The notes beneath the pieces were generated by a model that saw only the letters and a list, made by a program, of their open reading frames with translations, had not been told where the DNA came from and did not search any database. This document shows, piece by piece, positions 1 to 64,000 of a stretch of 64,000 nt of DNA. The stretch lies in assembly GCF_006440675.2 (NCBI RefSeq), contig NZ_CP083951.1:3629501-3693500 (forward strand). Direction: 5' to 3'. Source of the stretch: Mesorhizobium sp. B2-8-5. GTDB lineage: Bacteria; Pseudomonadota; Alphaproteobacteria; Rhizobiales; Rhizobiaceae. A program made the translations under genes and the position numbers. Every line of letters begins with the position of its first letter. Position 1 is the stretch's first letter.

Positions 1-55
1 GCGTATCCGCAAGGGGAATGTAACGGGCGGAAAAGCCCTGAACCGGAGAACAACG

Positions 56-1711
56 ATGACAATGTTCAAGAGCAACGGTGACCGCGTCCCGACGGTCATC
101 GAAAGCTACGCAGCCGAAGTCAAAAGCGGCCGGATGGACCGCCGCGAATTCCTGGCCATGGCGAGCGTGATGGGCGCTTCCACGGCGCTCGCCTACTCGA
201 TGGCGGGGATCGAGCCGGCCAAGGCCGCCGCGATCGTGCCCGGCAAGAAGGGCGGCATCCTGAAGATGCAGATGATCATCAAGGACATGAAGGATCCGCG
301 CGCCTGGGACTGGTCGGAAATCGCCAACGTCATGCGCCAGTGCAACGACTACATGATCCGCTACACCACCGATTTCACCTTCGAGGGCCATCTGGTCGAG
401 AGTTGGGAGGTGAGCGACGACGCCACCGAATACACGCTGCATCTGCGCAAGGGCGTGAAATGGTCGAATGGCGACGACTTCAACGCCGACGACATCGTCC
501 ATAATATCGAACGCTGGTGCGATAAGGCGGCCGAGGGCAATTCGATGGCCGGCCGCATGGGCTCGCTGATCGATCCCGCCACCAAGAAGGCCGCCGCCGG
601 CGCCATCGCCAAGCTCGACGACCACACGGTGAAGCTGAAATGCAACCAGTCGGACGTCACCATCATCCCGGGCTTCTCCGATTATCCGGCGGTCATCGTC
701 CATCGGGACTTCGACAAAAACGGCGCCGACATGCTCAAGACGCCCGGCACCGGCCCGTATGAACTGATCTCCTACAAGGTCGGCGAGTCGGCTTCGGTGC
801 GGCGGCGCAAGGACTTCACCTGGTTCGGCGGCGAGCCCTATCTCGATGGCGTCGACTGGACCGACTACGGCTCGGATGCGTCCAACCCCGCCATCGGCAG
901 CGCCTTCGAGGCCGGCGAGATCGATTGCAACTACCAGACCGTCGGCGGCACCGTCGACCTCTATGACAGCATGGGCCTGGTCAAGGAGCAGGTGGTCACC
1001 GCCGGCACGATCGTGCTGCGCACCAACGTGACCAACAAGCCCTACGACGACAAGCGGGTGCGCAACGCCATCCAGCTCGCCGTCGACAACGAGACCGTGC
1101 TGAAGCTCGGCTATAGCGGCCTCGGGCAAGTTGCCGAGAACCACCATGTCTGCCCGATCCATCCGGAATATTACGCGCTGCCCAAAGTTCCGCGCGACTT
1201 GGCGAAGGCCAAGGCGCTGATGGCGGAGGCTGGCCAGACGGACCACGAGTTCGAGCTCATTTCCTATGACGCCGACTATGTGAAGGATCCGGCCGACGTC
1301 GTCGCTGCGCAGATGCGCGACGCCGGCTTCAAGGTCAAGCGCACCATCATCCCGGGCTCGTCCTTCTGGAACGACTGGACGAAATATCCGTGGTCGACCA
1401 CCGACTGGGGCATGAGGCCGCTCGGCGTGCAGGTGCTGGCGATCGCCTATCGCAGCGGCGAGGCGTGGAACGAGTCCGGCTACGCCAATCCGGACTTCGA
1501 CAAGAAGCTTAACGAGGCGATGGCCATCGCCGACCCCGAGAAGCGCAAGGAACTGATGAAGGACGTCGAGTTCATCCTGCAGGACTCAGGCATCCTCGTC
1601 CAGGCGTTCTGGCGCTCGCTCTACCGTCACCACGCCGCCTATGTGAAAAACCTTGGCATGCATCAGACGTTTGAACTGCAACTGGACAAGGTCTGGCTGG
1701 ACAAGGCCTGA
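56..1711 (+). CDS. ABC transporter substrate-binding protein, peptide/nickel type (SBP_bac_5), Tat-exported
   Basis: A 551-aa periplasmic solute-binding protein of the DppA/OppA class, expected to deliver a peptide- or amine-like ligand to an ABC importer. Residues 29-37 read RREFLAMAS, a twin-arginine motif followed by a hydrophobic stretch (about 34-50) and an Ala-rich cleavage region. The rest has the family layout, including a segment describing a growing binding domain near [17 protein letters not shown]. The start follows a GGAGAA box seven bases upstream. No permease or ATPase gene follows, so they may lie upstream of the window or elsewhere. The next gene, a dimethylglycine-dehydrogenase-like flavoprotein, suggests a methylated amine or amino-acid ligand, but this is inference. 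Family call is secure; ligand unknown. Confidence 0.9.
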
Positions 1712-1857
1712 AGCGGTCAATCGCGACAAATATCTCAGGGGCGTGTTGCGCCCCTGAATTCGCCGGCGACTGTGATTGCCCAGTCGGCTAAACCAACTCG
1801 CAGAGCGTTTCGAAAGAACGCGAGACAAGTCGCCGAACAAAGGGAAGAAACCTCGAT

Positions 1858-4275
1858 ATGCGTACTCATGCACAAGCCGTTGTCATTGGCGGCGGTCTGA
1901 TCGGCTGCTCGATCCTCTATCACCTCGCCAAGTTCGGCTGGACGGATGTGGTCCTCCTGGAGCGCAGCGAGCTGACTTCCGGTTCGACCTGGCACGCGGC
2001 CGCCAACATCCACGGCCTGCATGATTCAACCAATATCAGCCGCCTGCAGCATTACACGATGGCGCTCTACAAGGAGCTGGAGGCCGAGACCGGCCAGGGC
2101 TGCGGCATCTTCCAGCCGGGCTCGCTCTATCTCGCCCAGACGGAGGCGCGCGAGCATCAGCTGAGGCTGCAGGAAGCCAAGGCGCGGCGCTACAAGATGA
2201 ATTTCTACGAAGTCGGCCGCGATGAAGCCGAGCGGCTGCATCCGCTGGTCGATTTCGACGGCATTCGCTGCATCATGTATGAGCCGGAGGGCGGCAATGT
2301 CGATCCGTCGGGGGTGACGGCGGCCTATGCCGCGGGTGCCCGCCAGCGCGGCGCCGAGATCCATCGCTTCACACCGGTCACGGCGACCGAGGCGCAAGCG
2401 GACGGCAGCTGGATCGTGCGCACGCCGAAGGGCGACATCCGCACGCAATGGGTGGTCAACGCCGCCGGCCTGTGGGGCAGGGAGGTCGCCGCCATGGCCG
2501 GGCTGCAATTGCCGCTGATCCCGACCGAGCACCAGTATTTCGTCACCGAGACCATTCCCGAGATCGCCTCGATGGGCCGGCGCCTGCCGTCGGTCGCCGA
2601 TCGCGACGGCGAGTATTATCTGCGCCAGGAAGGCCTGGGGCTGCTCATCGGCGCCTATGAGCGCAACATGAAATTCTGGGCCGAGGACAGCACGCCGATG
2701 GATTTCGGCCACGAGCTGTTTCCCGACGACCTCGACCGCATCGAGGAAAACATGATGCGCGCCGTCCAGCGTGTCCCGGCCGCCGCTACCGCCGGCGTCA
2801 AGAAGGTGATCAACGGCCCGATGATCTGGTCTCCCGACAGCGCCGTGCTGTTCGGGCCGGTGCCGGAGCTCAGCAACTATTTCTGCTGCAACGGCATCAT
2901 CCCGGGCTTCTCGCAATCGGGCGGCATGGGCAAGCTTGCGGCCGAATGGATGATCGAGGGCGAGCCGACGCTCGACATGTTCGGCTGGGACATGGCGCGC
3001 TTCGGCCATTGGGCCGGCAAGGCCTTCACCAAGGCTCGCGTGCAGGACCAGTACAGCCATCGTTTCAAGATCCATTTCCCGAACGAGGAGCGCGCCGCCG
3101 GCCGTCCGGTGCGGACCCGTCCGGTCTACGAGATGCAGAAGCAAATGGGCGCGGTATTCGGCCTCAATTTCGGCTGGGAACATCCGCTGTGGTTCGCCGC
3201 CGAAGGCGAGCCGCGCGAGGAGACGATCGGCTTCACGCGCCAGAACTGGTGGGCGCCGGTCGGCCGCGAAGCCCGCATGCTGCGCGAGCATGCCGGCATC
3301 ATCGACATCTCCAATTTCGCCAAATACGAGGTGAAGGGGCCGGACGCGGAAGCCTGGCTGAATGCGGTCTTCGCCAACCGCATGCCGAGCAAGGTCGGCA
3401 ACTCCTGCCTGACGCCGCTGATCGGCAAGCGTGGCGGCATAGCCGGCGACTTCACCGTGACGAGGCTGGTGGACGACGAGTTCATGGTGATCGGGTCGGG
3501 CATGGCCGAGCGCTTCCACCAGCGCTTCTTCAAGTCCGTGCCGCTGCCGGCGGGCACGACCTTCCGCTCGCGCACGGAGGAGCTTGGCGGCTTCAACGTC
3601 GCCGGGCCGAAATCGCGCGAACTGCTGCAGCGGCTGACCAATGACGACCTGTCGAACGAGGCCTTCCCGTTCATGCGCTCGCGCCAGATTGCGGTCGCCG
3701 GCGTCGATGTCGTGGCGCTGAGGGTCTCCTTCACCGGCGATCTCGGCTGGGAGCTGCATTGCCAGGCAGCCGACCAGGTCGAGCTCTATCGCGCGCTGCT
3801 CAAGGCAGGCGCGGAAGTCGGCGCCGGACCGGTCGGCTCGCGGGCACTGATGTCGCTGCGCGTCGAGAAGGGCTACGGCAGCTGGAGCCGCGAATATTCG
3901 CCGGAATACTGGCCGCAGGAGGTCAAGCTCGACAGGCTGATCAAGACGGACAAGGAATTCCTCAACCGCGAAGCCTATCTCGCCGTCGCCGACAAGCCGG
4001 CGCGGGACGAACTGATCATGCTTTCCGTCTCGGCCAAGGATGCCGACGCCACCGGCGGCGAGCCGATCTTCCTGCCGGACGGCACGCCGATCGGCCAGGT
4101 GTCGTCCGGCGCCTATGGCTATTTCGTCGATCAGTCGCTGGCCATGGGCTACGTCAAGGCCGGAACCGCCAAGGCGGGCGACAAGGTGACCGTCGCCATT
4201 CTGGGCAGGCCGCATGACGCGGTGCTGCTCGCGCATCCGCCGTTCGATCCGGAAGGCAAGCGGCTGCGGTCGTAG
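1858..4275 (+). CDS. FAD-dependent oxidoreductase with aminomethyltransferase domain (dimethylglycine/sarcosine dehydrogenase-like)
   Basis: An 805-aa fusion of an N-terminal DAO-type flavoprotein (about 1-370), a short linking FAO_M-like part, and C-terminal GcvT folate-binding domains (about 430-800). The dinucleotide motif GGGLIG lies at residues 11-16. The segment SGSTWHAAA at 41-49 contains a His at 46 at the position where the dimethylglycine dehydrogenase family binds FAD covalently. Family members remove N-methyl groups from dimethylglycine, sarcosine or similar amines and pass the one-carbon unit to tetrahydrofolate. The gene starts 146 bp after the solute-binding protein and is preceded by GGGAAGAAA, so co-transcription is plausible. 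The exact substrate cannot be read from the sequence. Confidence 0.9.
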   Translation: MRTHAQAVVIGGGLIGCSILYHLAKFGWTDVVLLERSELTSGSTWHAAANIHGLHDSTNISRLQHYTMALYKELEAETGQGCGIFQPGSLYLAQTEAREHQLRLQEAKARRYKMNFYEVGRDEAERLHPLVDFDGIRCIMYEPEGGNVDPSGVTAAYAAGARQRGAEIHRFTPVTATEAQADGSWIVRTPKGDIRTQWVVNAAGLWGREVAAMAGLQLPLIPTEHQYFVTETIPEIASMGRRLPSVADRDGEYYLRQEGLGLLIGAYERNMKFWAEDSTPMDFGHELFPDDLDRIEENMMRAVQRVPAAATAGVKKVINGPMIWSPDSAVLFGPVPELSNYFCCNGIIPGFSQSGGMGKLAAEWMIEGEPTLDMFGWDMARFGHWAGKAFTKARVQDQYSHRFKIHFPNEERAAGRPVRTRPVYEMQKQMGAVFGLNFGWEHPLWFAAEGEPREETIGFTRQNWWAPVGREARMLREHAGIIDISNFAKYEVKGPDAEAWLNAVFANRMPSKVGNSCLTPLIGKRGGIAGDFTVTRLVDDEFMVIGSGMAERFHQRFFKSVPLPAGTTFRSRTEELGGFNVAGPKSRELLQRLTNDDLSNEAFPFMRSRQIAVAGVDVVALRVSFTGDLGWELHCQAADQVELYRALLKAGAEVGAGPVGSRALMSLRVEKGYGSWSREYSPEYWPQEVKLDRLIKTDKEFLNREAYLAVADKPARDELIMLSVSAKDADATGGEPIFLPDGTPIGQVSSGAYGYFVDQSLAMGYVKAGTAKAGDKVTVAILGRPHDAVLLAHPPFDPEGKRLRS

Positions 4276-4325
4276 TGGCCGCTATTGCTTGAGAATTGGT
4301 CGGCGGCGACCGTGCCGCCGACGGC

Positions 4326-5243
4326 TCAGCCGCAGAACCGGTCCAGCCAATGGCGGGCGAGGTCGGAGCGGCGGCAGACCCAGATGTCCGGATTCGACGT
4401 GACCTTGTCGAGGAAGCGCTCCAGCCCGATCATGCGACCCGGCCGCGCCGCCAGCCGGCAATGCAGCGACACCGTCATCATGCGCGGGGTCTTCTGGCCT
4501 TCCTTCAGAAGCCAGTCGACGCCGTCGCTGACATATTCGAAGAACTGGCTGCCCGTCTCCAGGCCCGAACCGCGCGAAAAACGGCTGTCGTTGTTGTCGA
4601 AGCTGTGCGGCACGACAAGGTGCCGCCTGGCGCCGACGTCGACGAAATAGGGCAGGTCGTCATTGTAGTCGTCGCAGTCGAACAGGAAGCCGCCATGTTC
4701 GACCACCAGCCGCCTCGTGTTGAGGCTTGGCCGGCCGGTGTACCAGCCCTGCGGATCGATGCCGGTGACCTTGCGGACCGCATCCACCGTCATGGCTATA
4801 TGCTGGCGCTCTTCCTCTTCGCTGAGCGGCGCGTAGTCGATCCAGCGCCAGCCATGGCAGACAATGTCGCTGCCAAGTGCCGTGATCGCCTTGCCCGCGG
4901 CCGGATTGAGCTCCACCGCGCGCCCGACGACGTAGAAGGTCGGGATCACACCCTTGTCCTGGAACAGCGAGATCAGCCGCCAGACGCCGACGCGCGAACC
5001 GTACTCGTAAAGCGATTCCATGTTGCGGTTGCGCAGACCGGGTGCGGCGGGCGCCACGGCAAGGTCGGAGAGGATCGCTTCGGAGACGCCGTCGCCTTCG
5101 CCGATGCTGTATTCGGCGCCTTCCTCATAGTTGACGACGATGTTGAGCGCCAGTTTCGCGCCGCCGGGCCACTCAGCCTGCGGAGGCTGCTCGCCATAGC
5201 CGATGAAATCGCGGGCAGGCAGATACGGCATATGTGACGTCAC
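4326..5243 (-). CDS. Polysaccharide deacetylase family protein, PuuE/allantoinase-like
   Basis: A 305-aa protein of the NodB-homology (carbohydrate esterase 4) fold in the variant used by PuuE-type metal-independent allantoinases. Visible features are the N-terminal NIVVNYEEGAEYS stretch, the ATW-like NMESLYEYGSR region, CHGWRWIDY in the middle and a C-terminal ISLHCRL-like segment. Proteins of this group act on cyclic amides or related nitrogen compounds rather than on chitin. It is convergent with the flavoprotein gene (50 bp apart) and stands 27 bp downstream of the aminotransferase gene on the same strand, so the two minus-strand genes probably form an operon. Allantoinase activity is possible, but allantoin pathway partners are absent here. 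Confidence 0.82.
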   Translation of the reverse strand: MTSHMPYLPARDFIGYGEQPPQAEWPGGAKLALNIVVNYEEGAEYSIGEGDGVSEAILSDLAVAPAAPGLRNRNMESLYEYGSRVGVWRLISLFQDKGVIPTFYVVGRAVELNPAAGKAITALGSDIVCHGWRWIDYAPLSEEEERQHIAMTVDAVRKVTGIDPQGWYTGRPSLNTRRLVVEHGGFLFDCDDYNDDLPYFVDVGARRHLVVPHSFDNNDSRFSRGSGLETGSQFFEYVSDGVDWLLKEGQKTPRMMTVSLHCRLAARPGRMIGLERFLDKVTSNPDIWVCRRSDLARHWLDRFCG

Positions 5244-5270
5244 GTCTTGAAAATCCCCTCCGATGGAGCC

Positions 5271-6347
5271 CTACCAGCATTGCCGGCCGCGCATGGCGGT
5301 CAGGGCGCGCAGCGTGCGGTCCATGACATCCTGCGGCCCGACCGTGATGCGCAGGCAGTCGGTCAGGCCGTAACCGGAGAGGCCGCGCGTGATGATATCG
5401 GCGCCGCGCAAAGCGTTGTCGGCGGTGGTGGCTGCCGCCGCGTCGGCAAAGCGGACCAGGACGAAATTCGTCCGGCTTTCGGGAACCTCGTATCCGGCGG
5501 CCCGCAAGCCCTGCGCGAAGCGGTCGCGGATATCGGCGGTGCGCGCCACGATGCCGCGCGTATAGGCCTGGTCCTCGACCGCCGCGACACCCATGGCGAG
5601 GCTGACCGTCGAGACCTGGTTGGAATTCTGCATCTTGCGCACTTCGGCGGCGACCTGCGGCGCGAACAGCCCCCAGCCGACGCGCGCGCCGGCCAGCCCG
5701 TAGGCCTTGGACAGGGTGCGCAGGACCACGGTGTCGCCGCGCCCAGCCAGCGCAAAGACGGCTTGCGGATCCTGGTCGTCGAATTCGCCATAGGCCTGGT
5801 CGATCACCAGGAGAACGTTGCCGGGCAGCGCCGCGCGCAGGCGCAGCAACTCGGCGTTCTTGATGCGCGTGCTGGTCGGGTTACCCGGGTTGCAGACGAA
5901 GACGACGCGCGTTGCCGGCGTGAGAGCCGCAAGGATGGCATCGATCGACACCTCGAAGCCGCGCTCCGCAGCCTTGACGTAGGTCGCCCCGACGCGCGCG
6001 GCCGCCGAGGCGGCGAAATTATAGGCATAGTCCGTGCCCAGCACTTGCGTGCCCGGACCGGCGAAGGCCGCTAAGGTGCAGGCGATCAGCTCCATCGAGC
6101 CCGCGCCGCACAGGACAAGATCGCGATCGACCCCATAGGCCCTGGCGATCGCATCGCGCAGCAAGGTCCAGTCTGGGTCCGGATAAAGGTGGCTGCGCGC
6201 CACGGCGTCGCGGCCGGCCTCGATCGCCTTGGGGCTGGGCGGGAAGGCGCTCTCGTTCTGGGCCAGCGTCGGCCGGTCATACCCGCCGAAATTCGCCAGC
6301 GCGAAAGCGGACATGGCCTCGATATGGGCGGTGGCTTTCAGGGGCAC
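5271..6347 (-). CDS. Pyridoxal-phosphate aminotransferase, histidinol-phosphate aminotransferase-like
   Basis: A 358-aa fold-type I class I/II aminotransferase. The cofactor lysine is at about residue 214 in TLSKAYGLAGARVGWG; NPGNPT lies at about 152-157 and the Asp/Tyr pair in VIDQAYGEF at about 181-189. These are the signatures of HisC and its many catabolic relatives. Its position upstream of the PuuE-like gene, opposite an amine-oxidising flavoprotein, argues for a catabolic or salvage role rather than the primary histidine pathway, but that is inference. An alternative internal start exists at Met12. No strong Shine-Dalgarno sequence is visible before the chosen start. Confidence 0.85.
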   Translation of the reverse strand: MPLKATAHIEAMSAFALANFGGYDRPTLAQNESAFPPSPKAIEAGRDAVARSHLYPDPDWTLLRDAIARAYGVDRDLVLCGAGSMELIACTLAAFAGPGTQVLGTDYAYNFAASAAARVGATYVKAAERGFEVSIDAILAALTPATRVVFVCNPGNPTSTRIKNAELLRLRAALPGNVLLVIDQAYGEFDDQDPQAVFALAGRGDTVVLRTLSKAYGLAGARVGWGLFAPQVAAEVRKMQNSNQVSTVSLAMGVAAVEDQAYTRGIVARTADIRDRFAQGLRAAGYEVPESRTNFVLVRFADAAAATTADNALRGADIITRGLSGYGLTDCLRITVGPQDVMDRTLRALTAMRGRQCW

Positions 6348-6509
6348 GGTATACAGATCCGGCTATCAGCTTGTCGGCAAGGTTTTCCGCAATGAGGCTA
6401 AGGCAGGGCGGCCAACCCGCAAAGCAAAATTCGCCGGCACAATGACTATGGGAATTTGGCCCATGCGGGGTGGGTGGAGGCGGCGCCGGACCAGGCTCTG
6501 TTTCGTCAA

Positions 6510-6626
6510 TTAGCGGGGCCAGCCAGCTTTATTCGCTATCAGCGCGATCGAGATTGTCATCAAAAGCACGATCGATGTCCAAATCACCATGTTTGCGGAC
6601 AGGCGCCAGCGGCGACCTTGTCTCAT
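6510..6626 (-). CDS. Possible 38-aa single-pass membrane protein
   Basis: A short reading frame with a basic N-terminus (RQGRRWRLS) and one hydrophobic helix, MVIWTSIVLLMTISIALIA, followed by a short polar end. The positive-inside charge pattern is right for a small inner-membrane protein. There is no good Shine-Dalgarno sequence upstream, so the coding call rests only on the composition. It lies in a stretch devoid of larger genes together with several other minute proteins. Function unknown. Confidence 0.35.
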   Translation of the reverse strand: MRQGRRWRLSANMVIWTSIVLLMTISIALIANKAGWPR

Positions 6627-6839
6627 GCGTTTCGCCAACGATCGGCTTGATTGGCGCCCTCGCATTTCCCCAAGCTATCCCCACAGCCGCAGCCTATCGC
6701 AAGCAGGAGCGATTGTAGCTTGCTGCACGGAGGCGGAATAATGTGAAGGAATGAGGCGGACCCACTGGGCGCCTCGCGAGTATTGGCCGCTGGTTCAGAT
6801 TTCCCCCCATGTGCTGCTCAATGTTTTTGCCAGAGATGG

Positions 6840-7028
6840 TTACATGTCGTATCGGGGGACCAGCTTCGGCGATCGCAGTTCCTGGGCCATCTTTGCCGCT
6901 TGGAAGACCGTCATAAGAACGTAGGTCGTTTCACCTTCGGTCGAGTTTATGGCCAAGACCACGCGGCCAATCTCGTCACTCATGGCGCACGACCAGTCTT
7001 TGACTGCAATTGCCCGTTTTCCCGCCAT
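6840..7028 (-). CDS. Small conserved-looking hypothetical protein, 62 aa
   Basis: Starting at MAGKRAIAVKDW, this frame gives a 62-aa protein with alternating strand-like and helical parts (GRVVLAINSTEGETTYVLM, then VFQAAKMAQELRS). The start is preceded by GGAAGGCAGGGG within 15 bases, a plausible ribosome-binding site. The frame stays open upstream for 23 more residues, but these are Pro/Gln-rich and unlikely to be translated. The composition is that of a real soluble protein, unlike the overlapping opposite-strand frame. No family recognised. Confidence 0.5.
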   Translation of the reverse strand: MAGKRAIAVKDWSCAMSDEIGRVVLAINSTEGETTYVLMTVFQAAKMAQELRSPKLVPRYDM

Positions 7029-7339
7029 GTGCCCCTGCCTTCCTTTCGGAAGGTTATTTGGCGTCGTGAAGACCAGCAATTTGGACTGAATGCCCATTCC
7101 GTTGGGCCTAACGTCGGTCTCTACCCTTGTTTGTCTTCAACTCATGAGCAATCGAAATGCCCGTCGTCGGATTGGCGAATTGCGGTGGCTAATGATCAAA
7201 GCCAGCGCTCCTGGATTCAGCAATCCGAGGCCGGCTGCAAAAGGAAAAGGTGCAGTGTCACCGTAATTCCCTCAGCCTCGCGTGCCGGCTCTTTCGTCCC
7301 GAAACGAGACACATCTGAGGCGAGTGTTGCCGCAGAGCT

Positions 7340-7470
7340 ACAGCGCAGCATCCGGATTTTGTTCTACAAACGAGGTTGCGTAGGGTTTCCTGGACACGGC
7401 GGACCGTCTGGAACTAGGGGCGCAAGCATGAGGGAGATGGCCCGCCGGCTTCGGTCGGCGGGTCTTTCTT
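7340..7470 (+). ncRNA. Candidate small RNA ending in an intrinsic terminator
   Basis: A GC-rich hairpin, CCCGCCG then a short GCTTCGGT loop then CGGCGGG, is followed by TCTTTCTTT on the plus strand (about 7442-7470). This is a typical Rho-independent terminator. No plausible protein gene lies directly upstream, so the terminator may end a small RNA whose body includes the 7380-7440 segment. The 5' end is a guess; no clear promoter was identified. Confidence 0.3.
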
Positions 7471-7688
7471 TAGCTATCGATCTCCAGTGGGCTTATGCCC
7501 CGGCTGCACATGTCAGATGACTTGGCGATTCGAGAGCGGCTTTGGGAACAGGGTGCAGGGCAAGACCGGCGCGCCGCCACCCAAGTGGCTCGCCAAGGAA
7601 GGGCGAGGAGATGCTGCGCCACGCCTCACTGCGGGATTCCGCGAAGATTAGCCGGGTCACCGCTGAGAGAAATGGCTGGCGTGGAAAA

Positions 7689-7721
7689 GGTCCGCACCAA
7701 AACGCTACGCAGGTGCGGACC
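7689..7721. terminator. Perfect 10-bp hairpin, terminator-like on both strands
   Basis: GGTCCGCACC at 7689-7698 and GGTGCGGACC at 7712-7721 form a perfect ten-pair stem with a 13-base loop. CTGCTCTTTT follows on the plus strand and CTTTTCC follows on the minus strand. The site could terminate transcription in either direction or be the relic of a palindromic repeat. Confidence 0.45.
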
Positions 7722-8144
7722 CTGCTCTTTTCCGCTGAACGCGGGCTCAGGCGAGCCGTAGTTCCCGCGCCCGGAAGGATGTTGATGATTGCGCGCCCCG
7801 GAATATGCGTCACTTCCTTCATTGTGAGTATCTGATGCATCTTTCCGACGAAGCAGCCCGACAGCCTGTTGGGGTAGGAAGCGGACGGGCCGCCGGGCCT
7901 AACCGGCCAAGGGCTGGAGGCCGGCTGAGTCGTAGCGTAATATTAGCGGCTGCGCATAAAAACCCTGGGCTGCCATTTTCCCCAGTTTTAGCCGCTGTCA
8001 GAAGTGCGGCAGCCGAGAGTGGATGAGCGCGCAGCTATTTCACGCGACCGGCGAGCAGGCCCATACGATCCGCTTTCGGCGGCTTGTCGAAATCCGGCGG
8101 GAGAAGCGGGTGATCTGGCGCGATGAGCAAAGGACAGCAGGAGC

Positions 8145-8221
8145 GGCCCGGCAGGCTGGCAGCTGCCAGCAAACGCCGGGCCTAGCCGATGGGTCTCGGG
8201 GGCGAGACACGGCACCGGCTA
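8145..8221. repeat. Two adjacent strong hairpins (structured element)
   Basis: The first hairpin pairs GGCCCGGC (8145-8152) with GCCGGGCC (8175-8182) and encloses the perfect palindrome CTGGCAGCTGCCAG (8156-8169). It abuts a second hairpin pairing TAGCCG (8183-8188) with CGGCTA (about 8215-8221) around an inner TCTCG/CGAGA stem. The two stems stack without spacing. No U-tract follows on either strand, so a simple terminator is unlikely. It lies just downstream of the small gene at 8237-8443. Confidence 0.45.
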
Positions 8222-8236
8222 ACGACAACCAGCGCG

Positions 8237-8443
8237 CTAATTCCCGCGCCGTCTGGCTCTTGATCCTGGCACGGTTTCACACGGATTTTCGGCCAATCTG
8301 GCGAGCCGCCGATCTCTCAGCCACAGGGATTTCTTGCTTTCCCGTCTCTCATGGCGAGCATCAAAAGCGGCCGATTGGCCTTGCATCGATGCGATGGCAT
8401 AGTCGGCTCTGTTGGTTCGATAGTCTTCCTTTTGGATGGTCAT
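8237..8443 (-). CDS. Small basic hypothetical protein, 68 aa
   Basis: A 68-aa frame beginning MTIQKEDYRTNRADY. A GGAGG ribosome-binding site lies seven bases before the ATG, which is the best start signal in this accessory stretch and decides the start over the upstream Met. The protein is rich in Arg and Glu, with a helical middle (AAFDARHERRESKKSLWL) and a very basic C-terminus ending RARRRGN, so nucleic-acid or membrane-surface contact is conceivable. No family recognised. The double hairpin at 8145-8221 lies 16 bp past its stop codon. Confidence 0.5.
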   Translation of the reverse strand: MTIQKEDYRTNRADYAIASMQGQSAAFDARHERRESKKSLWLRDRRLARLAENPCETVPGSRARRRGN

Positions 8444-8603
8444 TGGTATTCCTCCCGCGGGGGCTTTCCCTCCATAAAGCGGATCGAGGCCAATGGCCGC
8501 CAATAAATCGCAGGAGTCTACAAATTGAGGATTGTATTAAAATGATACACACCCGCGCTGGCAGCAATCTAAAGCGGGTGGCTGCGGCTTCATTCCTGTG
8601 ATG

Positions 8604-8632
8604 AAAAGGGGCCGGAGCGAGACGATGGCCCC
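8604..8632 (-). terminator. Intrinsic terminator of the 59-aa gene
   Basis: Read on the minus strand, GGGGCC, a 13-base loop and GGCCCC are followed at once by TTTTCATC. The hairpin begins four bases after the stop codon of the small gene at 8637-8816, which supports that gene being transcribed. Confidence 0.65.
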
Positions 8633-8636
8633 TCGG

Positions 8637-8816
8637 CTATCGCTTTAGCAAATCGCGATTGATGGTGATGGTAGGTGGCCTCCACCCGCCCGGCATATCC
8701 AAGGATGCCTCACGGAAACTTCGCTCGACGTCGGCGGTATAGGTGCCGTCGTTTTCGAAGCGGTCCCAGAGGATGAAGCCAGTGATGAACGCGGTCACGA
8801 TAAGGGGCCAGCGCAT
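8637..8816 (-). CDS. Small membrane or exported protein, 59 aa
   Basis: The frame begins MRWPLIVTAFITGFILWDRF, a hydrophobic N-terminal helix, followed by a polar part (DGTYTADVERSFREASLD) and a tail containing MPGGWRPPTITINRDLL. The start is preceded by GAGGGAGG. The frame extends further upstream without a good start and was trimmed. A terminator follows directly. The N-terminal helix can be a membrane anchor that places the rest in the periplasm. Function unknown. Confidence 0.6.
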   Translation of the reverse strand: MRWPLIVTAFITGFILWDRFENDGTYTADVERSFREASLDMPGGWRPPTITINRDLLKR

Positions 8817-8992
8817 CGGAACCTCCCTCAAAGTCCCGAATGGCATTATCTGCCTGCGGTAGGACAAATATAAGCAGTTGCTAATGTTCAGCCCGCGAAG
8901 GCGTGGACGGTGTTGAGGCCCAAGGTTGAAATAGCCACGATCTGGCATCTTTCCTGCATTGGACCCTTTCGAGAGCGGAAAGGGATGACGAG

Positions 8993-9229
8993 ATGCGGAT
9001 ACATACTCGGCCGAGCCGAAGGGCTGGCGCGTCGAAATGCATATTTTCGGGGCCACTACCGATCGATAGTGTGCAGGTGGAAGAGGAAGGCGTTGTTATA
9101 ATCTCTGTGACTGCTGATGACATCTACACAAAGAAATCCAAGCAGCGCTACGAGATAACCCTGACAAGTGAGGAACTCAGACTGCTTGCCGCTGCCGCGC
9201 TCGAGCTGCCCCGAGATCGGGCGTCATGA
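8993..9229 (+). CDS. Small hypothetical protein, up to 78 aa
   Basis: The C-terminal 50 residues look genuinely coded: alternating strands in GVVIISVTADDIYTK, QRYEITLTSEELRLL and a closing helix LLAAAALEL. The first 25 residues are less protein-like. Besides the ATG used here, a GTG at about 9070 (VQVEEEGVV) could be the true start. AAAGGGA lies some ten bases before the ATG. No family recognised. Confidence 0.42.
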   Translation: MRIHTRPSRRAGASKCIFSGPLPIDSVQVEEEGVVIISVTADDIYTKKSKQRYEITLTSEELRLLAAAALELPRDRAS

Positions 9230-9324
9230 ACTGAGCCGCCTCAAAATAGGACGGGGTGTGGGGGCGTGCGGCCTGTGGCTGGCGGGTAAGCGCCTATGTC
9301 ATCAAACGGGATGTGCGGGAGGAC

Positions 9325-9347
9325 AAATTTCAAACTGAGACACTACC
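9325..9347. mobile_element. Solitary terminal inverted repeat of an insertion-type element
   Basis: The reverse complement begins GGTAGTGTCTCAGTTTGAAA and continues with TTT. It matches base for base the right terminus of the 582-bp cassette at 59580-60161. No opposite-facing partner was found within the surrounding few kilobases, so this is an isolated end left by deletion or a one-ended remnant. Confidence 0.65.
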
Positions 9348-9360
9348 CATCGTCTCTGGA

Positions 9361-9513
9361 TCATGTCGGCTTGTCGACCAGTGGCGTCTTTCTCTTCGGC
9401 GGAACGTAGGCGGTCACCAGTCTGACCTTATCGGCGTTCACAGTGACCGGCACGCCGAGATTGACCGTCGCTTTGCCCTCATCGATGCGGGTAAACGTTT
9501 GGTCAACCACCAC
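9361..9513 (-). CDS. Short reading frame, possibly a gene remnant, about 50 aa
   Basis: From a GTG codon the frame reads VVDQTFTRIDEGKATVNLG and continues with strand-rich sequence to PPKRKTPLVDKPT. The composition is clearly protein-like, yet an in-frame stop lies just upstream of the GTG and there is no ribosome-binding site. It ends 13 bases from the solitary insertion-element terminus. It may be the 3' remnant of a gene damaged during insertion or deletion. Confidence 0.3.
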   Translation of the reverse strand: MVVDQTFTRIDEGKATVNLGVPVTVNADKVRLVTAYVPPKRKTPLVDKPT

Positions 9514-9532
9514 CGTGTATTAGAATTCTCTA

Positions 9533-9664
9533 ATGCGTTTCACCCTGGTGCTCTTTTGTTGGGCTGCATTCTTCGGCTGGGATTTGGCCGCCAACGATGG
9601 TGAATTCGTGCTCGCGATCGGCCATGGGGTTTTTCGGCTCATCCGTATGACGGGGCTGGTCTGA
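9533..9664 (+). CDS. Possible 43-aa membrane protein
   Basis: The frame MRFTLVLFCWAAFFGWDLAA, then a short polar link and GHGVFRLIRMTGLV, has a hydrophobic N-terminal helix and an amphipathic end. No clear ribosome-binding site precedes the ATG. It stands between the solitary insertion terminus and another small membrane protein. Confidence 0.33.
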   Translation: MRFTLVLFCWAAFFGWDLAANDGEFVLAIGHGVFRLIRMTGLV

Positions 9665-9756
9665 CTGCCGGTAGCGGCGCATCCCAGAAGCTGAAGGACT
9701 GCCACGCAGCGATCAAGGCAGACAAAGGAGCGAGGGCTGAAATCGTATTTGCTTCG

Positions 9757-9915
9757 TCAGCCCAGGGCTAGACCGACCGAAATCCCGACGCCGATCGCGA
9801 TGCCGGTTGTCAAGTTTCCGGCCAAGCGGAGCGCGCAGGATATCGCGGCGGCGCGCCAATTGCCTCTCGGCAGAGTTCTCTGCAGGTTGATCAGCTCGTC
9901 GAAAACGTGGTCCAT
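9757..9915 (-). CDS. Small membrane protein, 52 aa
   Basis: Starting at MDHVFDELINLQRTL, the protein has a charged N-terminal helix, then two short hydrophobic Gly/Ala-rich stretches (AAAISCALRLAG and TTGIAIGVGISVGLALG). AAGGAGA lies ten bases before this ATG and decides it over the Met 28 codons upstream. Gly-zipper-like helices of this sort occur in small inner-membrane proteins. Function unknown. Confidence 0.5.
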   Translation of the reverse strand: MDHVFDELINLQRTLPRGNWRAAAISCALRLAGNLTTGIAIGVGISVGLALG

Positions 9916-10029
9916 CGGAATTTCTCTCCTTCGCGTAGATCGGCGCCTAGCGGAGTCGAGTTGTGTAGATATGCTGTAGATCAGCCATTTTTCGGCCAAT
10001 CCTGAAAACTCTGTATCCCTTGGAAAACT

Positions 10030-10104
10030 TGGCTCCCCGGGCCGGATTCGAACCAGCGACCAACCGGTTAACAGCCGGTTGCTCTACCACTGAGCTACCG
10101 GGGA
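10030..10104 (-). tRNA. tRNA-Asn (GTT)
   Basis: The minus strand folds as a full cloverleaf: acceptor TCCCCGG/CCGGGGA, D arm with AGCTCAGTGGTAGAGC, anticodon GTT in CTGTTAA, T arm GGTTCGAATCC, and an encoded CCA. Anticodon GTT reads Asn codons. Confidence 0.97.
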
Positions 10105-10312
10105 ACGGAGGCTCTGACGTGAGTGGCGCAGCCTATAGCAAACACCTTTCGGCTTTGCAAAGCAGCAATTCGCAATTTTTCTCCAGTTTTTAATGCGGCT
10201 ATTTGTGCCATCGTTCAACATGCCCACATATGAAGGGCTTCACACCGGCACGGAACAAAGCGGCCGGTTGGCCTTTGACATGGCATTGGCGGCAGATGGG
10301 ATTTGATTTTGA

Positions 10313-10573
10313 ATGACGGCAGCTGACGACGACAGTGCCCCGGCGCGGAAGATTTCGGTTTTCGGCCGCGAGTTCACCATGCCGCGCTCGCGCGGCTGGC
10401 GAATCGCGATCGGCATGCTGCTCACCCTTGGCGGGATTCTGGGCTTTCTGCCGATTCTCGGCTTCTGGATGGTTCCGCTCGGTCTCCTGGTGCTGTCCTA
10501 CGAATTCGCCATGATCCGGCGCCACCGGCGGCGTTTCGTCGTCTGGTGGGAACGCCGGCGCCGGCCCGACTGA
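10313..10573 (+). CDS. Small two-helix membrane protein (PGPGW-like)
   Basis: An 86-aa protein. After a basic region (RSRGWRIAIG) come two hydrophobic helices, roughly residues 31-46 and 48-66, separated by LPILGFW, and then an Arg-rich cytosolic tail (RRHRRRFVVWWERRRR). The layout matches the small putative transmembrane PGPGW group of rhizobial proteins, whose function is not established. It stands alone between the tRNA-Asn and tRNA-Cys genes. Confidence 0.75.
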   Translation: MTAADDDSAPARKISVFGREFTMPRSRGWRIAIGMLLTLGGILGFLPILGFWMVPLGLLVLSYEFAMIRRHRRRFVVWWERRRRPD

Positions 10574-10737
10574 GCGCCTGCGGCGGCTCCGCCGCGGCGA
10601 TGCCGGACCCATGACAACCGATTGGTAATCACCACTTTGGCTGCTCCATACGAAAGCGTCGGGAATGACGCGCGAGCGCTTGACGACCTTTGAGCGCCAA
10701 CATAATGAGTTCGCTCGGAACGCCGGGAGCATTGCGA

Positions 10738-10811
10738 GGCCTCGTGGCGGAGTGGTTACGCAGAGGACTGCAAATCCTTGCACCCCGGTTCGATTCCGGG
10801 CGAGGCCTCCA
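10738..10811 (+). tRNA. tRNA-Cys (GCA)
   Basis: Cloverleaf with acceptor GGCCTCG/CGAGGCC, D arm GGCGGAGTGGTTACGC, anticodon GCA in ACTGCAAATC, T arm GGTTCGATTCC and encoded CCA. Confidence 0.97.
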
Positions 10812-10904
10812 GATGCTTGCGGGCTCCAGCGCAACCGCGCCGGAGCAGGGGTTCCAGTCGAAGTTTTGGCCGTGCGCCTGGCGCGGGGAGCGGATTGTTG
10901 GGAC

Positions 10905-11579
10905 ATGAACGCTGATTTCTCCGAACGCCGCGTGAAGATGGTCGACGGCCAGGTCCGCACCACCGATGTCACCAGCGCGCCGCTCATCGAGGCGATGCTG
11001 ACCGTCCCGCGCGAGGCCTTCGTCGGCGCCGGACAGCGGGATCTGGCCTATATCGACGAAGACATCCGCATTTCCGATGGCGCGAATGGCGGCGGCGCAC
11101 GCTACCTGATGGAGCCGTCGCCGCTCGCCAAGCTTTTGCAACTGGCTGAAATCGACGCGAGCGATTCGGTGCTCGATGTCGGTTGCGGCACCGGCTATTC
11201 CGCCGCGTTGCTGTCCAGGCTCGCGCGTTCGGTCGTCGCGCTTGAGAGCGATCCCGCGCTGGCGGATGCCGCCAAATCCACGCTTTCCAGTCTTGGCTGC
11301 CAGAACGTCACGGTGGTCACCGGGCCGCTGCCGCAGGGGCAGGCCGCCAAGGGGCCCTACAACGCCATCTTCATCGGCGGCAGCGTCGAGGAAGTGCCGC
11401 CGGCATTGCTCGATCAGCTTGCGGAAGAAGGCCGCCTGGTTGTGGTCGAAGGGCGGGGCAACTCTGGCGTGGCCCGTCTGTTTTTCAAGGCAGGAGGGGT
11501 TGTAACCGGAAGAAGGGCCTTTAATGCGGCAATTAAGCCACTACCGGGCTTCGAACGTGCTCACGCGTTTGAATTCTGA
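10905..11579 (+). CDS. Protein-L-isoaspartate O-methyltransferase family protein
   Basis: A 224-aa SAM-dependent methyltransferase of the PIMT family, whose best-known members methylate isoaspartyl residues in damaged proteins. Motif I, VLDVGCGTGYS, is at residues 89-99, and EGRLVVVEGRG corresponds to a later strand of the Rossmann core. The frame is open upstream through the tRNA-Cys, so the start is set at MNADFSERRV, where the family's N-terminus begins. A TolC-type channel gene follows, an arrangement I recall from other rhizobia. A second member of the family occurs at 37856, so this copy may be specialised or degenerate in activity. Confidence 0.88.
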   Translation: MNADFSERRVKMVDGQVRTTDVTSAPLIEAMLTVPREAFVGAGQRDLAYIDEDIRISDGANGGGARYLMEPSPLAKLLQLAEIDASDSVLDVGCGTGYSAALLSRLARSVVALESDPALADAAKSTLSSLGCQNVTVVTGPLPQGQAAKGPYNAIFIGGSVEEVPPALLDQLAEEGRLVVVEGRGNSGVARLFFKAGGVVTGRRAFNAAIKPLPGFERAHAFEF

Positions 11580-11765
11580 GCGTTTTTGCCTTGCAGCGAA
11601 TGCGCTGTCATGATCGCTTGCGCCTGACAATCGTTGCTGATTTGGTTAACCGGGTGTTTTCGGGAAGCCGTCAGCGGGGGAACGATAAACAACGCGGCGC
11701 CGGCCGATCCGTATGGGTAGGCTGACGTGGCGTGGTTCCCATGCAAAACGAATGAGGGAAATAAC

Positions 11766-13148
11766 GTGCCGCCTCTACGCAAGAGTGTTTTAGTAGCTAT
11801 CCTTGTTTCGGCCACCGCGCTTTCGCCGTTGGCCGCCTCCGCTGAAACCATTACGGGCGCGCTCGCCAAAGCCTATCAGTATAACTCCCAGTTGAATGCT
11901 GCCCGCGCTGGCGTGCGCGTCACTGATGAGGGCGTAGCCATTGCCAAGTCGGGCTGGCGTCCGACCGTCACCGGTTCGGCCAACATCGACTACACCAACA
12001 TACATGGCTTTGGCACCAGCAGGAGAATAACGACGGGCAGCTTCGGCGTGCAGATCAACCAGACGCTGTTCGACGGGTTTCAGACCAAGAACAATGTCGC
12101 CGCCGCCGAATCGCAGGTGAAGGCTTCGGTCGAAACCCTGCGCAACACCGAAGAGAACATCCTGTTCAACGCGGCCAGCGCCTATATGGACGTGATTCGC
12201 GACCGTCAGATCGCGGTGCTGACCGAGCAGAACCTGCAGTTCCTGACCGAGCAAGCGCGCGCCGCCCGCTCGCGCTTCGAGGTCGGCGAGGGCACCCGCA
12301 CCGACGTCGCCCAGGCCGATGCCTCCCGCGCGACGGCCGTGGCGCAGTTGAGCGCCGCCCGCGCGACGGCGCTGGCAAGCGCCGCAACCTACCACCAGAT
12401 CGTCGGCGACGAGCCGGGCAAGCTCAAGGCAGCCTCGCCGCTTGGCAAGCTGCTGCCAGGTGGGGTCGATTCGGCCTTGGCCATCGCTTCCGCCGAACAT
12501 CCCGCCATTCTGGCCACACAGCATCTCGTCGATGCCGCCGCCTTTTCGGTGAAGTCGTCGGAAGGCGCGCTGCTGCCGCAGGTGACGGCCTCGGCCGGCG
12601 TTTCGGACGACTACAGCCACACCGTTCCCGGTTCCATCAGCAGCCCCAACGGTAGTTCGACATCAGCCAATATCGGCGCTTCGCTCACCATTCCGATCTA
12701 TTCGGGTGGCCGGACCTCGGCGCTGGTGCGGCAGAGCAAGGAATCACTGGGCGAGGCGCGCATCCAGGTCGATGTCAGCCGCGACCAGGTGCGCCAGGCC
12801 GTGGTCTCGGCCTGGACGCAATATGTCGCCGCGCGCCAAAGCGTGGATGCCAACAGGCAGGTGATCGATGCCGCGCAACTGGCGCTCAACGGCGTCATCG
12901 AAGAGCGCAATGTCGGCCAGCGCACGACGCTGGATGTGTTGAACGCGCAGAACGCGGTCATCACCGCCAAGATCAACCAGGCCAGCTCCGAGCGCGACGT
13001 GGTCGTGGCGAGCTATGCCATCCTGTCGGCGATGGGCCGGTTGTCGGTCGATCGTCTTGGCCTGGCGGTCACCAAATACAGGCCCGAAGAGCATTACAAC
13101 GCCGTCAAGGACAAGTGGTTCGGACTGCGCACGCCCGACGGACGCTGA
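11766..13148 (+). CDS. TolC family outer-membrane efflux/secretion channel
   Basis: A 460-aa outer-membrane factor that would form the trimeric exit duct for type I secretion or RND efflux. The GTG start gives a clean signal peptide (VLVAILVSATALSPLAASA) and is preceded by GAGGGAA; the ATG 13 codons earlier would place Cys/Lys/Asn ahead of the signal. Two OEP repeats follow, with the long Ala/Gln/Arg-rich helices (about 85-210 and 295-420) and beta segments typical of TolC. No partner pump genes are adjacent. A GC-rich hairpin with a T-run lies after the stop. Confidence 0.92.
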   Translation: MPPLRKSVLVAILVSATALSPLAASAETITGALAKAYQYNSQLNAARAGVRVTDEGVAIAKSGWRPTVTGSANIDYTNIHGFGTSRRITTGSFGVQINQTLFDGFQTKNNVAAAESQVKASVETLRNTEENILFNAASAYMDVIRDRQIAVLTEQNLQFLTEQARAARSRFEVGEGTRTDVAQADASRATAVAQLSAARATALASAATYHQIVGDEPGKLKAASPLGKLLPGGVDSALAIASAEHPAILATQHLVDAAAFSVKSSEGALLPQVTASAGVSDDYSHTVPGSISSPNGSSTSANIGASLTIPIYSGGRTSALVRQSKESLGEARIQVDVSRDQVRQAVVSAWTQYVAARQSVDANRQVIDAAQLALNGVIEERNVGQRTTLDVLNAQNAVITAKINQASSERDVVVASYAILSAMGRLSVDRLGLAVTKYRPEEHYNAVKDKWFGLRTPDGR

Positions 13149-13167
13149 TTTCCGGTATGCTTCCAGC

Positions 13168-13204
13168 AAGCGCCGCGTGTCCGATGGACGCGCGGCGTTT
13201 TTCT
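13168..13204 (+). terminator. Intrinsic terminator after the TolC-type gene
   Basis: GCGCCGCG and CGCGGCG arms around TGTCCGATGGA are followed by TTTTTCTTT, about 25 bases past the stop codon. Confidence 0.7.
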
Positions 13205-13356
13205 TTGTCGATGGCACGGGCTCGTCGGGCCGCGAACCGCCTAATCTGTTGAAATCCAACAAGTCCCCAGATTGGGGATTCTCGGATGACGATCGGTCGG
13301 TTACGCTGTCGCCATTGATTCGAATTCCGACCCGGGCAGGAACGGAATTCCTGAAT

Positions 13357-13408
13357 GGGTCAAGTTCTTGAACGGGTCAGTTCTTGGACAGGGTCGAGTT
13401 CTTGGGCA
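13357..13408 (+). repeat. Three tandem 17-18-bp units upstream of the PopZ-like gene
   Basis: Units GGGTCAAGTTCTTGAAC, GGGTCAGTTCTTGGACA and GGGTCGAGTTCTTGGGCA follow one another without gaps, ending 25 bp before the start codon of the downstream gene. They lie where the promoter or leader should be. Confidence 0.8.
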
Positions 13409-13433
13409 GGTCACTGGGGCGGCGGATGTGACG

Positions 13434-14231
13434 ATGGCGACGGCAAGCAGCGCGCAGCGCGAACCTTCCATGGAAGAGATACTGGCTTCCATCCGAAGGA
13501 TCATCGAAGACAGCGACACCGGGCGCAAGCAGCCGGCCGAGGCCGGTGAACTGCGCCAGGATCTGGAGCCGGCCGCGGTTAGCGTACCCACGGTCGAGGT
13601 CGACGCCTTTCGTTCCGAATTGCATGCCGACGCCGGCCCGCGCAAGCCAGCGACGCTGGCGGAGGTCCAGGCCCAGCTGGCCGCGGCCGATCCGGCGGTC
13701 GCACGCGTCGAGGCTCGTCGAGAGCCGGTCAAGGCGGCTCCGGCCGCGGTCGATCCCGAGGGCGCCGAGCCGAGCGCGCAAGCGGCCACGAGCAGGCCGG
13801 CCGCGGCAAATGCGACGCAGTCGGCCGAGACCATAGTCGCCGATTGGCGGCGCGAAATAGCGGCGGTCGGCGGCAGCACGGTTACCGCGAGACCGGCCGT
13901 CCGGGTCCCGGAAGCCGCGCCGAGGGTCGAGATCGAGAAGCAAGAGCCGGCGTTTGAAGCTGCCGCGCAGGCCAGCGCTCCCCGGGCATCCGAACCGGAG
14001 GCACAGCCGGCCCGGCCGGCGATCCTTTCCGAGCATACGGGCCGGCAGGTTGCCGCGGCCTTCGGCGAGCTTTCCGATGCTTTTGCCAGCCGCGGCAAGA
14101 AGAGTTTCGACGAGATGGCCGAGGAGATGCTGCGGCCGATGCTGCAGGATTGGCTCGACAACAACCTGCCGACGCTGGTCGAAAGGCTGGTGCGCGAGGA
14201 GATCGAGCGCGTGGCGCGCGGGGCGCAGTAA
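13434..14231 (+). CDS. popZ: PopZ-like polar organising protein (DUF2497)
   Basis: A 265-aa protein with the PopZ architecture: a short N-terminal conserved helix (SMEEILASIRRIIEDSD, about 12-28), a long disordered Pro/Ala/Glu-rich middle (about 35-195), and a conserved helical C-terminus from FGELSDAFASRGKKSFDEM to LVEEIERVARGAQ that mediates self-assembly in Caulobacter PopZ. In Rhizobiales this protein marks the growing pole. The chosen ATG directly precedes the conserved helix; the frame is open upstream through a tandem repeat and is unlikely to be translated there. valS follows, as in other Rhizobiales. Confidence 0.85.
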   Translation: MATASSAQREPSMEEILASIRRIIEDSDTGRKQPAEAGELRQDLEPAAVSVPTVEVDAFRSELHADAGPRKPATLAEVQAQLAAADPAVARVEARREPVKAAPAAVDPEGAEPSAQAATSRPAAANATQSAETIVADWRREIAAVGGSTVTARPAVRVPEAAPRVEIEKQEPAFEAAAQASAPRASEPEAQPARPAILSEHTGRQVAAAFGELSDAFASRGKKSFDEMAEEMLRPMLQDWLDNNLPTLVERLVREEIERVARGAQ

Positions 14232-14251
14232 GCTGCCGCAACACGCACGCT

Positions 14252-14284
14252 GAAAAGCGCCGCCTTCGGGCAGCGCTTTTGCTT
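14252..14284 (+). terminator. Intrinsic terminator after popZ
   Basis: AAAAGCGC (14253-14260) pairs with GCGCTTTT (14273-14280), with an inner CGCC-TTCGGG part, and is followed by GCTTTGG. Confidence 0.65.
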
Positions 14285-14466
14285 TGGGACCCGCTGCGCC
14301 CTTGCAGTCGACATGCATCAGGCGAGCCGCCATTGCGGCACCGGCCGGGATTGTCGCCGGTCGCGGCATGCCTATCTGTAAGAGCGATCGCAGTTCTCGC
14401 GGTTGACTCGGCCAAGACCTTCCGATTTACACCGGACGCTTGTTCCCGACAGTTCGGACCTCCTCC

Positions 14467-17250
14467 ATGCTTGATAAGACCTACGACGCCAAAGCCGTCG
14501 AGCCGAAGATCGCCAAAATCTGGGAAGAGGCCGATGCCTTCCGCGCAGGCGCCGGCGCGGAAGAGGGGGCCGAAGCCTTCACCATCGTCATCCCGCCGCC
14601 GAACGTCACCGGCTCGCTGCATATGGGCCATGCGCTCAACAACACGCTGCAGGACATTCTCGTGCGCTTCGAGCGCATGCGCGGCAAGAACGTACTTTGG
14701 CAGCCCGGCATGGATCACGCCGGCATCGCCACGCAGATGGTGGTCGAGCGCCAGCTCATGGAAAAGCAGATCCACCGCCGCGATCTGACGCGTGAGGAGT
14801 TCATCGAGAAGGTCTGGGAGTGGAAGGCCGAATCGGGCGGCGCGATCTTCAACCAGCTGAAGCGGCTCGGCGCCTCGGCCGACTGGTCGCGCGAACGCTT
14901 CACCATGGATGAAGGCCTGTCCAAGGCGGTGCTGGAAGTCTTCGTCACGCTCTACAAGGAAGGCCTCATCTACAAGGACAAGCGCCTTGTGAACTGGGAC
15001 CCGAAGCTGCTTACCGCCATTTCCGACCTTGAGGTCGAGCAGCATGAGGTCAACGGCAATCTCTGGCACTTCCGCTACCCGATCGAAGGCGAGGCGTTCG
15101 ACCCGCAGAACCCGAAGACGTTCATCACGGTGGCGACGACGCGTCCCGAGACGATGCTCGGCGACACCGCCGTGGCCGTGCATCCGGACGACGAGCGCTT
15201 CACCGATCTGGTCGGTCGCCACGTCGTGCTGCCGATCGTCGGCCGCAAGATTCCGATCGTCGCGGACGAGTATTCCGATCCGGAGAAAGGCTCCGGCGCG
15301 GTCAAGATCACGCCGGCGCATGACTTCAACGACTTCGAGGTCGGCAAGCGTCACAAGCTGCCGGCGATCAACATCCTGACGGTCGAAGCGGACATCAAGC
15401 TCAAGGACAATGAGGATTTCCTCGCCGGTCTCGAGGTCACGCCGGAGCGCCAGGCCGTATGGGACGAGCTGGACGGGCTCGACCGCTTCGCGGCGCGCAA
15501 GAAGATCGTCGAACTGATGGAGGCCGGCGGCTTTCTGGAAAAGGTCGAGCCGCATCGCCATGCCGTTCCGCATGGCGACCGCGGCGGCGTGCCGATCGAG
15601 CCATTCCTGACCGACCAGTGGTATGTCAACGCCGCCGAGCTCGCCAAGCCGGCGATTGCCTCGGTGCGCGAAGGCCGCACCAACTTCGTGCCGAAGAACT
15701 GGGAGAAGACCTATTTCGACTGGATGGAGAACATCCAGCCCTGGTGCATCTCGCGCCAGCTCTGGTGGGGGCACCAGATCCCGGCCTGGTACGGGCCGGA
15801 CGGGCATGTCTTCGTCGAAAAGACCGAGGAAGAGGCTTTAGCAGCGGCGATCGAATATTACCTTGCGCTGGAAGGGCCGTGGAAGGCCTGGGTCGAGGAC
15901 AAGCTGGAAAACTTCCAGCCGGGCGAGATCCTGACCCGCGACGAGGATGTGCTCGACACCTGGTTCTCGTCGGCGCTGTGGCCGTTCTCGACGCTCGGCT
16001 GGCCCGATCAGACGCCGGAGCTCAAGACCTATTACCAGACCGACGTGCTGGTGACCGGCTTCGACATCATCTTCTTCTGGGTCGCCCGCATGATGATGAT
16101 GGGCCTGCACTTCATGGACGAGGAGCCGTTCCACACCGTCTATGTGCATGCGCTGGTGCGCGACAAGAACGGGCAGAAGATGTCGAAGTCGAAAGGCAAC
16201 GTCATCGATCCGCTCGACCTGATCGACGAATATGGCGCCGACGCGCTGCGCTTCACGCTGACCGTCATGGCGGCGCAAGGGCGCGACGTGAAGCTCGATC
16301 CGGCCCGCATCGCCGGCTACCGCAATTTCGGCACCAAGCTGTGGAACGCGACGCGCTTCGCCGAGATGAACGAGGTCGCGCGCGACGACGAGTTCTGGCT
16401 GAACGACGCCAAGCTGCCGGTCAACCGCTGGATCCTGACCGAGCTGACGCGGGCGGCGCGCGCTGTCACCGAAGGCATCACCAGCTACCGGTTCAACGAA
16501 GCGGCGGGCGCGGCCTATCGGTTCGTCTGGAACCTGTTCTGCGACTGGTACCTGGAACTGTTGAAGCCGGTGTTCATGGGCACGGACGAAGCCGCCAAGG
16601 CCGAGAGCCGGGCATGCGTTGCCTTCGTGCTGGACGAGATCTACAAGCTCCTGCATCCGATGATGCCGTTCATGACCGAGGAACTGTGGGCGCAGACCGC
16701 CGGCGAGGGCAAGCAGCGCTCGTCGCTGCTTTGCCACGCCGCCTGGCCGTCGCCCGACTTCGGGGACGAAGAGGCCGCCGCCGACATCAATTGGCTGGTC
16801 GACCTCGTTTCGGGCATCCGCTCGGTGCGTTCGGAAATGAATGTGCCGCCGGCGGCGATCGCGCCGCTGATGGTGATCGGCGCCAACACGCTGACGCAAG
16901 AGCGGCTGGAGCGTCACGCCCAGGCGATCAAGCGGCTGGCGCGCATCGGCGATATCGCGCTCGCCGATGCACCGCCCAAGGGCTCGGCCCAGATCGTGCT
17001 CAACGAGGCGACGGTGAGCCTGCCGCTCGGCAGCCTGATCGACCTCCAGGCGGAGGCCGCGCGGCTGCAGAAGGAACTGGCGAAGGTGACCGAGGAGATC
17101 GCCCGCCTGCACAAGAAGCTGTCGAACGAAAAGTTCGTCGCCAATGCGCCGGAAGAGGTGGTCGAGGCCGAGCGTGAGAAACTCGCCGAATATCGCGAGG
17201 CGCAGGAGAAGCTTTCGGTGGCTTTGACCAGGGTCCGCGACGCCGGCTGA
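14467..17250 (+). CDS. valS: Valine-tRNA ligase
   Basis: A 927-aa class Ia synthetase that charges tRNA-Val. LHMGH at residues 51-55 (HIGH motif) follows PPPNVTGS; the editing CP1 domain spans about 190-340; KMSKS is at about 571-575; the anticodon-binding domain follows, and the C-terminus (about 860-925) is a coiled coil rich in Glu, Lys and Ala, as usual for ValRS. The start chosen, MLDKTYDAKAVEPK, is the family N-terminus; the frame runs nine codons further upstream. Full length and intact. Confidence 0.98.
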   Translation: MLDKTYDAKAVEPKIAKIWEEADAFRAGAGAEEGAEAFTIVIPPPNVTGSLHMGHALNNTLQDILVRFERMRGKNVLWQPGMDHAGIATQMVVERQLMEKQIHRRDLTREEFIEKVWEWKAESGGAIFNQLKRLGASADWSRERFTMDEGLSKAVLEVFVTLYKEGLIYKDKRLVNWDPKLLTAISDLEVEQHEVNGNLWHFRYPIEGEAFDPQNPKTFITVATTRPETMLGDTAVAVHPDDERFTDLVGRHVVLPIVGRKIPIVADEYSDPEKGSGAVKITPAHDFNDFEVGKRHKLPAINILTVEADIKLKDNEDFLAGLEVTPERQAVWDELDGLDRFAARKKIVELMEAGGFLEKVEPHRHAVPHGDRGGVPIEPFLTDQWYVNAAELAKPAIASVREGRTNFVPKNWEKTYFDWMENIQPWCISRQLWWGHQIPAWYGPDGHVFVEKTEEEALAAAIEYYLALEGPWKAWVEDKLENFQPGEILTRDEDVLDTWFSSALWPFSTLGWPDQTPELKTYYQTDVLVTGFDIIFFWVARMMMMGLHFMDEEPFHTVYVHALVRDKNGQKMSKSKGNVIDPLDLIDEYGADALRFTLTVMAAQGRDVKLDPARIAGYRNFGTKLWNATRFAEMNEVARDDEFWLNDAKLPVNRWILTELTRAARAVTEGITSYRFNEAAGAAYRFVWNLFCDWYLELLKPVFMGTDEAAKAESRACVAFVLDEIYKLLHPMMPFMTEELWAQTAGEGKQRSSLLCHAAWPSPDFGDEEAAADINWLVDLVSGIRSVRSEMNVPPAAIAPLMVIGANTLTQERLERHAQAIKRLARIGDIALADAPPKGSAQIVLNEATVSLPLGSLIDLQAEAARLQKELAKVTEEIARLHKKLSNEKFVANAPEEVVEAEREKLAEYREAQEKLSVALTRVRDAG

Positions 17251-17613
17251 AAGGCAAGACTCGGCCTCGCTCCAAAGGTGCTTTCCGGTACGTTAGCTGC
17301 CTCGAAAATGGGCGTGCCGCTACGTTAATTTTGACGTAAACGGAAAGTTTGCGCCCCATTGTTGCCATAATGTAACAATGCGGCCCGCGAGCGCTAAAAT
17401 CGGCTGTTTTTGCCCTGTTTTGGGTAGTTTCTTCGGATTTTTTCGACCGTTCGACCCCGGTTGGCGCGATTCAGGCGCCGATTGCGGTGCCAGCCACCAT
17501 GGCGAAAATACGTGCTGTCAAGATGTACATGTACAGCTCCTGAAATCGTTGTTGCGTCGTTAACCCGAATTGGTTCTAGCTTTGAGCCACTTGTATTTCG
17601 GGGAGGGATTTCC
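17251..17613 (+). promoter_or_regulatory. 363-bp leader region of the FadL-like gene
   Basis: This AT-richer stretch holds no plausible gene. Visible elements are a TTGACGTAAACG block at 17331-17342 and a perfect 12-bp palindrome TGTACATGTACA at 17524-17535. Their regulators are unknown, and no -35/-10 pair was assigned with confidence. Confidence 0.35.
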
Positions 17614-18858
17614 ATGAACATCTTGCGGCTCAAAGCTCTGGCGGGGGCAGGCTGCTTTTCGATCGCGTTGATCGGCGCGGTGATGCATCCCGCGCATGCC
17701 GGCGGCCTGGAGCGCGGCGGCTACGACATCGACCTGCTTTTCGATCCTTCGCAGGTCGCGACGGAAGCTGAAGCGACCTATGTGATGCCGGATCGCAAGT
17801 ACAAGAATGCGACTGGTCCGGGGGGCTTCAACTTTTTCAGTTCCACGGCAGATGGGGCCGAGCCCTATTGGGTACCGCGCATTGGGGTCAAAGCCCAAGT
17901 TGTTCAAGGCGTCGACTGTATGGTCGACTATTCACAGCCTTGGGGCGCCCACACCGCCCCTGGCGCGTCGTGGAATGGCGCTTTTTCGAACGTCGAAACG
18001 GATATTAAGAGCAATAACTACGCCGGTACATGCTCCTACAAGTTTGATGCCGGTAAGGGCCAGCTACGTTTTATCGGCGGCGTGTTTTATCAGGACATTT
18101 CAGGCTTCAAGGAAAGCTTGGTGGGTTTCAATCCATTTGGGCCGTCACCGATTGGTCGCGTCGACCTGGAGGCCAGCGGCTGGGGCTGGCGAGCCGGTGT
18201 TGCCTACGAAATCCCTGAGATCGCGCTTCGGGCCAGCTTGGTCTACAATTCGCAGGTCAAGCTCGACAACATCTCTGGAACGCTGACTTTGCCGGACGGC
18301 TTGGGAGGGACCACAGCCACGCCAATCTATGGCTCGACGCAGTACATGCCTGACTCGGTCGAGTTGAAATTGCAGTCGGGTATCGCTCCCGGCTGGCTGG
18401 CCTTTGGTTCGATCAAGTGGGTTAACTGGAGCACTCTGCAAAGTGTTCCGATCTGTTCCGAACAGACCAAAGGTTTGGCTGCGTGTACAACCGTTTCTCC
18501 TCTTCCGGTTCGGCTTACCTCTCTTGACCTGATGTATCGCGACGGCTGGACTGTTTCCGGCGGCATAGGTCACAAGTTCAATGATGAATGGAGCGCCGCT
18601 GGTCAGCTTACCTGGGATCGCGGCACGTCGCACGGCTATGGCGTCCAAACCGATACCTGGACGCTCGGCGGCGGTGTTGCCTACACGCCTCGGCCAAACA
18701 TCGAGCTACGCTTGGCTGGTGCTATCGGCGTCATGACCAGCGGCCATTCTGGCACGCTTACCGACGAGAATGGCTATACCGCGGGCGAAGACGCTACCTA
18801 TGACGTCGGCAATGATCTGATCACGGCGATTTCAGGCGGAATCAAGATCAAGTTCTAA
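17614..18858 (+). CDS. OmpP1/FadL family outer-membrane transporter
   Basis: A 414-aa outer-membrane beta-barrel of the FadL/TodX type, which lets long-chain fatty acids or other hydrophobic compounds through the outer membrane. The start is preceded by GGGGAGGG and opens a standard signal peptide ending at HPAHA. The mature part has alternating aromatic strands, a WSTLQSVPIC segment and a C-terminal strand ending in aromatic-hydrophobic IKIKF, as required for barrel insertion. The upstream 150 codons of open frame carry no start context. A strong terminator follows. Confidence 0.88.
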   Translation: MNILRLKALAGAGCFSIALIGAVMHPAHAGGLERGGYDIDLLFDPSQVATEAEATYVMPDRKYKNATGPGGFNFFSSTADGAEPYWVPRIGVKAQVVQGVDCMVDYSQPWGAHTAPGASWNGAFSNVETDIKSNNYAGTCSYKFDAGKGQLRFIGGVFYQDISGFKESLVGFNPFGPSPIGRVDLEASGWGWRAGVAYEIPEIALRASLVYNSQVKLDNISGTLTLPDGLGGTTATPIYGSTQYMPDSVELKLQSGIAPGWLAFGSIKWVNWSTLQSVPICSEQTKGLAACTTVSPLPVRLTSLDLMYRDGWTVSGGIGHKFNDEWSAAGQLTWDRGTSHGYGVQTDTWTLGGGVAYTPRPNIELRLAGAIGVMTSGHSGTLTDENGYTAGEDATYDVGNDLITAISGGIKIKF

Positions 18859-18875
18859 GTTTCTGAAAATTCATC

Positions 18876-18905
18876 AAAAAGGCCGGGCAGTGCTCGGCCT
18901 TTTTT
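18876..18905 (+). terminator. Intrinsic terminator after the FadL-like gene
   Basis: AAAAAGGCCGGGC, an AGT loop and GCTCGGCC are followed by TTTTTT, 20 bases after the stop codon. Confidence 0.9.
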
Positions 18906-19148
18906 GTTGGGTCAATGATGCTTCGGCTTCGCCCCTTCAACCCGCTGTTGCAGATTCGTCGCGAACCGGCGCCCGATGCGATTGTGACGTTTCGGCAACA
19001 CTTTCTGAACAACCCCTGCTGTAGAAGTCTGACAGAGGGAACTGCCCATTTCCCGCCATAAACCCGGAGCACCCGAGATATGTCCCGGGATGCGTGCCAG
19101 GTTGGCGCGGCGAGGGGACCGGCCGCGGGGTGTGCGGCAAGGACGATG

Positions 19149-20873
19149 ATGGACGCCAAGGCAATCTCCAAGGCCAAGCTGCCCAGCCGCCACGTGACCG
19201 TTGGTCCGGCGCGCGCGCCGCATCGTTCGTACCTCTATGCCATGGGCCTGTCGGCGGCCGAGATCGCGCAGCCTTTGGTCGGCGTCGCCAGCTGCTGGAA
19301 CGAAGCGGCGCCCTGCAACATCTCGCTGATGCGCCAGGCGCAAGTGGTCAAGAAGGGCGTTGCGGCCGCCAACGGCACGCCGCGCGAGTTCTGCACCATC
19401 ACCGTCACCGACGGCATCGCCATGGGCCACCAGGGCATGAAGTCGTCGCTGGTGTCGCGTGAGGTGATCGCCGATTCGGTCGAGCTCACCATGCGCGGCC
19501 ATTGCTACGATGCCCTTGTCGGGCTCGCCGGCTGTGACAAGTCGCTGCCCGGCATGATGATGGCGATGGTGCGCCTCAACGTGCCCTCGATCTTCATCTA
19601 TGGCGGCTCGATCCTGCCCGGCAGCTATCGCGGCCGGCAGATCACCGTGCAGGACGTGTTCGAGGCGGTCGGCCAGCATTCGGTCGGCACGATCAGCGAT
19701 GCCGAATTGCTCGAGATCGAGCAGGCGGCCTGTCCTTCCGCCGGTTCCTGCGGCGCCCAGTTCACCGCCAACACCATGGCGACCGTTGCTGAAGCGATTG
19801 GCCTCGCGCTGCCCTATTCCTGCGGCGCGCCGGCGCCCTACGAAATGCGCGACCGCTTCAATTTCGCTTCGGGCGAAAAGGTGATGGAGCTGATCGCCAA
19901 GAACATCCGGCCGCGCGACATCGTCACGCGCAAGGCGCTGGAGAACGCGGCGACCGTGGTGTCGGCCACCGGCGGCTCGACCAATGCGGCGCTGCATCTG
20001 CCGGCGATCGCGCATGAGGCCGGCATCAAGTTCGACCTGTTCGACGTAGCGGCGATCTTCGAGAAGACGCCCTACATCGCCGACCTCAAGCCGGGCGGCA
20101 AATATGTCGCCAAGGACATGTTCGAGGCCGGCGGCATTCCGCTCCTAATGAAGACGCTGCTCGACCATGGCTATCTGCATGGCGACTGCATGACGGTCAC
20201 TGGCCGCACTTTGGCCGAAAATATGGAGCACGTTTCCTGGAATGAGAGCCAGGATGTTGTGCGTCCCGCCAATCGGCCAATCACCAAGACAGGCGGCGTT
20301 GTGGGCTTGAAGGGCAACCTTGCCCCCGAAGGTGCGATCGTGAAGGTCGCGGGCATGTCGGAACTGAAATTCTCCGGTCCGGCGCGTTGCTTCGATTCGG
20401 AAGAGGAGTGCTTCGAAGCGGTCACGCAGCGCAACTACCGCGAAGGCGAGGTTCTCGTCATCCGCTATGAGGGGCCGCGCGGCGGTCCGGGCATGCGCGA
20501 GATGCTGTCGACGACGGCCGCGCTCTACGGCCAGGGCATGGGCGGCAAGGTAGCGCTGATCACCGACGGGCGCTTCTCCGGCGCCACGCGCGGCTTCTGC
20601 ATCGGCCATGTCGGGCCGGAGGCGGCGGTCGGCGGGCCGATCGGGCTGATCAAGGATGGCGATTTGATCTCGATCGACGCCGTGAAAGGCACGATCGAAG
20701 TGGCCCTGTCGGACGCCGAACTGGCGGCCCGGGCAAAGAGTTGGAAGGCGCGCAAGACCGACTATCAGTCCGGTGCGATCTGGAAATATGCGCAGGCCGT
20801 AGGGCCGGCCCGCGACGGCGCGGTGACCCATCCGGGCGCCGCAGAAGAAACGCACTGCTATGCGGACATCTGA
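19149..20873 (+). CDS. ilvD: Dihydroxy-acid dehydratase
   Basis: A 574-aa IlvD/Edd family enzyme that dehydrates 2,3-dihydroxy acids to 2-keto acids in valine and isoleucine synthesis. Iron-sulphur and active-site segments are present: [11 protein letters not shown] near the start, [11 protein letters not shown] in the middle and [16 protein letters not shown] after it. The start [16 protein letters not shown] matches the family; an ATG lies one codon before, and the open frame extends 23 codons upstream. IlvD rather than 6-phosphogluconate dehydratase is chosen from length and sequence. The last 14 bases overlap the following exoR-like gene. Confidence 0.93.
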
Positions 20874-21699
20874 GGTGTTGAGGTCGTCTGTCTTTTCGGC
20901 ACTGGTCGTGATCGCCGGTCTTGGCGCGACCTTGGGCGCCGTCGGGCAGGCCATGGCCTTCGACGACAAGGTGTTCGACGACAAGACCGGAGTGAAGCCG
21001 CAGTCGAGCCCCTGGGCGGTATTCCAGTTCGGCTTCTCCGCCTACAAGAGCGGCCATAAGGAACAGGCGGTCGAAGCCTATAAATACGCCGCCGAGAACG
21101 GCCAGATCGGCGCCACCTGGAAGCTTGCGCGCATGTATGCCGAAGGCGACGGCGTGACGCGCGACGACTACGCCGCCTTCAAGTTCTTCTCGGAAATCGT
21201 CGATCAGGATGTCGAGCCCGGCTCGCCGGAAGAGAGCTATGTGTCGGACGCGCTGGTGGCGCTGGGCGACTATCTGCGCAAGGGCATTCCCGGCACGCCG
21301 GTCGAGGAGAACGACGTCGCGGCGCAGGAATACTACATGCGCGCCGCCGCCAACTACCGCAATCCGAACGCCCAGTTCGAGATCGGCCAGATGTTCCTCA
21401 AGGGCGAGGGCGGCGTGAAGGCTAGCGTCAAGCAAGCCGGCCGCTGGCTGCAGCTCGCGGCCGAGAAGGGCCATGCCGGCGCGCAGGCGACGCTCGGCAA
21501 CCTCCTGTTCCAGAGCGGCAAGGTGGTGCGCGGCCTGGCGATGATGACGGCCGCACTCGAGCGGGCTCCGGCGGCCGACCAGCCCTGGATCCGCAACATG
21601 CAGGAAGAGGCGTTCGCCGCGGCCGGCGAGGCCGATCGCCGGACCGCGATCTCGCTCGCCGACGATATCCTGACCAAGGGCAACAACGGCGACCAGTAA
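20860..21699 (+). CDS. exoR: ExoR-like periplasmic regulator with Sel1 repeats
   Basis: A 279-aa exported protein with Sel1/TPR-type repeats, closely resembling Sinorhizobium ExoR, which restrains the ExoS sensor kinase of the ExoS-ChvI system controlling succinoglycan and flagella. The N-terminus is a signal peptide (about residues 8-33, ending AMA). The family-specific stretch [20 protein letters not shown] is present, followed by three or more repeats such as [32 protein letters not shown] and [11 protein letters not shown]. Its ATG lies inside ilvD, 14 bp before the end of that gene, so translation is probably coupled. exoS/chvI are not in the window. Confidence 0.85.
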
Positions 21700-22022
21700 G
21701 CGCAGGTTGGCGATAGCGTGCATGGCAGCTTGGCGCATGCATTGTCTTATGTAGCGCTGGTCGACCCCCACTCCGTCTCGGCTTCGCCGAGCCACCTCTC
21801 CCCCGATCGACGGGGTAGAGGAAAGGCGCCAAGCTTTTTTGCCGTCAACGCCCGTCCGGCAACGCTCCCTTCCTTTCCCTCCGGAGGGGGGAAAGGTGGC
21901 GCTGCGAAGCGGCGACGGATTGGGGGAACCACCTGGCAATCAAGCCTCGGCCTGATCAGTCGCGCCAGTCACAGAAGATGTGTGCATAGTGTAACCTGGA
22001 TGGTGGGGAGATCAACGAAGCC
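21700..22022. repeat. Intergenic palindromic repeat region
   Basis: No gene. The stretch contains CTCGGCTTCGCCGAG (about 21777-21791), CCTCTCCCCCGATCGACGGGG (about 21796-21815) and, further on, CCCTCCGGAGGGGGGAAAGG with AGCGGCGACGGATTGGGGGA. Sequences of this kind (short GC palindromes between genes) recur throughout Mesorhizobium genomes in my recollection. The two halves read roughly as inverted copies of each other. Confidence 0.6.
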
Positions 22023-22316
22023 TCAGTTCTCGGTCGGCTCCGTCGGCGTCTGGCCGGGCGTCGGGGTGGAAAGCGACGTCGGGTGCGGCTTTGGCGCTTC
22101 GCCCGGACATTCGTCCTTGATCCTGGTCCAGGACGTGTTGTTGAGAACCATGTCGCAACGGGCGAGGTAGCTCTCGCCGGCCAGCATCAGGCACGCCGTC
22201 TCGCCGACGTTGAAGGACTTGCCGTTGGCAAGACAGGTTGGCGCCGCCAGCAACGGCGTCGGCGCGGCAAGCGCCAAGGCAAGGCCGGCTGGCCAGAAAA
22301 GAAATCGGATCGCCAT
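22023..22316 (-). CDS. Small exported cysteine-containing protein, 97 aa
   Basis: Residues 1-24 form a signal peptide (LALALAAPTPLLA). The mature part has four Cys (in PTCLANG, TACLML, ARCDM and DECPG), consistent with two disulphides in the periplasm, and a Pro/Thr-rich disordered tail. No known family. It stands apart from xthA by 71 bp on the same strand and could be the end of that transcript. Confidence 0.65.
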   Translation of the reverse strand: MAIRFLFWPAGLALALAAPTPLLAAPTCLANGKSFNVGETACLMLAGESYLARCDMVLNNTSWTRIKDECPGEAPKPHPTSLSTPTPGQTPTEPTEN

Positions 22317-22387
22317 TCAACCCCCACAGCAAGCCGCATCAAAGACGGGATTTGTGGCGATACTGGGTCCGGGAGCCTGGCAACGTC

Positions 22388-23182
22388 TCAGGCGGGCTGA
22401 AGGCTGAGGTCGATAGCGACCGGCACGTGGTCGGACGGTTTTTCCCAGGCGCGGACATGTTTTTCCACCGAGGCCGACGCAAAACGATTGGCGGCTTCGG
22501 GTGACAGCAGCAGGTGGTCGATGCGGATGCCGTTGTTCTTCTGCCAGGCGCCGGCCTGATAGTCCCAGAAGGTGTAGACGCCGGCCGAGTCGGTCACGGT
22601 GCGCACCGCTTCGGTGAAACCGAGATTCTTCAGCCGGCGGAAGGCTTGCCTCGTCTGCGGCTGGAACAGCGCGTCACCCAGCCAGTTTTCGGGAAACCGG
22701 GCATCGGCGGGTTCGGGAATGACATTGTAGTCGCCGGCCAGCACCAGCGCCTCCTCGAGCCGCAGCCGTTCCTGCGCCCAACGCTCCAGCCGCGCCATCC
22801 ACGCCAGCTTGTAGGAAAACTTCCTCTCATCGTCGATCGGGTTGCCGTTCGGCAGATAGAGCGAAGCGACGCGCAAGGCGCCCTGGTCGGTGGAAAAAAC
22901 GCCTTCGATGAAGCGGGCATGATCATCCGCATCGTCGCCAGGCAGGCCGCGATTCACCTCGTCGAAGGGAAGCTTCGACAGGAGAGCGACGCCATTAAAA
23001 CTCTTCTGGCCGTTGGTCTCGACATTGTAGCCCAGCGCCTCGATCTCGGCGCGCGGGAACTGGTCGTCGACCGTCTTGATCTCCTGCAGGCACACGATGT
23101 CCGGCGCGCTTTCGGTCAGCCAGTGGGTGAGGTTGCCGATGCGGGCGCGAACGCCGTTGATGTTCCAGGTGACGATCTTCAT
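22388..23182 (-). CDS. xthA: Exodeoxyribonuclease III
   Basis: A 264-aa endonuclease/exonuclease/phosphatase fold enzyme that cleaves abasic sites and removes 3' blocking groups in base excision repair. Signatures include MKIVTWNINGVRAR at the N-terminus, CLQEIK (metal-binding Glu), LAGDYNVIP and a terminal SDHVPV. Length is normal for XthA. The gene lies 7 bp after the VOC gene on the same strand. Confidence 0.93.
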   Translation of the reverse strand: MKIVTWNINGVRARIGNLTHWLTESAPDIVCLQEIKTVDDQFPRAEIEALGYNVETNGQKSFNGVALLSKLPFDEVNRGLPGDDADDHARFIEGVFSTDQGALRVASLYLPNGNPIDDERKFSYKLAWMARLERWAQERLRLEEALVLAGDYNVIPEPADARFPENWLGDALFQPQTRQAFRRLKNLGFTEAVRTVTDSAGVYTFWDYQAGAWQKNNGIRIDHLLLSPEAANRFASASVEKHVRAWEKPSDHVPVAIDLSLQPA

Positions 23183-23189
23183 GAGGACC

Positions 23190-23582
23190 TCAATGCTCTT
23201 CGGACGGCAGGCGTTCGACGAGGCCGATCGTATTGCCTGCGGGGTCCTTTAGAAAGGCCATCCATTCGCTTTCCCCCGCCGGACCGAACTGCCCCTCGGT
23301 GTCGCGGTGGACGAGCGTCGGCGAAGCGGTGAAGGGAATGCCCGCGGCTTTCGCTTCCGCGTAGAAGGCTTCGAGGCCGGTGATGTCGAAATAGACGGTT
23401 CCGGCCGGAACGCCGTCGGTGAAGAGCAGGCGTACATCACCGGCCATAATGAAGGCAATACCGGGCGGGTCGTAGCGGGCGTGCAGGTTCAGACTGAGCA
23501 CGTCGCGCCAGAAAGCAAGCGTCGCATCGAGGTCGCGGCCAGCCGAGAGCGCGACCTGACGGACCGCGCCGATGGCAGGCAT
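23190..23582 (-). CDS. VOC family (glyoxalase/bleomycin-resistance fold) protein
   Basis: A 130-aa protein with the paired beta-alpha-beta-beta-beta modules of the vicinal oxygen chelate superfamily: QVALSAGRDLDATLAFWRD at the N-terminus and FLKDPAGNTIGLVERL at the C-terminus. Substrate cannot be predicted. It lies between the Fe-S carrier gene (4 bp) and xthA (7 bp), so the three probably form one transcript. Confidence 0.85.
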   Translation of the reverse strand: MPAIGAVRQVALSAGRDLDATLAFWRDVLSLNLHARYDPPGIAFIMAGDVRLLFTDGVPAGTVYFDITGLEAFYAEAKAAGIPFTASPTLVHRDTEGQFGPAGESEWMAFLKDPAGNTIGLVERLPSEEH

Positions 23583-23586
23583 TGGG

Positions 23587-23934
23587 CTATATGGAGAAGC
23601 TGGTGCCGCAGCCGCAGGAGGCGACAGCGTTGGGGTTCCTGATCTGGAAGGACTGGCCCATCAGGTCATCGACGAAGTCGATCACCGAGCCGCCCATATA
23701 AACCAGCGACAGGTCGTCGATCAGGATCGTCGCGCCATCCTTCTCGATGGCGACATCGTCATCGTTGCGGCTGCCGACGAGATCGAATTTGTAGGAAAAG
23801 CCAGAGCAACCGCCGCCTTCGACGGAGACGCGCAACGCCGTCTTGCCCGGTTCGCCGGCAACGATCCTGGCGATCCGCTTGGCCGCGGCATCGGTCATTT
23901 CGACCTTCATGGCAGTCTTGGCATCCGCGCCCAT
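23587..23934 (-). CDS. erpA: HesB/IscA-type iron-sulphur cluster carrier
   Basis: A 115-aa A-type carrier that receives Fe-S clusters and inserts them in target proteins. The three conserved cysteines are visible: one in GGGCSGF and two in the C-terminal CGCGTSFSI. The start MGADAKTAM is set because the remaining upstream frame has no start signal; MKVEMTD eight codons later is an alternative. ErpA versus SufA/IscA cannot be separated by sequence inspection alone, hence moderate confidence in the symbol. Confidence 0.88.
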
Positions 23935-24004
23935 CGGCGTCACCTTGCTTTCGGTTTCACATGATAGGTATGAAGCGGGCGTGGCCAAGTCAACTGGTGG
24001 ATCA

Positions 24005-25234
24005 ATGGACGAGCGGCAGGGCAAGGATGCTCTCGGCGACATCGGGTTCGGCTATCGGCCGCGCGCGGTCTATGCGAGCGATCCGGCGCGCTCGCGCGGA
24101 CGCCTGTTCGAGGAGGCCGAGAGTCCGACCCGCACGCCGTTCCAGCGCGACCGCGACCGCATCATCCATTCCACCGCATTCCGCCGACTGAAGCACAAGA
24201 CGCAGGTGTTCGTGGCGCATGAGGGCGATCACTTCCGCACGCGGCTGACGCATTCGATCGAGGTGGCGCAGATCGCACGAGCACTGGCGCGGGCGCTACG
24301 CGGCGACGAGGATCTCGCCGAAGCAGTCGCCCTTGTACATGATTTCGGCCACACGCCCTTCGGCCATACGGGAGAGGACGCGCTCAACGAGAAGATGGCC
24401 GCCTGGGGCGGCTTCGACCACAACGCCCAGTCGCTGCGCGTGGTCACGCGGCTCGAGCGGCGCTATGCCGAGTTCGACGGTCTGAACCTCACCTGGGAAA
24501 CGCTGGAAGGGCTGGTCAAGCATAACGGCCCGTTGACCGATGCGAGCGGGAAGGGGCTCAAGGATCCGGTGCCGCAGGCGATCCGCGACTATTCCGAACT
24601 GCACGACCTCGAGCTCGACCGCTTCGCCGGCATCGAGGCGCAGTGCGCCGCGATCGCCGACGACATCGCCTACAACACCCATGACATCGACGATGGCCTG
24701 CGCGCCGGCCTGCTGACGCTGGACATGCTGCAAGGCGTCGGCCTGCCGGGCTCGATCCTGAACGGCGTGCGCGCCAAATATCCTCAGCTCGACGATGTCC
24801 GCACCGGCCACGAACTGTTGCGCCGGCAGATCACGCTGATGGTCGAGGATGTCATTACATCGACCGCTGCCAACGTCGAGCGTCTCAAACCGGACAGCGC
24901 CGATGCGGTGCGCGCGGCGGGCGAGACCCTGGTGACCTTTTCGCCAGGGATGGCCGCGGCCGAAAAGGAATTGAAGGCTTTCCTCTACAAGCATCTCTAC
25001 CGGCACCCGGAAGTGATGCGGGTGCGAGCCGAGGCCGAGCGCATCGTGCGCGAGCTGTTCGACATCTATTTCGCCGATCCGCGCGCCATGCCCGACGGCT
25101 GGCGCGAAGGGCTCGACAGGGCCGAGGATCGCATCAAGGCGCGCAGCGTCGCCGACTTCCTGGCCGGCATGACCGACACCTATGCGCTCAAGGAACATCG
25201 GCGCCTGTTTGACCATACGCCCGATTTGGGCTAG
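24005..25234 (+). CDS. dgt: Deoxyguanosinetriphosphate triphosphohydrolase-like protein
   Basis: A 409-aa HD-domain hydrolase that cleaves dNTPs to deoxynucleoside and triphosphate. Metal-binding residues are clear: H in [10 protein letters not shown], the HD pair in [15 protein letters not shown], and a later D in [16 protein letters not shown]. Length fits the short, non-enterobacterial form. It opens the core run dgt-argS-SPOR-nagZ-scpA-scpB. Its start is divergent from the Fe-S carrier with 70 bp between them, which must hold both promoters. Confidence 0.92.
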
Positions 25235-25295
25235 GGCGAGCCTCGATTTTGCCGGCCAGGCTGCCGGTCGTCTCTTAAAGCCCAGAGCATATCCA

Positions 25296-27053
25296 ATGAA
25301 TATCTTCGCCGATTTCAACGCGCGGATCGTAAAGGCCGTCGAAGCCCTTGATCTCAAGGACAAGGAGGGGGCCGCGCTCGACCTGTCGCGTGTCGCGGTC
25401 GAGCCGCCGCGCGATGCAAGCCATGGCGATCTCGCCACCAATGCGGCGATGGTGCTGGCCAAGCCCACCGGACAGAACCCGCGCGCGCTTGCCGAAAGAC
25501 TGACCGAAGCGCTCCGCGCCGATGCAGACGTCGCCTCGGCCGAGATCGCCGGGCCGGGCTTCGTCAATCTCAGACTCAAGGACGCGTTCTGGCACGCGCA
25601 TCTGACGACGTTGCTCGGCGAGGGGCGCAACTATGGCCGCTCGACCATCGGCGGCGGCCGCAAGGCCAATGTCGAATATGTTTCGGCCAACCCGACCGGC
25701 CCGATGCATGTCGGCCATTGCCGGGGTGCCGTGGTCGGCGACACCTTGGCCAATCTGATGGCCTTCGCCGGCTACGACGTGACCAAGGAATATGTCATCA
25801 ACGACGCCGGTTCGCAGATCGACGTGCTCGGCCGCTCGGCGTTCCTGCGCTATCGCGAGGCGCTCGGCGACGACATCGGCGAGATCCCGTCCGGTCTCTA
25901 TCCGGGCGACTATCTGGTCCCCGTCGGCCAGGCGCTGGCCAAGGAATTCGGCCGCGGCCTGCTGCAGATGCCGGAAGAGGAAGCGCTGGCGATCGTCAAG
26001 GACCGCACCGTCGACGCGATGATGGCGATGATCCGTGAGGATCTGGCGCTGCTCAACGTGCATCACGACGTGTTCTTCTCCGAGCGCACGCTGCATGCCG
26101 ACAACGCCAAGAGAATCCGGGCGGCGATCGCCGACCTGACGCTGAAAGGGCACATCTACAAGGGCAAGCTGCCGCCGCCCAAGGGCGAGAAGCCGGACGA
26201 CTGGGAAGACCGCGAGCAGACGCTATTCCGCTCGACGGCGGTCGGCGACGACATGGACCGGGCGCTGGTCAAGTCCGATGGCTCGTTCACCTATTTCGCC
26301 GCCGACGTCGCCTATCTGAAGGACAAGGTCGAGCGCGGCTTCGTCGACCTGATCTATGTGCTCGGCGCCGACCATGGCGGCTATGTGAAGCGGTTGGAGG
26401 CGCTGGCGCGGGCGGTTGCCGGCGACACGGTCAAGCTCACCGTGCTGCTTTGCCAGCTCGTGAAACTGTTCCGCGACGGCGAGCCTGTCCGGATGTCGAA
26501 GCGGTCCGGCGATTTCGTCACCCTGCGCGACGTGGTGGAAGAGGTCGGCCGCGACCCGATCCGCTTCATGATGCTTTATCGCAAGAACGATGCGCCGCTC
26601 GATTTCGACTTCGCCAAGGTCACGGAGCAGTCGAAGGACAATCCGGTGTTCTATGTGCAGTACGCGTCGGCGCGCTGCCATTCCGTTTTCAGGCAGGCGA
26701 GCGAGCAGCTCGGCGAGGCGAATTTCGACCGCAACCGGCTGGCGGCTTCCGTGGCTGCGCTGACCGACGAGGGCGAAATCGCGCTGATCCGGAAGCTGGC
26801 TGAATATCCAAGGTTGATCGAATCCGCGGCGCTTTCGCTGGAGCCTCACCGGCTCGCATTCTACCTCTACGATCTGGCTTCCGGCTTCCATGCACAGTGG
26901 AATCGCGGCCACGACAACCAGGACTTACGTTTTGTTAAGGTTAACGACCGAGAATCAACCTATGCCAGACTAGGGCTGGTGCAGGCTGTTTCGGATGTTT
27001 TGACCTCCGGCCTGACGCTGATCGGGGCAGACGCGCCCACTGAAATGCGTTAG
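25296..27053 (+). CDS. argS: Arginine-tRNA ligase
   Basis: A 585-aa class Ia synthetase. The N-terminal additional domain (about 1-110) is followed by [18 protein letters not shown] (HIGH motif) and a KMSK-like [13 protein letters not shown], then the helical anticodon domain ending [11 protein letters not shown]. The start [17 protein letters not shown] is the family N-terminus; the frame is open upstream across the end of dgt. Intact. Confidence 0.97.
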
Positions 27054-27156
27054 GTTTAACTAAAAAACCTGTCACCTTTTGCCCACATTGCGCTGGTAAG
27101 GGCCAACCCTGCGCGACGTCCATGGCGTCCGACTGTGTGCGAGTTCGGGAACAATA

Positions 27157-30100
27157 ATGGCAGACAGAACCCCGCTGAAAGTAGCCGACCACAACGACAT
27201 CGCCGACGATGATCCGTTCGCGGAACTGACCCGGATCATGGGTTTCGACCCGCGCCAGCCGGTGAGGCAGCCGGCTCCTGCGGCCGAGAAGGCCGCGCCG
27301 GTCAATCAGGCTCCGGCGGCGGACGATTTCGACATCGACCTCGAAAAGGAGTTGATGGGAGAGTTCGATTCCGTCGAGGAAAGCGAGCCGGTCGCTCAGC
27401 AGGCTGCCCTGCATCAGATCGGCTATGAGCGGGCTTTCGAGGCCGCAAGCGCCGCCGCGAATGACGACGAGCTGACTGCGTCCTTCGAGCAGGACTTCGT
27501 GTTCGACGACGCGGCGGATCATGCCGATTTCGCCGTGGCCCATGTGCCGGAGGCGGATTTCGAGCCGGAGCCGGATTTCGCGCCGGAGCCGGAAGTCGCG
27601 CCGGAGGCGCATTTTGCAGCTGAGCCGCATTTCGCGCCGGAGCTACAAGAAGCTCCCGAGCCGGAAGTCGCTTTTGACGATGATTTCGACAAGGCCGTCG
27701 CCAGTTCGCTGGATGTCTCGCCGCTCGAAGACGAGCTTCCGATCGATCAGGAAATGGCGGCTTCGCTGGACCAGGATTTCCAGCTCGACCAGCTCGACCA
27801 TCACGAACCCGCCAACCTCGACTATCACGAGCCGGCTGAGGCCCGTCAGGCCGCTGTCGAGGCCGTGCAGGCCGCGAGTGAAGAGGCGTTCAACGCCGAT
27901 TTCGACAATGCCGTTCAGATGTCGCTCGAAGACGAGCTGTCGTTTGAGAGCCACGAGCTGGAGCAGCAGGCGCAAGCCGTCGAGCCGGTCGAAGTCTCCG
28001 CGGCCGATCCGCTGATTTCCGAGGACGATTTTGCCGGTCACTTCGACCAGACGATGACCGATGTCGATGTCAATCTCGGCCAGGCTCAGGATTTTCAGGA
28101 GCAGGAGCCGGCAGTTGACGACGACCCGGCGCCGATGGTCGAGGCAGCGACCGAGATGGCCCATTTCGCCGCCGAGCCGGAGTTCGCCGCGCCTGAACCT
28201 GCCGCGGCGCTGACCCTTGATGACGATTTCGAACTGAGTTTCCGCGATGCGCTGAACGAGGAGCCGCAAGCTCCGGCCGTCGAGCCCGCTGCCGCGGTCG
28301 AGCCGGCTCCTGTCGTCGCCGCTCCGGTTCCGCCTGTCGCCGCCGCGCTGGTTTCGCCTGTCGCCGCCGTCGAACCGGCGAGGCCGGCGGCCAGCGAACG
28401 AAGCCTGGAAGACGAGCTCAATGCGCTGCTCGGCGCCATGACCGCGCGACCGATGCCCGCGGTCAAGGAGCCCGCTCCCGCGCCACGTCTGGTTGCGGAA
28501 CCCGCAAGCTACGCTGGCGGGAAGGCGGCGGCTGATGATCTCGACTGGGATCTCGACGAGCACCAGTCGGCGCAAAACGGGCAGGGCGCTCAGCCGGCAG
28601 AAAGCGACATGGACGACCTGCTTGCCAGCGAACTCGATCGCCAGGATTTCTCAAGCTCGGCCAAAACCGAGGCCGATGTTGATTTCGATGACGATTTCGG
28701 CGCTGCTTTCGCCAAGAGCATCGAAGCTGAACAGGCAGCTGCCGCCACGGCAAGGTCTCCGGTAAACTCCTCCGATTGGCTGCATTCGACGCCTACGGAA
28801 TCAGGCAAGTCGTGGAGCCGTTCGACCCCGACCTCGGCTCCGCCGGTGCAGGCTTCGTTTGCCACGCAGCCGGCGCCCTCGGCTCCGGCGCAGATGGCCG
28901 CGCCTTCAGCGCCAGTGCAGGTGGCGGCGCCAGCCTACCGCAGCGAACCGGCAACGGATTATTCCGCCTATGCCATGCCGGCGCAGCCGTTTGCGCCTTC
29001 GTCGCCGCCTCGCCAGCACGAAGATGTGCCAGATGTCGAGACGGTCGATGTGCCGGAGCGCGTGGTCGCGCTCGCGGACGACCTCGACATTCCGGAGCTC
29101 AGCTTCGAGGAAGACCAGCCGGCGGCGCCCGCTTACGACGATCTCGATGCGGAATTCGCCAGCCTGCTCACCGACATGAATGCGACGGAGATCGCGCCGG
29201 CGCCCGCGCAGAACCGGGGCTATGATGACGAATCCTACAGCGCCGGCTTCAACGGTTATGACCGTCGCGACTTGCGCACCGAGGCTCCGGCGGCTCCGGT
29301 GGCCCCGGCTTCGTTTGCCGTCGCCAACGATTACGACGCCGACGACCTGCCCGGCAGCCGGCCGGTTTCGCAGGCGGAGGATTTCGCCGCCGATGAGCTC
29401 GACTACGATCCCGAGCTCGAGGAAGCGATGGCGATCCCCGGGCTTGCCGAGCGCGAGGCGGCGCAGCCGCGCCGGCGCGGCGTGATGATCGCGGCGCTGG
29501 TCGGCGCCGTGGTGGTGCTCGGCGGGCTTGGCGCGCTGGCCTTCTCGTTCGGCGGCAAGGGCGGCAGCGAGGCTCCGGTTATCGTCAAGGCCGACAATTC
29601 GCCGATCAAGGTGAAGCCCGAAAATCCGGGCGGCACGGTGGTGCCGAACCAGGACAACAAGGTTTATGACGCGGTGGCCAAGGGCGGCGGCGCGGCCAAG
29701 CCCGCCGAGCCGGTGCAGCAGAAGCTGGTGAACACCACCGAGCAGCCCGTGGACCTGGCATCGAAGGAACCGCCGCCGAGCCGGGTCGTCGATCTCGCGC
29801 CCAACGACAACGACGCCGCGGCCGGCACTGACGCCGCCGACGATTCAGCTGCAGCCCTGCCTGGCGTCGCGCAAGCGACCGTGCCGCAAAGCGCGCAACC
29901 TGCCGCGCCGGCAAGCGCGCAGCCCGCAGCGCCGGCGCCGAAGGCGGAAGACCGCATCGCCCAGGTGCTGCAGCAGGATGCCGACAACACCGTCAACAAC
30001 GACGTCGTCGCCGTCGCGCCGCGCAAGGTGAAGACCATGATGGTGAAGCCGGACGGCTCGCTGGTGCCGCGTGAAGACCCGGCCCCGGCCGCGCCGAAGG

Positions 30101-30624
30101 TCGCGGCGGCCGAGCCGAGCGATCCGGCGCCGCAGCATGTCGCGCCGGCCTCCGACGGCCAGCAGACGGGAACCGTGGCTTCCGACGCGGACCAGGCCGA
30201 TGCGCCTGCCCTCAAGCCGGCGAAGCCCGCGAAGAAGGTTGAAGCCAAGGCTCAGTCGGCCAACACGCCGGCGGTGGTGCCGGTGGCGCCGGCGCGTCCG
30301 TCCGACCAGCCGGTCGATATCGTCGGTGAGGTCAAGCCGGACCAGGTCGCTTCGATCGATCCGGCGGTAGCTGCCGGCGGCGGCTCGTGGTCGATGCAGA
30401 TCGCCTCACAGCCGACGGTCGAAAGTGCGCAGTCGACCTATCAGGACCTGCAACGCCGCTACGGCAGCGTGCTCTCCGGCCGCACCGCCAACATCGTCAA
30501 GGCCGAGGTCGCGGGCAAGGGCACCTTCTACCGCGTTCGCGTTCCGGCCCAGTCGCGCAACGATGCGATCAACCTTTGCACCAGCTACAAGGCGGCCGGC
30601 GGCAACTGCTTCGTATCGCGCTGA
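27157..30624 (+). CDS. Very large SPOR-domain membrane protein, 1155 aa
   Basis: A bitopic inner-membrane protein. The N-terminal cytoplasmic part (about 1-770) is extremely acidic and of low complexity, with repeated DDDF/FDxDF-like motifs and Pro/Ala/Glu runs. One transmembrane helix (VMIAALVGAVVVLGGLGALA, about 777-796) leads to a Pro/Ala-rich periplasmic linker and a C-terminal SPOR domain (about 1075-1155: GGSWSMQIASQ to NCFVSR). SPOR domains bind peptidoglycan lacking stem peptides, typically at division sites. The length is far above most SPOR proteins. The neighbour nagZ also handles cell-wall fragments. Confidence 0.88.
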   Translation: MADRTPLKVADHNDIADDDPFAELTRIMGFDPRQPVRQPAPAAEKAAPVNQAPAADDFDIDLEKELMGEFDSVEESEPVAQQAALHQIGYERAFEAASAAANDDELTASFEQDFVFDDAADHADFAVAHVPEADFEPEPDFAPEPEVAPEAHFAAEPHFAPELQEAPEPEVAFDDDFDKAVASSLDVSPLEDELPIDQEMAASLDQDFQLDQLDHHEPANLDYHEPAEARQAAVEAVQAASEEAFNADFDNAVQMSLEDELSFESHELEQQAQAVEPVEVSAADPLISEDDFAGHFDQTMTDVDVNLGQAQDFQEQEPAVDDDPAPMVEAATEMAHFAAEPEFAAPEPAAALTLDDDFELSFRDALNEEPQAPAVEPAAAVEPAPVVAAPVPPVAAALVSPVAAVEPARPAASERSLEDELNALLGAMTARPMPAVKEPAPAPRLVAEPASYAGGKAAADDLDWDLDEHQSAQNGQGAQPAESDMDDLLASELDRQDFSSSAKTEADVDFDDDFGAAFAKSIEAEQAAAATARSPVNSSDWLHSTPTESGKSWSRSTPTSAPPVQASFATQPAPSAPAQMAAPSAPVQVAAPAYRSEPATDYSAYAMPAQPFAPSSPPRQHEDVPDVETVDVPERVVALADDLDIPELSFEEDQPAAPAYDDLDAEFASLLTDMNATEIAPAPAQNRGYDDESYSAGFNGYDRRDLRTEAPAAPVAPASFAVANDYDADDLPGSRPVSQAEDFAADELDYDPELEEAMAIPGLAEREAAQPRRRGVMIAALVGAVVVLGGLGALAFSFGGKGGSEAPVIVKADNSPIKVKPENPGGTVVPNQDNKVYDAVAKGGGAAKPAEPVQQKLVNTTEQPVDLASKEPPPSRVVDLAPNDNDAAAGTDAADDSAAALPGVAQATVPQSAQPAAPASAQPAAPAPKAEDRIAQVLQQDADNTVNNDVVAVAPRKVKTMMVKPDGSLVPREDPAPAAPKVAAAEPSDPAPQHVAPASDGQQTGTVASDADQADAPALKPAKPAKKVEAKAQSANTPAVVPVAPARPSDQPVDIVGEVKPDQVASIDPAVAAGGGSWSMQIASQPTVESAQSTYQDLQRRYGSVLSGRTANIVKAEVAGKGTFYRVRVPAQSRNDAINLCTSYKAAGGNCFVSR

Positions 30625-30642
30625 CAGGTTTCAGCTTCCAAA

Positions 30643-30675
30643 GCCGGCGCCGCCGCAAGGCCGCGTCGGCTTTTC
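30643..30675 (+). terminator. Intrinsic terminator after the SPOR gene
   Basis: AAAGCCGGCGC and GCGTCGGCTTTT arms enclose a CGCCGCAAGGCC loop, about 20 bases past the stop. Confidence 0.6.
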
Positions 30676-30756
30676 GTTGTGGACGGTTGTGGGCTTTGGC
30701 TGGTCGGAGGGCAGGGGTGATTCCCTTTGCCCGCCCAAAGCCTTAAGCTTTGGTGC

Positions 30757-31776
30757 ATGAGCGAATCAAAATCCATGATCCTCGGCTGTGCCGGGAAATC
30801 CCTCGCCGAAGACGAAATCCGCTTCTATCGCGATGAACGTCCCTGGGGCTTCATCCTGTTTGCGCGCAATATCGGCGAAGCCGGGCAGATCCGCGACCTT
30901 GTCGCCTCGATGCGCGACAGCGTCAGCCGCCCGGATGCTCCGGTCTTCATCGATCAGGAAGGCGGGCGGGTGCAGCGCCTGCGCCCGCCGCTGGCGCCGA
31001 ACTATCCGGCCGGGGGCGCGCTTGGCGCGTTGTGGCGCGACGATCGCGAGGCCGGCCGCCGCGCCGCCTGGCTGATGGCGCGGCTGCATGCCTTCGATCT
31101 CTCGCGGCTGGGCATTACCGCCGACTGCCTGCCGGTGCTCGATGTGCCGGTCGAAGGCGCCAGCGACGTCATCGGCGCGCGCGCCTATGGCAAGGAGCCC
31201 AATGCCGCGATCGAGCTTGGCCGGGCTTCGGCCGAGGGGCTCATGTCCGGCGGCGTGCTGCCGGTGATGAAGCATATTCCCGGCCACGGCCGCGCCTTTG
31301 CTGACACGCATTTCGCGCTGCCGACCGTCGATACGCCGCTGGAGGAGCTCCGCCGGCATGATTTCGCCCCGTTCACGGCGCTTAGGGAGCTGCCGATGGC
31401 GATGACGGCGCATGTCGTCTACAGCGCCGTCGACCCCGACAATCCGGCGACCACATCCGCCCAGGTCGTCGACCAAGTGATCCGCGGCGAGATCGGTTTC
31501 GATGGGCTGCTGATGAGCGACGACACCTCGATGAAGGCACTTTCTGGGGATTTCCCGACAAAGGCGGCCTCGATCCTTGCGGCCGGCTGCGATCTCGTCC
31601 TTCACTGCAACGGCGTTTTCGAGGAGATGTCGGGGATCGCCTCGCGCACGACGGCGCTGTCGGGCAAGTCCTTGGCGAGAGCCGAGCGGGCGCTGACCTA
31701 TATAAAGGATCGCGACGTCGCCGACGAAACGGCGATACGCGCAGAATTCGCCACCTATTTCGAAGCGGTGGCCTGA
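30757..31776 (+). CDS. nagZ: Beta-N-acetylhexosaminidase (family 3 glycoside hydrolase)
   Basis: A 339-aa cytoplasmic enzyme that removes GlcNAc from anhydro-muropeptides during cell-wall recycling. The signature KHIPGHG is at about residues 172-178, with the catalytic Asp/His loop in GHGRAFADTHF and the nucleophile Asp in GLLMSDDTSM. The start MSESKSMILGCAG is preferred over the ATG ten codons earlier because it matches the family N-terminus. It begins the run nagZ-scpA-scpB. Confidence 0.93.
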   Translation: MSESKSMILGCAGKSLAEDEIRFYRDERPWGFILFARNIGEAGQIRDLVASMRDSVSRPDAPVFIDQEGGRVQRLRPPLAPNYPAGGALGALWRDDREAGRRAAWLMARLHAFDLSRLGITADCLPVLDVPVEGASDVIGARAYGKEPNAAIELGRASAEGLMSGGVLPVMKHIPGHGRAFADTHFALPTVDTPLEELRRHDFAPFTALRELPMAMTAHVVYSAVDPDNPATTSAQVVDQVIRGEIGFDGLLMSDDTSMKALSGDFPTKAASILAAGCDLVLHCNGVFEEMSGIASRTTALSGKSLARAERALTYIKDRDVADETAIRAEFATYFEAVA

Positions 31777-31796
31777 ACCGAAGGGACGAAAGGCAA

Positions 31797-32639
31797 GTGG
31801 CGGAGACATTGGAAGGCAAGGCCGCGAAGGCCGCACCGATGGACCGTCTGTGGGCCGAGAACGACGATTCACGCCTGACAGGCGACCCGTCGCTGGTCGT
31901 CGACGTGGCCGGCTTCGAAGGCCCGCTCGATCTTCTCTTGCATCTAGCCCGCAACCAGAAGGTGGATCTGGCGCGCATTTCGATCCTGGCGCTCGCCGAG
32001 CAATATCTGGCCTTCGTCGAGAAGGTACGGGCGCTGAGACTCGAGCTTGCCGCCGACTATCTGGTGATGGCGGCGTGGCTCGCCTTCCTGAAATCGAAGC
32101 TGCTGATCCCGAAGCAACCGGGCGAAAAGGGTGAAAGCGGCGAGGAACTCGCGGCGGTGCTGCAATTCCGGCTGAAGCGGCTGGAAGCCATGCGCGACGC
32201 CGCGGCGCGTCTGGTCAACCGCAACCGTCTCGGCCGCGACGTCTTTTCGCGCGGCCTGCCGGAAATGGTGATCATCGAGAAGCGCAACAGCTTTTCGGCC
32301 TCGCTCTACGATCTGCTCACCGCCTATGCGCAGCAGCGCCAGAAGCAGGCGATCAACAATGTGACGATTGCCCGGCGCGCCGTTTGGTCGTTGAAGGATG
32401 CGCGTGAGGTGCTGGCGCGGCTGATCGGCTCGGTCGGCGACTGGACGACGCTCGACAGTTTCCTGATCGAATATCTGGCGGCGCCGGAAGAGAAGCGCAC
32501 GGCGATGGCCAGTTCCTTCGCGGCGACGCTGGAAATGGTGCGCGAGGGCAAATTGGACATGCGGCAGGACCAGGTGTTCGCGCCGATCTATCTGCGCGGC
32601 CGCGCGCAAGGGGTAAGGGCAGTCGAGGTGGTATCATGA
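31797..32639 (+). CDS. scpA: Segregation and condensation protein A
   Basis: A 280-aa kleisin subunit that joins SMC and ScpB in the condensin complex. The diagnostic VAGFEGPLDLLLHLARNQKVD stretch begins near residue 38, and the C-terminal winged-helix part binds the SMC head. The start codon is GTG, 20 bp after the nagZ stop, with GAAAGG in front. It overlaps scpB by four bases (ATGA). Confidence 0.95.
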   Translation: MAETLEGKAAKAAPMDRLWAENDDSRLTGDPSLVVDVAGFEGPLDLLLHLARNQKVDLARISILALAEQYLAFVEKVRALRLELAADYLVMAAWLAFLKSKLLIPKQPGEKGESGEELAAVLQFRLKRLEAMRDAAARLVNRNRLGRDVFSRGLPEMVIIEKRNSFSASLYDLLTAYAQQRQKQAINNVTIARRAVWSLKDAREVLARLIGSVGDWTTLDSFLIEYLAAPEEKRTAMASSFAATLEMVREGKLDMRQDQVFAPIYLRGRAQGVRAVEVVS

Positions 32640-33391
32640 GCGAACGCGCCAACGCTTCGGTCATCCCGTTCAAGGTCGAGGACGAACCGGAAGACGAGAT
32701 GGCGGAGCAGGGTTCCATCGAGAACCCGGCCGAGCGGCTGCAATTGTCGGAAGCCGTGCGCATGGCAGAGGCGATCATTTTCGCCAGCGCCGAGCCGGTC
32801 AGCGAAAAGCAGCTTGCCGCGCGCCTGCCGGAAGGCGTGAACATTGCCGCCGCAATGGCGGATCTGCAGGAAATCTATGCCAAGCGCGGCGTAAACCTGG
32901 TACGGGTCGGCGATGCCTGGGCTTTCCGCACCGCAGGCGACCTGGCTTTCCTGATGAGCCGGGACTCGGTCCAGCAGAGAAAGCTTTCGCGCGCGGCCCT
33001 CGAAGTGCTGGCGATCATCGCCTATCACCAGCCGGTGACGCGCGCCGAGATCGAAGACATCAGAGGCGTCGAGACGTCGAAAGGCACACTCGATACGCTG
33101 CTCGAAACGGAGTGGGTCAGGATGCGCGGCCGCCGCCGCACGCCCGGGCGGCCTGTGACCTATGGCACCACCGACGCTTTCCTGGATCATTTCGCGCTGG
33201 AAGAGATCCGCGATCTGCCCGGCATGGAGGAGCTGAAGGGCGCTGGCCTGCTCTCGACGCGCATGCCGGCCAATTTCTCGATGCCGGTGCCGCCGGCCGA
33301 TCCCGATGCGCTCGCCGAAGACGAGGACGCGCTGACCGATATCGACCTCGAGGAACTCGGGCTGTTGACGCCGCGCGTCACTGACGAGTGA
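32636..33391 (+). CDS. scpB: Segregation and condensation protein B
   Basis: A 251-aa protein with two winged-helix domains: EAIIFASAEPVSEKQLAAR begins the first, and VLAIIAYHQPVTRAEIEDIRG is the hallmark of the second. The C-terminal acidic tail (LAEDEDALTDIDLEEL) is longer than in many ScpB proteins. Its ATG overlaps the scpA stop, indicating translational coupling. Confidence 0.95.
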   Translation: MSERANASVIPFKVEDEPEDEMAEQGSIENPAERLQLSEAVRMAEAIIFASAEPVSEKQLAARLPEGVNIAAAMADLQEIYAKRGVNLVRVGDAWAFRTAGDLAFLMSRDSVQQRKLSRAALEVLAIIAYHQPVTRAEIEDIRGVETSKGTLDTLLETEWVRMRGRRRTPGRPVTYGTTDAFLDHFALEEIRDLPGMEELKGAGLLSTRMPANFSMPVPPADPDALAEDEDALTDIDLEELGLLTPRVTDE

Positions 33392-33570
33392 CCATCAAAT
33401 CGCCGCGAATGGTCTATTAGCAGAGGCTGCGCGGATTGGTAGCAAGCCGCTCACGCCGAAAGTGCGTGACATCCGCTAGCCATTTTATCAACTTCCTAGC
33501 GGTTGTGTTTGAATCCCCGAGCGAAAACGCATAGATCATCGCCAGGGAAAACATTCGAGAGAGAATAGCA

Positions 33571-33789
33571 ATGGGTTCATTTTCGATTTGGCACTGGATG
33601 ATCGTGCTGGTCATCGTGCTTCTGGTGTTCGGCCGCGGCAAGATCCCGGAACTGATGGGCGACATGGCCAAGGGCATCAAGAGCTTCAAGAAGGGCATGG
33701 CCGACGACGACGCCGACGACAAGCGTACCGTCGAACATCGCGCTGACGAGACTGTTTCGCCGGCCAAGGAAAAGGTCAGCAAGAGCTGA
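33571..33789 (+). CDS. tatA: Sec-independent translocase subunit TatA
   Basis: A 72-aa protein: one N-terminal membrane helix ([14 protein letters not shown]), the conserved [17 protein letters not shown] hinge and amphipathic helix, and a charged tail. TatA multimers form the Tat pore. The Tat-exported solute-binding protein at the left edge is an example of a client. Upstream is a 179-bp gap after scpB that should contain the tat promoter. Confidence 0.96.
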
Positions 33790-33805
33790 TCCCGGTTGTT
33801 GGTTT

Positions 33806-33856
33806 GAGCATGCCGTTGTCCCAAAACCGCTTCGCATTTTTGGGCGGCAGGCACTC
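33806..33856. repeat. Dispersed ~48-bp hairpin repeat, copy 1
   Basis: GAGCATGCCGTTGTCCCAAA, then ACCGCTTCGCA and TTTTTGGGCGGCAGGCACTC: an imperfect hairpin between tatA and tatB. The same consensus occurs at 35593, 35675, 46508 and 55544. Confidence 0.75.
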
Positions 33857-33872
33857 GTCGGAATAGATTGTC

Positions 33873-34586
33873 ATGTTTGAAGTCGGTTGGAGCGAACTGC
33901 TGGTGATCGCGGTCGTCATGATCGTGGTCGTCGGGCCTAAGGATTTGCCCAACATGCTACGCACCTTCGGTCGCACCGCGGCGAAATTGCGCGCCATGGC
34001 CGGCGACTTCCAGAAGCAGTTCAACGAGGCGCTGAAGGAAGCAGAGCTCGACGACGTGAAGAGTTCCATCGATAGCTTGCGCGGCCTCAATCCGCTGAAC
34101 GAGGTGCGCAAGCAGCTCAATCCGTTCGAGCAGGCCGCGGCCGACGTGCGGGCCGGCGTCGATACGATGATGAAGCCCAAGCCGGCCGCCGATCCGACAG
34201 CACCGGCGGCAGAGACTCCGCAGGCCGCCGAGCCGCTCAAGAACGGCGCGACGGATATGCCCGGCGCCAACGGAACCGAGGCTGCCTCAGCCACCCCGAT
34301 CTTCCCTGCCATGACCGACGCCTCCGTCACCGCACCGGTTTCCGAGACCGACGCGCCGGCCCGGCCGGCGAAAAAGGCTGCGACCGTCAAGGCAAAGACG
34401 ACTGGCGCCACCGCAAAGGCAGTTGCGGCAGCGAAGGCACCGGCCGCAAAGGCGCCGGCCAAACCCTCATCGGCCTCGGTTAAAGTCGCCGCGCCCGCCA
34501 GGAAGGCGGCGCCCAAGGCTGAGGCAAAGCCAGCCACGGCGAAGAAGGCAACCGACAGCAAGAAGATGGCGGGCGACACCAAGTGA
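33873..34586 (+). CDS. tatB: Sec-independent translocase subunit TatB
   Basis: A 237-aa protein. Residues 1-20 form the membrane helix (MFEVGWSELLVIAVVMIVVV) ending in the conserved GPKDLP; an amphipathic helix follows. From about residue 110 the protein has a long Ala/Pro/Lys-rich cytoplasmic tail that ends in TKK-type repeats. TatB recognises twin-arginine signals with TatC. The stop overlaps the tatC start by four bases. Confidence 0.95.
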   Translation: MFEVGWSELLVIAVVMIVVVGPKDLPNMLRTFGRTAAKLRAMAGDFQKQFNEALKEAELDDVKSSIDSLRGLNPLNEVRKQLNPFEQAAADVRAGVDTMMKPKPAADPTAPAAETPQAAEPLKNGATDMPGANGTEAASATPIFPAMTDASVTAPVSETDAPARPAKKAATVKAKTTGATAKAVAAAKAPAAKAPAKPSSASVKVAAPARKAAPKAEAKPATAKKATDSKKMAGDTK

Positions 34587-35446
34587 GCGTTTCGGACAAG
34601 GAAAAGGAAGAAATCGAAAAATCGTCCGCGCCGCTGATCGAACACCTGATCGAGCTGCGCCGCCGGCTGATCTGGTCGCTGGGCGGCTTTTTCGTCGCCT
34701 TCCTCGTCTGCTTCTTCTTCGCCAAGCGATTGTTCAACCTTCTGGTCGTCCCTTTCAAATGGGCGACGCAATGGGCAGGGCTCGACCCGCACAAGGTCGA
34801 GCTGATCTACACCGCGCCACAGGAGTTCTTCTTCACCCAGGTGAAGCTCGCCATGTTCGGCGGCATGGTGATCGCCTTCCCGCTGATTGCCACGCAGATC
34901 TACAAGTTCATCGCGCCGGGCCTCTACAAGAACGAGCGCAGCGCCTTCCTGCCGTTCCTGATCGCCTCGCCCATCCTATTCCTGATGGGCGCCTCGCTGG
35001 TCTATTTCTTCTTCACCCCGATGGTGATGTGGTTCTTCCTGGCCATGCAGCAGACCGGCACCAACGACCAGGTGCAGATCTCCCTGCTGCCGAAGGTGTC
35101 GGAATATCTCAGCCTGATCATGACGCTGATCTTCTCGTTCGGTCTGGTGTTCCAGCTGCCAGTGGTGACCAGCCTTTTGACGCGCGTCGGCATATTGTCG
35201 TCGCAGGCGCTGGCCGAGAAGCGCAAATGGGCGATCGTCCTTTCCTTCGTGGTCGCCGCGGTGCTGACGCCGCCCGATCCGATGAGCCAATGCGGCCTCG
35301 CTATCCCGACCATCATCCTCTACGAGGTTGCCATCTGGTCCTCGCGCATGATCGAGCGCGCCCAGGCGCGCGACCGCCTGGCGCGCGAGCAGGCGGAGGC
35401 GGGGAGTTCGGTTTCGAGCGACACGCCGGACACCTCGGCCTCCTGA
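34583..35446 (+). CDS. tatC: Sec-independent translocase subunit TatC
   Basis: A 287-aa membrane protein with six helices that binds the twin-arginine signal. The opening APLIEHLIELRRRLIW is the signature of TatC, and YTAPQEFFFTQVKLAMFGG matches the first periplasmic loop and helix 2. The C-terminal cytosolic tail is Ala/Arg/Glu-rich. The start codon is GTG in the GTGAGCG overlap with tatB. Confidence 0.96.
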   Translation: MSVSDKEKEEIEKSSAPLIEHLIELRRRLIWSLGGFFVAFLVCFFFAKRLFNLLVVPFKWATQWAGLDPHKVELIYTAPQEFFFTQVKLAMFGGMVIAFPLIATQIYKFIAPGLYKNERSAFLPFLIASPILFLMGASLVYFFFTPMVMWFFLAMQQTGTNDQVQISLLPKVSEYLSLIMTLIFSFGLVFQLPVVTSLLTRVGILSSQALAEKRKWAIVLSFVVAAVLTPPDPMSQCGLAIPTIILYEVAIWSSRMIERAQARDRLAREQAEAGSSVSSDTPDTSAS

Positions 35447-35538
35447 CCTAAACGGCGCCGCCTGGGGCAGGAAATCGCAGCGGTCCATTTACCCGCCGTC
35501 TTGCATCGACGACGGATGCGGTTTACGCCCTCGATCCT

Positions 35539-35580
35539 TAAAGCGCGTCGCGTCGAAACGGATTCACGCGACGCGCTTTA
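35539..35580. repeat. GCGCGTCGCG hairpin repeat (module A), copy 1
   Basis: TAAAGCGCGTCGCGT (35539-35553) and ACGCGACGCGCTTTA (35566-35580) are perfect inverted arms. A related copy lies at 55494-55534, each time directly left of the ATGCATG hairpin repeat, and a partial copy lies at about 35640-35662. Confidence 0.8.
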
Positions 35581-35592
35581 GGTCGTTGCTTG

Positions 35593-35640
35593 ATGCATGT
35601 CGTTGTCGCAAAACCGAGGTCACTTTTGCGCGACATGCAT
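35593..35640. repeat. Dispersed ~48-bp hairpin repeat, copy 2
   Basis: Arms ATGCATGTCG and CGACATGCAT enclose TTGTCGCAAAACCGAGGTCACTTTTGCG. It belongs to the same family as the copy between tatA and tatB. Confidence 0.85.
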
Positions 35641-35674
35641 TAAAGCGCGCGACGCGGTTTAAGTCTCTATTTTC

Positions 35675-35723
35675 ATGCATGTCGTTGTCCCAGAACCGCT
35701 GCACACTTTTGGGCGACATGCAT
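35675..35723. repeat. Dispersed ~48-bp hairpin repeat, copy 3
   Basis: Arms ATGCATGTCG and CGACATGCAT again, with the inner TGTCCCAGAACCGCTGCACA. It ends 17 bp before the serS start codon, so it must be in the serS leader or promoter. Confidence 0.85.
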
Positions 35724-35740
35724 TAGTTTGAGGATCGACC

Positions 35741-37045
35741 ATGCTTGATATCAAATGGATTCGCGACAACCCGAAGGCCCTTGTCGAGGCGCTGGTGAAG
35801 CGCTCGTGGTCGGCGGGCGAGGCGCAGTCCACGGTCGGCGATCTGGTCGCGAAGGACGAGGCGCGGCGTTCGCATCTCAGTGAGCTGCAGGTCAAGCAGG
35901 AGCGTCGCAACGCCGCCTCGAAGGAGATCGGCAACGCCATGCGTTCGGGCGATTCAGCCCTTGCCGAGAAGCTCAAGAGCGAAGTCAGCGACATCAAGGT
36001 GTTCATCCAGAATGGCGAGGCGCGCGAGCGCGAGCTCGACAAGGCGCTGGACGACGCGCTTGCCGTGCTGCCCAACGTGCCGCTTGAAGACGTGCCGATT
36101 GGCAAGGATGAGCACGACAATGTCATCAAGCGCCTCGTCGGCGACATACCGACACGCCCGAACTGGGTGAAGGAGCATTTCGAGATCGGCGAAGCGCTCG
36201 GCATGATGGATTTCGAGCGCGCGGCGAAACTGTCCGGCTCGCGCTTCACGGTGCTGAAAAGCCAGCTGGCGCGCCTGGAGCGCGCGCTCGGCCAATTCAT
36301 GATTGACCTGCACACCACCGAGCACGGCTATGAAGAGATCATCCCGCCGCTGATGGTGCGCGACGAGGTGCTTTTCGGCACCAACCAGCTGCCGAAATTC
36401 GAGGAGGACCTGTTCTTCACGCCGCATGGCGACAGTCGCCTCGGCCTGATCCCGACGGCCGAGGTGCCGCTGACAAACCTCGTGCGCGAGGAGATCACCG
36501 CGCATGAGAAGCTGCCGCTGCGCTACACCGCGCTGACGCCGTGCTTCCGTTCGGAAGCGGGTTCCGCCGGCCGCGATACGCGCGGCATGCTGCGCCAGCA
36601 CCAGTTCTACAAGGTCGAGCTGGTCTCGATCACCGACCAGGAAAGCTCGATCGCGGAGCACGAGCGCATGACGCAATGCGCCGAAGAGGTGCTGAAGCGG
36701 CTCGGCCTGCCGTTCCGCACGGTCACGCTGTGCACCGGCGACATGGGTTTCGGCGCGCGCAAGACCTACGACATCGAGGTCTGGCTGCCGGGGCAGAACG
36801 CCTATCGCGAAATCTCGTCCTGCTCGGTCTGCGGCGATTTCCAGGCCAGGCGCATGGATGCCCGCTACAAGGACAAGGACGGCAAGGGCAATCGCTTCGT
36901 CCATACGTTGAACGGCTCGGGCACCGCGGTCGGCCGCGCTCTCATAGCCGTCATCGAAAACTACCAGAATGAGGATGGCAGCGTAACCATTCCTGAAGTG
37001 CTGCGGCCTTACATGGGTGGTCTTACCAAGATCGAATCGAAGTGA
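35741..37045 (+). CDS. serS: Serine-tRNA ligase
   Basis: A 434-aa class II synthetase. The N-terminal tRNA-binding coiled coil (about 25-110) precedes the catalytic core; motif 2 appears as [20 protein letters not shown] and motif 3 near [19 protein letters not shown]. Full length. The gene is close to surE (4 bp apart), indicating one transcript serS-surE-pcm. Confidence 0.97.
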
Positions 37046-37049
37046 CCGC

Positions 37050-37808
37050 ATGCGCATTCTCCTGACCAACGATGACGGCATCCACGCTGAGGGGCTGGCG
37101 TCGCTCGAACGCATAGCCCGCACGCTGTCGGACGATGTCTGGGTGGTCGCGCCCGAGCAGGACCAGTCCGGCTATGCGCATTCGCTGTCGATTTCGGAGC
37201 CGCTCCGGCTGCGCAAGATCGGCGAGAAGCATTACGCCGTGCGCGGCACGCCGACCGACTGCGTCATCATGGGCACGAAAAAAATCCTGCCCGGACCGCC
37301 TGACCTGATCCTGTCCGGCGTCAATTCCGGCGCCAACATCGCCGACGACGTCACCTATTCCGGTACCGTTGCGGGCGCCATGGAAGGCGCGCTGCTCGGC
37401 GTGCGCTCGATCGCGGTCAGCCAGGCCTATTCCTATGTCGGCGAGGACCGCGTCGTTCCTTACGAGACGACCGAGGCGCTGGCGCCGGCGCTGCTCAAGC
37501 GCCTGGTGGAAACGCCGCTGCCCGAAGGCGTGCTGCTCAATGTCAATTTCCCCAACTGCGCCCCCGATGAAGTGGAGGGCACCGTCGTCACCGCGCAGGG
37601 CAAGCTGGTGCACAGCCTGTGGGTCGACGAGCGGCGCGACGGGCGCGGCCTGCCTTACTACTGGCTGCGTTTCGGCCGCGAGCCGGTCGAAGGCAAGAAG
37701 GGCACGGACCTCCACGCGATGCGCAACCGGCTGGTGTCGGTGACCCCGCTGCAACTCGACCTCACCGCCCATGAACTCCGCGACCAGCTGACCAAGGCAC
37801 TGTCATGA
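37050..37808 (+). CDS. surE: 5'/3'-nucleotidase SurE
   Basis: A 252-aa metal-dependent phosphatase acting on nucleoside monophosphates. The N-terminal [16 protein letters not shown] carries the Asp pair that binds the metal, and [24 protein letters not shown] is the SurE signature. The start is set there; the open frame reaches back into serS. Its stop codon overlaps the first ATG of a three-unit repeat leading to pcm. surE-pcm adjacency is widespread in Proteobacteria. Confidence 0.96.
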
Positions 37809-37859
37809 ACAAGGCGTTGGCATGAACAGGGTTTTGGCATGAACACGGTTTTGGCATGA
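37805..37859 (+). repeat. 17-bp tandem repeat forming three overlapping hexapeptide ORFs before pcm
   Basis: ATGs lie at 37805, 37822, 37839 and 37856, each 17 bp apart in units such as ATGAACACGGTTTTGGC. From each of the first three ATGs only six codons are open (MNKALA, MNRVLA, MNTVLA), and each TGA overlaps the next ATG as ATGA. The first ATG overlaps the surE stop and the last is the pcm start. No Shine-Dalgarno sequence is evident inside the repeat. Confidence 0.85.
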
Positions 37860-38509
37860 ACACGGGCATCGACGACCGCGAAGGTTTCGCCGCTTTCCTA
37901 CTCAGGCTGCGGGGCAGGGGCACGGCGCCGAAGGCGCTGGTCGCGGCCTTCGAGGCGACGCCAAGGCGTAGTTTCCTGTCGGCCCAGTTCCATGTGATCG
38001 CCTGGTCGGACGGGATGCTGCCGATCGAATGCGGCGAGGCAATCGAGGGCGCAGATCTGCAGGCGGCGGTGATCGCAGCGCTTCACATCGAGCCGGGCAA
38101 TCGCGTGCTCGAGATCGGCACCGGCTCGGGTTACACGGCAGCCGTCATGTCGCGGCTTGCGGCGCGCATCATCACCATCGACCGCTACAAAACCCTGACC
38201 GAGCAGGCCAAGCAGCGCTTCGAGGCGCTTGCCATCAGCAACGTCATCACCCGCCAGGCCGATGGCTCCAACGGCCTGCCCAATGAAGGGCCGTTCGACC
38301 GCATCGTCGCCTGGGCGGCCTTCGAAAGCCTGCCCCGCTTCCTGCTCGACCAACTGTCGAGCGGCGGCATCGTCATCGCGCCGATCGGCCCGGAGGAGGG
38401 CGAGCAGGTGCTGGCCAAACTCACCAAGGTGGGCAGCCGCTTCGAGCGCGAGGACATCGGCATGGTCAGGCTGCAGCCGATCCTGCGCAGCATCGCCGCG
38501 GTGATCTAG
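37856..38509 (+). CDS. pcm: Protein-L-isoaspartate O-methyltransferase
   Basis: A 217-aa SAM-dependent repair methyltransferase. Motif I VLEIGTGSGYT lies at residues 84-94, with the following ITIDRY acidic strand end, and GGIVIAPIGPEEGEQ near the C-terminus. It follows surE, its usual partner. The start is the last of four ATGs in a 17-bp tandem repeat; only this ATG opens the full frame. Expression probably depends on surE translation. Confidence 0.93.
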   Translation: MNTGIDDREGFAAFLLRLRGRGTAPKALVAAFEATPRRSFLSAQFHVIAWSDGMLPIECGEAIEGADLQAAVIAALHIEPGNRVLEIGTGSGYTAAVMSRLAARIITIDRYKTLTEQAKQRFEALAISNVITRQADGSNGLPNEGPFDRIVAWAAFESLPRFLLDQLSSGGIVIAPIGPEEGEQVLAKLTKVGSRFEREDIGMVRLQPILRSIAAVI

Positions 38510-38515
38510 CTTTTC

Positions 38516-39223
38516 TCAACCGTTCCAGTGGAAGTTCAGCCGCAAGCCGACCAGATCGACGTCCTGGCCGATCCGATCCGTGCCGAACGGAAAGGGCAGC
38601 CCGACTGCCGCGAAAGCAGTGGTCTTGTCGGGCATGAACAGGTGATCGTATTCGATTGCGAGTGACCAATTCGGGGCGAAGCCGTATTCGAGGCCCGCGC
38701 CCAGCGCGCCTCCCCACCGGGTCTGATCGCCGGTCTTGCCAGCGGGAATATCCGGGGGAAAGAGGACCTCAAAACGGTCGTGAGTCACGGCCGCGCCGCC
38801 TTTGACGTAAAAGAGAGCGTTGTCGACGCTGTATCCGACCTGGGCCGTCAGCAGCCCAAACCAGTCGACGCGGGAACGATCTATAAAAGGGGGAATGAAT
38901 TCGCTGACATTGGAGCCGTTCAGATCGGCCCAGTTGCCTTGCGCTTCGAGCCCGAACACCCAGTCGTTGCGCTGCCAGCGATAGCCAAGCTGTGCGCCGA
39001 CGGTGCCGCCGGTGGCATTGTGACAGCCCTCACTGAAAGACAGGCCGGCAAGTTGAGCGTCCCAGCATGAGTGGCTCGATCCCCAGCCGCCATTGGCGCC
39101 GATGTAGAAGCCACTCCAGTCATAGCTCGCGGCGACAGGCGTTTCGGTGAGATCGGCGGCGGATGCAGGCGCAGCCGCGGCCAAGGCAGCGGCAAACGCC
39201 GCGGCGACGAGAAAACATTTCAT
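38516..39223 (-). CDS. Outer-membrane beta-barrel protein (Omp25/Omp31-like porin family)
   Basis: A 235-aa exported protein with signal peptide (residues 1-22, ending APASAAD) and the opening YDWSGFYIGANGGWG that is typical of rhizobial Omp25/RopB-type eight-stranded barrels. The C-terminus ends in VGLRLNFHWNG. Two Cys (in SSHSCWDAQ and SEGCHNATGG) could form a disulphide in an external loop. Convergent with pcm (6 bp apart). Confidence 0.87.
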   Translation of the reverse strand: MKCFLVAAAFAAALAAAAPASAADLTETPVAASYDWSGFYIGANGGWGSSHSCWDAQLAGLSFSEGCHNATGGTVGAQLGYRWQRNDWVFGLEAQGNWADLNGSNVSEFIPPFIDRSRVDWFGLLTAQVGYSVDNALFYVKGGAAVTHDRFEVLFPPDIPAGKTGDQTRWGGALGAGLEYGFAPNWSLAIEYDHLFMPDKTTAFAAVGLPFPFGTDRIGQDVDLVGLRLNFHWNG

Positions 39224-39606
39224 TGAAGGACCCTCCCAAGTTCCCTGACGGTATCGGAACCCGATCCGGAAATCCCGTTACCTGGAAGCAACACTCGGGA
39301 ATATTTGAATCCGAACTATACTTGGATAGGAGACTGCGGCGTCCGGGGCCGATCACTTCGATGTTCGGCGATTGAACTTTGTTCCCGGCCCGGCAAATGA
39401 AGCGAAGCCCGCGGTCCCGAGAACCAGCCGCGAATGCGCCGGAAAGCCGGGATGTCCGCGTCGCCGTCGCCCGGATTTTGGCCGCGCCAAAATTTCCGCC
39501 AATGTTTTAAGAAAATTTTCGCCGGATTCTAATGGGTTAACCGGCCAGTAACATTAACGCGCTTTAATTACAGCCAGTTTGTACCGGGTCTGTGCGGGTT
39601 AGTGCG
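39224..39606. promoter_or_regulatory. Divergent promoter region between the Omp25-like gene and the LysM/M23 gene
   Basis: No gene here. The half next to the metallopeptidase is AT-rich for this genome and contains several TTAA elements: GTTTTAAGAAAATTTT at about 39504-39519, GGTTAACCGG at about 39536-39545 and CATTAACGCGCTTTAATT at about 39553-39570. The last is close to, but one base short of, the TTAA-N7-TTAA CtrA pattern. Confidence 0.4.
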
Positions 39607-41121
39607 ATGCAATTCAATCACTTGAAGGCAAACAGACGCAATCTGGCGCGCGGTTGCGCTGTCCTGATGATTGCCGGCGCGGCGGCCGGGTGCAGTTCCC
39701 AGTCGATGCGCTTCAACGGTGTCGATGATGTCTTCACATCCTCCACCAACAATCAGCGTGCCATCATCAACAAGCAGAATGTCGACCAGCCCTATCCGGG
39801 CGACAATGTCGCGCCTGCGCCGGTCGACGGCACCCACACCCAGTCGGTGAGCCGCTCCAGCCTCGAGCCGGTCACCGCCCAGCAACTGCCGCCTCCGTCG
39901 GCGCCGGCTGCGGCAAAGCCGATGCGTACCGCTTCGGCTCCCGCTCTCGCGCCGGCTCCGGCGCTTGCTCCCGCGCCGCATCTCGACAGGACCGGCACGG
40001 TTGCCGCGGCCAAGCCGTTCAAGACCGCCGAGCCCGATGCGAGCGCTGCGCCGCACGCGACCGAAATCGTGGTGCGGGACGGCGAGACACTTTCGGGCCT
40101 GGCAGCGCACTACCATGTGCCGGCCGATGCCATCGCCAAGGTCAACGGGATCGATCCGAAGAAGGGCATTCGCAGCGGCCAGAAGATCGTCATTCCCGCC
40201 TATGCCTATTCCAGCAAGACGGAGCCAAGGGTCGCCGAAGGCAAGCCGACGAACACGCCGAAGCAGCCCGTGCCGGAAAAGGTCGCTGTGCTGCCGCAGC
40301 AGCCCAAGGTCAAGGACGGCAAGTCGGCCGCTCAGGTCGATGCATCGGCCGCGGCCAGCGGCTCGAAGAACCCCAAGCCCGCGCCGCGGATGGCCGAGGC
40401 CAAGCCGGCTGGCGCCGGCGGCTCTTACACCGTGCAGCAGGGCGACTCGCTGTCCTCGATCGCCAGGAAGACCGGCGTCAGCGTCGTGGCGCTGAAGCAG
40501 GCCAACGGCATGCAGGACGGCCTCCTCAAGATCGGCCAGACGCTCAAGGTTCCGGCCGGCGGCACGGTCGCTGTCGCAGCGGCCAAGGGTGCCGCTACCA
40601 CCGCCAAGCCGGCGGTCGATCCGGTGACCACGGCGACGACGCAGCCGCCGGCGAAGACGACGCCGTCGCAGACGCTCGCTTCCTACACGCCGCCGAAGAA
40701 GGACGCCAAGGTCATCCAGCAGGCCGAGGACGACGATGCGGTGGCGCCTGACGCGACCGGCATCGGCAAGATGCGCTGGCCGGTGCGCGGCCGCGTGATC
40801 TCCGGCTTCGGTTCCGGCAAGGACGGCGTCGACATCGCGGTGCCGGAAGGAACGCCGATCAAGGCGGCCGAGAACGGCGTCGTCATCTATGCCGGCGACG
40901 GTCTCAAGGAATTCGGCAACACCGTGCTGGTGCGGCACGAGAACGGCCTGGTCACCGTCTATGGCCATGCAAGCTCGATCGAGGTGCAGCGCGGCCAGAA
41001 GGTCAAGCGCGGCCAGGAGATCGCGCTGTCCGGCATGAGCGGCACGACCGACTCGCCCAAACTGCACTTCGAAGTGCGCAAGAATTCGGCCCCGGTCGAT
41101 CCGACGGGCTATCTCGAATAG
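39607..41121 (+). CDS. Lipoprotein with two LysM domains and an M23 peptidase domain (NlpD/DipM-like)
   Basis: A 504-aa envelope protein. The N-terminus has a lipobox-like sequence, IAGAAAGCSS, with Cys near residue 32. Two LysM modules follow (about 155-200, VRDGETLSGLAAHYHVP; and about 275-320, VQQGDSLSSIARKTGV), then a C-terminal LytM/M23 domain from MRWPVRGRVISGFG to HFEVRKNSAPVDP. NlpD/DipM proteins regulate amidases or cut peptide bridges at division. Of the Zn ligands, HENGLVTVYGHAS and LHFEVR are seen, while the first motif reads GKDGVDIAVPEG, where active enzymes have H-N-G-I/V-D; the first His is absent, so it may be a regulator. Confidence 0.88.
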   Translation: MQFNHLKANRRNLARGCAVLMIAGAAAGCSSQSMRFNGVDDVFTSSTNNQRAIINKQNVDQPYPGDNVAPAPVDGTHTQSVSRSSLEPVTAQQLPPPSAPAAAKPMRTASAPALAPAPALAPAPHLDRTGTVAAAKPFKTAEPDASAAPHATEIVVRDGETLSGLAAHYHVPADAIAKVNGIDPKKGIRSGQKIVIPAYAYSSKTEPRVAEGKPTNTPKQPVPEKVAVLPQQPKVKDGKSAAQVDASAAASGSKNPKPAPRMAEAKPAGAGGSYTVQQGDSLSSIARKTGVSVVALKQANGMQDGLLKIGQTLKVPAGGTVAVAAAKGAATTAKPAVDPVTTATTQPPAKTTPSQTLASYTPPKKDAKVIQQAEDDDAVAPDATGIGKMRWPVRGRVISGFGSGKDGVDIAVPEGTPIKAAENGVVIYAGDGLKEFGNTVLVRHENGLVTVYGHASSIEVQRGQKVKRGQEIALSGMSGTTDSPKLHFEVRKNSAPVDPTGYLE

Positions 41122-41173
41122 AACAAGAACCGTTTTGCGGGCCGCCTGACCTCCAGTCCGGCCCGCCGTCTTC

Positions 41174-41205
41174 AGCCCGCTCCGAAAGGAGCGGGCTTTT
41201 TCAGT
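41174..41205 (+). terminator. Intrinsic terminator after the M23 gene
   Basis: AGCCCGCTCC (41174-41183), GAAA loop, GGAGCGGGCT (41188-41197), then TTTTCAGTTTTT. Confidence 0.92.
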
Positions 41206-41256
41206 TTTTGTTTTGGCTGCGAGAACCGAAGGTTCGGTTTGCGATCATGGTCAAGC

Positions 41257-42129
41257 CTAATCCTTCAGCGGCTTGCCAAGCCGGCCGGCGAGGTCCTGGG
41301 TGAACTGCCAGGCGACGCGGCCCGAACGGCTGCCGCGCGTGGTCGCCCATTCCAGCGCCTCGGCGCGCAGCTGCTCGGGGTCTGTCGCCAGGCCGTGATA
41401 GCGGACATAGCCGTCGATCATGTCGAGATACTCGTCCTGCGAGCATTTGTGGAAGCCGAGCCACAGGCCGAAACGGTCGGAAAGCGAGACTTTTTCCTCC
41501 ACCGCTTCCGAGGGGTTGATGGCGGTCGAGCGCTCGTTGTCGATCATATCGCGCGGCAACAGATGCCGCCGGTTGGACGTGGCGTAGAAGATGACGTTGG
41601 TGGGGCGGCCCTCGACGCCGCCTTCGAGCGCCGCCTTCAGCGACTTGTACGACGTGTCGTCATGGTCGAAGGAGAGGTCGTCGCAAAACAGGATGAACCG
41701 ATAAGGCGCCGCCTTCAGGAGACCCATCAGCTTGGGCAGCGTGTCGATGTCCTCGCGGTGGATCTCGATCAGCTTCAGCGGCCGGTCGAGCTTGTCGGAG
41801 GCGTTAACGGTGGCATGCACGGCCTTGACCAGGGACGATTTGCCCATGCCGCGCGCGCCCCACAAAAGCACGTTGTTGGCCGCATAGCCGGACGCGAAGC
41901 GCTCGGTGTTGTCGAGCAGGATGTCGCGCACGCGGTCGACGCCGCGGATCAGGCCGATGTCGACGCGGTTGACCTTGCGCACCGGTTCCAGAAAGCCAGG
42001 GTCCGCCTGCCAGACGAAGCAGTCGGCAACGCCGAGGTCGGTCTGCGGAACCGGCGGCGGGGCAAGGCGGGAAACCGCCTCGATCAGGCGGTCGAGTTTC
42101 TTGTTCAATGTATCCAGGCTGTCGGTCAT
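41257..42129 (-). CDS. AAA-type ATPase, DUF815 family
   Basis: A 290-aa P-loop protein. Walker A is GARGMGKSS at residues 91-99, and FILFCDDLSFD at about 148-158 is a Walker B-like stretch. The C-terminus RLGKPLKD is polar. DUF815 ATPases are widespread in Proteobacteria; their cellular role is not settled. It is convergent with the M23 gene and divergent from yajC with 267 bp between. Confidence 0.87.
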   Translation of the reverse strand: MTDSLDTLNKKLDRLIEAVSRLAPPPVPQTDLGVADCFVWQADPGFLEPVRKVNRVDIGLIRGVDRVRDILLDNTERFASGYAANNVLLWGARGMGKSSLVKAVHATVNASDKLDRPLKLIEIHREDIDTLPKLMGLLKAAPYRFILFCDDLSFDHDDTSYKSLKAALEGGVEGRPTNVIFYATSNRRHLLPRDMIDNERSTAINPSEAVEEKVSLSDRFGLWLGFHKCSQDEYLDMIDGYVRYHGLATDPEQLRAEALEWATTRGSRSGRVAWQFTQDLAGRLGKPLKD

Positions 42130-42396
42130 ATCAGGTCTTTTTGTTGTGATATTTCAGCATGTGGGAGCAGCTTCCACGGCGTCGCTGCAAGAACCAGGTC
42201 CAAGCTTTTGTTGGAGCATGATCTTTTCGGTGGCCTCGAAGCGGCTTCCGCTGCGACGCTCTAGCACGCCGCAAACGGCTGGAAAAGCAACGGATTGGCC
42301 TCGCAGCGCAGTTGCATTAGCAAGTTTACCGACTATATTCCGGCCAAATTTTCGCGGGGCCGCCCCGGCGGTATTTCACCATCCAGGAGTTTCTTG

Positions 42397-42735
42397 ATGT
42401 TCGTTACACCGGCATACGCCCAGGGCGTCGGCGCTTCGCCAGACATGCTTATCTCGATTTTGCCGTTTGTCCTGATTTTCGTGATCATGTATTTTCTGAT
42501 CATCCGGCCGCAGCGCGCACAGCTGAAGAAGCGCCAGGAAATGCTTTCGGCGGTGCGCCGCGGCGACACGGTGGTGACCGGCGGCGGCTTCGTCGGCAAG
42601 GTGACCAAGGTGATCGACGACAATGAGCTGGAGATCGACCTTGGCGGCGGAACCAAGGTGACCGCGCTGCGCTCGACGATCTCGGACGTGCGCGTCAAGG
42701 GCGAACCGGTGGCGAACCAGAACGCCAAGAAGTAG
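42397..42735 (+). CDS. yajC: Sec translocase accessory subunit YajC
   Basis: A 112-aa inner-membrane protein with one helix (LISILPFVLIFVIMYFLII) and the conserved RPQRAQLKKRQEML start of the cytosolic part, then VRRGDTVVTGGGFVGKV. It associates with SecDF in the holotranslocon. The start is preceded by CAGGAG. The next gene is a SecD-like protein and then secDF. Confidence 0.95.
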   Translation: MFVTPAYAQGVGASPDMLISILPFVLIFVIMYFLIIRPQRAQLKKRQEMLSAVRRGDTVVTGGGFVGKVTKVIDDNELEIDLGGGTKVTALRSTISDVRVKGEPVANQNAKK

Positions 42736-42787
42736 GCGAAATCTCAGCGGTGATGGCCGCGGGCAGGGTTCTGACGAACGGCGGCAT

Positions 42788-43801
42788 ATGGTCTATCTTT
42801 CGCGCCTGAAGGTCATTTTGATCGGGCTTGCCCTGATCTCGATGGCCTTCGGCGCGCCGAATGTTCTCGCCGCGGTGCCCGGCGCGCATATTTTGTTTCG
42901 CCTGGATACCGACCAGGTAAAAAGCCGCCGGCTGGAAGCAATGCGCGACCAGATCAGGACGCTGCTTCGCGACGCCGAATCCAGGATCAGCTACAGCGGC
43001 CTTGCCGTATCGGGCCACACGGTTCAATTGCGCATTGGCGATCCCGCGCAAGTCGAGGCCGCCAAAGCGGCACTCAAGGCGGTGATCGATCCCATTGCCG
43101 GCAAGGAAGGTCCGGTCCAGGAGTTTGCGCTGGACGATAGCGAGCGCGGCCTGTTGAAGTTCACCATGACCGATGCCGGTGCGAAGTATCGAACCTATGC
43201 CGCGCTCGCACAGTCGATCGAGGTCATCAAAAATCGCCTCAATGAACTTGGCGTGGCCGATCCCGCGGTCCAGTTGACGGATGACGGCATACTGGTTCAG
43301 GCGCCAGGCGTCGCGGATTTGCACAGCCTGGCGCAAACCCTTGGGCGGCAAGGCCGACTGAGCTTCCAATTGGTCGATACGTCGACGCCTGTGAACGATG
43401 CGGTCAACGGCCAGGCGCCTGCCGGTTCAAGCGTGCTTTACACGCTGGATGATCCGCCAGTTCCCTATCTGGTCGAAGACCGCGTGCTTGTCTCGGGCGA
43501 CAGCGTGCTGGACGCGGAAGCGATCCGCGACAGTTCGACAGAACAGTTTGTCGTCGCATTCCGGCTCGATTCCAAGGGTACGCAACGTTTCAAGTGGGCA
43601 ACCACTCGGAATATCGGCAAGCCATTTGCGGTGATTTTGGACGGTCAGGTGATTTCGGCACCTATGATCCGTGAACCCATCGAGCACGGCACCGTGCAGA
43701 TATCGGGAAATTTCACGGCCGACAGCGCCAAGGAGCTTGCCCTGTTATTCCGCACCGGCGCGCTGCCGGCGAGATTGACAATCGTCGAGGAAGCACGATA
43801 G
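42788..43801 (+). CDS. Stand-alone SecD periplasmic-domain paralogue
   Basis: A 337-aa protein homologous over its whole length to the first 360 or so residues of the fused SecDF that follows: the same N-terminal anchor (SRLKVILIGLALISMAFGAP against SRLKMILIWLAVAITVILAAP), IRTLLRDA, KFTMTDAGAKYRT, DDPPVPYLVE, GKPFAVILDGQVISAP and GNFTADSAKELALL. It stops at LPARLTIVEEAR, exactly where SecD would enter its second membrane helix, and the LGLDLQGG motif near the start is replaced by a sequence without it. So it keeps the P1 head but lacks the proton channel. Possible roles: accessory chaperone or competitor of SecDF; could also be decaying. Confidence 0.88.
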   Translation: MVYLSRLKVILIGLALISMAFGAPNVLAAVPGAHILFRLDTDQVKSRRLEAMRDQIRTLLRDAESRISYSGLAVSGHTVQLRIGDPAQVEAAKAALKAVIDPIAGKEGPVQEFALDDSERGLLKFTMTDAGAKYRTYAALAQSIEVIKNRLNELGVADPAVQLTDDGILVQAPGVADLHSLAQTLGRQGRLSFQLVDTSTPVNDAVNGQAPAGSSVLYTLDDPPVPYLVEDRVLVSGDSVLDAEAIRDSSTEQFVVAFRLDSKGTQRFKWATTRNIGKPFAVILDGQVISAPMIREPIEHGTVQISGNFTADSAKELALLFRTGALPARLTIVEEAR

Positions 43802-43890
43802 GGCCGACCGTGGTTGGAACGAAAACCATAGCTGATAATCTAGCCGATGGCGGAACGCTGCCGCTTGTACGCCTGAACGGATAAGAACGA

Positions 43891-46440
43891 ATGCTCTATT
43901 TCTCGCGCCTCAAGATGATCCTGATCTGGCTCGCCGTGGCCATCACAGTGATCCTCGCCGCGCCCAACCTTTTCCCGGCAAGCACACTGGCGCAACTGCC
44001 GAGCTGGGTGCCGAAGCGGCAGATGACGCTCGGCCTCGACCTTCAGGGCGGCTCGCACATCCTGCTGCAGATGGATCAGAACGACCTGATCAAGGATCAG
44101 CTGCAGACGACGCGCGACGAGATCAGGACGCTGCTGCGCGACGCCAAGATCCAATATACCGGCCTTGGCGGAACAGGCCGAACCGTGCAGGTGCGCATCA
44201 ACGATGCGAGCCAGCTCGACGCCGCCAAGACCGCGCTGAAGCCGATAACCAACCCGGTCACGGCCGGTCTGTTTGCCGGTGGTTCCGTGCAGTCGATGGC
44301 GCTGGACGATTCCGAGCCTGGGCTGTTGAAGTTCACCGTTACGGATGCCGGCATCAAATATCGTACCTCGACCGCGCTCTCGCAGGCGATTGAAGTGGTG
44401 GAGCGACGCGTCAACGCGCTAGGCACGACCGAGCCGATCGTGCAGCGGCAGGGCGACGATCGCATCCTGGTCCAGGTGCCGGGGCTCCAGAACCCGCAAA
44501 GGCTCAAGGACATTATCGGCCAGACCGCCAAGCTGACGTTCCAGATGGTCGACACGTCGGTGCCGGTCCAGGACGCGATGAAGAATCGCCCGCCGGCTGG
44601 CGACTCGATCCTTTATTCGCAGGACGATCCTCCGGTTCCTTACCTGGTCGAGAACCGCGTTATCGTCTCGGGCGAAGACCTGTCGAATGCGACGCCGACT
44701 TATAATTCACAGACCAATGAGCCGGTGGTTTCGTTCACCTTCAATTCCCGCGGAGCGACGCGGTTCGGCCAGGCGACCCAGCAGAATGTCGGCAAGCCGT
44801 TCGCTATCGTGCTCGACAACCAGGTGATTTCGGCGCCGGTGATCCGCGAGCCGATCCTCGGCGGTAGCGGGCAGATCTCCGGCAATTTCACGGCCGAGAG
44901 CGCCAACGACCTCGCCGTCTTGCTGCGCGCCGGCGCCCTGCCGGCCAAATTGACCATCATCGAAGAGCGTACCGTCGGCCCCGGCCTTGGTCAGGACTCC
45001 ATCCACGCCGGCAAGGTGGCGGGTGTGATCGGCTCAATCCTCGTCGTCGCCTTCATGTTCGTCGCCTATGGTTTCCTCGGTTTCATCGCCAATATCGCTT
45101 TGGCCGTGCACGTGGCGATGATCGTCGGCGCGCTGTCGCTGCTCGGCGCTACGCTGACCTTGCCCGGCATCGCCGGTATCGTGCTCACCATCGGCATGGC
45201 GGTGGACTCCAACGTTCTGATCTATGAACGCATCCGCGAGGAGCGGCGCAACGGCCGCTCGGTCATCCAGGCGATCGACACCGGCTTCTCCAAGGCGCTT
45301 GCGACAATCGTCGATTCCAACGTTACCTCGCTGATCGCGACCGTCGTGCTGTTCTTTCTGGGCACCGGTCCCGTGAAGGGCTTCGCCATCACCTATGCCA
45401 TCGGCATTCTGACGACGGTCTTCACCGCCTTCACCTTCACCCGCATGCTGGTGTCGATCTGGCTGCGCCGCGCTCGTCCGAAGGAATTGCCGCGCGCGCC
45501 GGTCACCTTCATTCCGCCGGGCACGAAGATCCCGTTCATGGGCATCCGCCGCTGGACATTTGCTCTCTCCAGCACGTTGTCGATCCTGTCGGTCGTCGGG
45601 TTCCTGACTCTTGGCATCAACTACGGCATCGACTTCAAGGGCGGCTCGCTGATCGAGGTGCAGTCCAAAAAGGGCGATGCCGATCTTGGCGATATCCGCA
45701 GCAGGCTCTCCGAGCTCAACATCGGCGAGATCCAGGTGCAACAGTTCGGCGCGCCGAACGACGTGCTGATCCGTGTCGGCACGCAGGACGCCGGCGAGAA
45801 CGCCGAGCAGACCGTCATCGACAAGGTGCGGGGCGAATTGCAGGACCAGTATGATTTCCGCCGCGTCGAAGTGGTGGGTCCGACGGTTTCCGGCGAGCTC
45901 GCCAAGCAGGGCACCATCGCCATGCTGATCGCGCTGGCCGGCATCCTGCTCTATGTCTGGTTCCGCTTCGAATGGCAGTTCGCCGTCGGCGCCATCGTCG
46001 CCACGGTGCACGATGTGGTGATGACGATCGGCTTCTTCGTCCTGACTGGGCTGGAGTTCAACCAGTCGTCGCTGGCGGCGATCCTGACCATCATCGGCTA
46101 TTCGCTGAACGACACCATCGTCGTCTATGACCGCGTGCGCGAGGATCTGCGAAAATACAAGAAGATGCCGCTGCCGCAGCTCTTGAACAACGCCATCAAC
46201 GAGACGCTGTCGAGAACCACGCTGACCTCTGTCACCACATCCCTGGCGCTGTTGGCGCTGGTGCTGTTCGGCGGCGAGGTGATCCGCTCCTTCACGCTGG
46301 CAATGCTGTTCGGCGTGGTGTTCGGCACCTATTCGTCGATCTTCATCGCCGCGCCGCTGCTGATCCTGTTCCGCTTGCGGCCGCAGGCCGCGACCGAAGA
46401 AGAGAAGAAGCCGGTGAACGGCAAGGCCGTGGCGACCTGA
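43891..46440 (+). CDS. secDF: Fused protein translocase subunit SecDF
   Basis: An 849-aa fusion of SecD (about 1-530) and SecF (about 550-849), which uses the proton gradient to complete protein export. LGLDLQGG is at residues 47-54. The SecD channel motif GMAVDSNVLIYERIREE lies at about 435-451; SecF has INYGIDFKGGSLIEV and GYSLNDTIVVYDRVREDLR. Twelve membrane helices are expected. It starts 89 bp after the stand-alone SecD paralogue. Fused SecDF is normal for this order. Confidence 0.96.
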   Translation: MLYFSRLKMILIWLAVAITVILAAPNLFPASTLAQLPSWVPKRQMTLGLDLQGGSHILLQMDQNDLIKDQLQTTRDEIRTLLRDAKIQYTGLGGTGRTVQVRINDASQLDAAKTALKPITNPVTAGLFAGGSVQSMALDDSEPGLLKFTVTDAGIKYRTSTALSQAIEVVERRVNALGTTEPIVQRQGDDRILVQVPGLQNPQRLKDIIGQTAKLTFQMVDTSVPVQDAMKNRPPAGDSILYSQDDPPVPYLVENRVIVSGEDLSNATPTYNSQTNEPVVSFTFNSRGATRFGQATQQNVGKPFAIVLDNQVISAPVIREPILGGSGQISGNFTAESANDLAVLLRAGALPAKLTIIEERTVGPGLGQDSIHAGKVAGVIGSILVVAFMFVAYGFLGFIANIALAVHVAMIVGALSLLGATLTLPGIAGIVLTIGMAVDSNVLIYERIREERRNGRSVIQAIDTGFSKALATIVDSNVTSLIATVVLFFLGTGPVKGFAITYAIGILTTVFTAFTFTRMLVSIWLRRARPKELPRAPVTFIPPGTKIPFMGIRRWTFALSSTLSILSVVGFLTLGINYGIDFKGGSLIEVQSKKGDADLGDIRSRLSELNIGEIQVQQFGAPNDVLIRVGTQDAGENAEQTVIDKVRGELQDQYDFRRVEVVGPTVSGELAKQGTIAMLIALAGILLYVWFRFEWQFAVGAIVATVHDVVMTIGFFVLTGLEFNQSSLAAILTIIGYSLNDTIVVYDRVREDLRKYKKMPLPQLLNNAINETLSRTTLTSVTTSLALLALVLFGGEVIRSFTLAMLFGVVFGTYSSIFIAAPLLILFRLRPQAATEEEKKPVNGKAVAT

Positions 46441-46448
46441 CGCCGTCA

Positions 46449-46494
46449 GAGCCGGATGATTTCAGGTCGAGCCAACCTGAAAATCATCCGGCTC
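46449..46494. repeat. Hairpin downstream of secDF
   Basis: GAGCCGGATGATTTCAGGT and ACCTGAAAATCATCCGGCTC are near-perfect arms with a one-base bulge around CGAGCCA. No T-run follows, so it is more likely a palindromic repeat than a standard terminator. Confidence 0.75.
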
Positions 46495-46507
46495 CAAATC
46501 AAAGAGA

Positions 46508-46560
46508 TAGAGCATGATGTCGTCCGAAAACCGCTCCACACTTTTCGGCATCATGCTCTA
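46508..46560. repeat. Dispersed ~48-bp hairpin repeat, copy 4
   Basis: TAGAGCATGATG (46508-46519) and CATCATGCTCTA (46549-46560) are perfect arms. The inner CCGAAAACCGCTCCACACTT shows that it belongs to the family seen at 33806, 35593, 35675 and 55544. It ends six bases before the next start codon. Confidence 0.85.
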
Positions 46561-46565
46561 GACCC

Positions 46566-46955
46566 ATGGCTAAAGGCATCATCATCCGCGAGGCGCATTT
46601 CCCGGGCAAGGCGCCGATCGAGGCCTATGGCAATGGCGGCTTCCGTTTTGCCGACATGTCGCATCGGGGCTCGCTGCTCGTCCTGCCGTCGGGCATCCAT
46701 GGTTGGGAGCCGGCCGATCCGCTGGCGCTGAAGGCCTCGGATTTCGACAGGCTGTTCGCCGAGGCCGGCAGGGTGGAGATTCTGCTGGTCGGCATGGGCA
46801 AGGAATTGCGGCCGCTGCCGGCGGCGCTGCGCGCCGCCCTCAAGGAGGCCGGGATTTCGGCCGACCCGATGTCGACGGGGGCGGCGGTGCGGACCTACAA
46901 CGTGCTGCTCGCCGAAGACCGCGCGGTGGCCGCTGCGCTGATCGCCGTCGACTGA
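46566..46955 (+). CDS. Mth938-like domain protein (NDUFAF3 homologue)
   Basis: A 129-aa protein of the MTH938/DUF498 fold, recognised by GNGGFRFADMSHRGSLLVLP, LLVGMGKELRPLP and the terminal STGAAVRTYNVLLAEDRAVA segments. The human member, NDUFAF3, is an assembly factor for respiratory complex I, and bacterial members sit next to secDF in many alphaproteobacteria. The next gene starts directly after the stop codon, so the two are probably co-translated. Role in complex I here is inference. Confidence 0.88.
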   Translation: MAKGIIIREAHFPGKAPIEAYGNGGFRFADMSHRGSLLVLPSGIHGWEPADPLALKASDFDRLFAEAGRVEILLVGMGKELRPLPAALRAALKEAGISADPMSTGAAVRTYNVLLAEDRAVAAALIAVD

Positions 46956-47822
46956 ATGGCCGGCACGTCCAACATCGTCAAGAATGGCGACGTCGTCATG
47001 GATGCGGTGCGCGCCGCCGACCATGACCGGTATCTGTCGGCGCTCTACGCGCCGGCCGAGAGGCGCGACATGCTGCTCGCGCTCTACGCCTTCAACGCCG
47101 AGATCGCCGGCGTGCGCGATCGCATCCACGAGCCACTGCCGGGCGAGGTCAGGCTGCAATGGTGGCGCGACGTCATCGCGGCGGACGGGCCGGGAGAGAC
47201 CGGTCATCCGATCGCCGATGCCCTCAAGGCCGCGATCGTCGGCAATCATCTGCCGAAATCCGCTTTCGACAATATGCTCGAGGCGCGCATCTTCGATCTC
47301 TATGACGATCCGATGCCGTCGCGGACCGACCTCGAGGGCTATTGCGGCGAAACGGCCGCTGCACTGATCCAGCTTGCGGCCATGGTGCTCGATCCGGTCG
47401 TGGCGCCGCGCTTTGCCGAACCGGCGGGCCGGGCCGGTTGCGCTCAGGCCATCACCGGCCTGCTGCTTCTGCTGCCGCTGCATCGTCGGCGCGGCCAGTG
47501 TTTCGTGCCCGCGGACGTCCTGGCGGCCGCCGGCACGACGCCGGAAGAGTTCATCAAGGGCGAGGGCGGGGCCGGCGCCGAGCGCGCGGTCGCTGCTATG
47601 ATCGCGCTGGCGCGGGACCATCTCAACGCCTTCGAGAAAGGCGCGCCGGCGCTTCCTGTCGCGCTGCGGCCTGCTTTCCTGCCGTTGGCGCTGACGCGCG
47701 CCTATCTCGACAAGATGGAGAAGGCGGGCGGGTCGCCGCTCGGCTCGACGACGACGCTCTCCACCCTGCGCCGCCATTGGCTGCTCCTGCGTCATGCGAT
47801 GCGGGGCTGGACGCCCCTTTGA
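46956..47822 (+). CDS. Squalene/phytoene synthase family protein (NDUFAF6-like)
   Basis: A 288-aa all-helical protein of the squalene/phytoene synthase superfamily. The family's Asp-rich motifs look degenerate: the first helix pair reads LYAFNAEIAGVRDRIHE rather than a full DxxxD. This is what distinguishes the NDUFAF6-like group, whose human member is a complex I assembly factor, from true prenyl synthases. LEGYCGETAAALIQLA matches the conserved central helix. It begins right at the stop of the Mth938-like gene, supporting a joint role. Enzymatic activity cannot be excluded. Confidence 0.82.
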   Translation: MAGTSNIVKNGDVVMDAVRAADHDRYLSALYAPAERRDMLLALYAFNAEIAGVRDRIHEPLPGEVRLQWWRDVIAADGPGETGHPIADALKAAIVGNHLPKSAFDNMLEARIFDLYDDPMPSRTDLEGYCGETAAALIQLAAMVLDPVVAPRFAEPAGRAGCAQAITGLLLLLPLHRRRGQCFVPADVLAAAGTTPEEFIKGEGGAGAERAVAAMIALARDHLNAFEKGAPALPVALRPAFLPLALTRAYLDKMEKAGGSPLGSTTTLSTLRRHWLLLRHAMRGWTPL

Positions 47823-47834
47823 CGTAAACGTCAA
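47819..47834 (+). promoter_or_regulatory. TTGACGTAAACGTCAA palindrome, possible MerR-type operator
   Basis: A perfect seven-base inverted repeat around AA overlaps the stop codon of the upstream gene and lies about 70 bp before the next start. Palindromes of this shape are used by MerR-family regulators such as LiuR. The first 12 bases recur at 17331-17342. No good -10 element was found at the expected distance. Confidence 0.35.
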
Positions 47835-47904
47835 TCATGCTAGGGATTCCGTCTATGTGGACTCGCGTCGAAGAAATGCGGGCCGCCGGAGGAGTAGCCT
47901 TTCC

Positions 47905-48330
47905 ATGAGCCTGCCAGTCCTGGTCGTTCTTGTCGTGTTCGGCATCGCCTTGTCCGTCGCCGCCGTGCACTTCACCGGCGGTACGACGACCGCGACGCTT
48001 GCCGGACCGGATCAGGCGCTCGCACGCTTTGCCGAGGATTTTCCCGACGAAAAGCCGGGTGTCGTGCGGCTGACGGCCGACAGCCATGCCGCGTTTCTCG
48101 ATCTTGGCCCGCAGCGTTGCGGCATCGTCCAGAGCATAGGCGACTGTTTTCTGACGCGCATCGTCAGGCCGCGAGACGTTCTGGCGCTGGCCAGGGAGGG
48201 GAATGTGGTGTCGATGCGGTCGAACGATTTCACCTGGAAGGGCGGCACGTTCGTCTTTGCCGACGAGGCCGGCGCGCTGGCCGTGGCGGCGGCGCTGCAA
48301 GGCCGTGATCAGATCCGAAAGGCTGCGTGA
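47905..48330 (+). CDS. Membrane-anchored hypothetical protein, 141 aa
   Basis: The protein starts MSLPVLVVLVVFGIALSVAA, a single membrane helix, followed by a mostly periplasmic or cytosolic domain of about 115 residues with two Cys (in PQRCGIVQSIGDC). The start is preceded by GGAGGAG at a good distance, whereas the upstream open frame is not protein-like. Its stop overlaps the start of the hydroxylase gene (TGATG), so the two are probably coupled. No family recognised. Confidence 0.72.
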   Translation: MSLPVLVVLVVFGIALSVAAVHFTGGTTTATLAGPDQALARFAEDFPDEKPGVVRLTADSHAAFLDLGPQRCGIVQSIGDCFLTRIVRPRDVLALAREGNVVSMRSNDFTWKGGTFVFADEAGALAVAAALQGRDQIRKAA

Positions 48331-49280
48331 TGGATGAGTATAATTTTCCGCAGGTCACCCAGCTTGCCATTCCGTTCTTCGTCGCGGCGATCCTGATCGA
48401 GCTCTGGCTGGTGCGCAGCGGCCGTGCCAAGGGATCGTTCGAAACGCGCGATACGCTGGCCAGCCTGATGATGGGGACCGGCAATGTCGTCGCCGGACTG
48501 CTGCTCGGCGTCGTATCCTACTGGGCGCTGTTGTGGCTCTGGCAGTTCCGGTTCTTCAATCTCGGCCTGTCGATCTGGGTGTTTTTGGCCGCCTTCCTGC
48601 TCGATGATCTGCGCTACTATGTCTATCACCGCATCGCGCACCGGGTGCGCTGGGTGTGGGCCGAGCACGTCAACCATCACTCCAGCCAGCACTACAATCT
48701 CTCGACGGCGCTGAGGCAAAGCTGGACCGGCCTGTTCACCTTCACCTTCATCCTGCAAGCGCCGCTGGTGCTGCTCGGTTTCCATCCGGCGGTGATCGCC
48801 TTCGTCTTCGGCTTCAACCTTGTCTGGCAGTTCTGGATCCATACCGAGACGATCGGCAAGATGTGGGGCTGGTTCGAATTCATCTTCAACACGCCCTCGC
48901 ACCACCGCGTCCACCACGCCACCAATCCGCGCTATCTCGACGCCAACTATGCCGGCACGCTGATCATCTGGGACCGCATGTTCGGAACCTTCGTCGAGGA
49001 ACTGGAGCAAGACCGGCCGCGCTACGGCATCGTCAAGAACATCGGCACCTTCAATCCGCTGAAGGTGGCGTTCCACGAATGGATCGGCATGTTCAACGAT
49101 GCGCTGGCGCCGGGGCTGACGCTTGCCCAGCGGTTGAACTATCTCATCCAGCCGCCAGGCTGGAGCCATGACGGTTCGCACGATACATCCGAGACGCTGA
49201 AGGCGGCTTATGTGCGGAGGAATCCGGGAGAGGCAGGAAAGCCGGGATTGCCAGGGATGGGTGCCGAGCCGGCGGAGTAA
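48330..49280 (+). CDS. Sterol desaturase / fatty-acid hydroxylase family membrane protein
   Basis: A 316-aa integral membrane di-iron enzyme. The three histidine boxes are complete: HRIAH at about residues 100-104, HVNHH at about 113-117, and HHRVHH at about 191-196. Four or so membrane helices surround them. Members hydroxylate or desaturate lipids, including sterols, carotenoids and ornithine lipids; the substrate cannot be chosen here. Coupled to the preceding membrane-anchored gene. Confidence 0.9.
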   Translation: MDEYNFPQVTQLAIPFFVAAILIELWLVRSGRAKGSFETRDTLASLMMGTGNVVAGLLLGVVSYWALLWLWQFRFFNLGLSIWVFLAAFLLDDLRYYVYHRIAHRVRWVWAEHVNHHSSQHYNLSTALRQSWTGLFTFTFILQAPLVLLGFHPAVIAFVFGFNLVWQFWIHTETIGKMWGWFEFIFNTPSHHRVHHATNPRYLDANYAGTLIIWDRMFGTFVEELEQDRPRYGIVKNIGTFNPLKVAFHEWIGMFNDALAPGLTLAQRLNYLIQPPGWSHDGSHDTSETLKAAYVRRNPGEAGKPGLPGMGAEPAE

Positions 49281-49287
49281 GACCCCT

Positions 49288-49620
49288 TCAGGATGGAGCG
49301 CTCGACCCACCGTCTCGAATCAACGTCTCGTAGTCGCGACCGCCGTAGAAGATGTTGATGATGCGAACGACATCGCTTTCGACAACATAGGTGATGACGG
49401 CAGAATGCTCGAAAGGGACGGTTCGCAAGCCTAGTACGATATCGTCGCGAGTTCGGCCGCCGCGAGGGGCGTTGCCGATGTTCTGGCAGCGGTCTTCGAT
49501 GCGCAGAACGAATTTCAACGCGACGTGAGGGTTTCCGCTAGCCTCGACTATGTGTCTGAAAATATTAGCGAGATCATCTCTCGCGCTTTGGCTGTATTCG
49601 ACTTCAAGCCGCTGAATCAT
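49288..49620 (-). CDS. parE: RelE/ParE family toxin
   Basis: A 110-aa plasmid-stabilisation-type protein: N-terminal VEYSQSARDDLANIFRHI, central RTRDDIVLGLRTVPFE and C-terminal VVRIINIFYGGRDYETL match the ParE fold. ParE toxins inhibit gyrase. The start at MIQRLEVEYS gives the family length; the gene overlaps the antitoxin gene by 17 bp. It is convergent with the hydroxylase gene. Confidence 0.88.
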   Translation of the reverse strand: MIQRLEVEYSQSARDDLANIFRHIVEASGNPHVALKFVLRIEDRCQNIGNAPRGGRTRDDIVLGLRTVPFEHSAVITYVVESDVVRIINIFYGGRDYETLIRDGGSSAPS

Positions 49621-49894
49621 CGTCGGGGCTCGAATACTCGGCAAACAGCCCTTGAAGATGAGCGCGCACCTGTTCTCCTGAAAGGTTCGGCCTCTTGTCC
49701 TCGATCGAAGCCTTCACCCGCGCCCGGATCGATGCCATTCGCTCGGCATGCTCTTCCTCTTCGCGCTGGAAGGCGCGGAGCGCTGCGCGGACGACTTCGC
49801 TGGCGGAGCCGAAAGACCCGTCCTCGACTTTCTCGCGGATCATGCGAGCCATGGCAGGCGTGACGGTGATGGATAGTTTCTCGGCAGATTCCAT
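49604..49894 (-). CDS. parD: ParD-type antitoxin
   Basis: A 96-aa protein with an N-terminal ribbon-helix-helix DNA-binding domain (KLSITVTPAMARMIREKV, then GSFGSASEVVRAALRAF) and an acidic C-terminal part that would wrap the toxin. The start at MESAEKLS is chosen because GGAG lies eight bases upstream; ATGs two and six codons earlier sit on or before that site. The promoter region carries a large palindrome, the expected autoregulatory operator. Confidence 0.9.
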   Translation of the reverse strand: MESAEKLSITVTPAMARMIREKVEDGSFGSASEVVRAALRAFQREEEEHAERMASIRARVKASIEDKRPNLSGEQVRAHLQGLFAEYSSPDDDSAA

Positions 49895-49904
49895 TGACAT
49901 CGCT

Positions 49905-49947
49905 CCATGCATATAAAGTGGGATTATATCCTACTTTATATGCATGG
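49905..49947. promoter_or_regulatory. 43-bp near-palindromic operator of the parDE pair
   Basis: CCATGCATATAAAGT (49905-49919) and ACTTTATATGCATGG (49933-49947) are perfect 15-bp inverted arms, and the 13-bp centre GGGATTATATCCT is itself nearly symmetrical. TATA-like elements on both strands may be -10 boxes. The site begins 11 bp upstream of the ParD start and is the natural target for ribbon-helix-helix dimers. Confidence 0.85.
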
Positions 49948-49965
49948 CCAATGGGACAGAAAAGC

Positions 49966-51375
49966 TTATTCGGCTGCCTCAGCTCTGCCCGGCAGCCCCA
50001 ACCATGCCCTGCATTCAGCCAGGGCGCGGGAGGTGATGGCATGCCTTTTGGCGACGGTCTTGTCCTTGCCGCGCAGGCGCTTGCCTTCGGTCTTCGGTGC
50101 TTCCACGGGTGGGAACAGACCGAAATTGACGTTCATCGGCTGGAAGGAGCGTTTGCCCGGCTCATCATCCGAGACGATGTGGCCGCCGGTGATGTGGTTG
50201 AGCAGCGCGCCGAAGGCGGTGGTCGGCGGCGGCAGGGCGGGCATCTGGCCGAGCCGTTCGGCGGCGGCGAAGCGGCCGGCGAGCAGGCCGATGGCGGCGC
50301 TTTCGACATAGCCTTCGCAGCCGGTGATCTGGCCGGCGAAACGCAGGCCCGGCCGCGATTTGAGCTGCAGCGACGGATCGAGCAGCGTCGGCGAGTTGAT
50401 GTAGGTGTTGCGGTGCAGGCCGCCGAGACGCGCGAAGTCCGCGTTTTCAAGGCCGGGGATGGTGCGGAAGATGCGCACCTGCTCGGCATGCTTCAGCTTG
50501 GTCTGGAAGCCGACCATGTTGTAGAGCGTGCCCAGCGCATTGTCCTGGCGAAGCTGCACCACCGCATAGGCCTTGACCGTCGGATTGTGGACGTTGGTCA
50601 GGCCCATCGGCTTCATCGGCCCGTAGCGCAGCGTCTCGACGCCACGTTCGGCCATCACCTCGATCGGCAGGCAGCCGTCGAAATAGGGCGTGCCTTCCCA
50701 CTCTTTGAACTCGGTCTTTTGGCCGTCGAGCAGCGCCTGGACGAAGGCGAGATACTGGTCCTTGTCCATCGGGCAGTTGATGTAGTCCTTGCCGGTGCCG
50801 CCGGGGCCGACCTTGTCGTAGCGCGACTGGAACCAGGCCGTGTTCATGTCGATCGTGTCGAAATGCACGATCGGCGCGATCGCGTCGAAGAAAGCGAGCG
50901 CATCGGCGCCGGTCGCCTCGGCGATCGACTGCGCCAGCGAAGGCGCCGTCAGCGGGCCGGTGGCGATGATCGCCTGGTCCCAATCCTTGGGCGGCAGTCC
51001 CGGCACTTCCTCGCGCTGGATGGCGATCAGCGGATGCGCCTCGATCTTCGCGGTGACCGCATCGGAAAAGCCGTCGCGGTCGACCGCCAGCGCACCGCCG
51101 GCCGGAACCTGGTTGGCGTCGCCGGCGCTCATGATCAGCGAGCCGGCAAGCCGCATTTCGGCATGCAGCAGGCCGACCGCATTGTTTTCGGCGTCGTCGG
51201 AGCGGAAGGAGTTCGAGCAGACGAGCTCGGCCAGACTGTCGGTCTTGTGGGCGTCGGTGCCGCGCACCGGGCGCATTTCATGCAGCACGACCGGAACGCC
51301 GGCCTCAGCGATCTGCCATGCAGCCTCGGAACCGGCGAGGCCGCCGCCGATGATATGGACGGGATTTTTGCTCAT
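49966..51375 (-). CDS. trmFO: Methylenetetrahydrofolate-tRNA-(uracil-5-)-methyltransferase TrmFO
   Basis: A 469-aa flavoprotein that makes 5-methyluridine at position 54 of tRNA using methylene-tetrahydrofolate. Family marks include [17 protein letters not shown] at the N-terminus (FAD site), [29 protein letters not shown] and [25 protein letters not shown] near the C-terminus. Full length. The start is set at [12 protein letters not shown]; the open frame upstream runs through structured RNA elements and is not coding. Confidence 0.95.
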
Positions 51376-51449
51376 GAGCGCCGGAATAGTCGCTTGGCGG
51401 CACGATTGCAATTGCCGGCCAGCAACGGGCGAAGTGGGAAGCCTGCGCC

Positions 51450-51575
51450 AAAAACAACAACACCCGCCGGGGGAGGAGGTCCGGCGGGTGTCGTTTTGGG
51501 GGTCGATCCTCGGGAGGAGGTGAAGATCGACCTTATTCGCCATTGCCGGGGAGGAGGTCGGCTTTGACGAAATTC
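51450..51575 (-). ncRNA. CCUCCUCCC-motif small RNA, distal unit (cuckoo/CcsR-like)
   Basis: On the minus strand three hairpins expose CCTCCTCCC in their loops: motif copies at 51549-51557 (GCCG/CGGC stem), 51512-51520 (GGTCGATC 51501-51508 with GATCGACC 51525-51532) and 51471-51479 (CACCCGCCGG 51461-51470 with CCGGCGGGTG 51481-51490). The last hairpin is followed by TTGTTGTTTTT, an intrinsic terminator. Cuckoo RNAs with this loop motif are known downstream of DUF1127 genes in alphaproteobacteria (for example CcsR1-4 after ccaF1 in Rhodobacter), and the same order is seen here. Exact ends need mapping. Confidence 0.8.
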
Positions 51576-51654
51576 CTTATCGCCCTTGAGGACGAAAATT
51601 CTTCTCGCCTTTGAGAAGGGGCGAAGCTTTCGAAGACGAACTACGTTCGCTTCG

Positions 51655-51777
51655 GGAACAACGCCCGCCGGGGGAGGAGGTCCGGCGGGCGCCGTTTCAG
51701 TGGTCAACCCTCGGGAGGAGGTGAAGGTTGACCGTATCCGTCAGGGTCGGGGAGGAGGTCGACCCTGGCGAAATTCC
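51655..51777 (-). ncRNA. CCUCCUCCC-motif small RNA, proximal unit (cuckoo/CcsR-like)
   Basis: The unit repeats the design of the distal one. CCTCCTCCC loops lie at 51750-51758 (stem CAGGGTCG 51742-51749 with CGACCCTG 51760-51767), 51713-51721 (GGTCAACC 51702-51709 with GGTTGACC 51726-51733) and 51672-51680 (CGCCCGCCGG 51662-51671 with CCGGCGGGCG 51682-51691). Both units begin just after an AAGGAATTTCG sequence. Stem sequences differ by compensating changes (GGTCAACC/GGTTGACC against GGTCGATC/GATCGACC), which is good evidence for conserved RNA structure. It starts right after the DUF1127 stop codon, so it may be cut out of that mRNA. Confidence 0.82.
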
Positions 51778-51918
51778 TTAGATCGCCTTGCGGGCGACCA
51801 TCTTGATCTCGTCGCGAACGATGCCGAGATCATGGAGCTGGCGGTTCGAAAGCCGACCCAGCTCGGTAACGGTGTCGCGATAGACGCGCCAGTTACGATA
51901 GCTGCGGATCAGGTTCAT
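51778..51918 (-). CDS. DUF1127 (YjiS-like) small protein, 46 aa
   Basis: A 46-aa basic protein beginning MNLIRSYRNWRVYRDTVTEL and ending VARKAI. The core LGRLSNRQLHDLGIVRDEI is the DUF1127 motif. GAAGAGAG lies before the start. In Rhodobacter a DUF1127 protein (CcaF1) binds RNA and influences the maturation of the small RNAs encoded behind it; in Brucella and Agrobacterium such proteins are controlled by the LysR regulator VtlR. The gene directly precedes the proximal CCUCCUCCC RNA. It is a tandem duplicate of the next gene. Confidence 0.92.
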   Translation of the reverse strand: MNLIRSYRNWRVYRDTVTELGRLSNRQLHDLGIVRDEIKMVARKAI

Positions 51919-51969
51919 TGTCGTTACTCTCTTCAAAACTGGTTCGGACCATTTGCGGTCCGAAGCGGA

Positions 51970-52110
51970 TTAGACCGCCTTGCGGGCGACGTAGTGGATG
52001 TCGCTGCGGCTGATGCCGAGGTCGGTCAGTTCACGGTTCGACAGGCGGCTCAGCTCGGAGACGGTGTCCCGGTAGCGGCGCCAGTTGCGGTAGTTGCGGA
52101 TCAGGTTCAT
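51970..52110 (-). CDS. DUF1127 (YjiS-like) small protein, 46 aa, first of the pair
   Basis: MNLIRNYRNWRRYRDTVSEL, then SRLSNRELTDLGISRSDIHY and VARKAV: the same length as its neighbour and about two thirds identical. The protein has about ten Arg in 46 residues and could bind RNA. The start is preceded by CGAGAAG. It is the first gene of the DUF1127-DUF1127-small RNA-small RNA array; its upstream region carries a conspicuous direct repeat. Confidence 0.92.
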   Translation of the reverse strand: MNLIRNYRNWRRYRDTVSELSRLSNRELTDLGISRSDIHYVARKAV

Positions 52111-52210
52111 GGTACTTCTCGTTTCGTCTTTGGTTCGGATCATTCCGTTTGCGTACGAACAGGAAATAGGTGGGATCATATCGGTTTAAAAGTGCCGTTG
52201 GCGCATGGCA

Positions 52211-52233
52211 GCAATGCAAATTGTGCAATGCAA
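52211..52233 (-). promoter_or_regulatory. Direct repeat upstream of the DUF1127 pair, candidate LysR-type site
   Basis: GCAATGCAA occurs twice (52211-52219 and 52225-52233, plus-strand reading) with a 14-bp period, about 100 bp before the first DUF1127 start. A partly dyadic ATTGTGCAAT lies across the pair. DUF1127 genes in Brucella and Agrobacterium are activated by the LysR-type regulator VtlR/LsrB, which makes this a reasonable operator candidate. A TATGAT-like -10 lies about 40 bp closer to the gene. Confidence 0.4.
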
Positions 52234-52345
52234 CATTAACGGCCATTCACGCCTACGTCACAAAGAAGACCGAATCGGAAAATGCCGCCGCGTCAATGGC
52301 TTGGCTGTTCCCGGCTAAGGAAATGACCAGGCTTTGGGGGAAAGC

Positions 52346-53464
52346 ATGGCGGGCTATGCAACACAGGTTAGGGCGGATATCGCGCGATGGCGGGAGGCCG
52401 GGCTGATCGATCCCGCCACGGCGGAGGCATTGACACGCGACGTCGCCGCCAACGAGCGGGCGTCACTGAGTTTCGGCTCCATCCTGGCGATGATGGCGGC
52501 GCTTTTGTTCGGCGCAGCGATCCTGATTTTCGTCGCCGCCAACTGGGAGGCCATCCCGCGCCTCGTTCGCGTGGCGGCCCTGTTTGCCGTCATCCTCGCA
52601 GGCTATGTCGGCGGTGCGGTGCTGAAGACGCGCGACCATGCCGCGGTCGGCGAGGCGCTGTGGATCGTCGCCGCCGCCGCCTTCGGCGGCTCGATCGCAC
52701 TCATCGGCCAGATGTACCACCTCTCGGGCGACGAGGCCTCGGCGCTGTTGACATGGTGCGCCGGCACGGGGCTGGCGGCGGTGGCGCTGCGTTCCAACCC
52801 GCTGACCGTGGCGGCGGTCGGCATCGCCGACGCCTGGCTGGTCCTCAAGGGGTTCGGCTTCTACTGGCGCGCGGAGATCCCGCATCTCTTCATCGTCATG
52901 GCGGTCGTGCTGTTCGCCATTTCGTTCTGGACGCGCAGCCGGGCCGCGCGCCACCTCATCATTCTGTCTGTCGTTCTCTATCTGGTTTTGCTGGCGACGG
53001 ATCGTGACACGCTGCCGGTGGCGGTTTCGCTCGCCGTCATATCGGCGCTGCTGTTTGCCGCTTCGGTCTTTACGGGCGATCCGATCGACAGGATCCTTCA
53101 ACTCGGCGGCCGGCTGCCCTTGCACGCCTTGTTCGGCTTCCTCACCGGCATGGCGATCGTCCAGTTCGAGCTGGCGGATGAAAGCACCTACAACAGCGGT
53201 TTCGCCGTCGCCTCGATCGTGGCGCTTGCCGGCATCGTGGCGGCGATCATGCTGGCCGGCCGCGAGAGCAGGGGGCTGCGCTGGCTGGCCTATGCCGGCT
53301 TCGCCTTCGAACTCGCCATCATCTATGGCGTCACCTTGCGGTCGATGCTCGATACGGCCGGATTCTTCCTGGCCGCCGCCGTGCTGCTCGGTATCCTGGC
53401 GCTGATCATCATCCGCGTCGAGAAACGCATGAGGGCGCCCGCCAAGGCAGGAGCAACGCCATGA
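52346..53464 (+). CDS. DUF2157 domain multispanning membrane protein
   Basis: A 372-aa protein. A short cytosolic N-terminal helix-rich part (RADIARWREAGLIDPATAEAL) is the start of DUF2157; about ten hydrophobic helices follow, and the C-terminus is basic. The start MAGYATQ has GGGGGAAAG in front. It overlaps the next gene (ATGACC inside its last codons), forming the DUF2157-GDYXXLXY pair that is common in bacteria. Role unknown, perhaps envelope-related. Confidence 0.88.
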   Translation: MAGYATQVRADIARWREAGLIDPATAEALTRDVAANERASLSFGSILAMMAALLFGAAILIFVAANWEAIPRLVRVAALFAVILAGYVGGAVLKTRDHAAVGEALWIVAAAAFGGSIALIGQMYHLSGDEASALLTWCAGTGLAAVALRSNPLTVAAVGIADAWLVLKGFGFYWRAEIPHLFIVMAVVLFAISFWTRSRAARHLIILSVVLYLVLLATDRDTLPVAVSLAVISALLFAASVFTGDPIDRILQLGGRLPLHALFGFLTGMAIVQFELADESTYNSGFAVASIVALAGIVAAIMLAGRESRGLRWLAYAGFAFELAIIYGVTLRSMLDTAGFFLAAAVLLGILALIIIRVEKRMRAPAKAGATP

Positions 53465-54042
53465 CCGGCAAAAAACTGATCATCGCGGCGCTGGTGCTGG
53501 CGCTTGTCCAGATCGGCTTTCTCAGCTGGATCATCGCCGGCCGCGCCGCAATCCTGCGCAACGGCAAGGAAGTGCTTCTGAAAGTCGAGCCCGTCGATCC
53601 GCGCGATCTCATGCGCGGCGACTATGTCTCGCTCAACAACAACATTTCGCGGATTCCGGTGAAGCTGATCGCCGACATTCCACAAGGCGCTTTTTCCAGC
53701 GACGACGGTTCGATCGCGGTGCGATTGAAGAAGGGCGCGGATGGTTACTGGCAGCCGACGGCGGCCTGGTTCGGCAAAGCGCCGGCCCCGACGGGCGTGG
53801 ACGAGGCGGACATCGTCGGACATGTCGCCGCGGGCTGGGATCTTCGCAGCCCCGACATGACGATCGCGCCGGACTACGGGATCGATCGCTTCTATGTGTC
53901 GGAAGGCGAAGGAATGGCGATCCAGAACGACATGCGCGTGCGGCCGTTCGGCATCAAGCTCGCGCTAGCACCCGACGGCACGGCACAGATCAAGGCGCTG
54001 ATGGACGGTGACAAGACGCTGTTCGAGGAGCCACTTTATTAG
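53461..54042 (+). CDS. GDYXXLXY domain protein
   Basis: A 193-aa protein with an N-terminal membrane helix (LIIAALVLALVQIGFLSWII) and the namesake motif in LMRGDYVSLNN, near residue 60. The rest is strand-rich, probably periplasmic. It overlaps the DUF2157 gene by four bases, and the pair is nearly always found together. Function not known. Confidence 0.9.
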   Translation: MTGKKLIIAALVLALVQIGFLSWIIAGRAAILRNGKEVLLKVEPVDPRDLMRGDYVSLNNNISRIPVKLIADIPQGAFSSDDGSIAVRLKKGADGYWQPTAAWFGKAPAPTGVDEADIVGHVAAGWDLRSPDMTIAPDYGIDRFYVSEGEGMAIQNDMRVRPFGIKLALAPDGTAQIKALMDGDKTLFEEPLY

Positions 54043-54094
54043 ATTAGAGTGTATAGGAGGCTTGAGGTCAGTGTCCGCGCTAACGGTGTTCCGG

Positions 54095-55129
54095 TTATCG
54101 CTGGACACCCCCTGTCTCTGCGATAATTTTGGGATAGGGACCGATCAAAATCGTATAGCTAAAGTTTGCTGCGCCTTTTTCCTGCTTGTGTTTCGAGGGG
54201 CTGCGCACAGCCCAGTCGTAGACGCCCGAGACCATGCAGCGATCCTTAGTGCAGGTGACCACGATGCTGTCATTGCGGACGCTATATCCGCGTTCAGGCC
54301 ATCGCCGGTAATAGTTCCTCTTGTTGTCAATGATCGACCTCAAGTTCGTCAGCTTGCCATAATAATCGACCGTGGGAGCGTAGGACGCCTGAATTTGGGC
54401 AAGAGCGAAATCGTCGTTGTCGCCATGATGCTCGATGAGATCCCTGACGAAGGCGACCGCAATGCTTTCCGGCTGTCTTGCGTTGGGTGCAGGAGCGGAC
54501 ACGGGCGCAGGATTTGGCCTCGTTAACACCTGTGAAATATCTGCCGGCGATTGGTTCGCTGCGGCATTGGTCACGTGCAACTCAGCCATTTCGCTGGCCG
54601 ATAGATATCTTATGTCATGCTTACCATAGCTCGAAGCCAATTCTATCAGCTTGGGGTCCACTCCCATCTCGACCACATAGGATGTGATTGCAGCCGTTCC
54701 GAGCTGGACGCGGGCCTTCGCTTCTTCGGTGGACATCCCGTCAGCCGGTTTGAGAAACGCCCGGTGAATGCCGATGGAACTTGGTTCGGCAATACGGTGG
54801 ATGCCACCCAGGAAGGCCAGTGAGCAGGCTGAAGCGCACTGCAATTGCCCAACCTGAAGCGTATCCAGCCCTGCTGCGCGGATCATACGCCCCAACCGGA
54901 TAGCACCGCCGACGTTGCCACCAAGGGAGTTGAATACAATCACCTTGGCCCCGCTGCTCGCAACGGCGCGGCTAAAGCCGTTCAAGGACTCATTGGCGCT
55001 AAACTCACCGGAGACAATGAGCATTGGCCGGTGACCTGGAAGAGAAGCCGGAGTGTACTCCAAAGCTTCAACCTGAGACGCCGCCGCGAGAGCTGACCCA
55101 ACCCCCACAACTAGAGAAATTACACGCAC
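54095..55129 (-). CDS. Exported ClpP-like serine hydrolase (COG3904 type)
   Basis: A 344-aa protein with a weak signal peptide (about 1-22) and a ClpP/crotonase-fold domain (about 35-180): FNSLGGNVGGAIRLG corresponds to the oxyanion loop, LQCASACSLAFLGG holds the candidate nucleophile Ser, and SIGIHRAF the candidate His. A Pro/Ala linker at about 200-215 leads to a C-terminal domain of about 120 residues with a Cys pair (VVTCTKDRCMV). The base composition is visibly lower in GC than in its neighbours, and it stands alone next to tRNA-Leu, so horizontal gain is plausible. Confidence 0.78.
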   Translation of the reverse strand: MRVISLVVGVGSALAAASQVEALEYTPASLPGHRPMLIVSGEFSANESLNGFSRAVASSGAKVIVFNSLGGNVGGAIRLGRMIRAAGLDTLQVGQLQCASACSLAFLGGIHRIAEPSSIGIHRAFLKPADGMSTEEAKARVQLGTAAITSYVVEMGVDPKLIELASSYGKHDIRYLSASEMAELHVTNAAANQSPADISQVLTRPNPAPVSAPAPNARQPESIAVAFVRDLIEHHGDNDDFALAQIQASYAPTVDYYGKLTNLRSIIDNKRNYYRRWPERGYSVRNDSIVVTCTKDRCMVSGVYDWAVRSPSKHKQEKGAANFSYTILIGPYPKIIAETGGVQR

Positions 55130-55343
55130 AATCTGACAGAGCTCCGACCCGCCTATTGCAAGTAAGAACCTGTTAAAGGGCTATTTCAAGTGCATCGGAT
55201 GCGCAAAGCGGGATGGGCTCCGAGAGCGTGAGAGCCTTGGTTGCGCCGCCAGGAGATAGCTGCGGTCCTTCTTTGCCAAGGCTTGGGAGAGACCCCTATG
55301 TCCACTCATCTTCAGAGTGGCCTGCCACCCGAAGAGCGAAGGA
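55130..55343. other. 214-bp gap between the ClpP-like gene and tRNA-Leu
   Basis: I see no gene. Short frames here run on into the tRNA complement and are shadows. No copy of the tRNA-Leu 3' end was found within the ClpP-like gene flanks that would mark an attachment site. Confidence 0.4.
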
Positions 55344-55428
55344 TGGTGCGGATGAAGGGACTCGAACCCCCACGCCTTTCGGCACTGGAACCTAAATCCA
55401 GGGCGTCTACCAATTCCGCCACATCCGC
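55344..55428 (-). tRNA. tRNA-Leu (TAG)
   Basis: An 85-base tRNA on the minus strand with acceptor GCGGATG/CATCCGC, D arm TGGCGGAATTGGTAGACGC, anticodon stem CTGGA/TCCAG with TAG, a long variable arm (TGCCGAAAGGCG), T arm GGTTCGAGTCC and encoded CCA. Confidence 0.96.
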
Positions 55429-55493
55429 TTTCCCCGGCAATCCCATGTAGCCATCATTCTGTCAATGTCGGCGCCCAAGTCATGCTATCCGGT

Positions 55494-55534
55494 TAAAGCG
55501 CGTCGCATCGAAATGGATTCAGGTGACGCGCTGA
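55494..55534. repeat. GCGCGTCGC hairpin repeat (module A), copy 2
   Basis: TAAAGCGCGTCGCATCGAAA and TGGATTCAGGTGACGCGCTG: a diverged copy of the module at 35539-35580, again directly followed by the ATGCATG hairpin module. Confidence 0.75.
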
Positions 55535-55543
55535 CGTCTTTTG

Positions 55544-55591
55544 ATGCATGCCATTCGCCAAAAACGCCGCGCACTTTTGGGCGGCATGCAT
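55544..55591. repeat. Dispersed ~48-bp hairpin repeat, copy 5
   Basis: ATGCATGCC and GGCATGCAT arms enclose CGCCAAAAACGCCGCGCACT and TTTGGGC. Same family as the copies at 33806, 35593, 35675 and 46508. Between it and the tig start (55869) I see no gene. Confidence 0.82.
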
Positions 55592-55868
55592 TGAAGCGAA
55601 GATAGTTGAAAATTAGCCTAGCCTGTGACAAAAGGCGTGTCGAATGTGACGGAATGTGAATTTCCGCCTCTGCAAGGTGCGAAAAGTTATAGTAAAAACA
55701 AGAACTTATTCGCATTTGGCAAGGCGCAGTTCAGGAGGATTTGAACCGCATTAGCGGTCAAATCGCCAGGTTCCGTCCCAAAAGCCATTTCCGGCAAGAT
55801 CATACCGGCAGGCTGTAAACGGCTAAGAACCGTTTGGCAGTCTCATTGTTGAAAACAAAGGTTCTAGG

Positions 55869-57353
55869 ATGCAGGTCACCGAAACGCTCAACTCCGGTCT
55901 CAAGCGCGAGATCAAGATCACCGTGCCGGCCGGTGACATGGAAGCCAAGCTGATGGCGCGGCTGACCGACGCCCGTGACAAGGTGCGCATCAACGGCTTC
56001 CGCCCGGGCAAGGTGCCGGTGCAGCACCTGCGCAAGATGTACGGCAAGTCGTTCATGGCCGAGGTCGTCAACGAGATCCTCAACGACTCGACCCGTTCGA
56101 TCATCTCGGGGCGCGGCGAAAAGGCCGCCATGCAGCCCGAAGTGATCATGACCGAGGACGAGAAGGAGGCCGAGAAGATCCTGGCCGGCGGCGCCGATTT
56201 CGAATTCAGCCTCAACTATGAAGTCATCCCGCCGATCGAGATCAAGGATTTCTCCGACATCAAGGTGACGCGTCAGGTCTATGACGTGCCGGAATCGGAA
56301 GTCGACGACCAGGTCAAGCGTGTTGCGGAATCGGCGCGCAGCTACGAGCCGAAGACCGGCAAGGCCGCCGAGGGCGACCGGGTCAGCATCGACTATGTCG
56401 GCAAGATCGACGGCGAGGCTTTCGCCGGCGGCGCCGGCACCGACCAGCCGCTGGTGCTCGGCTCAAAGGAGTTCATCCCCGGCTTCGAGGACCAGCTGAT
56501 CGGCGCGAAGGCCGGCGATGAGAAACAGGTCACCGTCACGTTCCCGGAAAACTACCAGGCGGCGCATCTGGCCGGCAAGGAAGCCACCTTCGACGTCACC
56601 GTCAAGGAGGTGTCGGCGCCCGGCGCGCTCGAGGTCAATGACGAGACGGCCAAGAATCTCGGCCTGGAATCGCTGGAGCGCCTGCGCGAGATCGTGCGCG
56701 GCCAGATCGAGAACCAGTTCGGCTCGATGACCCGCCAGAAGGTGAAGCGCCAGCTGCTTGATCAGCTCGACGCGTCCTACTCGTTCGAAGCGCCCTCCAA
56801 GCTCGTCGAGGCCGAGTTCAACAACATCTGGGCCCAGGTCAACCGCGACCTCGAAGCCGCCGGCCGGACCTTCGCCGACGAGGAGACGACGGAAGAAGAG
56901 GCGCGCGCCGAATATATGCGTCTTGCCGAGCGTCGCGTGCGCCTTGGCCTCGTGCTCGCCGAGATCGGCGAGAAAGCCGGCGTCACCGTGTCGGACGAGG
57001 AACTGCAGCGCGGCCTGTTCGAGCAGGTGCGCCGCTTCCCGGCAAACCAGCAGCAGGAAGCCTTCGAGTATTATCGCAGCAACCCGGAAGCCATCAACGC
57101 GCTGCGCGCGCCGATGTTCGAGGAGAAGGTCGTCGACTACCTGCTCGGCCAGATCTCGGTCGACGACGTCAAGGTCGGCAAGGACGAGCTGATGGCCGAC
57201 GACGAGGAGGCCGAGACCGCGACCAAGGCGAAGCCGGCCAAGAAGGCCTCTTCGAAGAAGGCCGAGGCAAAGGCGGGCGAAGCCGCCGACGAGGCGGAAG
57301 AGCCGAAGAAGAAGGCCGCGCCGAAAAAGAAAACCGCCAAGGAAGCCGAGTAA
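55869..57353 (+). CDS. tig: Trigger factor
   Basis: A 494-aa ribosome-associated chaperone and prolyl isomerase. The N-terminal ribosome-binding domain contains [18 protein letters not shown] (family signature near residue 45), the FKBP-type domain starts at [17 protein letters not shown] (about 170) and a helical C-terminal domain follows. The last 60 residues are an additional Lys/Ala/Glu-rich tail ([15 protein letters not shown] onwards), longer than in enteric homologues. A GTTCTAGG stretch precedes the start; no strong ribosome-binding site. Confidence 0.97.
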
Positions 57354-57375
57354 CAGCTTCCAATCCATCGATTTC

Positions 57376-57406
57376 GAAAGGCCGCCTCCGGGCGGCCTTT
57401 TTCGTT
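57376..57406 (+). terminator. Intrinsic terminator after tig
   Basis: GAAAGGCCGCC, TCCG loop, GGCGGCC and TTTTTCGTTG, 23 bases past the stop codon. Confidence 0.92.
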
Positions 57407-57544
57407 GTGAGGTACTCATTGTGGCGGCGCGGCAACACTGACAACTTGTCTTGATGGCCCACCGCTGGCGATACGGAGCGTTGAACATTATCTGCGCTTC
57501 ATCGCATCCGCGGCTGTTTGGAGGCATCGGTGAGGCTGGGGTTC

Positions 57545-58057
57545 ATGATGAGGGACGTGGTCGTCGCCGCGGCGCTCTTGTTTGCCGCGGGCGCAGCTGT
57601 CGCCCGCGCCGAGCCGGATCTCGGCAACTGGAGCGTTGGCGCCGGCGACGACGGCCAGATCACGGCATCGCTGCATGCCAGCAACAAGCTGATCACCGGC
57701 GGCGGGGCCTTGGGTTACAGCCCGGTGCTGACCCTTGCTTGCCGGCCCGGTGGCGAACCGCGCTGGAGCGAATGGCTGCAGCTCAACGATGCCGTTTCCG
57801 CCAGCCGCAAGATCACCATCTCCGTCGTGGTCGACGGCGGCGGCAAAACCGATGAAAGCTGGTCGGTCGGCCCGCGCGGCAGACAGCTGGTCAGGGACGG
57901 GAACGACGGCATCAAGCGTCTGGCTTCAGCGAACCGGCTGACGCTGTCGTGGCGCTTCGGCCTCCTGTCCGGACGCGGCGAGGCCGATTTCGAACTCGCG
58001 GGCCTCTCCGAAGCGATCGGACAGATCGCGGCAAGCTGCAAAACCGATCCGCCCTGA
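57545..58057 (+). CDS. Exported hypothetical protein, about 170 aa
   Basis: The protein has a signal peptide (MMRDVVVAAALLFAAGAAVA, cleavage after ARA) and a strand-rich mature part with two Cys (TLACRPGGE and AASCKTDPP). Two adjacent ATGs at 57545 and 57548 are candidate starts; the open frame nine codons further upstream would spoil the signal peptide. No family recognised; the tail SEAIGQIAASC recalls small periplasmic invasion-associated or VasI-like proteins, but this is weak. Confidence 0.7.
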   Translation: MMRDVVVAAALLFAAGAAVARAEPDLGNWSVGAGDDGQITASLHASNKLITGGGALGYSPVLTLACRPGGEPRWSEWLQLNDAVSASRKITISVVVDGGGKTDESWSVGPRGRQLVRDGNDGIKRLASANRLTLSWRFGLLSGRGEADFELAGLSEAIGQIAASCKTDPP

Positions 58058-58066
58058 TCCCACCGC

Positions 58067-58681
58067 TTAAAACAGGCTTTCCAGTTCTGCGGTCGTCATC
58101 ACGCGCCCGAACACCTTGCCGATGATGGCGAGCGTCGCGTTGTGCGAGGCCTCGTCCAGCCCGCCATTGGCATCGCTGACGAAAGCCACCTTGTAGTCGC
58201 GCATGAAGGCGCTGCGGGCCGTCGATTCGCAGCAGATGCTCGTCACCGTGCCGATGATGATGACGGTGTCGACCTGGCCGGCGCCGCGGATGTTGCGCAG
58301 CACCGTTTCTAATTGGCTGTTGTGGAACGCATCGTAGCGGTGCTTCTTGATGATCACCTCGCCCGGCAAGGGAGCGAGTTCCGCCACGATCCTGGTGCCG
58401 GCGCTGCCTTCCCGCATGCCTTTGGCCTTCAGCCTTGGCTGGTAGGCGGTCTCGAGCGGGGAGATGTTGAAATGGTCGCTCAGCACATGCTGCGTGTAGA
58501 CCACCGGGACACCAGCCGCGCGGCACAGTTCGACCACCTGCCGCATAACGGGAATGCGATGCCGCGCCATCGCGACTTCCATCACCGCGCCTTCATCGAC
58601 GAAGTCGCCCTGCATGTCGATGACCAGCAGGGCGGCGCGTTCTTTGTCGAACGGCCATGGTTCGTTGCCGTGCTGAGGCAT
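58067..58681 (-). CDS. Isochorismatase-family cysteine hydrolase
   Basis: A 204-aa enzyme of the isochorismatase/nicotinamidase superfamily. The catalytic triad is visible: Asp in LLVIDMQGDFVD, Lys in IKKHRYDAFHNSQLE, and Cys in IIGTVTSICCESTARSAF. The start MPQHGNEPWPFDKE is taken instead of the upstream Met because the preceding residues are unlike a protein. Substrate (ureidoacrylate, N-carbamoyl compound, etc.) cannot be assigned. Confidence 0.88.
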   Translation of the reverse strand: MPQHGNEPWPFDKERAALLVIDMQGDFVDEGAVMEVAMARHRIPVMRQVVELCRAAGVPVVYTQHVLSDHFNISPLETAYQPRLKAKGMREGSAGTRIVAELAPLPGEVIIKKHRYDAFHNSQLETVLRNIRGAGQVDTVIIIGTVTSICCESTARSAFMRDYKVAFVSDANGGLDEASHNATLAIIGKVFGRVMTTAELESLF

Positions 58682-58948
58682 TGCTGTCTTCCTGTCGTTT
58701 GATGGCCGCCAGGTGCCCTTTATCATAAATCTGGTCGAAATGGCCGTGGGCCATCCGCCTGTCGCTCATGGCCCAAAACCTTCGCAAAGGCCGGCTTTTC
58801 TATCCATTGGGCTCATTCTGTGGTATGCAGGTGCCGCAATTCCACTGAAGAGACGCGAACAATCCGCTGTACCGTCCAGGGCACAACAGCGCGAGGCCGG
58901 TGTGGAGCGGATCCGTCCGACGTAAATGACCATCAGGGAGGAAATGCG

Positions 58949-59329
58949 ATGCGTGCAATTGCGCTTTTCATCGTGTTGTCCGCGACGACCTTCTTCGTGA
59001 GCCCATCGCAGGCGCAGGACGCCGCCGCGGGTGAGAAGGTCTTCACCAAGTGCAAGGTCTGCCACGTTGCGGACCAGGACCAGAACAAGATTGGCCCGTC
59101 CCTGCACGGTGTCATCGGGCGCGTCGCGGGCACACACCCCAATTTCACCTATTCCGCGGCCATGATCGCGGCCGGAAAATCCGGCATCAAATGGGACGAA
59201 CCCACGCTCACCAAATATCTCCACGATCCCAAGGCGATGGTCAAAGGGACGAAGATGGCGTTCCCCGGTCTGAAGGATGACCAAGACATAGCCAACGTCA
59301 TCGCCTACCTGAAACAGTATTCCAAGTAG
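58949..59329 (+). CDS. Periplasmic class I cytochrome c
   Basis: A 126-aa protein with a signal peptide (residues 1-23, ending QAQD) and one haem-binding CKVCH at residues 35-39. GTKMAFPGLKDDQDIANVIAYL supplies the axial Met and the C-terminal helix typical of mitochondrial-type cytochrome c2. The start has AGGGAGGAAATGCG before it. It likely carries electrons from the bc1 complex to oxidases such as the one encoded at the right edge. Confidence 0.94.
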   Translation: MRAIALFIVLSATTFFVSPSQAQDAAAGEKVFTKCKVCHVADQDQNKIGPSLHGVIGRVAGTHPNFTYSAAMIAAGKSGIKWDEPTLTKYLHDPKAMVKGTKMAFPGLKDDQDIANVIAYLKQYSK

Positions 59330-59414
59330 CGGCCGTTGCGGGCCCCATTAGGTGGTCGCCCGCTGAAGGAAGAGGGTCGGCAATTGCGCTGTTGAGATGT
59401 CGCGCGCCGTCTCG

Positions 59415-59495
59415 CTACGCCGGCAGCGCAAAGAACCCCAACAGCAGCAGGATGGCTATGCCAAGGCCGAGTATGAGAAGCGTCCGCGTATCCAT
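59415..59495 (-). CDS. Possible 26-aa single-pass membrane peptide
   Basis: MDTRTLLILGLGIAILLLLG and FFALPA: a charged N-terminus followed by one long hydrophobic helix. GAAGGTG lies eight bases upstream. Such minute membrane proteins occur widely but cannot be verified by sequence alone. It lies just left of the insertion cassette. Confidence 0.4.
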   Translation of the reverse strand: MDTRTLLILGLGIAILLLLGFFALPA

Positions 59496-59676
59496 GACGT
59501 TCACCTTCGCATCTTGAGAATACCGAAAAAGAACCTGTGGAGCCAGCACGCTGCCGCGGCTGGCCATTGGCCGGCGTCGGGTAGTGTCTCAGTTTGAAAT
59601 CCGGCGGCCTTGACGCCGCTGTCGCGCCAGCCGGCGAACTCCTATATGCTTACCGGAAAGCAGGGAGGATAAGACC

Positions 59677-60009
59677 ATGCCATTATACCTGACCCGGTTC
59701 AGCTACACGCCGGCCACATGGGCTAAGCTCATCAAGAACCCAGAGGACCGCCGAGAGGCGGCGAAGCAGTACATTGAATCGGTTGGCGGAAAGCTGCACG
59801 GATTCTGGTACGCCTTTGGTGAGCACGACGGCTATAACTTGTGGGAGGCTCCGGACAACGTGTCGATGGCGGCCACGGCGCTCGCGATCGGCTCGGGCGG
59901 AGCGCTGAGTTCCATACAGACGACCGTCCTTCTGACCGTGGAGGACACGCTTGCAGCATTGCAAAAGGCATCGTCGATTAAATATCGACCGCCTGGAGAA
60001 CAAGCCTAG
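59677..60009 (+). CDS. GYD-domain protein, passenger of the cassette
   Basis: A 110-aa GYD-family protein, a small ferredoxin-like-fold domain of unknown biochemical role. The start is MPLYLTRFSYTPATWAKL, with GGGAGG nine bases in front; the namesake residues are in FGEHDGYNLWEAPDN. The gene sits wholly between the inverted repeats at 59580-60161. Its TAG stop directly abuts the ATG of a short frameshifted gene, so the two were once probably translated together. Confidence 0.92.
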   Translation: MPLYLTRFSYTPATWAKLIKNPEDRREAAKQYIESVGGKLHGFWYAFGEHDGYNLWEAPDNVSMAATALAIGSGGALSSIQTTVLLTVEDTLAALQKASSIKYRPPGEQA

Positions 60010-60152
60010 ATGCCCACCGGACCTAAAGGCCAGAAGCGCCCGCCGATGTGATCGGCAATGCCGTCCGCGTCATGCGCATTGCGACCGGCGAGGAAGCCGA
60101 CACTGTCAGGCGCGGCCCCTACAAAAAAGCAGCCGCCGAAATTTCAAACTGA
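60010..60152 (+). pseudogene. Frameshifted and truncated small rhizobial protein gene
   Basis: The ATG frame gives MPTGPKGQKRP and then stops. Skipping one missing base near 60043, the next frame continues DVIGNAVRVMRIATGEE and on to AAAEISN before a stop inside the right terminal repeat. KGQKRPADVIGNAVxVMRIATGE is a common small protein of Rhizobiales that normally runs about 30 residues longer. So a one-base deletion and the cassette boundary have both damaged the gene. Confidence 0.75.
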
Positions 60153-60303
60153 GACACTACCCGGCGTCGACAGAGGGCGACAAATCGGGCCTAAAGGAGT
60201 ATGTTGGCGCAGGTGCAGGTCGCGGTTTTTGCGTGGCCAGTCACGCAGAGCGTTAGCACCGTGAAATCCGCGACCTTGCCGGACCTGATCTGGAGGAACG
60301 GTC

Positions 60304-61122
60304 ATGGCAAGCTTTCACGTGATTGCAGGCGCCAGCGAAACGCTGGAGCATACCAAAGTGAGAAAGATCGGCGTTTCCGATCTTTTCGATGCGCTCAGGC
60401 GCGGTGTCGACGACTTCATGGTCAAACCCTCGCACATCGTGTTTTTGTGCATGATCTATCCGCTCGTTGGCGTGGTGCTTGCCACCTGGACATCGGGAGC
60501 AAACACGCTGCCGCTGCTATTTCCACTGGTGTCAGGCTTTGCGCTGATCGGGCCACTCGCGGCGATCGGCCTTTATGAGATCAGCCGCCGGCGGGAAGCC
60601 GGGCTGGATGCTTCCTGGAAACATGCTTTCGAGGTCAGGAATTCTCCGGCGCTGCCGGCCATCGCCGCCGTCGGCATCATGCTGTTTGCAATCTTCATCA
60701 CATGGCTTTTGACCGCAAAGCTTTTCTACGAGTATCTGTTCGGGCCCGAGCCGCCGGCGTCACTGTCCAGTTTCATAGCCGAGATATTCGCCACCGGGAG
60801 CGGCTGGACGCTGATCGTACTGGGTCATGCGATCGGGTTTGTATTCGCTGTGGTGGTTTTGTGCACCACCGTGGTCGCTTTCCCGCTGCTGCTCGATCGC
60901 GACGTCGGCGCCTACGAAGCCATCCACACTTCGGTGCGCGTGGTCCTGGCCAATCCGATCGTGATGGCCGTCTGGGGACTTGTCGTCGCCATTGGGCTGA
61001 TCATCGGCTCGCTGCCTGTGTTCGCGGGGCTGGCGGTCGTGCTGCCAATCCTTGGCCATGCCACCTGGCACGTGTACCGCAAGGTGGTGGAACCGCAGGC
61101 CGCCCCAAGACCGGCGAACTGA
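60304..61122 (+). CDS. DUF2189 domain membrane protein
   Basis: A 272-aa inner-membrane protein with about six helices. The N-terminal VRKIGVSDLFDALRRGVDDFM and the IGLYEISRRREAGLD loop are DUF2189 marks. The start is preceded by TGGAGGAACGGTC. In rhizobia, DUF2189 genes are frequently found by cytochrome oxidase genes; here the coxMNOP-like operon lies 0.6 kb away on the other strand. Function unknown. Confidence 0.9.
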   Translation: MASFHVIAGASETLEHTKVRKIGVSDLFDALRRGVDDFMVKPSHIVFLCMIYPLVGVVLATWTSGANTLPLLFPLVSGFALIGPLAAIGLYEISRRREAGLDASWKHAFEVRNSPALPAIAAVGIMLFAIFITWLLTAKLFYEYLFGPEPPASLSSFIAEIFATGSGWTLIVLGHAIGFVFAVVVLCTTVVAFPLLLDRDVGAYEAIHTSVRVVLANPIVMAVWGLVVAIGLIIGSLPVFAGLAVVLPILGHATWHVYRKVVEPQAAPRPAN

Positions 61123-61162
61123 GCCAAGCCTATCATGAGCACCGGCGACAGTGCCGGTGCGC

Positions 61163-61636
61163 TCAGTAGGCCGGGTGGCTGAACCGCGCCTGACGCGCGC
61201 CCGCCGTCAGGTTACGGAAATCCTTGCCGCTGACATGCACGAGCGTCTTGTGGTCGCCGCCCTCGAAATAGATATCGGCGGCGTCGCGCAGGCTTTCGTC
61301 CAGGATGACCGGCACGTCATAGGCCGCGCCGATCGGCGGTATGGCGCCGATGTCGCAATCATCGAAGAGCGATACCACCTCATCCTCGGAAGCGAGCCCG
61401 AGGCGCCTGTCCATGACGTCCTGCAGCTTGCCGAGTTCGATCCTGTGGGTGCTTGGGACCACGGCCAGCGCATAGCCGAGCTCGTGGTGAACGACCACGG
61501 ACTTCGCCATGATGCCGCCGGGCACATGCGCGGCGATAGCGGCCTGCCGGCTGGTGGCAGTTCGATGGTGCGCGACGGTGTCGTACGGGATTTCCTTGCC
61601 GTCGATAAAATCCTTCAGTCTGTTTGCCATCGTCAT
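61163..61636 (-). CDS. YbaK/aminoacyl-tRNA-editing-domain protein
   Basis: A 157-aa protein of the YbaK/ProX/INS fold, members of which deacylate mischarged tRNAs. Visible features are the N-terminal RLKDFIDGKEIPYDTVAHH, the central AKSVVVHHELGYALAVVPST and GAIPPIGAAYDVPVILDESL. The start is MTMANRL; an MANRL start two codons later is equally possible. The upstream 25 codons are unlikely to be coding. The substrate tRNA is unknown. Confidence 0.88.
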   Translation of the reverse strand: MTMANRLKDFIDGKEIPYDTVAHHRTATSRQAAIAAHVPGGIMAKSVVVHHELGYALAVVPSTHRIELGKLQDVMDRRLGLASEDEVVSLFDDCDIGAIPPIGAAYDVPVILDESLRDAADIYFEGGDHKTLVHVSGKDFRNLTAGARQARFSHPAY

Positions 61637-61762
61637 TGTCCGCGTCCTTTGCTTGAGTTCACGGCGCATGCGCCAAACCAAATGGACCGGCGTCCTGCTG
61701 TTTCGAGGCACCCGCCACTGCAGTTCCGGTTGGCCGCGCTGCGGACGAGTTCGAAATGCGTA

Positions 61763-62167
61763 TCAGGGGCCGGGCCCGAAAAACGCGATACGTGTCAGCA
61801 GCGTATAATCGGCCTCAAAGACCATCATCGTCACGAAGACCAGCACCAGTATCGGCGGCAGGATTATCGCATACATCATCGCCAGCCGCTCCCAGGCCAT
61901 GTGCATGAAGACGGCGACGATCAGTCCCGCCTTGAGCATCATGAAGATCAGGATCAGCGACCATCTGAGATAGCCCTGGATGCCGAAATAGTCGACCAGG
62001 TAGGAGCAGGTGCTGAGGATGAACAGCCACGCCCAGACGACCAGGTAGAGCTTGATCGGGTGCTCCTGATGAACCTCGGCGTGAGCGACCGCTGTCGCGG
62101 CCGCATCCTGCGCATGGGCGGTGTGCAGCGCGTGTTGTCCGAGACCGTTTGCGGTTGCTTCAGCCAT
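61763..62167 (-). CDS. Cytochrome c oxidase subunit IV-type protein
   Basis: A 134-aa protein with a His/Ala-rich N-terminus (HTAHAQDAAATAVAHAEVHQ) and three membrane helices in the second part (KLYLVVWAWLFILST, WSLILIFMMLKAGLIVAVF, MYAIILPPILVLVFVTMM). This matches the prokaryotic COX4/CyoD-like group. It is the last gene of the minus-strand oxidase operon, 26 bp behind a subunit III gene. Confidence 0.85.
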   Translation of the reverse strand: MAEATANGLGQHALHTAHAQDAAATAVAHAEVHQEHPIKLYLVVWAWLFILSTCSYLVDYFGIQGYLRWSLILIFMMLKAGLIVAVFMHMAWERLAMMYAIILPPILVLVFVTMMVFEADYTLLTRIAFFGPGP

Positions 62168-62193
62168 AGCTTCCTCTCAATAGGGACTGCCTC

Positions 62194-62916
62194 TCACCAA
62201 AGATAAAAGAAGGCGAAAATGAACACCCAAACCAGGTCGACGAAGTGCCAGTAGAGGCCCATGATCTCGACATTCTCGTAGCGGCCCTTGCGGCTGGTGA
62301 AGAAGCCGGGACGACCGGTGTCGAAGTCGCCACGCCAGACTTTTCGCGCCACGATGATGAGGAAGATCACGCCGATCGTCACGTGCGTGCCGTGGAAACC
62401 GGTGATCATGAAGAAGCATGAGCCGAACTGCGCGGCTCCCCAGGGATTGCCCCAGGGCCGTACCCCTTCGGTGATCAGCTTGGTCCATTCGAAGGCCTGC
62501 ATGCCGACGAACGTTGCGCCAAGCGCAGCGGTCAACAGCATCAGGATCGCGGTCTTGCGGCGGTCGCGGCGGTAGCCGAAATTGACGGCCATGGCCATGG
62601 TGCCGCTGCTCGAGATCAGCACGAAGGTCATGATGGCGATAAGGATCAGCGGGATCTCCTGGCCGCCGATGCGCAAGGCAAAGACCTCGCTCGGGTTCGG
62701 CCAGGGCACGCGTGTCGACATGCGGGCGGTCATATAGGAGAGCAGGAAGCAGCCGAAGATGAAGGTGTCGCTGAGCAGGAAGATCCACATCATGGCCTTG
62801 CCCCAGGACACGTTCTTGAACGCGCGCTGATCCGAGGCCCAGTCGGCGGTAATGCCGCGCCAACCGGCGGGCCGAGGCTCCATCTGGCTGGTATGTGTCA
62901 TGGTCGTCTCGGCCAT
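62194..62916 (-). CDS. coxP: Cytochrome c oxidase subunit III (CoxP-like)
   Basis: A 240-aa haem-copper oxidase subunit III with about six helices. Typical stretches are WGKAMMWIFLLSDTFIFGCF, MFFMITGFHGTHV-like (here SCFFMITGFHGTHVTIGV) and a C-terminal YWHFVDLVWVFIFAFFY. It is the second of two consecutive subunit III genes, matching coxO-coxP of the Bradyrhizobium coxMNOP operon, which encodes an alternative oxidase. Confidence 0.9.
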   Translation of the reverse strand: MAETTMTHTSQMEPRPAGWRGITADWASDQRAFKNVSWGKAMMWIFLLSDTFIFGCFLLSYMTARMSTRVPWPNPSEVFALRIGGQEIPLILIAIMTFVLISSSGTMAMAVNFGYRRDRRKTAILMLLTAALGATFVGMQAFEWTKLITEGVRPWGNPWGAAQFGSCFFMITGFHGTHVTIGVIFLIIVARKVWRGDFDTGRPGFFTSRKGRYENVEIMGLYWHFVDLVWVFIFAFFYLW

Positions 62917-62926
62917 CGCCGGTCTC

Positions 62927-63631
62927 CTAGGTCAGCAATTGTCGGCAAATTTCGATGAACGTCGCCGCCCAACCTGCCAGAAGGGCGAAGATGCCGAGCC
63001 AGACGAAAAGCAGGAAATGCCAATACATGGCGCAGAGCTCGACGCTGAGACGAATTCGCTCCGGCCGCGCTCCGCTCCAGGCACCGATGCTCGTCCTGCC
63101 AAGGCCGAACAGACCGCCCAGTATGTGCAGGCCATGCATGCCGGTGATCAGATAGAAGAAGCTGTTGGCCGGGTTGGATGCCAGCAGATAGCCGTCCCCG
63201 GTCAGCTGCCGCCATGCCATCAACTGCCCGACAAGGAAGGCAAGCGCGGTGAGCCCTGCCGTGGCAAGGCCTAACCGGACGTTGTCGATCTGGCCCTTGC
63301 GCGCGGCAACCACCGCGCATTGCAGCGCGACGCTGCTCAATACCAGCACGCCGGTGTTGAGCCAGAGCAGGCGGGGCAGCGGCAGCGGCTGCCAGTCCGG
63401 CAGGCCCATGCGCATGAAATAGGCGCTGGTGAACAGCGAGAACAGGCAGCCGACGACGGCGAGGAAGACGCCGAGACCGATCTTGGCGGTGGGCAGGGAC
63501 GACCGGCCGGTGCCGGCGAAATCCCCGGCCAGACCTTGCTCCAGCCATGGCTTGGATGTCAGCCGCTGGTGCGAAAGCCACCAGCCGGCAAAGCCGGCGA
63601 TCACAGCCAAGAAGACCAGGATGACGCTCAT
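62927..63631 (-). CDS. coxO: Cytochrome c oxidase subunit III (CoxO-like)
   Basis: A 234-aa subunit III homologue. The first helix is MSVILVFLAVIAGFAGWW; later come the subunit III signatures LITGMHGLHILGG and MYWHFLLFVWLGIFALL. It overlaps the end of the subunit I gene by four bases and is followed by the CoxP-like gene after 10 bp, as expected for coxN-coxO-coxP. Confidence 0.9.
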   Translation of the reverse strand: MSVILVFLAVIAGFAGWWLSHQRLTSKPWLEQGLAGDFAGTGRSSLPTAKIGLGVFLAVVGCLFSLFTSAYFMRMGLPDWQPLPLPRLLWLNTGVLVLSSVALQCAVVAARKGQIDNVRLGLATAGLTALAFLVGQLMAWRQLTGDGYLLASNPANSFFYLITGMHGLHILGGLFGLGRTSIGAWSGARPERIRLSVELCAMYWHFLLFVWLGIFALLAGWAATFIEICRQLLT

Positions 63632-64000
63632 GCCTGCTCCCTTGAGGGGGCGAAGGTGCCCGGCACGTTTTGCGGGATGAAGTCCTCCTTGGCGCCTGGC
63701 ACGCTGTAGTCATAGGCCCACCGATAGACGATCGGCAGTTCCTTGCCGAAATTGCCGTGCGCCGGCGGTGTCTGCGGCGTCTGCCATTCGAGTGTGGTCG
63801 CCCGCCACGGATTGCCGCCGGCCTCGCGGCCATGGCGGATGCTCCAGATCAGGTTGAACAGGAAAACCATCTGAGCGAAGCCGACGATGAAGGCCATGAT
63901 GCTGATGAACGAGTTCAGATGACGGGCCGATTCCGTCATTATGGTCATGTCGGTCAACTCGGCGTAGCGCCGCGGAACGCCCATCAGGCCGAGATAGTGC
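63628..64000 (-). CDS. coxN: Cytochrome c oxidase subunit I, C-terminal part (cut by the window edge)
   Basis: The last 123 codons of a subunit I (CoxN/CtaD type). The visible part starts HYLGLMGVPRRYAELTD, the family's C-terminal signature, then one membrane helix (ISIMAFIVGFAQMVFLFNLIW) and the NPWRATTLEWQTPQTPPAHGNF tail segment typical of aa3-type subunit I. The 5' part, with the haem and copper ligands, lies beyond the right edge. Transcribed leftward into the two subunit III genes. Confidence 0.93.
   Translation of the reverse strand, partial: HYLGLMGVPRRYAELTDMTIMTESARHLNSFISIMAFIVGFAQMVFLFNLIWSIRHGREAGGNPWRATTLEWQTPQTPPAHGNFGKELPIVYRWAYDYSVPGAKEDFIPQNVPGTFAPSREQA

Follow-up and report, generated by a model that had tools for sequence, protein, structure and literature searches.

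The minus strand of the window, which is the whole 64,000-nucleotide stretch of the Mesorhizobium sp. B2-8-5 genome that was analysed, contains an upstream LysR-type box and a predicted promoter, followed by two DUF1127 genes, two RNA units, and a GIDA-family gene. DUF1127 gene 1 (51970-52110) and gene 2 (51778-51918) each encode a protein of 46 amino acids, and they match PF06568 with 61.9 and 54.9 bits, respectively (cut-off 23.3). Unit 1 (51656-51776) and unit 2 (51455-51575) match the ar14 model of Rfam (RF02344, threshold 58.8 bits) along its entire length (model positions 1-123 of 123) with 92.9 and 88.1 bits. The hairpins of unit 1 are located at 51772-51737, 51733-51702, and 51696-51657, and those of unit 2 at 51571-51536, 51532-51501, and 51495-51456, all on the minus strand, and each loop displays CCUCCUCCC. 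The AAGGAATTTCG sequence of unit 1 is overlapped by the gene 2 stop codon. A weak T-tract is positioned 3' of unit 1, and GTTGTTGTTTTTGG, the probable terminator of the operon, directly 3' of unit 2. A generic terminator scan, which allowed loops of up to 8 nucleotides, did not list this probable terminator; its single entry was a weak spacer hairpin at 51618-51601. A divergent DUF2157 gene, located on the plus strand from 52334 onwards, shares its intergenic region with the DUF1127 operon.

The arrangement of two DUF1127 genes ahead of two three-hairpin RNA units, which the earlier note had read from the letters of the sequence, is confirmed by PF06568, RF02344, and folding. Loci combining DUF1127 genes with CcsR-like RNAs were named 'CIN1 locus' (PMC10253847, citing Reinkensmeier & Giegerich 2015), and the short DUF1127 genes of the window are linked to the RNAs in the same way. 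The locus is of the CIN1 type, its RNAs belong to the alpha-r14/cuckoo family, and its layout is ordinary for these bacteria.

Folding and covariation of the RNA units

The motif CCTCCTCCC is present at only six positions on both strands of the window, all of them on the minus strand and within the two ar14 units (51471-51479, 51512-51520, 51549-51557, 51672-51680, 51713-51721, and 51750-51758). None of 100 dinucleotide shuffles of the window reached six copies, and the largest number obtained was five. Each unit folds into three hairpins that leave every motif unpaired, with CCUCCUCCC exposed in each loop as is characteristic of ar14, and none of 200 shuffles was equally stable (z -7.3 for unit 1 and -7.8 for unit 2). 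The counts and folds bear out the previous claim of six motif copies, each in a hairpin loop, arranged as two units of three. The paired changes that had been noticed to keep the stems intact are also present, since hairpin 2 contains GGTCAACC/GGTTGACC in unit 1 and GGTCGATC/GATCGACC in unit 2. The complete genome (6.46 Mb) contains 43 copies of CCTCCTCCC, twelve of which belong to four ar14 units, and the other 31 are single and scattered. Inspection by eye identified single hairpins with CCTCCTCCC in the loop, outside any ar14 unit, at C1:1086589 (plus strand, L138) and C1:5034232 (minus strand, L139), which are perhaps lone cuckoo hairpins or terminators.

The 188 three-motif units from the window, loci L035-L063, and loci L142-L221 (the best 80 of 579) comprise 176 distinct sequences, of which 60 were retained after a similarity filter and aligned, all of them chosen to contain the motif. 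With the fold of the window laid on the alignment of these 60 units, two-sided changes occur at 35 of the 38 stem pairs. The number of cells with two-sided changes is 437, compared to a shuffled mean of 130, and 87.7% of the cells pair, compared to a shuffled mean of 71.1; these counts are not independent events, because the structure was derived from one row and the sequences are related. The covariation score was 0.511 in register and no higher than 0.184 once the partners were shifted by 1-3 columns. RNAalifold, when run unaided, recovered hairpins 2 and 3, in which 23 of 24 pairs have two-sided changes. It did not draw hairpin 1, which is the weakest and least well aligned of the three, with 74-76% of its cells paired. 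All three motifs are unpaired in 55 of 59 units of the alignment set (the 60 units minus one containing N), and the first motif is partly paired in the other four. The stem covariation of ar14 units is strong, and the proposal of the earlier note thus survives the refutation that absence of covariation in relatives would have brought.

The previous interpretation of the RNAs as cuckoo/CcsR-like anti-Shine-Dalgarno RNAs located behind DUF1127 genes and having covarying stems holds, but two of its elements do not. The presence of three motif loops in each unit, including one in the terminator hairpin, was considered a possible unusual variant. However, three hairpins with CCUCCUCCC in each have been published for the family (PMC3927594, PMC10746234) and are the RF02344 consensus of ar14/cuckoo RNAs, which rules out the variant. 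The other element was AAGGAATTTCG, with which both units begin, as a processing site. Its TTCG constitutes the 5' arm of stem 1, and exact copies precede 57 of 153 three-motif units in relatives among the best 80 of 579 loci (22 of 75 first units and 35 of 78 later ones), which supports a fixed processing site weakly; as a fixed exact element, AAGGAATTTCG is abandoned. The best count of T within 8 nucleotides after the third motif is 6.2 for last units (n=65) and 4.5 for earlier units (n=79), as determined from loci with at least two exact three-motif units in the window and L142-L221 (the best 80 of 579). The better T-tract of the last units, which the earlier note had missed, is consistent with cuts between the units and a single terminator closing the array.

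Distribution of the locus among relatives

The covariance-model search in relatives that the earlier note had proposed detected RF02344 above the cut-off in 60 of 61 Mesorhizobium genomes (all 61 at E<=0.001) and in 40 of 41 genomes of the family sample. Within the class sample of 289 genomes, a match above the cut-off is present only in the window's own genome, and 15 genomes have any match at E<=0.001. The own genome is counted in each of the three samples, and stricter filters were used in all of them.

Two DUF1127 genes are located directly upstream of the best ar14 match in 30 of 30 loci of relatives, a set that is biased to strong units because the best ar14 match of 30 of the 60 relatives was taken. 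A further 80 loci, 69 of them titled Mesorhizobium, were fetched by DUF1127 protein similarity and are the best 80 of 579 confirmed; they are not a neutral sample of DUF1127 genes, because the query alignment was built from those beside ar14 units. Each of these best 80 of 579 loci has two or more exact motifs in the 1.4 kb behind the gene. An exact three-motif unit follows in 75 of them, and the commonest layout, found in 48, is that of the window, two genes and exactly two three-motif units (the second gene was detected by a simple pattern). Five of the best 80 of 579 loci lack an exact triple, and ar14 scores above the cut-off in all four of them that were scanned with Rfam, L164 having been left out.

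Among the best ar14 matches of 29 other genera of the family, a DUF1127 gene is located ahead of the unit in 18, solely behind it in six, and nowhere within 1.5 kb in five. The other two ar14 copies of the window's genome have no DUF1127 gene within 1.5 kb. One of them (C1:6094455-6094570, minus strand; L127:3456-3571) stands alone and begins approximately 77 nucleotides past a phasin gene (PF09361) on the same strand, and it may thus be a product of the phasin transcript's 3' end. The other (C1:5776312-5776430, plus strand; L126:3313-3431) is located behind a same-strand gene for a LacI-type regulator, and no exact copy of the composite box described below is present there.

The upstream box and the LysR-type regulator gene

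The putative composite LysR-type box TGCACAATTTGCATTGCTGCCAT (52205-52227, minus strand), which the earlier note had not noticed, matches the pattern TGCA-N6-GCAT-N3-TG-N3-T exactly. Its LsrB half, TGCA-N6-GCAT (52227-52214), overlaps the VtlR half, GCAT-N3-TG-N3-T (52217-52205), which is a published consensus (PMC7486931). The predicted promoter CTTTTA-N17-CTATTT (52164-52192, minus strand) has one fixed offset from the box in 59 of the 74 box-bearing loci among the best 80 of 579. A scan with a generic promoter consensus found nothing at 52164-52192. Counted from a predicted start at about 52157, 7 nucleotides after CTATTT, the halves of the box are at -70 to -57 and -60 to -48. The LsrB site TGCA-N6-GCAT of the NfeR1 promoter was reported at -72 to -57 (PMC10746234), and the VtlR box of abcR1 at -61 to -49 (PMC8844928).

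Across 31 Mesorhizobium loci, the window's and those of 30 relatives, conservation is at least 90% in every column of TGCATTGCACAATTTGCATTGCTGCCATGC. The composite box is positioned 109-119 nucleotides ahead of the DUF1127 ATG in 74 of the best 80 of 579 loci, and six of the 80 lack an exact box. Summed over both strands, the 808,692 bases of these best 80 of 579 loci contain 76 composite boxes, two of which are elsewhere. The 6.46-Mb genome has two exact composite boxes, both near DUF1127 genes, and the backward control gave none. The second exact box, at C1:4011861 (L131, C1:4011869), is 65 nucleotides before a DUF1127 gene of 54 amino acids in the opposite orientation, and this gene scores marginally (23.6 bits, cut-off 23.3). 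When up to two mismatches were allowed, the 17-mer TTGCATKGCTGCCATGC had seven matches in the genome, two of them exact and five with two mismatches, and the backward control again had none. Both exact matches and one of the five others are within approximately 210 nucleotides of a DUF1127 gene, and the remaining four of the seven are 240 kb or more from any. The genome contains eight DUF1127 matches at seven places, three of which have the box. Two of these places, L131 with the exact box and L132 (C1:1428458) with two mismatches, are without an ar14 match. VtlR controls three DUF1127 genes in Brucella (PMC12595884), which is also the number of box-bearing DUF1127 places here.

Fourteen of the 29 loci from other genera contain an exact composite box. 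Nine of the fourteen boxes are 112-130 nucleotides ahead of the DUF1127 gene located upstream of the ar14 unit, two (L039, L047) are 124-125 nucleotides before a DUF1127 gene that follows the unit, and three (L037, L042, L054) are on the other strand, before the unit. Nine of the 18 other-genus loci with DUF1127 upstream have no exact box at the expected place, and a composite box was found in four of the eleven loci without DUF1127 upstream. At L054:1447-1469, an exact box on the other strand is located directly before a stand-alone ar14 with no DUF1127 gene nearby, resembling the LsrB/NfeR1 arrangement. Outside the order, a cuckoo locus (G352, L065:1631-1963) has the box 117 nucleotides before a DUF1127 start codon. 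LsrB is described as limited to Rhizobiales (PMC11975290). Judged by its pattern and position, the upstream box is likely a binding site for a regulator of the VtlR/LsrB type.

The genome contains a LysR gene of 298 amino acids (C1:2612987-2613883) that adjoins trxB (C1:2611961). Its product matches 9HH1, the cryo-EM structure of LsrB (PMC11975290), over the full length at 5.8e-142. The LsrB/VtlR name rests on 9HH1 and gene order, because no NCBIfam LysR model among the matches listed reaches its cut-off for this protein. An ar15 (AbcR) RNA (C1:2614660-2614773, plus strand; L230:4161-4274) is located downstream of the LysR gene and scores 49.6 bits (threshold 40). An exact VtlR half-box, GCATGCGTGTGTT, lies approximately 62 nucleotides before ar15 and is a 7-base pattern that is weak alone. 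The same order of trxB-vtlR-abcR is described in PMC7486931. The route to AbcR through RF00519 was rejected, as it led to a suhB-type place and a weak match, at neither of which the frames listed included a LysR gene. In S. meliloti, LsrB does not control the AbcR RNAs, according to PMC7486931, and therefore the circuit differs between genera.

Proposed expression of the locus and known systems

We consider it rather probable that VtlR/LsrB activates a single DUF1127-DUF1127-ar14-ar14 transcript, which is processed into anti-Shine-Dalgarno RNAs. VtlR/LsrB would activate one promoter upstream of DUF1127 gene 1, the 5' part of the transcript would encode the proteins, and the third hairpin of the last unit would terminate transcription. 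The A-rich single strand ahead of each unit may be cut by an endonuclease, probably the RNase E that acts in Rhodobacter, to free RNAs of approximately 115-120 nucleotides. The loops are complementary to GGAGG-type ribosome sites, and the three equivalent CCUCCUCCC loops of each RNA would base-pair with target mRNAs at the Shine-Dalgarno region and prevent their translation. This action of the ar14 RNAs is likely; the three motifs of NfeR1 are redundant on its target mRNAs (PMC7143759, PMC8844928). The CcsR RNAs of Rhodobacter arise from the 3' part of the ccaF1 transcript, and their maturation is carried out by RNase E and the DUF1127 protein CcaF1 (PMC10253847, PMC8625941). The DUF1127 proteins of the window may aid RNA maturation in a similar manner or act separately on sensor kinases. 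According to PMC12501420, the kinase PhoR mediates the action of DUF1127 proteins in Agrobacterium, and YjiS showed no RNA binding; therefore, the role of DUF1127 proteins in RNA maturation is uncertain here.

Autorepression of the DUF1127 leaders by the motif is unlikely, because its longest complement at the ribosome site of gene 1 is GAG in 72 of the best 80 of 579 loci. Both genes of the window also have GAG, and the longest complement overall in the ribosome-site region of the best 80 of 579 loci is 4 nucleotides (GGGA, one locus; G-U pairs not counted). The full complement GGGAGGAGG occurs at 31 genome sites outside ar14, five of which precede reading frames that we judged credible: L105, L106 (no Pfam match), L108 (LacI), L115 (ABC transporter ATPase), and L122 (DUF2147). 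Five sites are too few for a target claim, and a direct target list was rejected.

The ar14 units might instead be small RNA genes in their own right, each driven by a separate promoter as NfeR1 is, their adjacency to DUF1127 being incidental. The stand-alone ar14 copies of the same genome (C1:5776312, C1:6094455), the own promoter of S. meliloti NfeR1 (PMC10746234), and the 11 of 29 other-genus loci with no DUF1127 gene before the best ar14 match agree with this explanation. However, we regard it as improbable, since unit 1 starts at the stop codon of gene 2, the T-tract is poorer in inner than in last units, and DUF1127 precedes the unit in 18 of the 29 loci. The scan also found no promoter-like site for independent genes, which is a weak argument, since it also misses the proposed upstream promoter. 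It is less credible still that the hairpins mainly stabilise or terminate the DUF1127 mRNA, with loops that bind DUF1127 proteins and little action in trans. The binding of RNA by CcaF1, which promotes CcsR maturation in Rhodobacter (PMC10253847), would suit such a role, but the stems vary freely with pairing kept in the 60 units chosen for the motif, and the redundancy of the NfeR1 motifs on mRNA targets also speaks against it. The box could in principle serve the divergent DUF2157 gene, as it is within the intergenic region common to the DUF2157 and DUF1127 genes. The other exact copy and one two-mismatch copy are near DUF1127 elsewhere in the genome, however, and in 74 of the best 80 of 579 loci the box keeps an almost constant spacing from the DUF1127 ATG, which leaves a DUF2157 function very unlikely.

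We favour the VtlR/LsrB-activated operon. If VtlR/LsrB, which is known from symbiosis and host interaction, drives the whole operon, the small-protein and small-RNA branches of this regulator form a single unit, and DUF1127 knockouts at such loci would need careful reading because the RNAs may change too. We tentatively extend this proposal to the whole family, with the balance tilted slightly against it: the CIN1 DUF1127 targets of VtlR/LsrB would be the 5' part of ar14 precursors, and this regulator would control the AbcR, NfeR1, and CIN1 RNAs jointly. If so, these RNAs would make up a common anti-Shine-Dalgarno programme, and part of the effects ascribed to the regulator's DUF1127 targets could stem from the attached RNAs.

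The RNA itself is ordinary in the genus and of a known kind; the value of the locus lies in the promoter link, which alone seems new. CIN1/cuckoo loci (PMC10253847, PMC4504443) likewise combine a short DUF1127 gene and cuckoo hairpins in one locus, and no difference from the window was found at the level tested. The VtlR/LsrB regulon of Brucella, Agrobacterium, and Sinorhizobium similarly has one LysR regulator that governs both DUF1127 genes and small RNAs, with a matching box. The relevant passages of PMC7486931 and PMC12595884 name DUF1127 genes and AbcR RNAs and no attached ar14 RNA, and PMC7486931 raises the question of whether atu1667, a small-protein target, works as a small RNA. The main text of a study of M. 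huakuii small RNAs (PMC5596092) does not contain ar14, RF02344, or DUF1127, and the sections of the literature covered by our search do not tie LsrB/VtlR to a DUF1127-ar14 operon. The alpha-r14 RNAs, including NfeR1 (Smr14C2) of S. meliloti, share with the window's units three hairpins with CCUCCUCCC in all loops, variable covarying stems, a length of approximately 115-120 nucleotides, and an LsrB-type box upstream of the transcription unit. NfeR1 stands alone and has a promoter of its own, whereas the two units of the window are located behind two DUF1127 genes, with the box before the first. The CcaF1-CcsR1-4 operon of R. sphaeroides resembles the locus in its DUF1127 gene, tandem anti-Shine-Dalgarno RNAs at the 3' side, and terminal terminator. 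We take RS0680a to be a CcsR RNA. The Rhodobacter RNAs have two stem loops each (PMC3927594, RS0680a), whereas each unit of the window has three hairpins, and CcaF1-CcsR is expressed from an RpoHI/RpoHII promoter (PMC10253847), whereas the operon of the window is preceded by a box of the LsrB/VtlR type.
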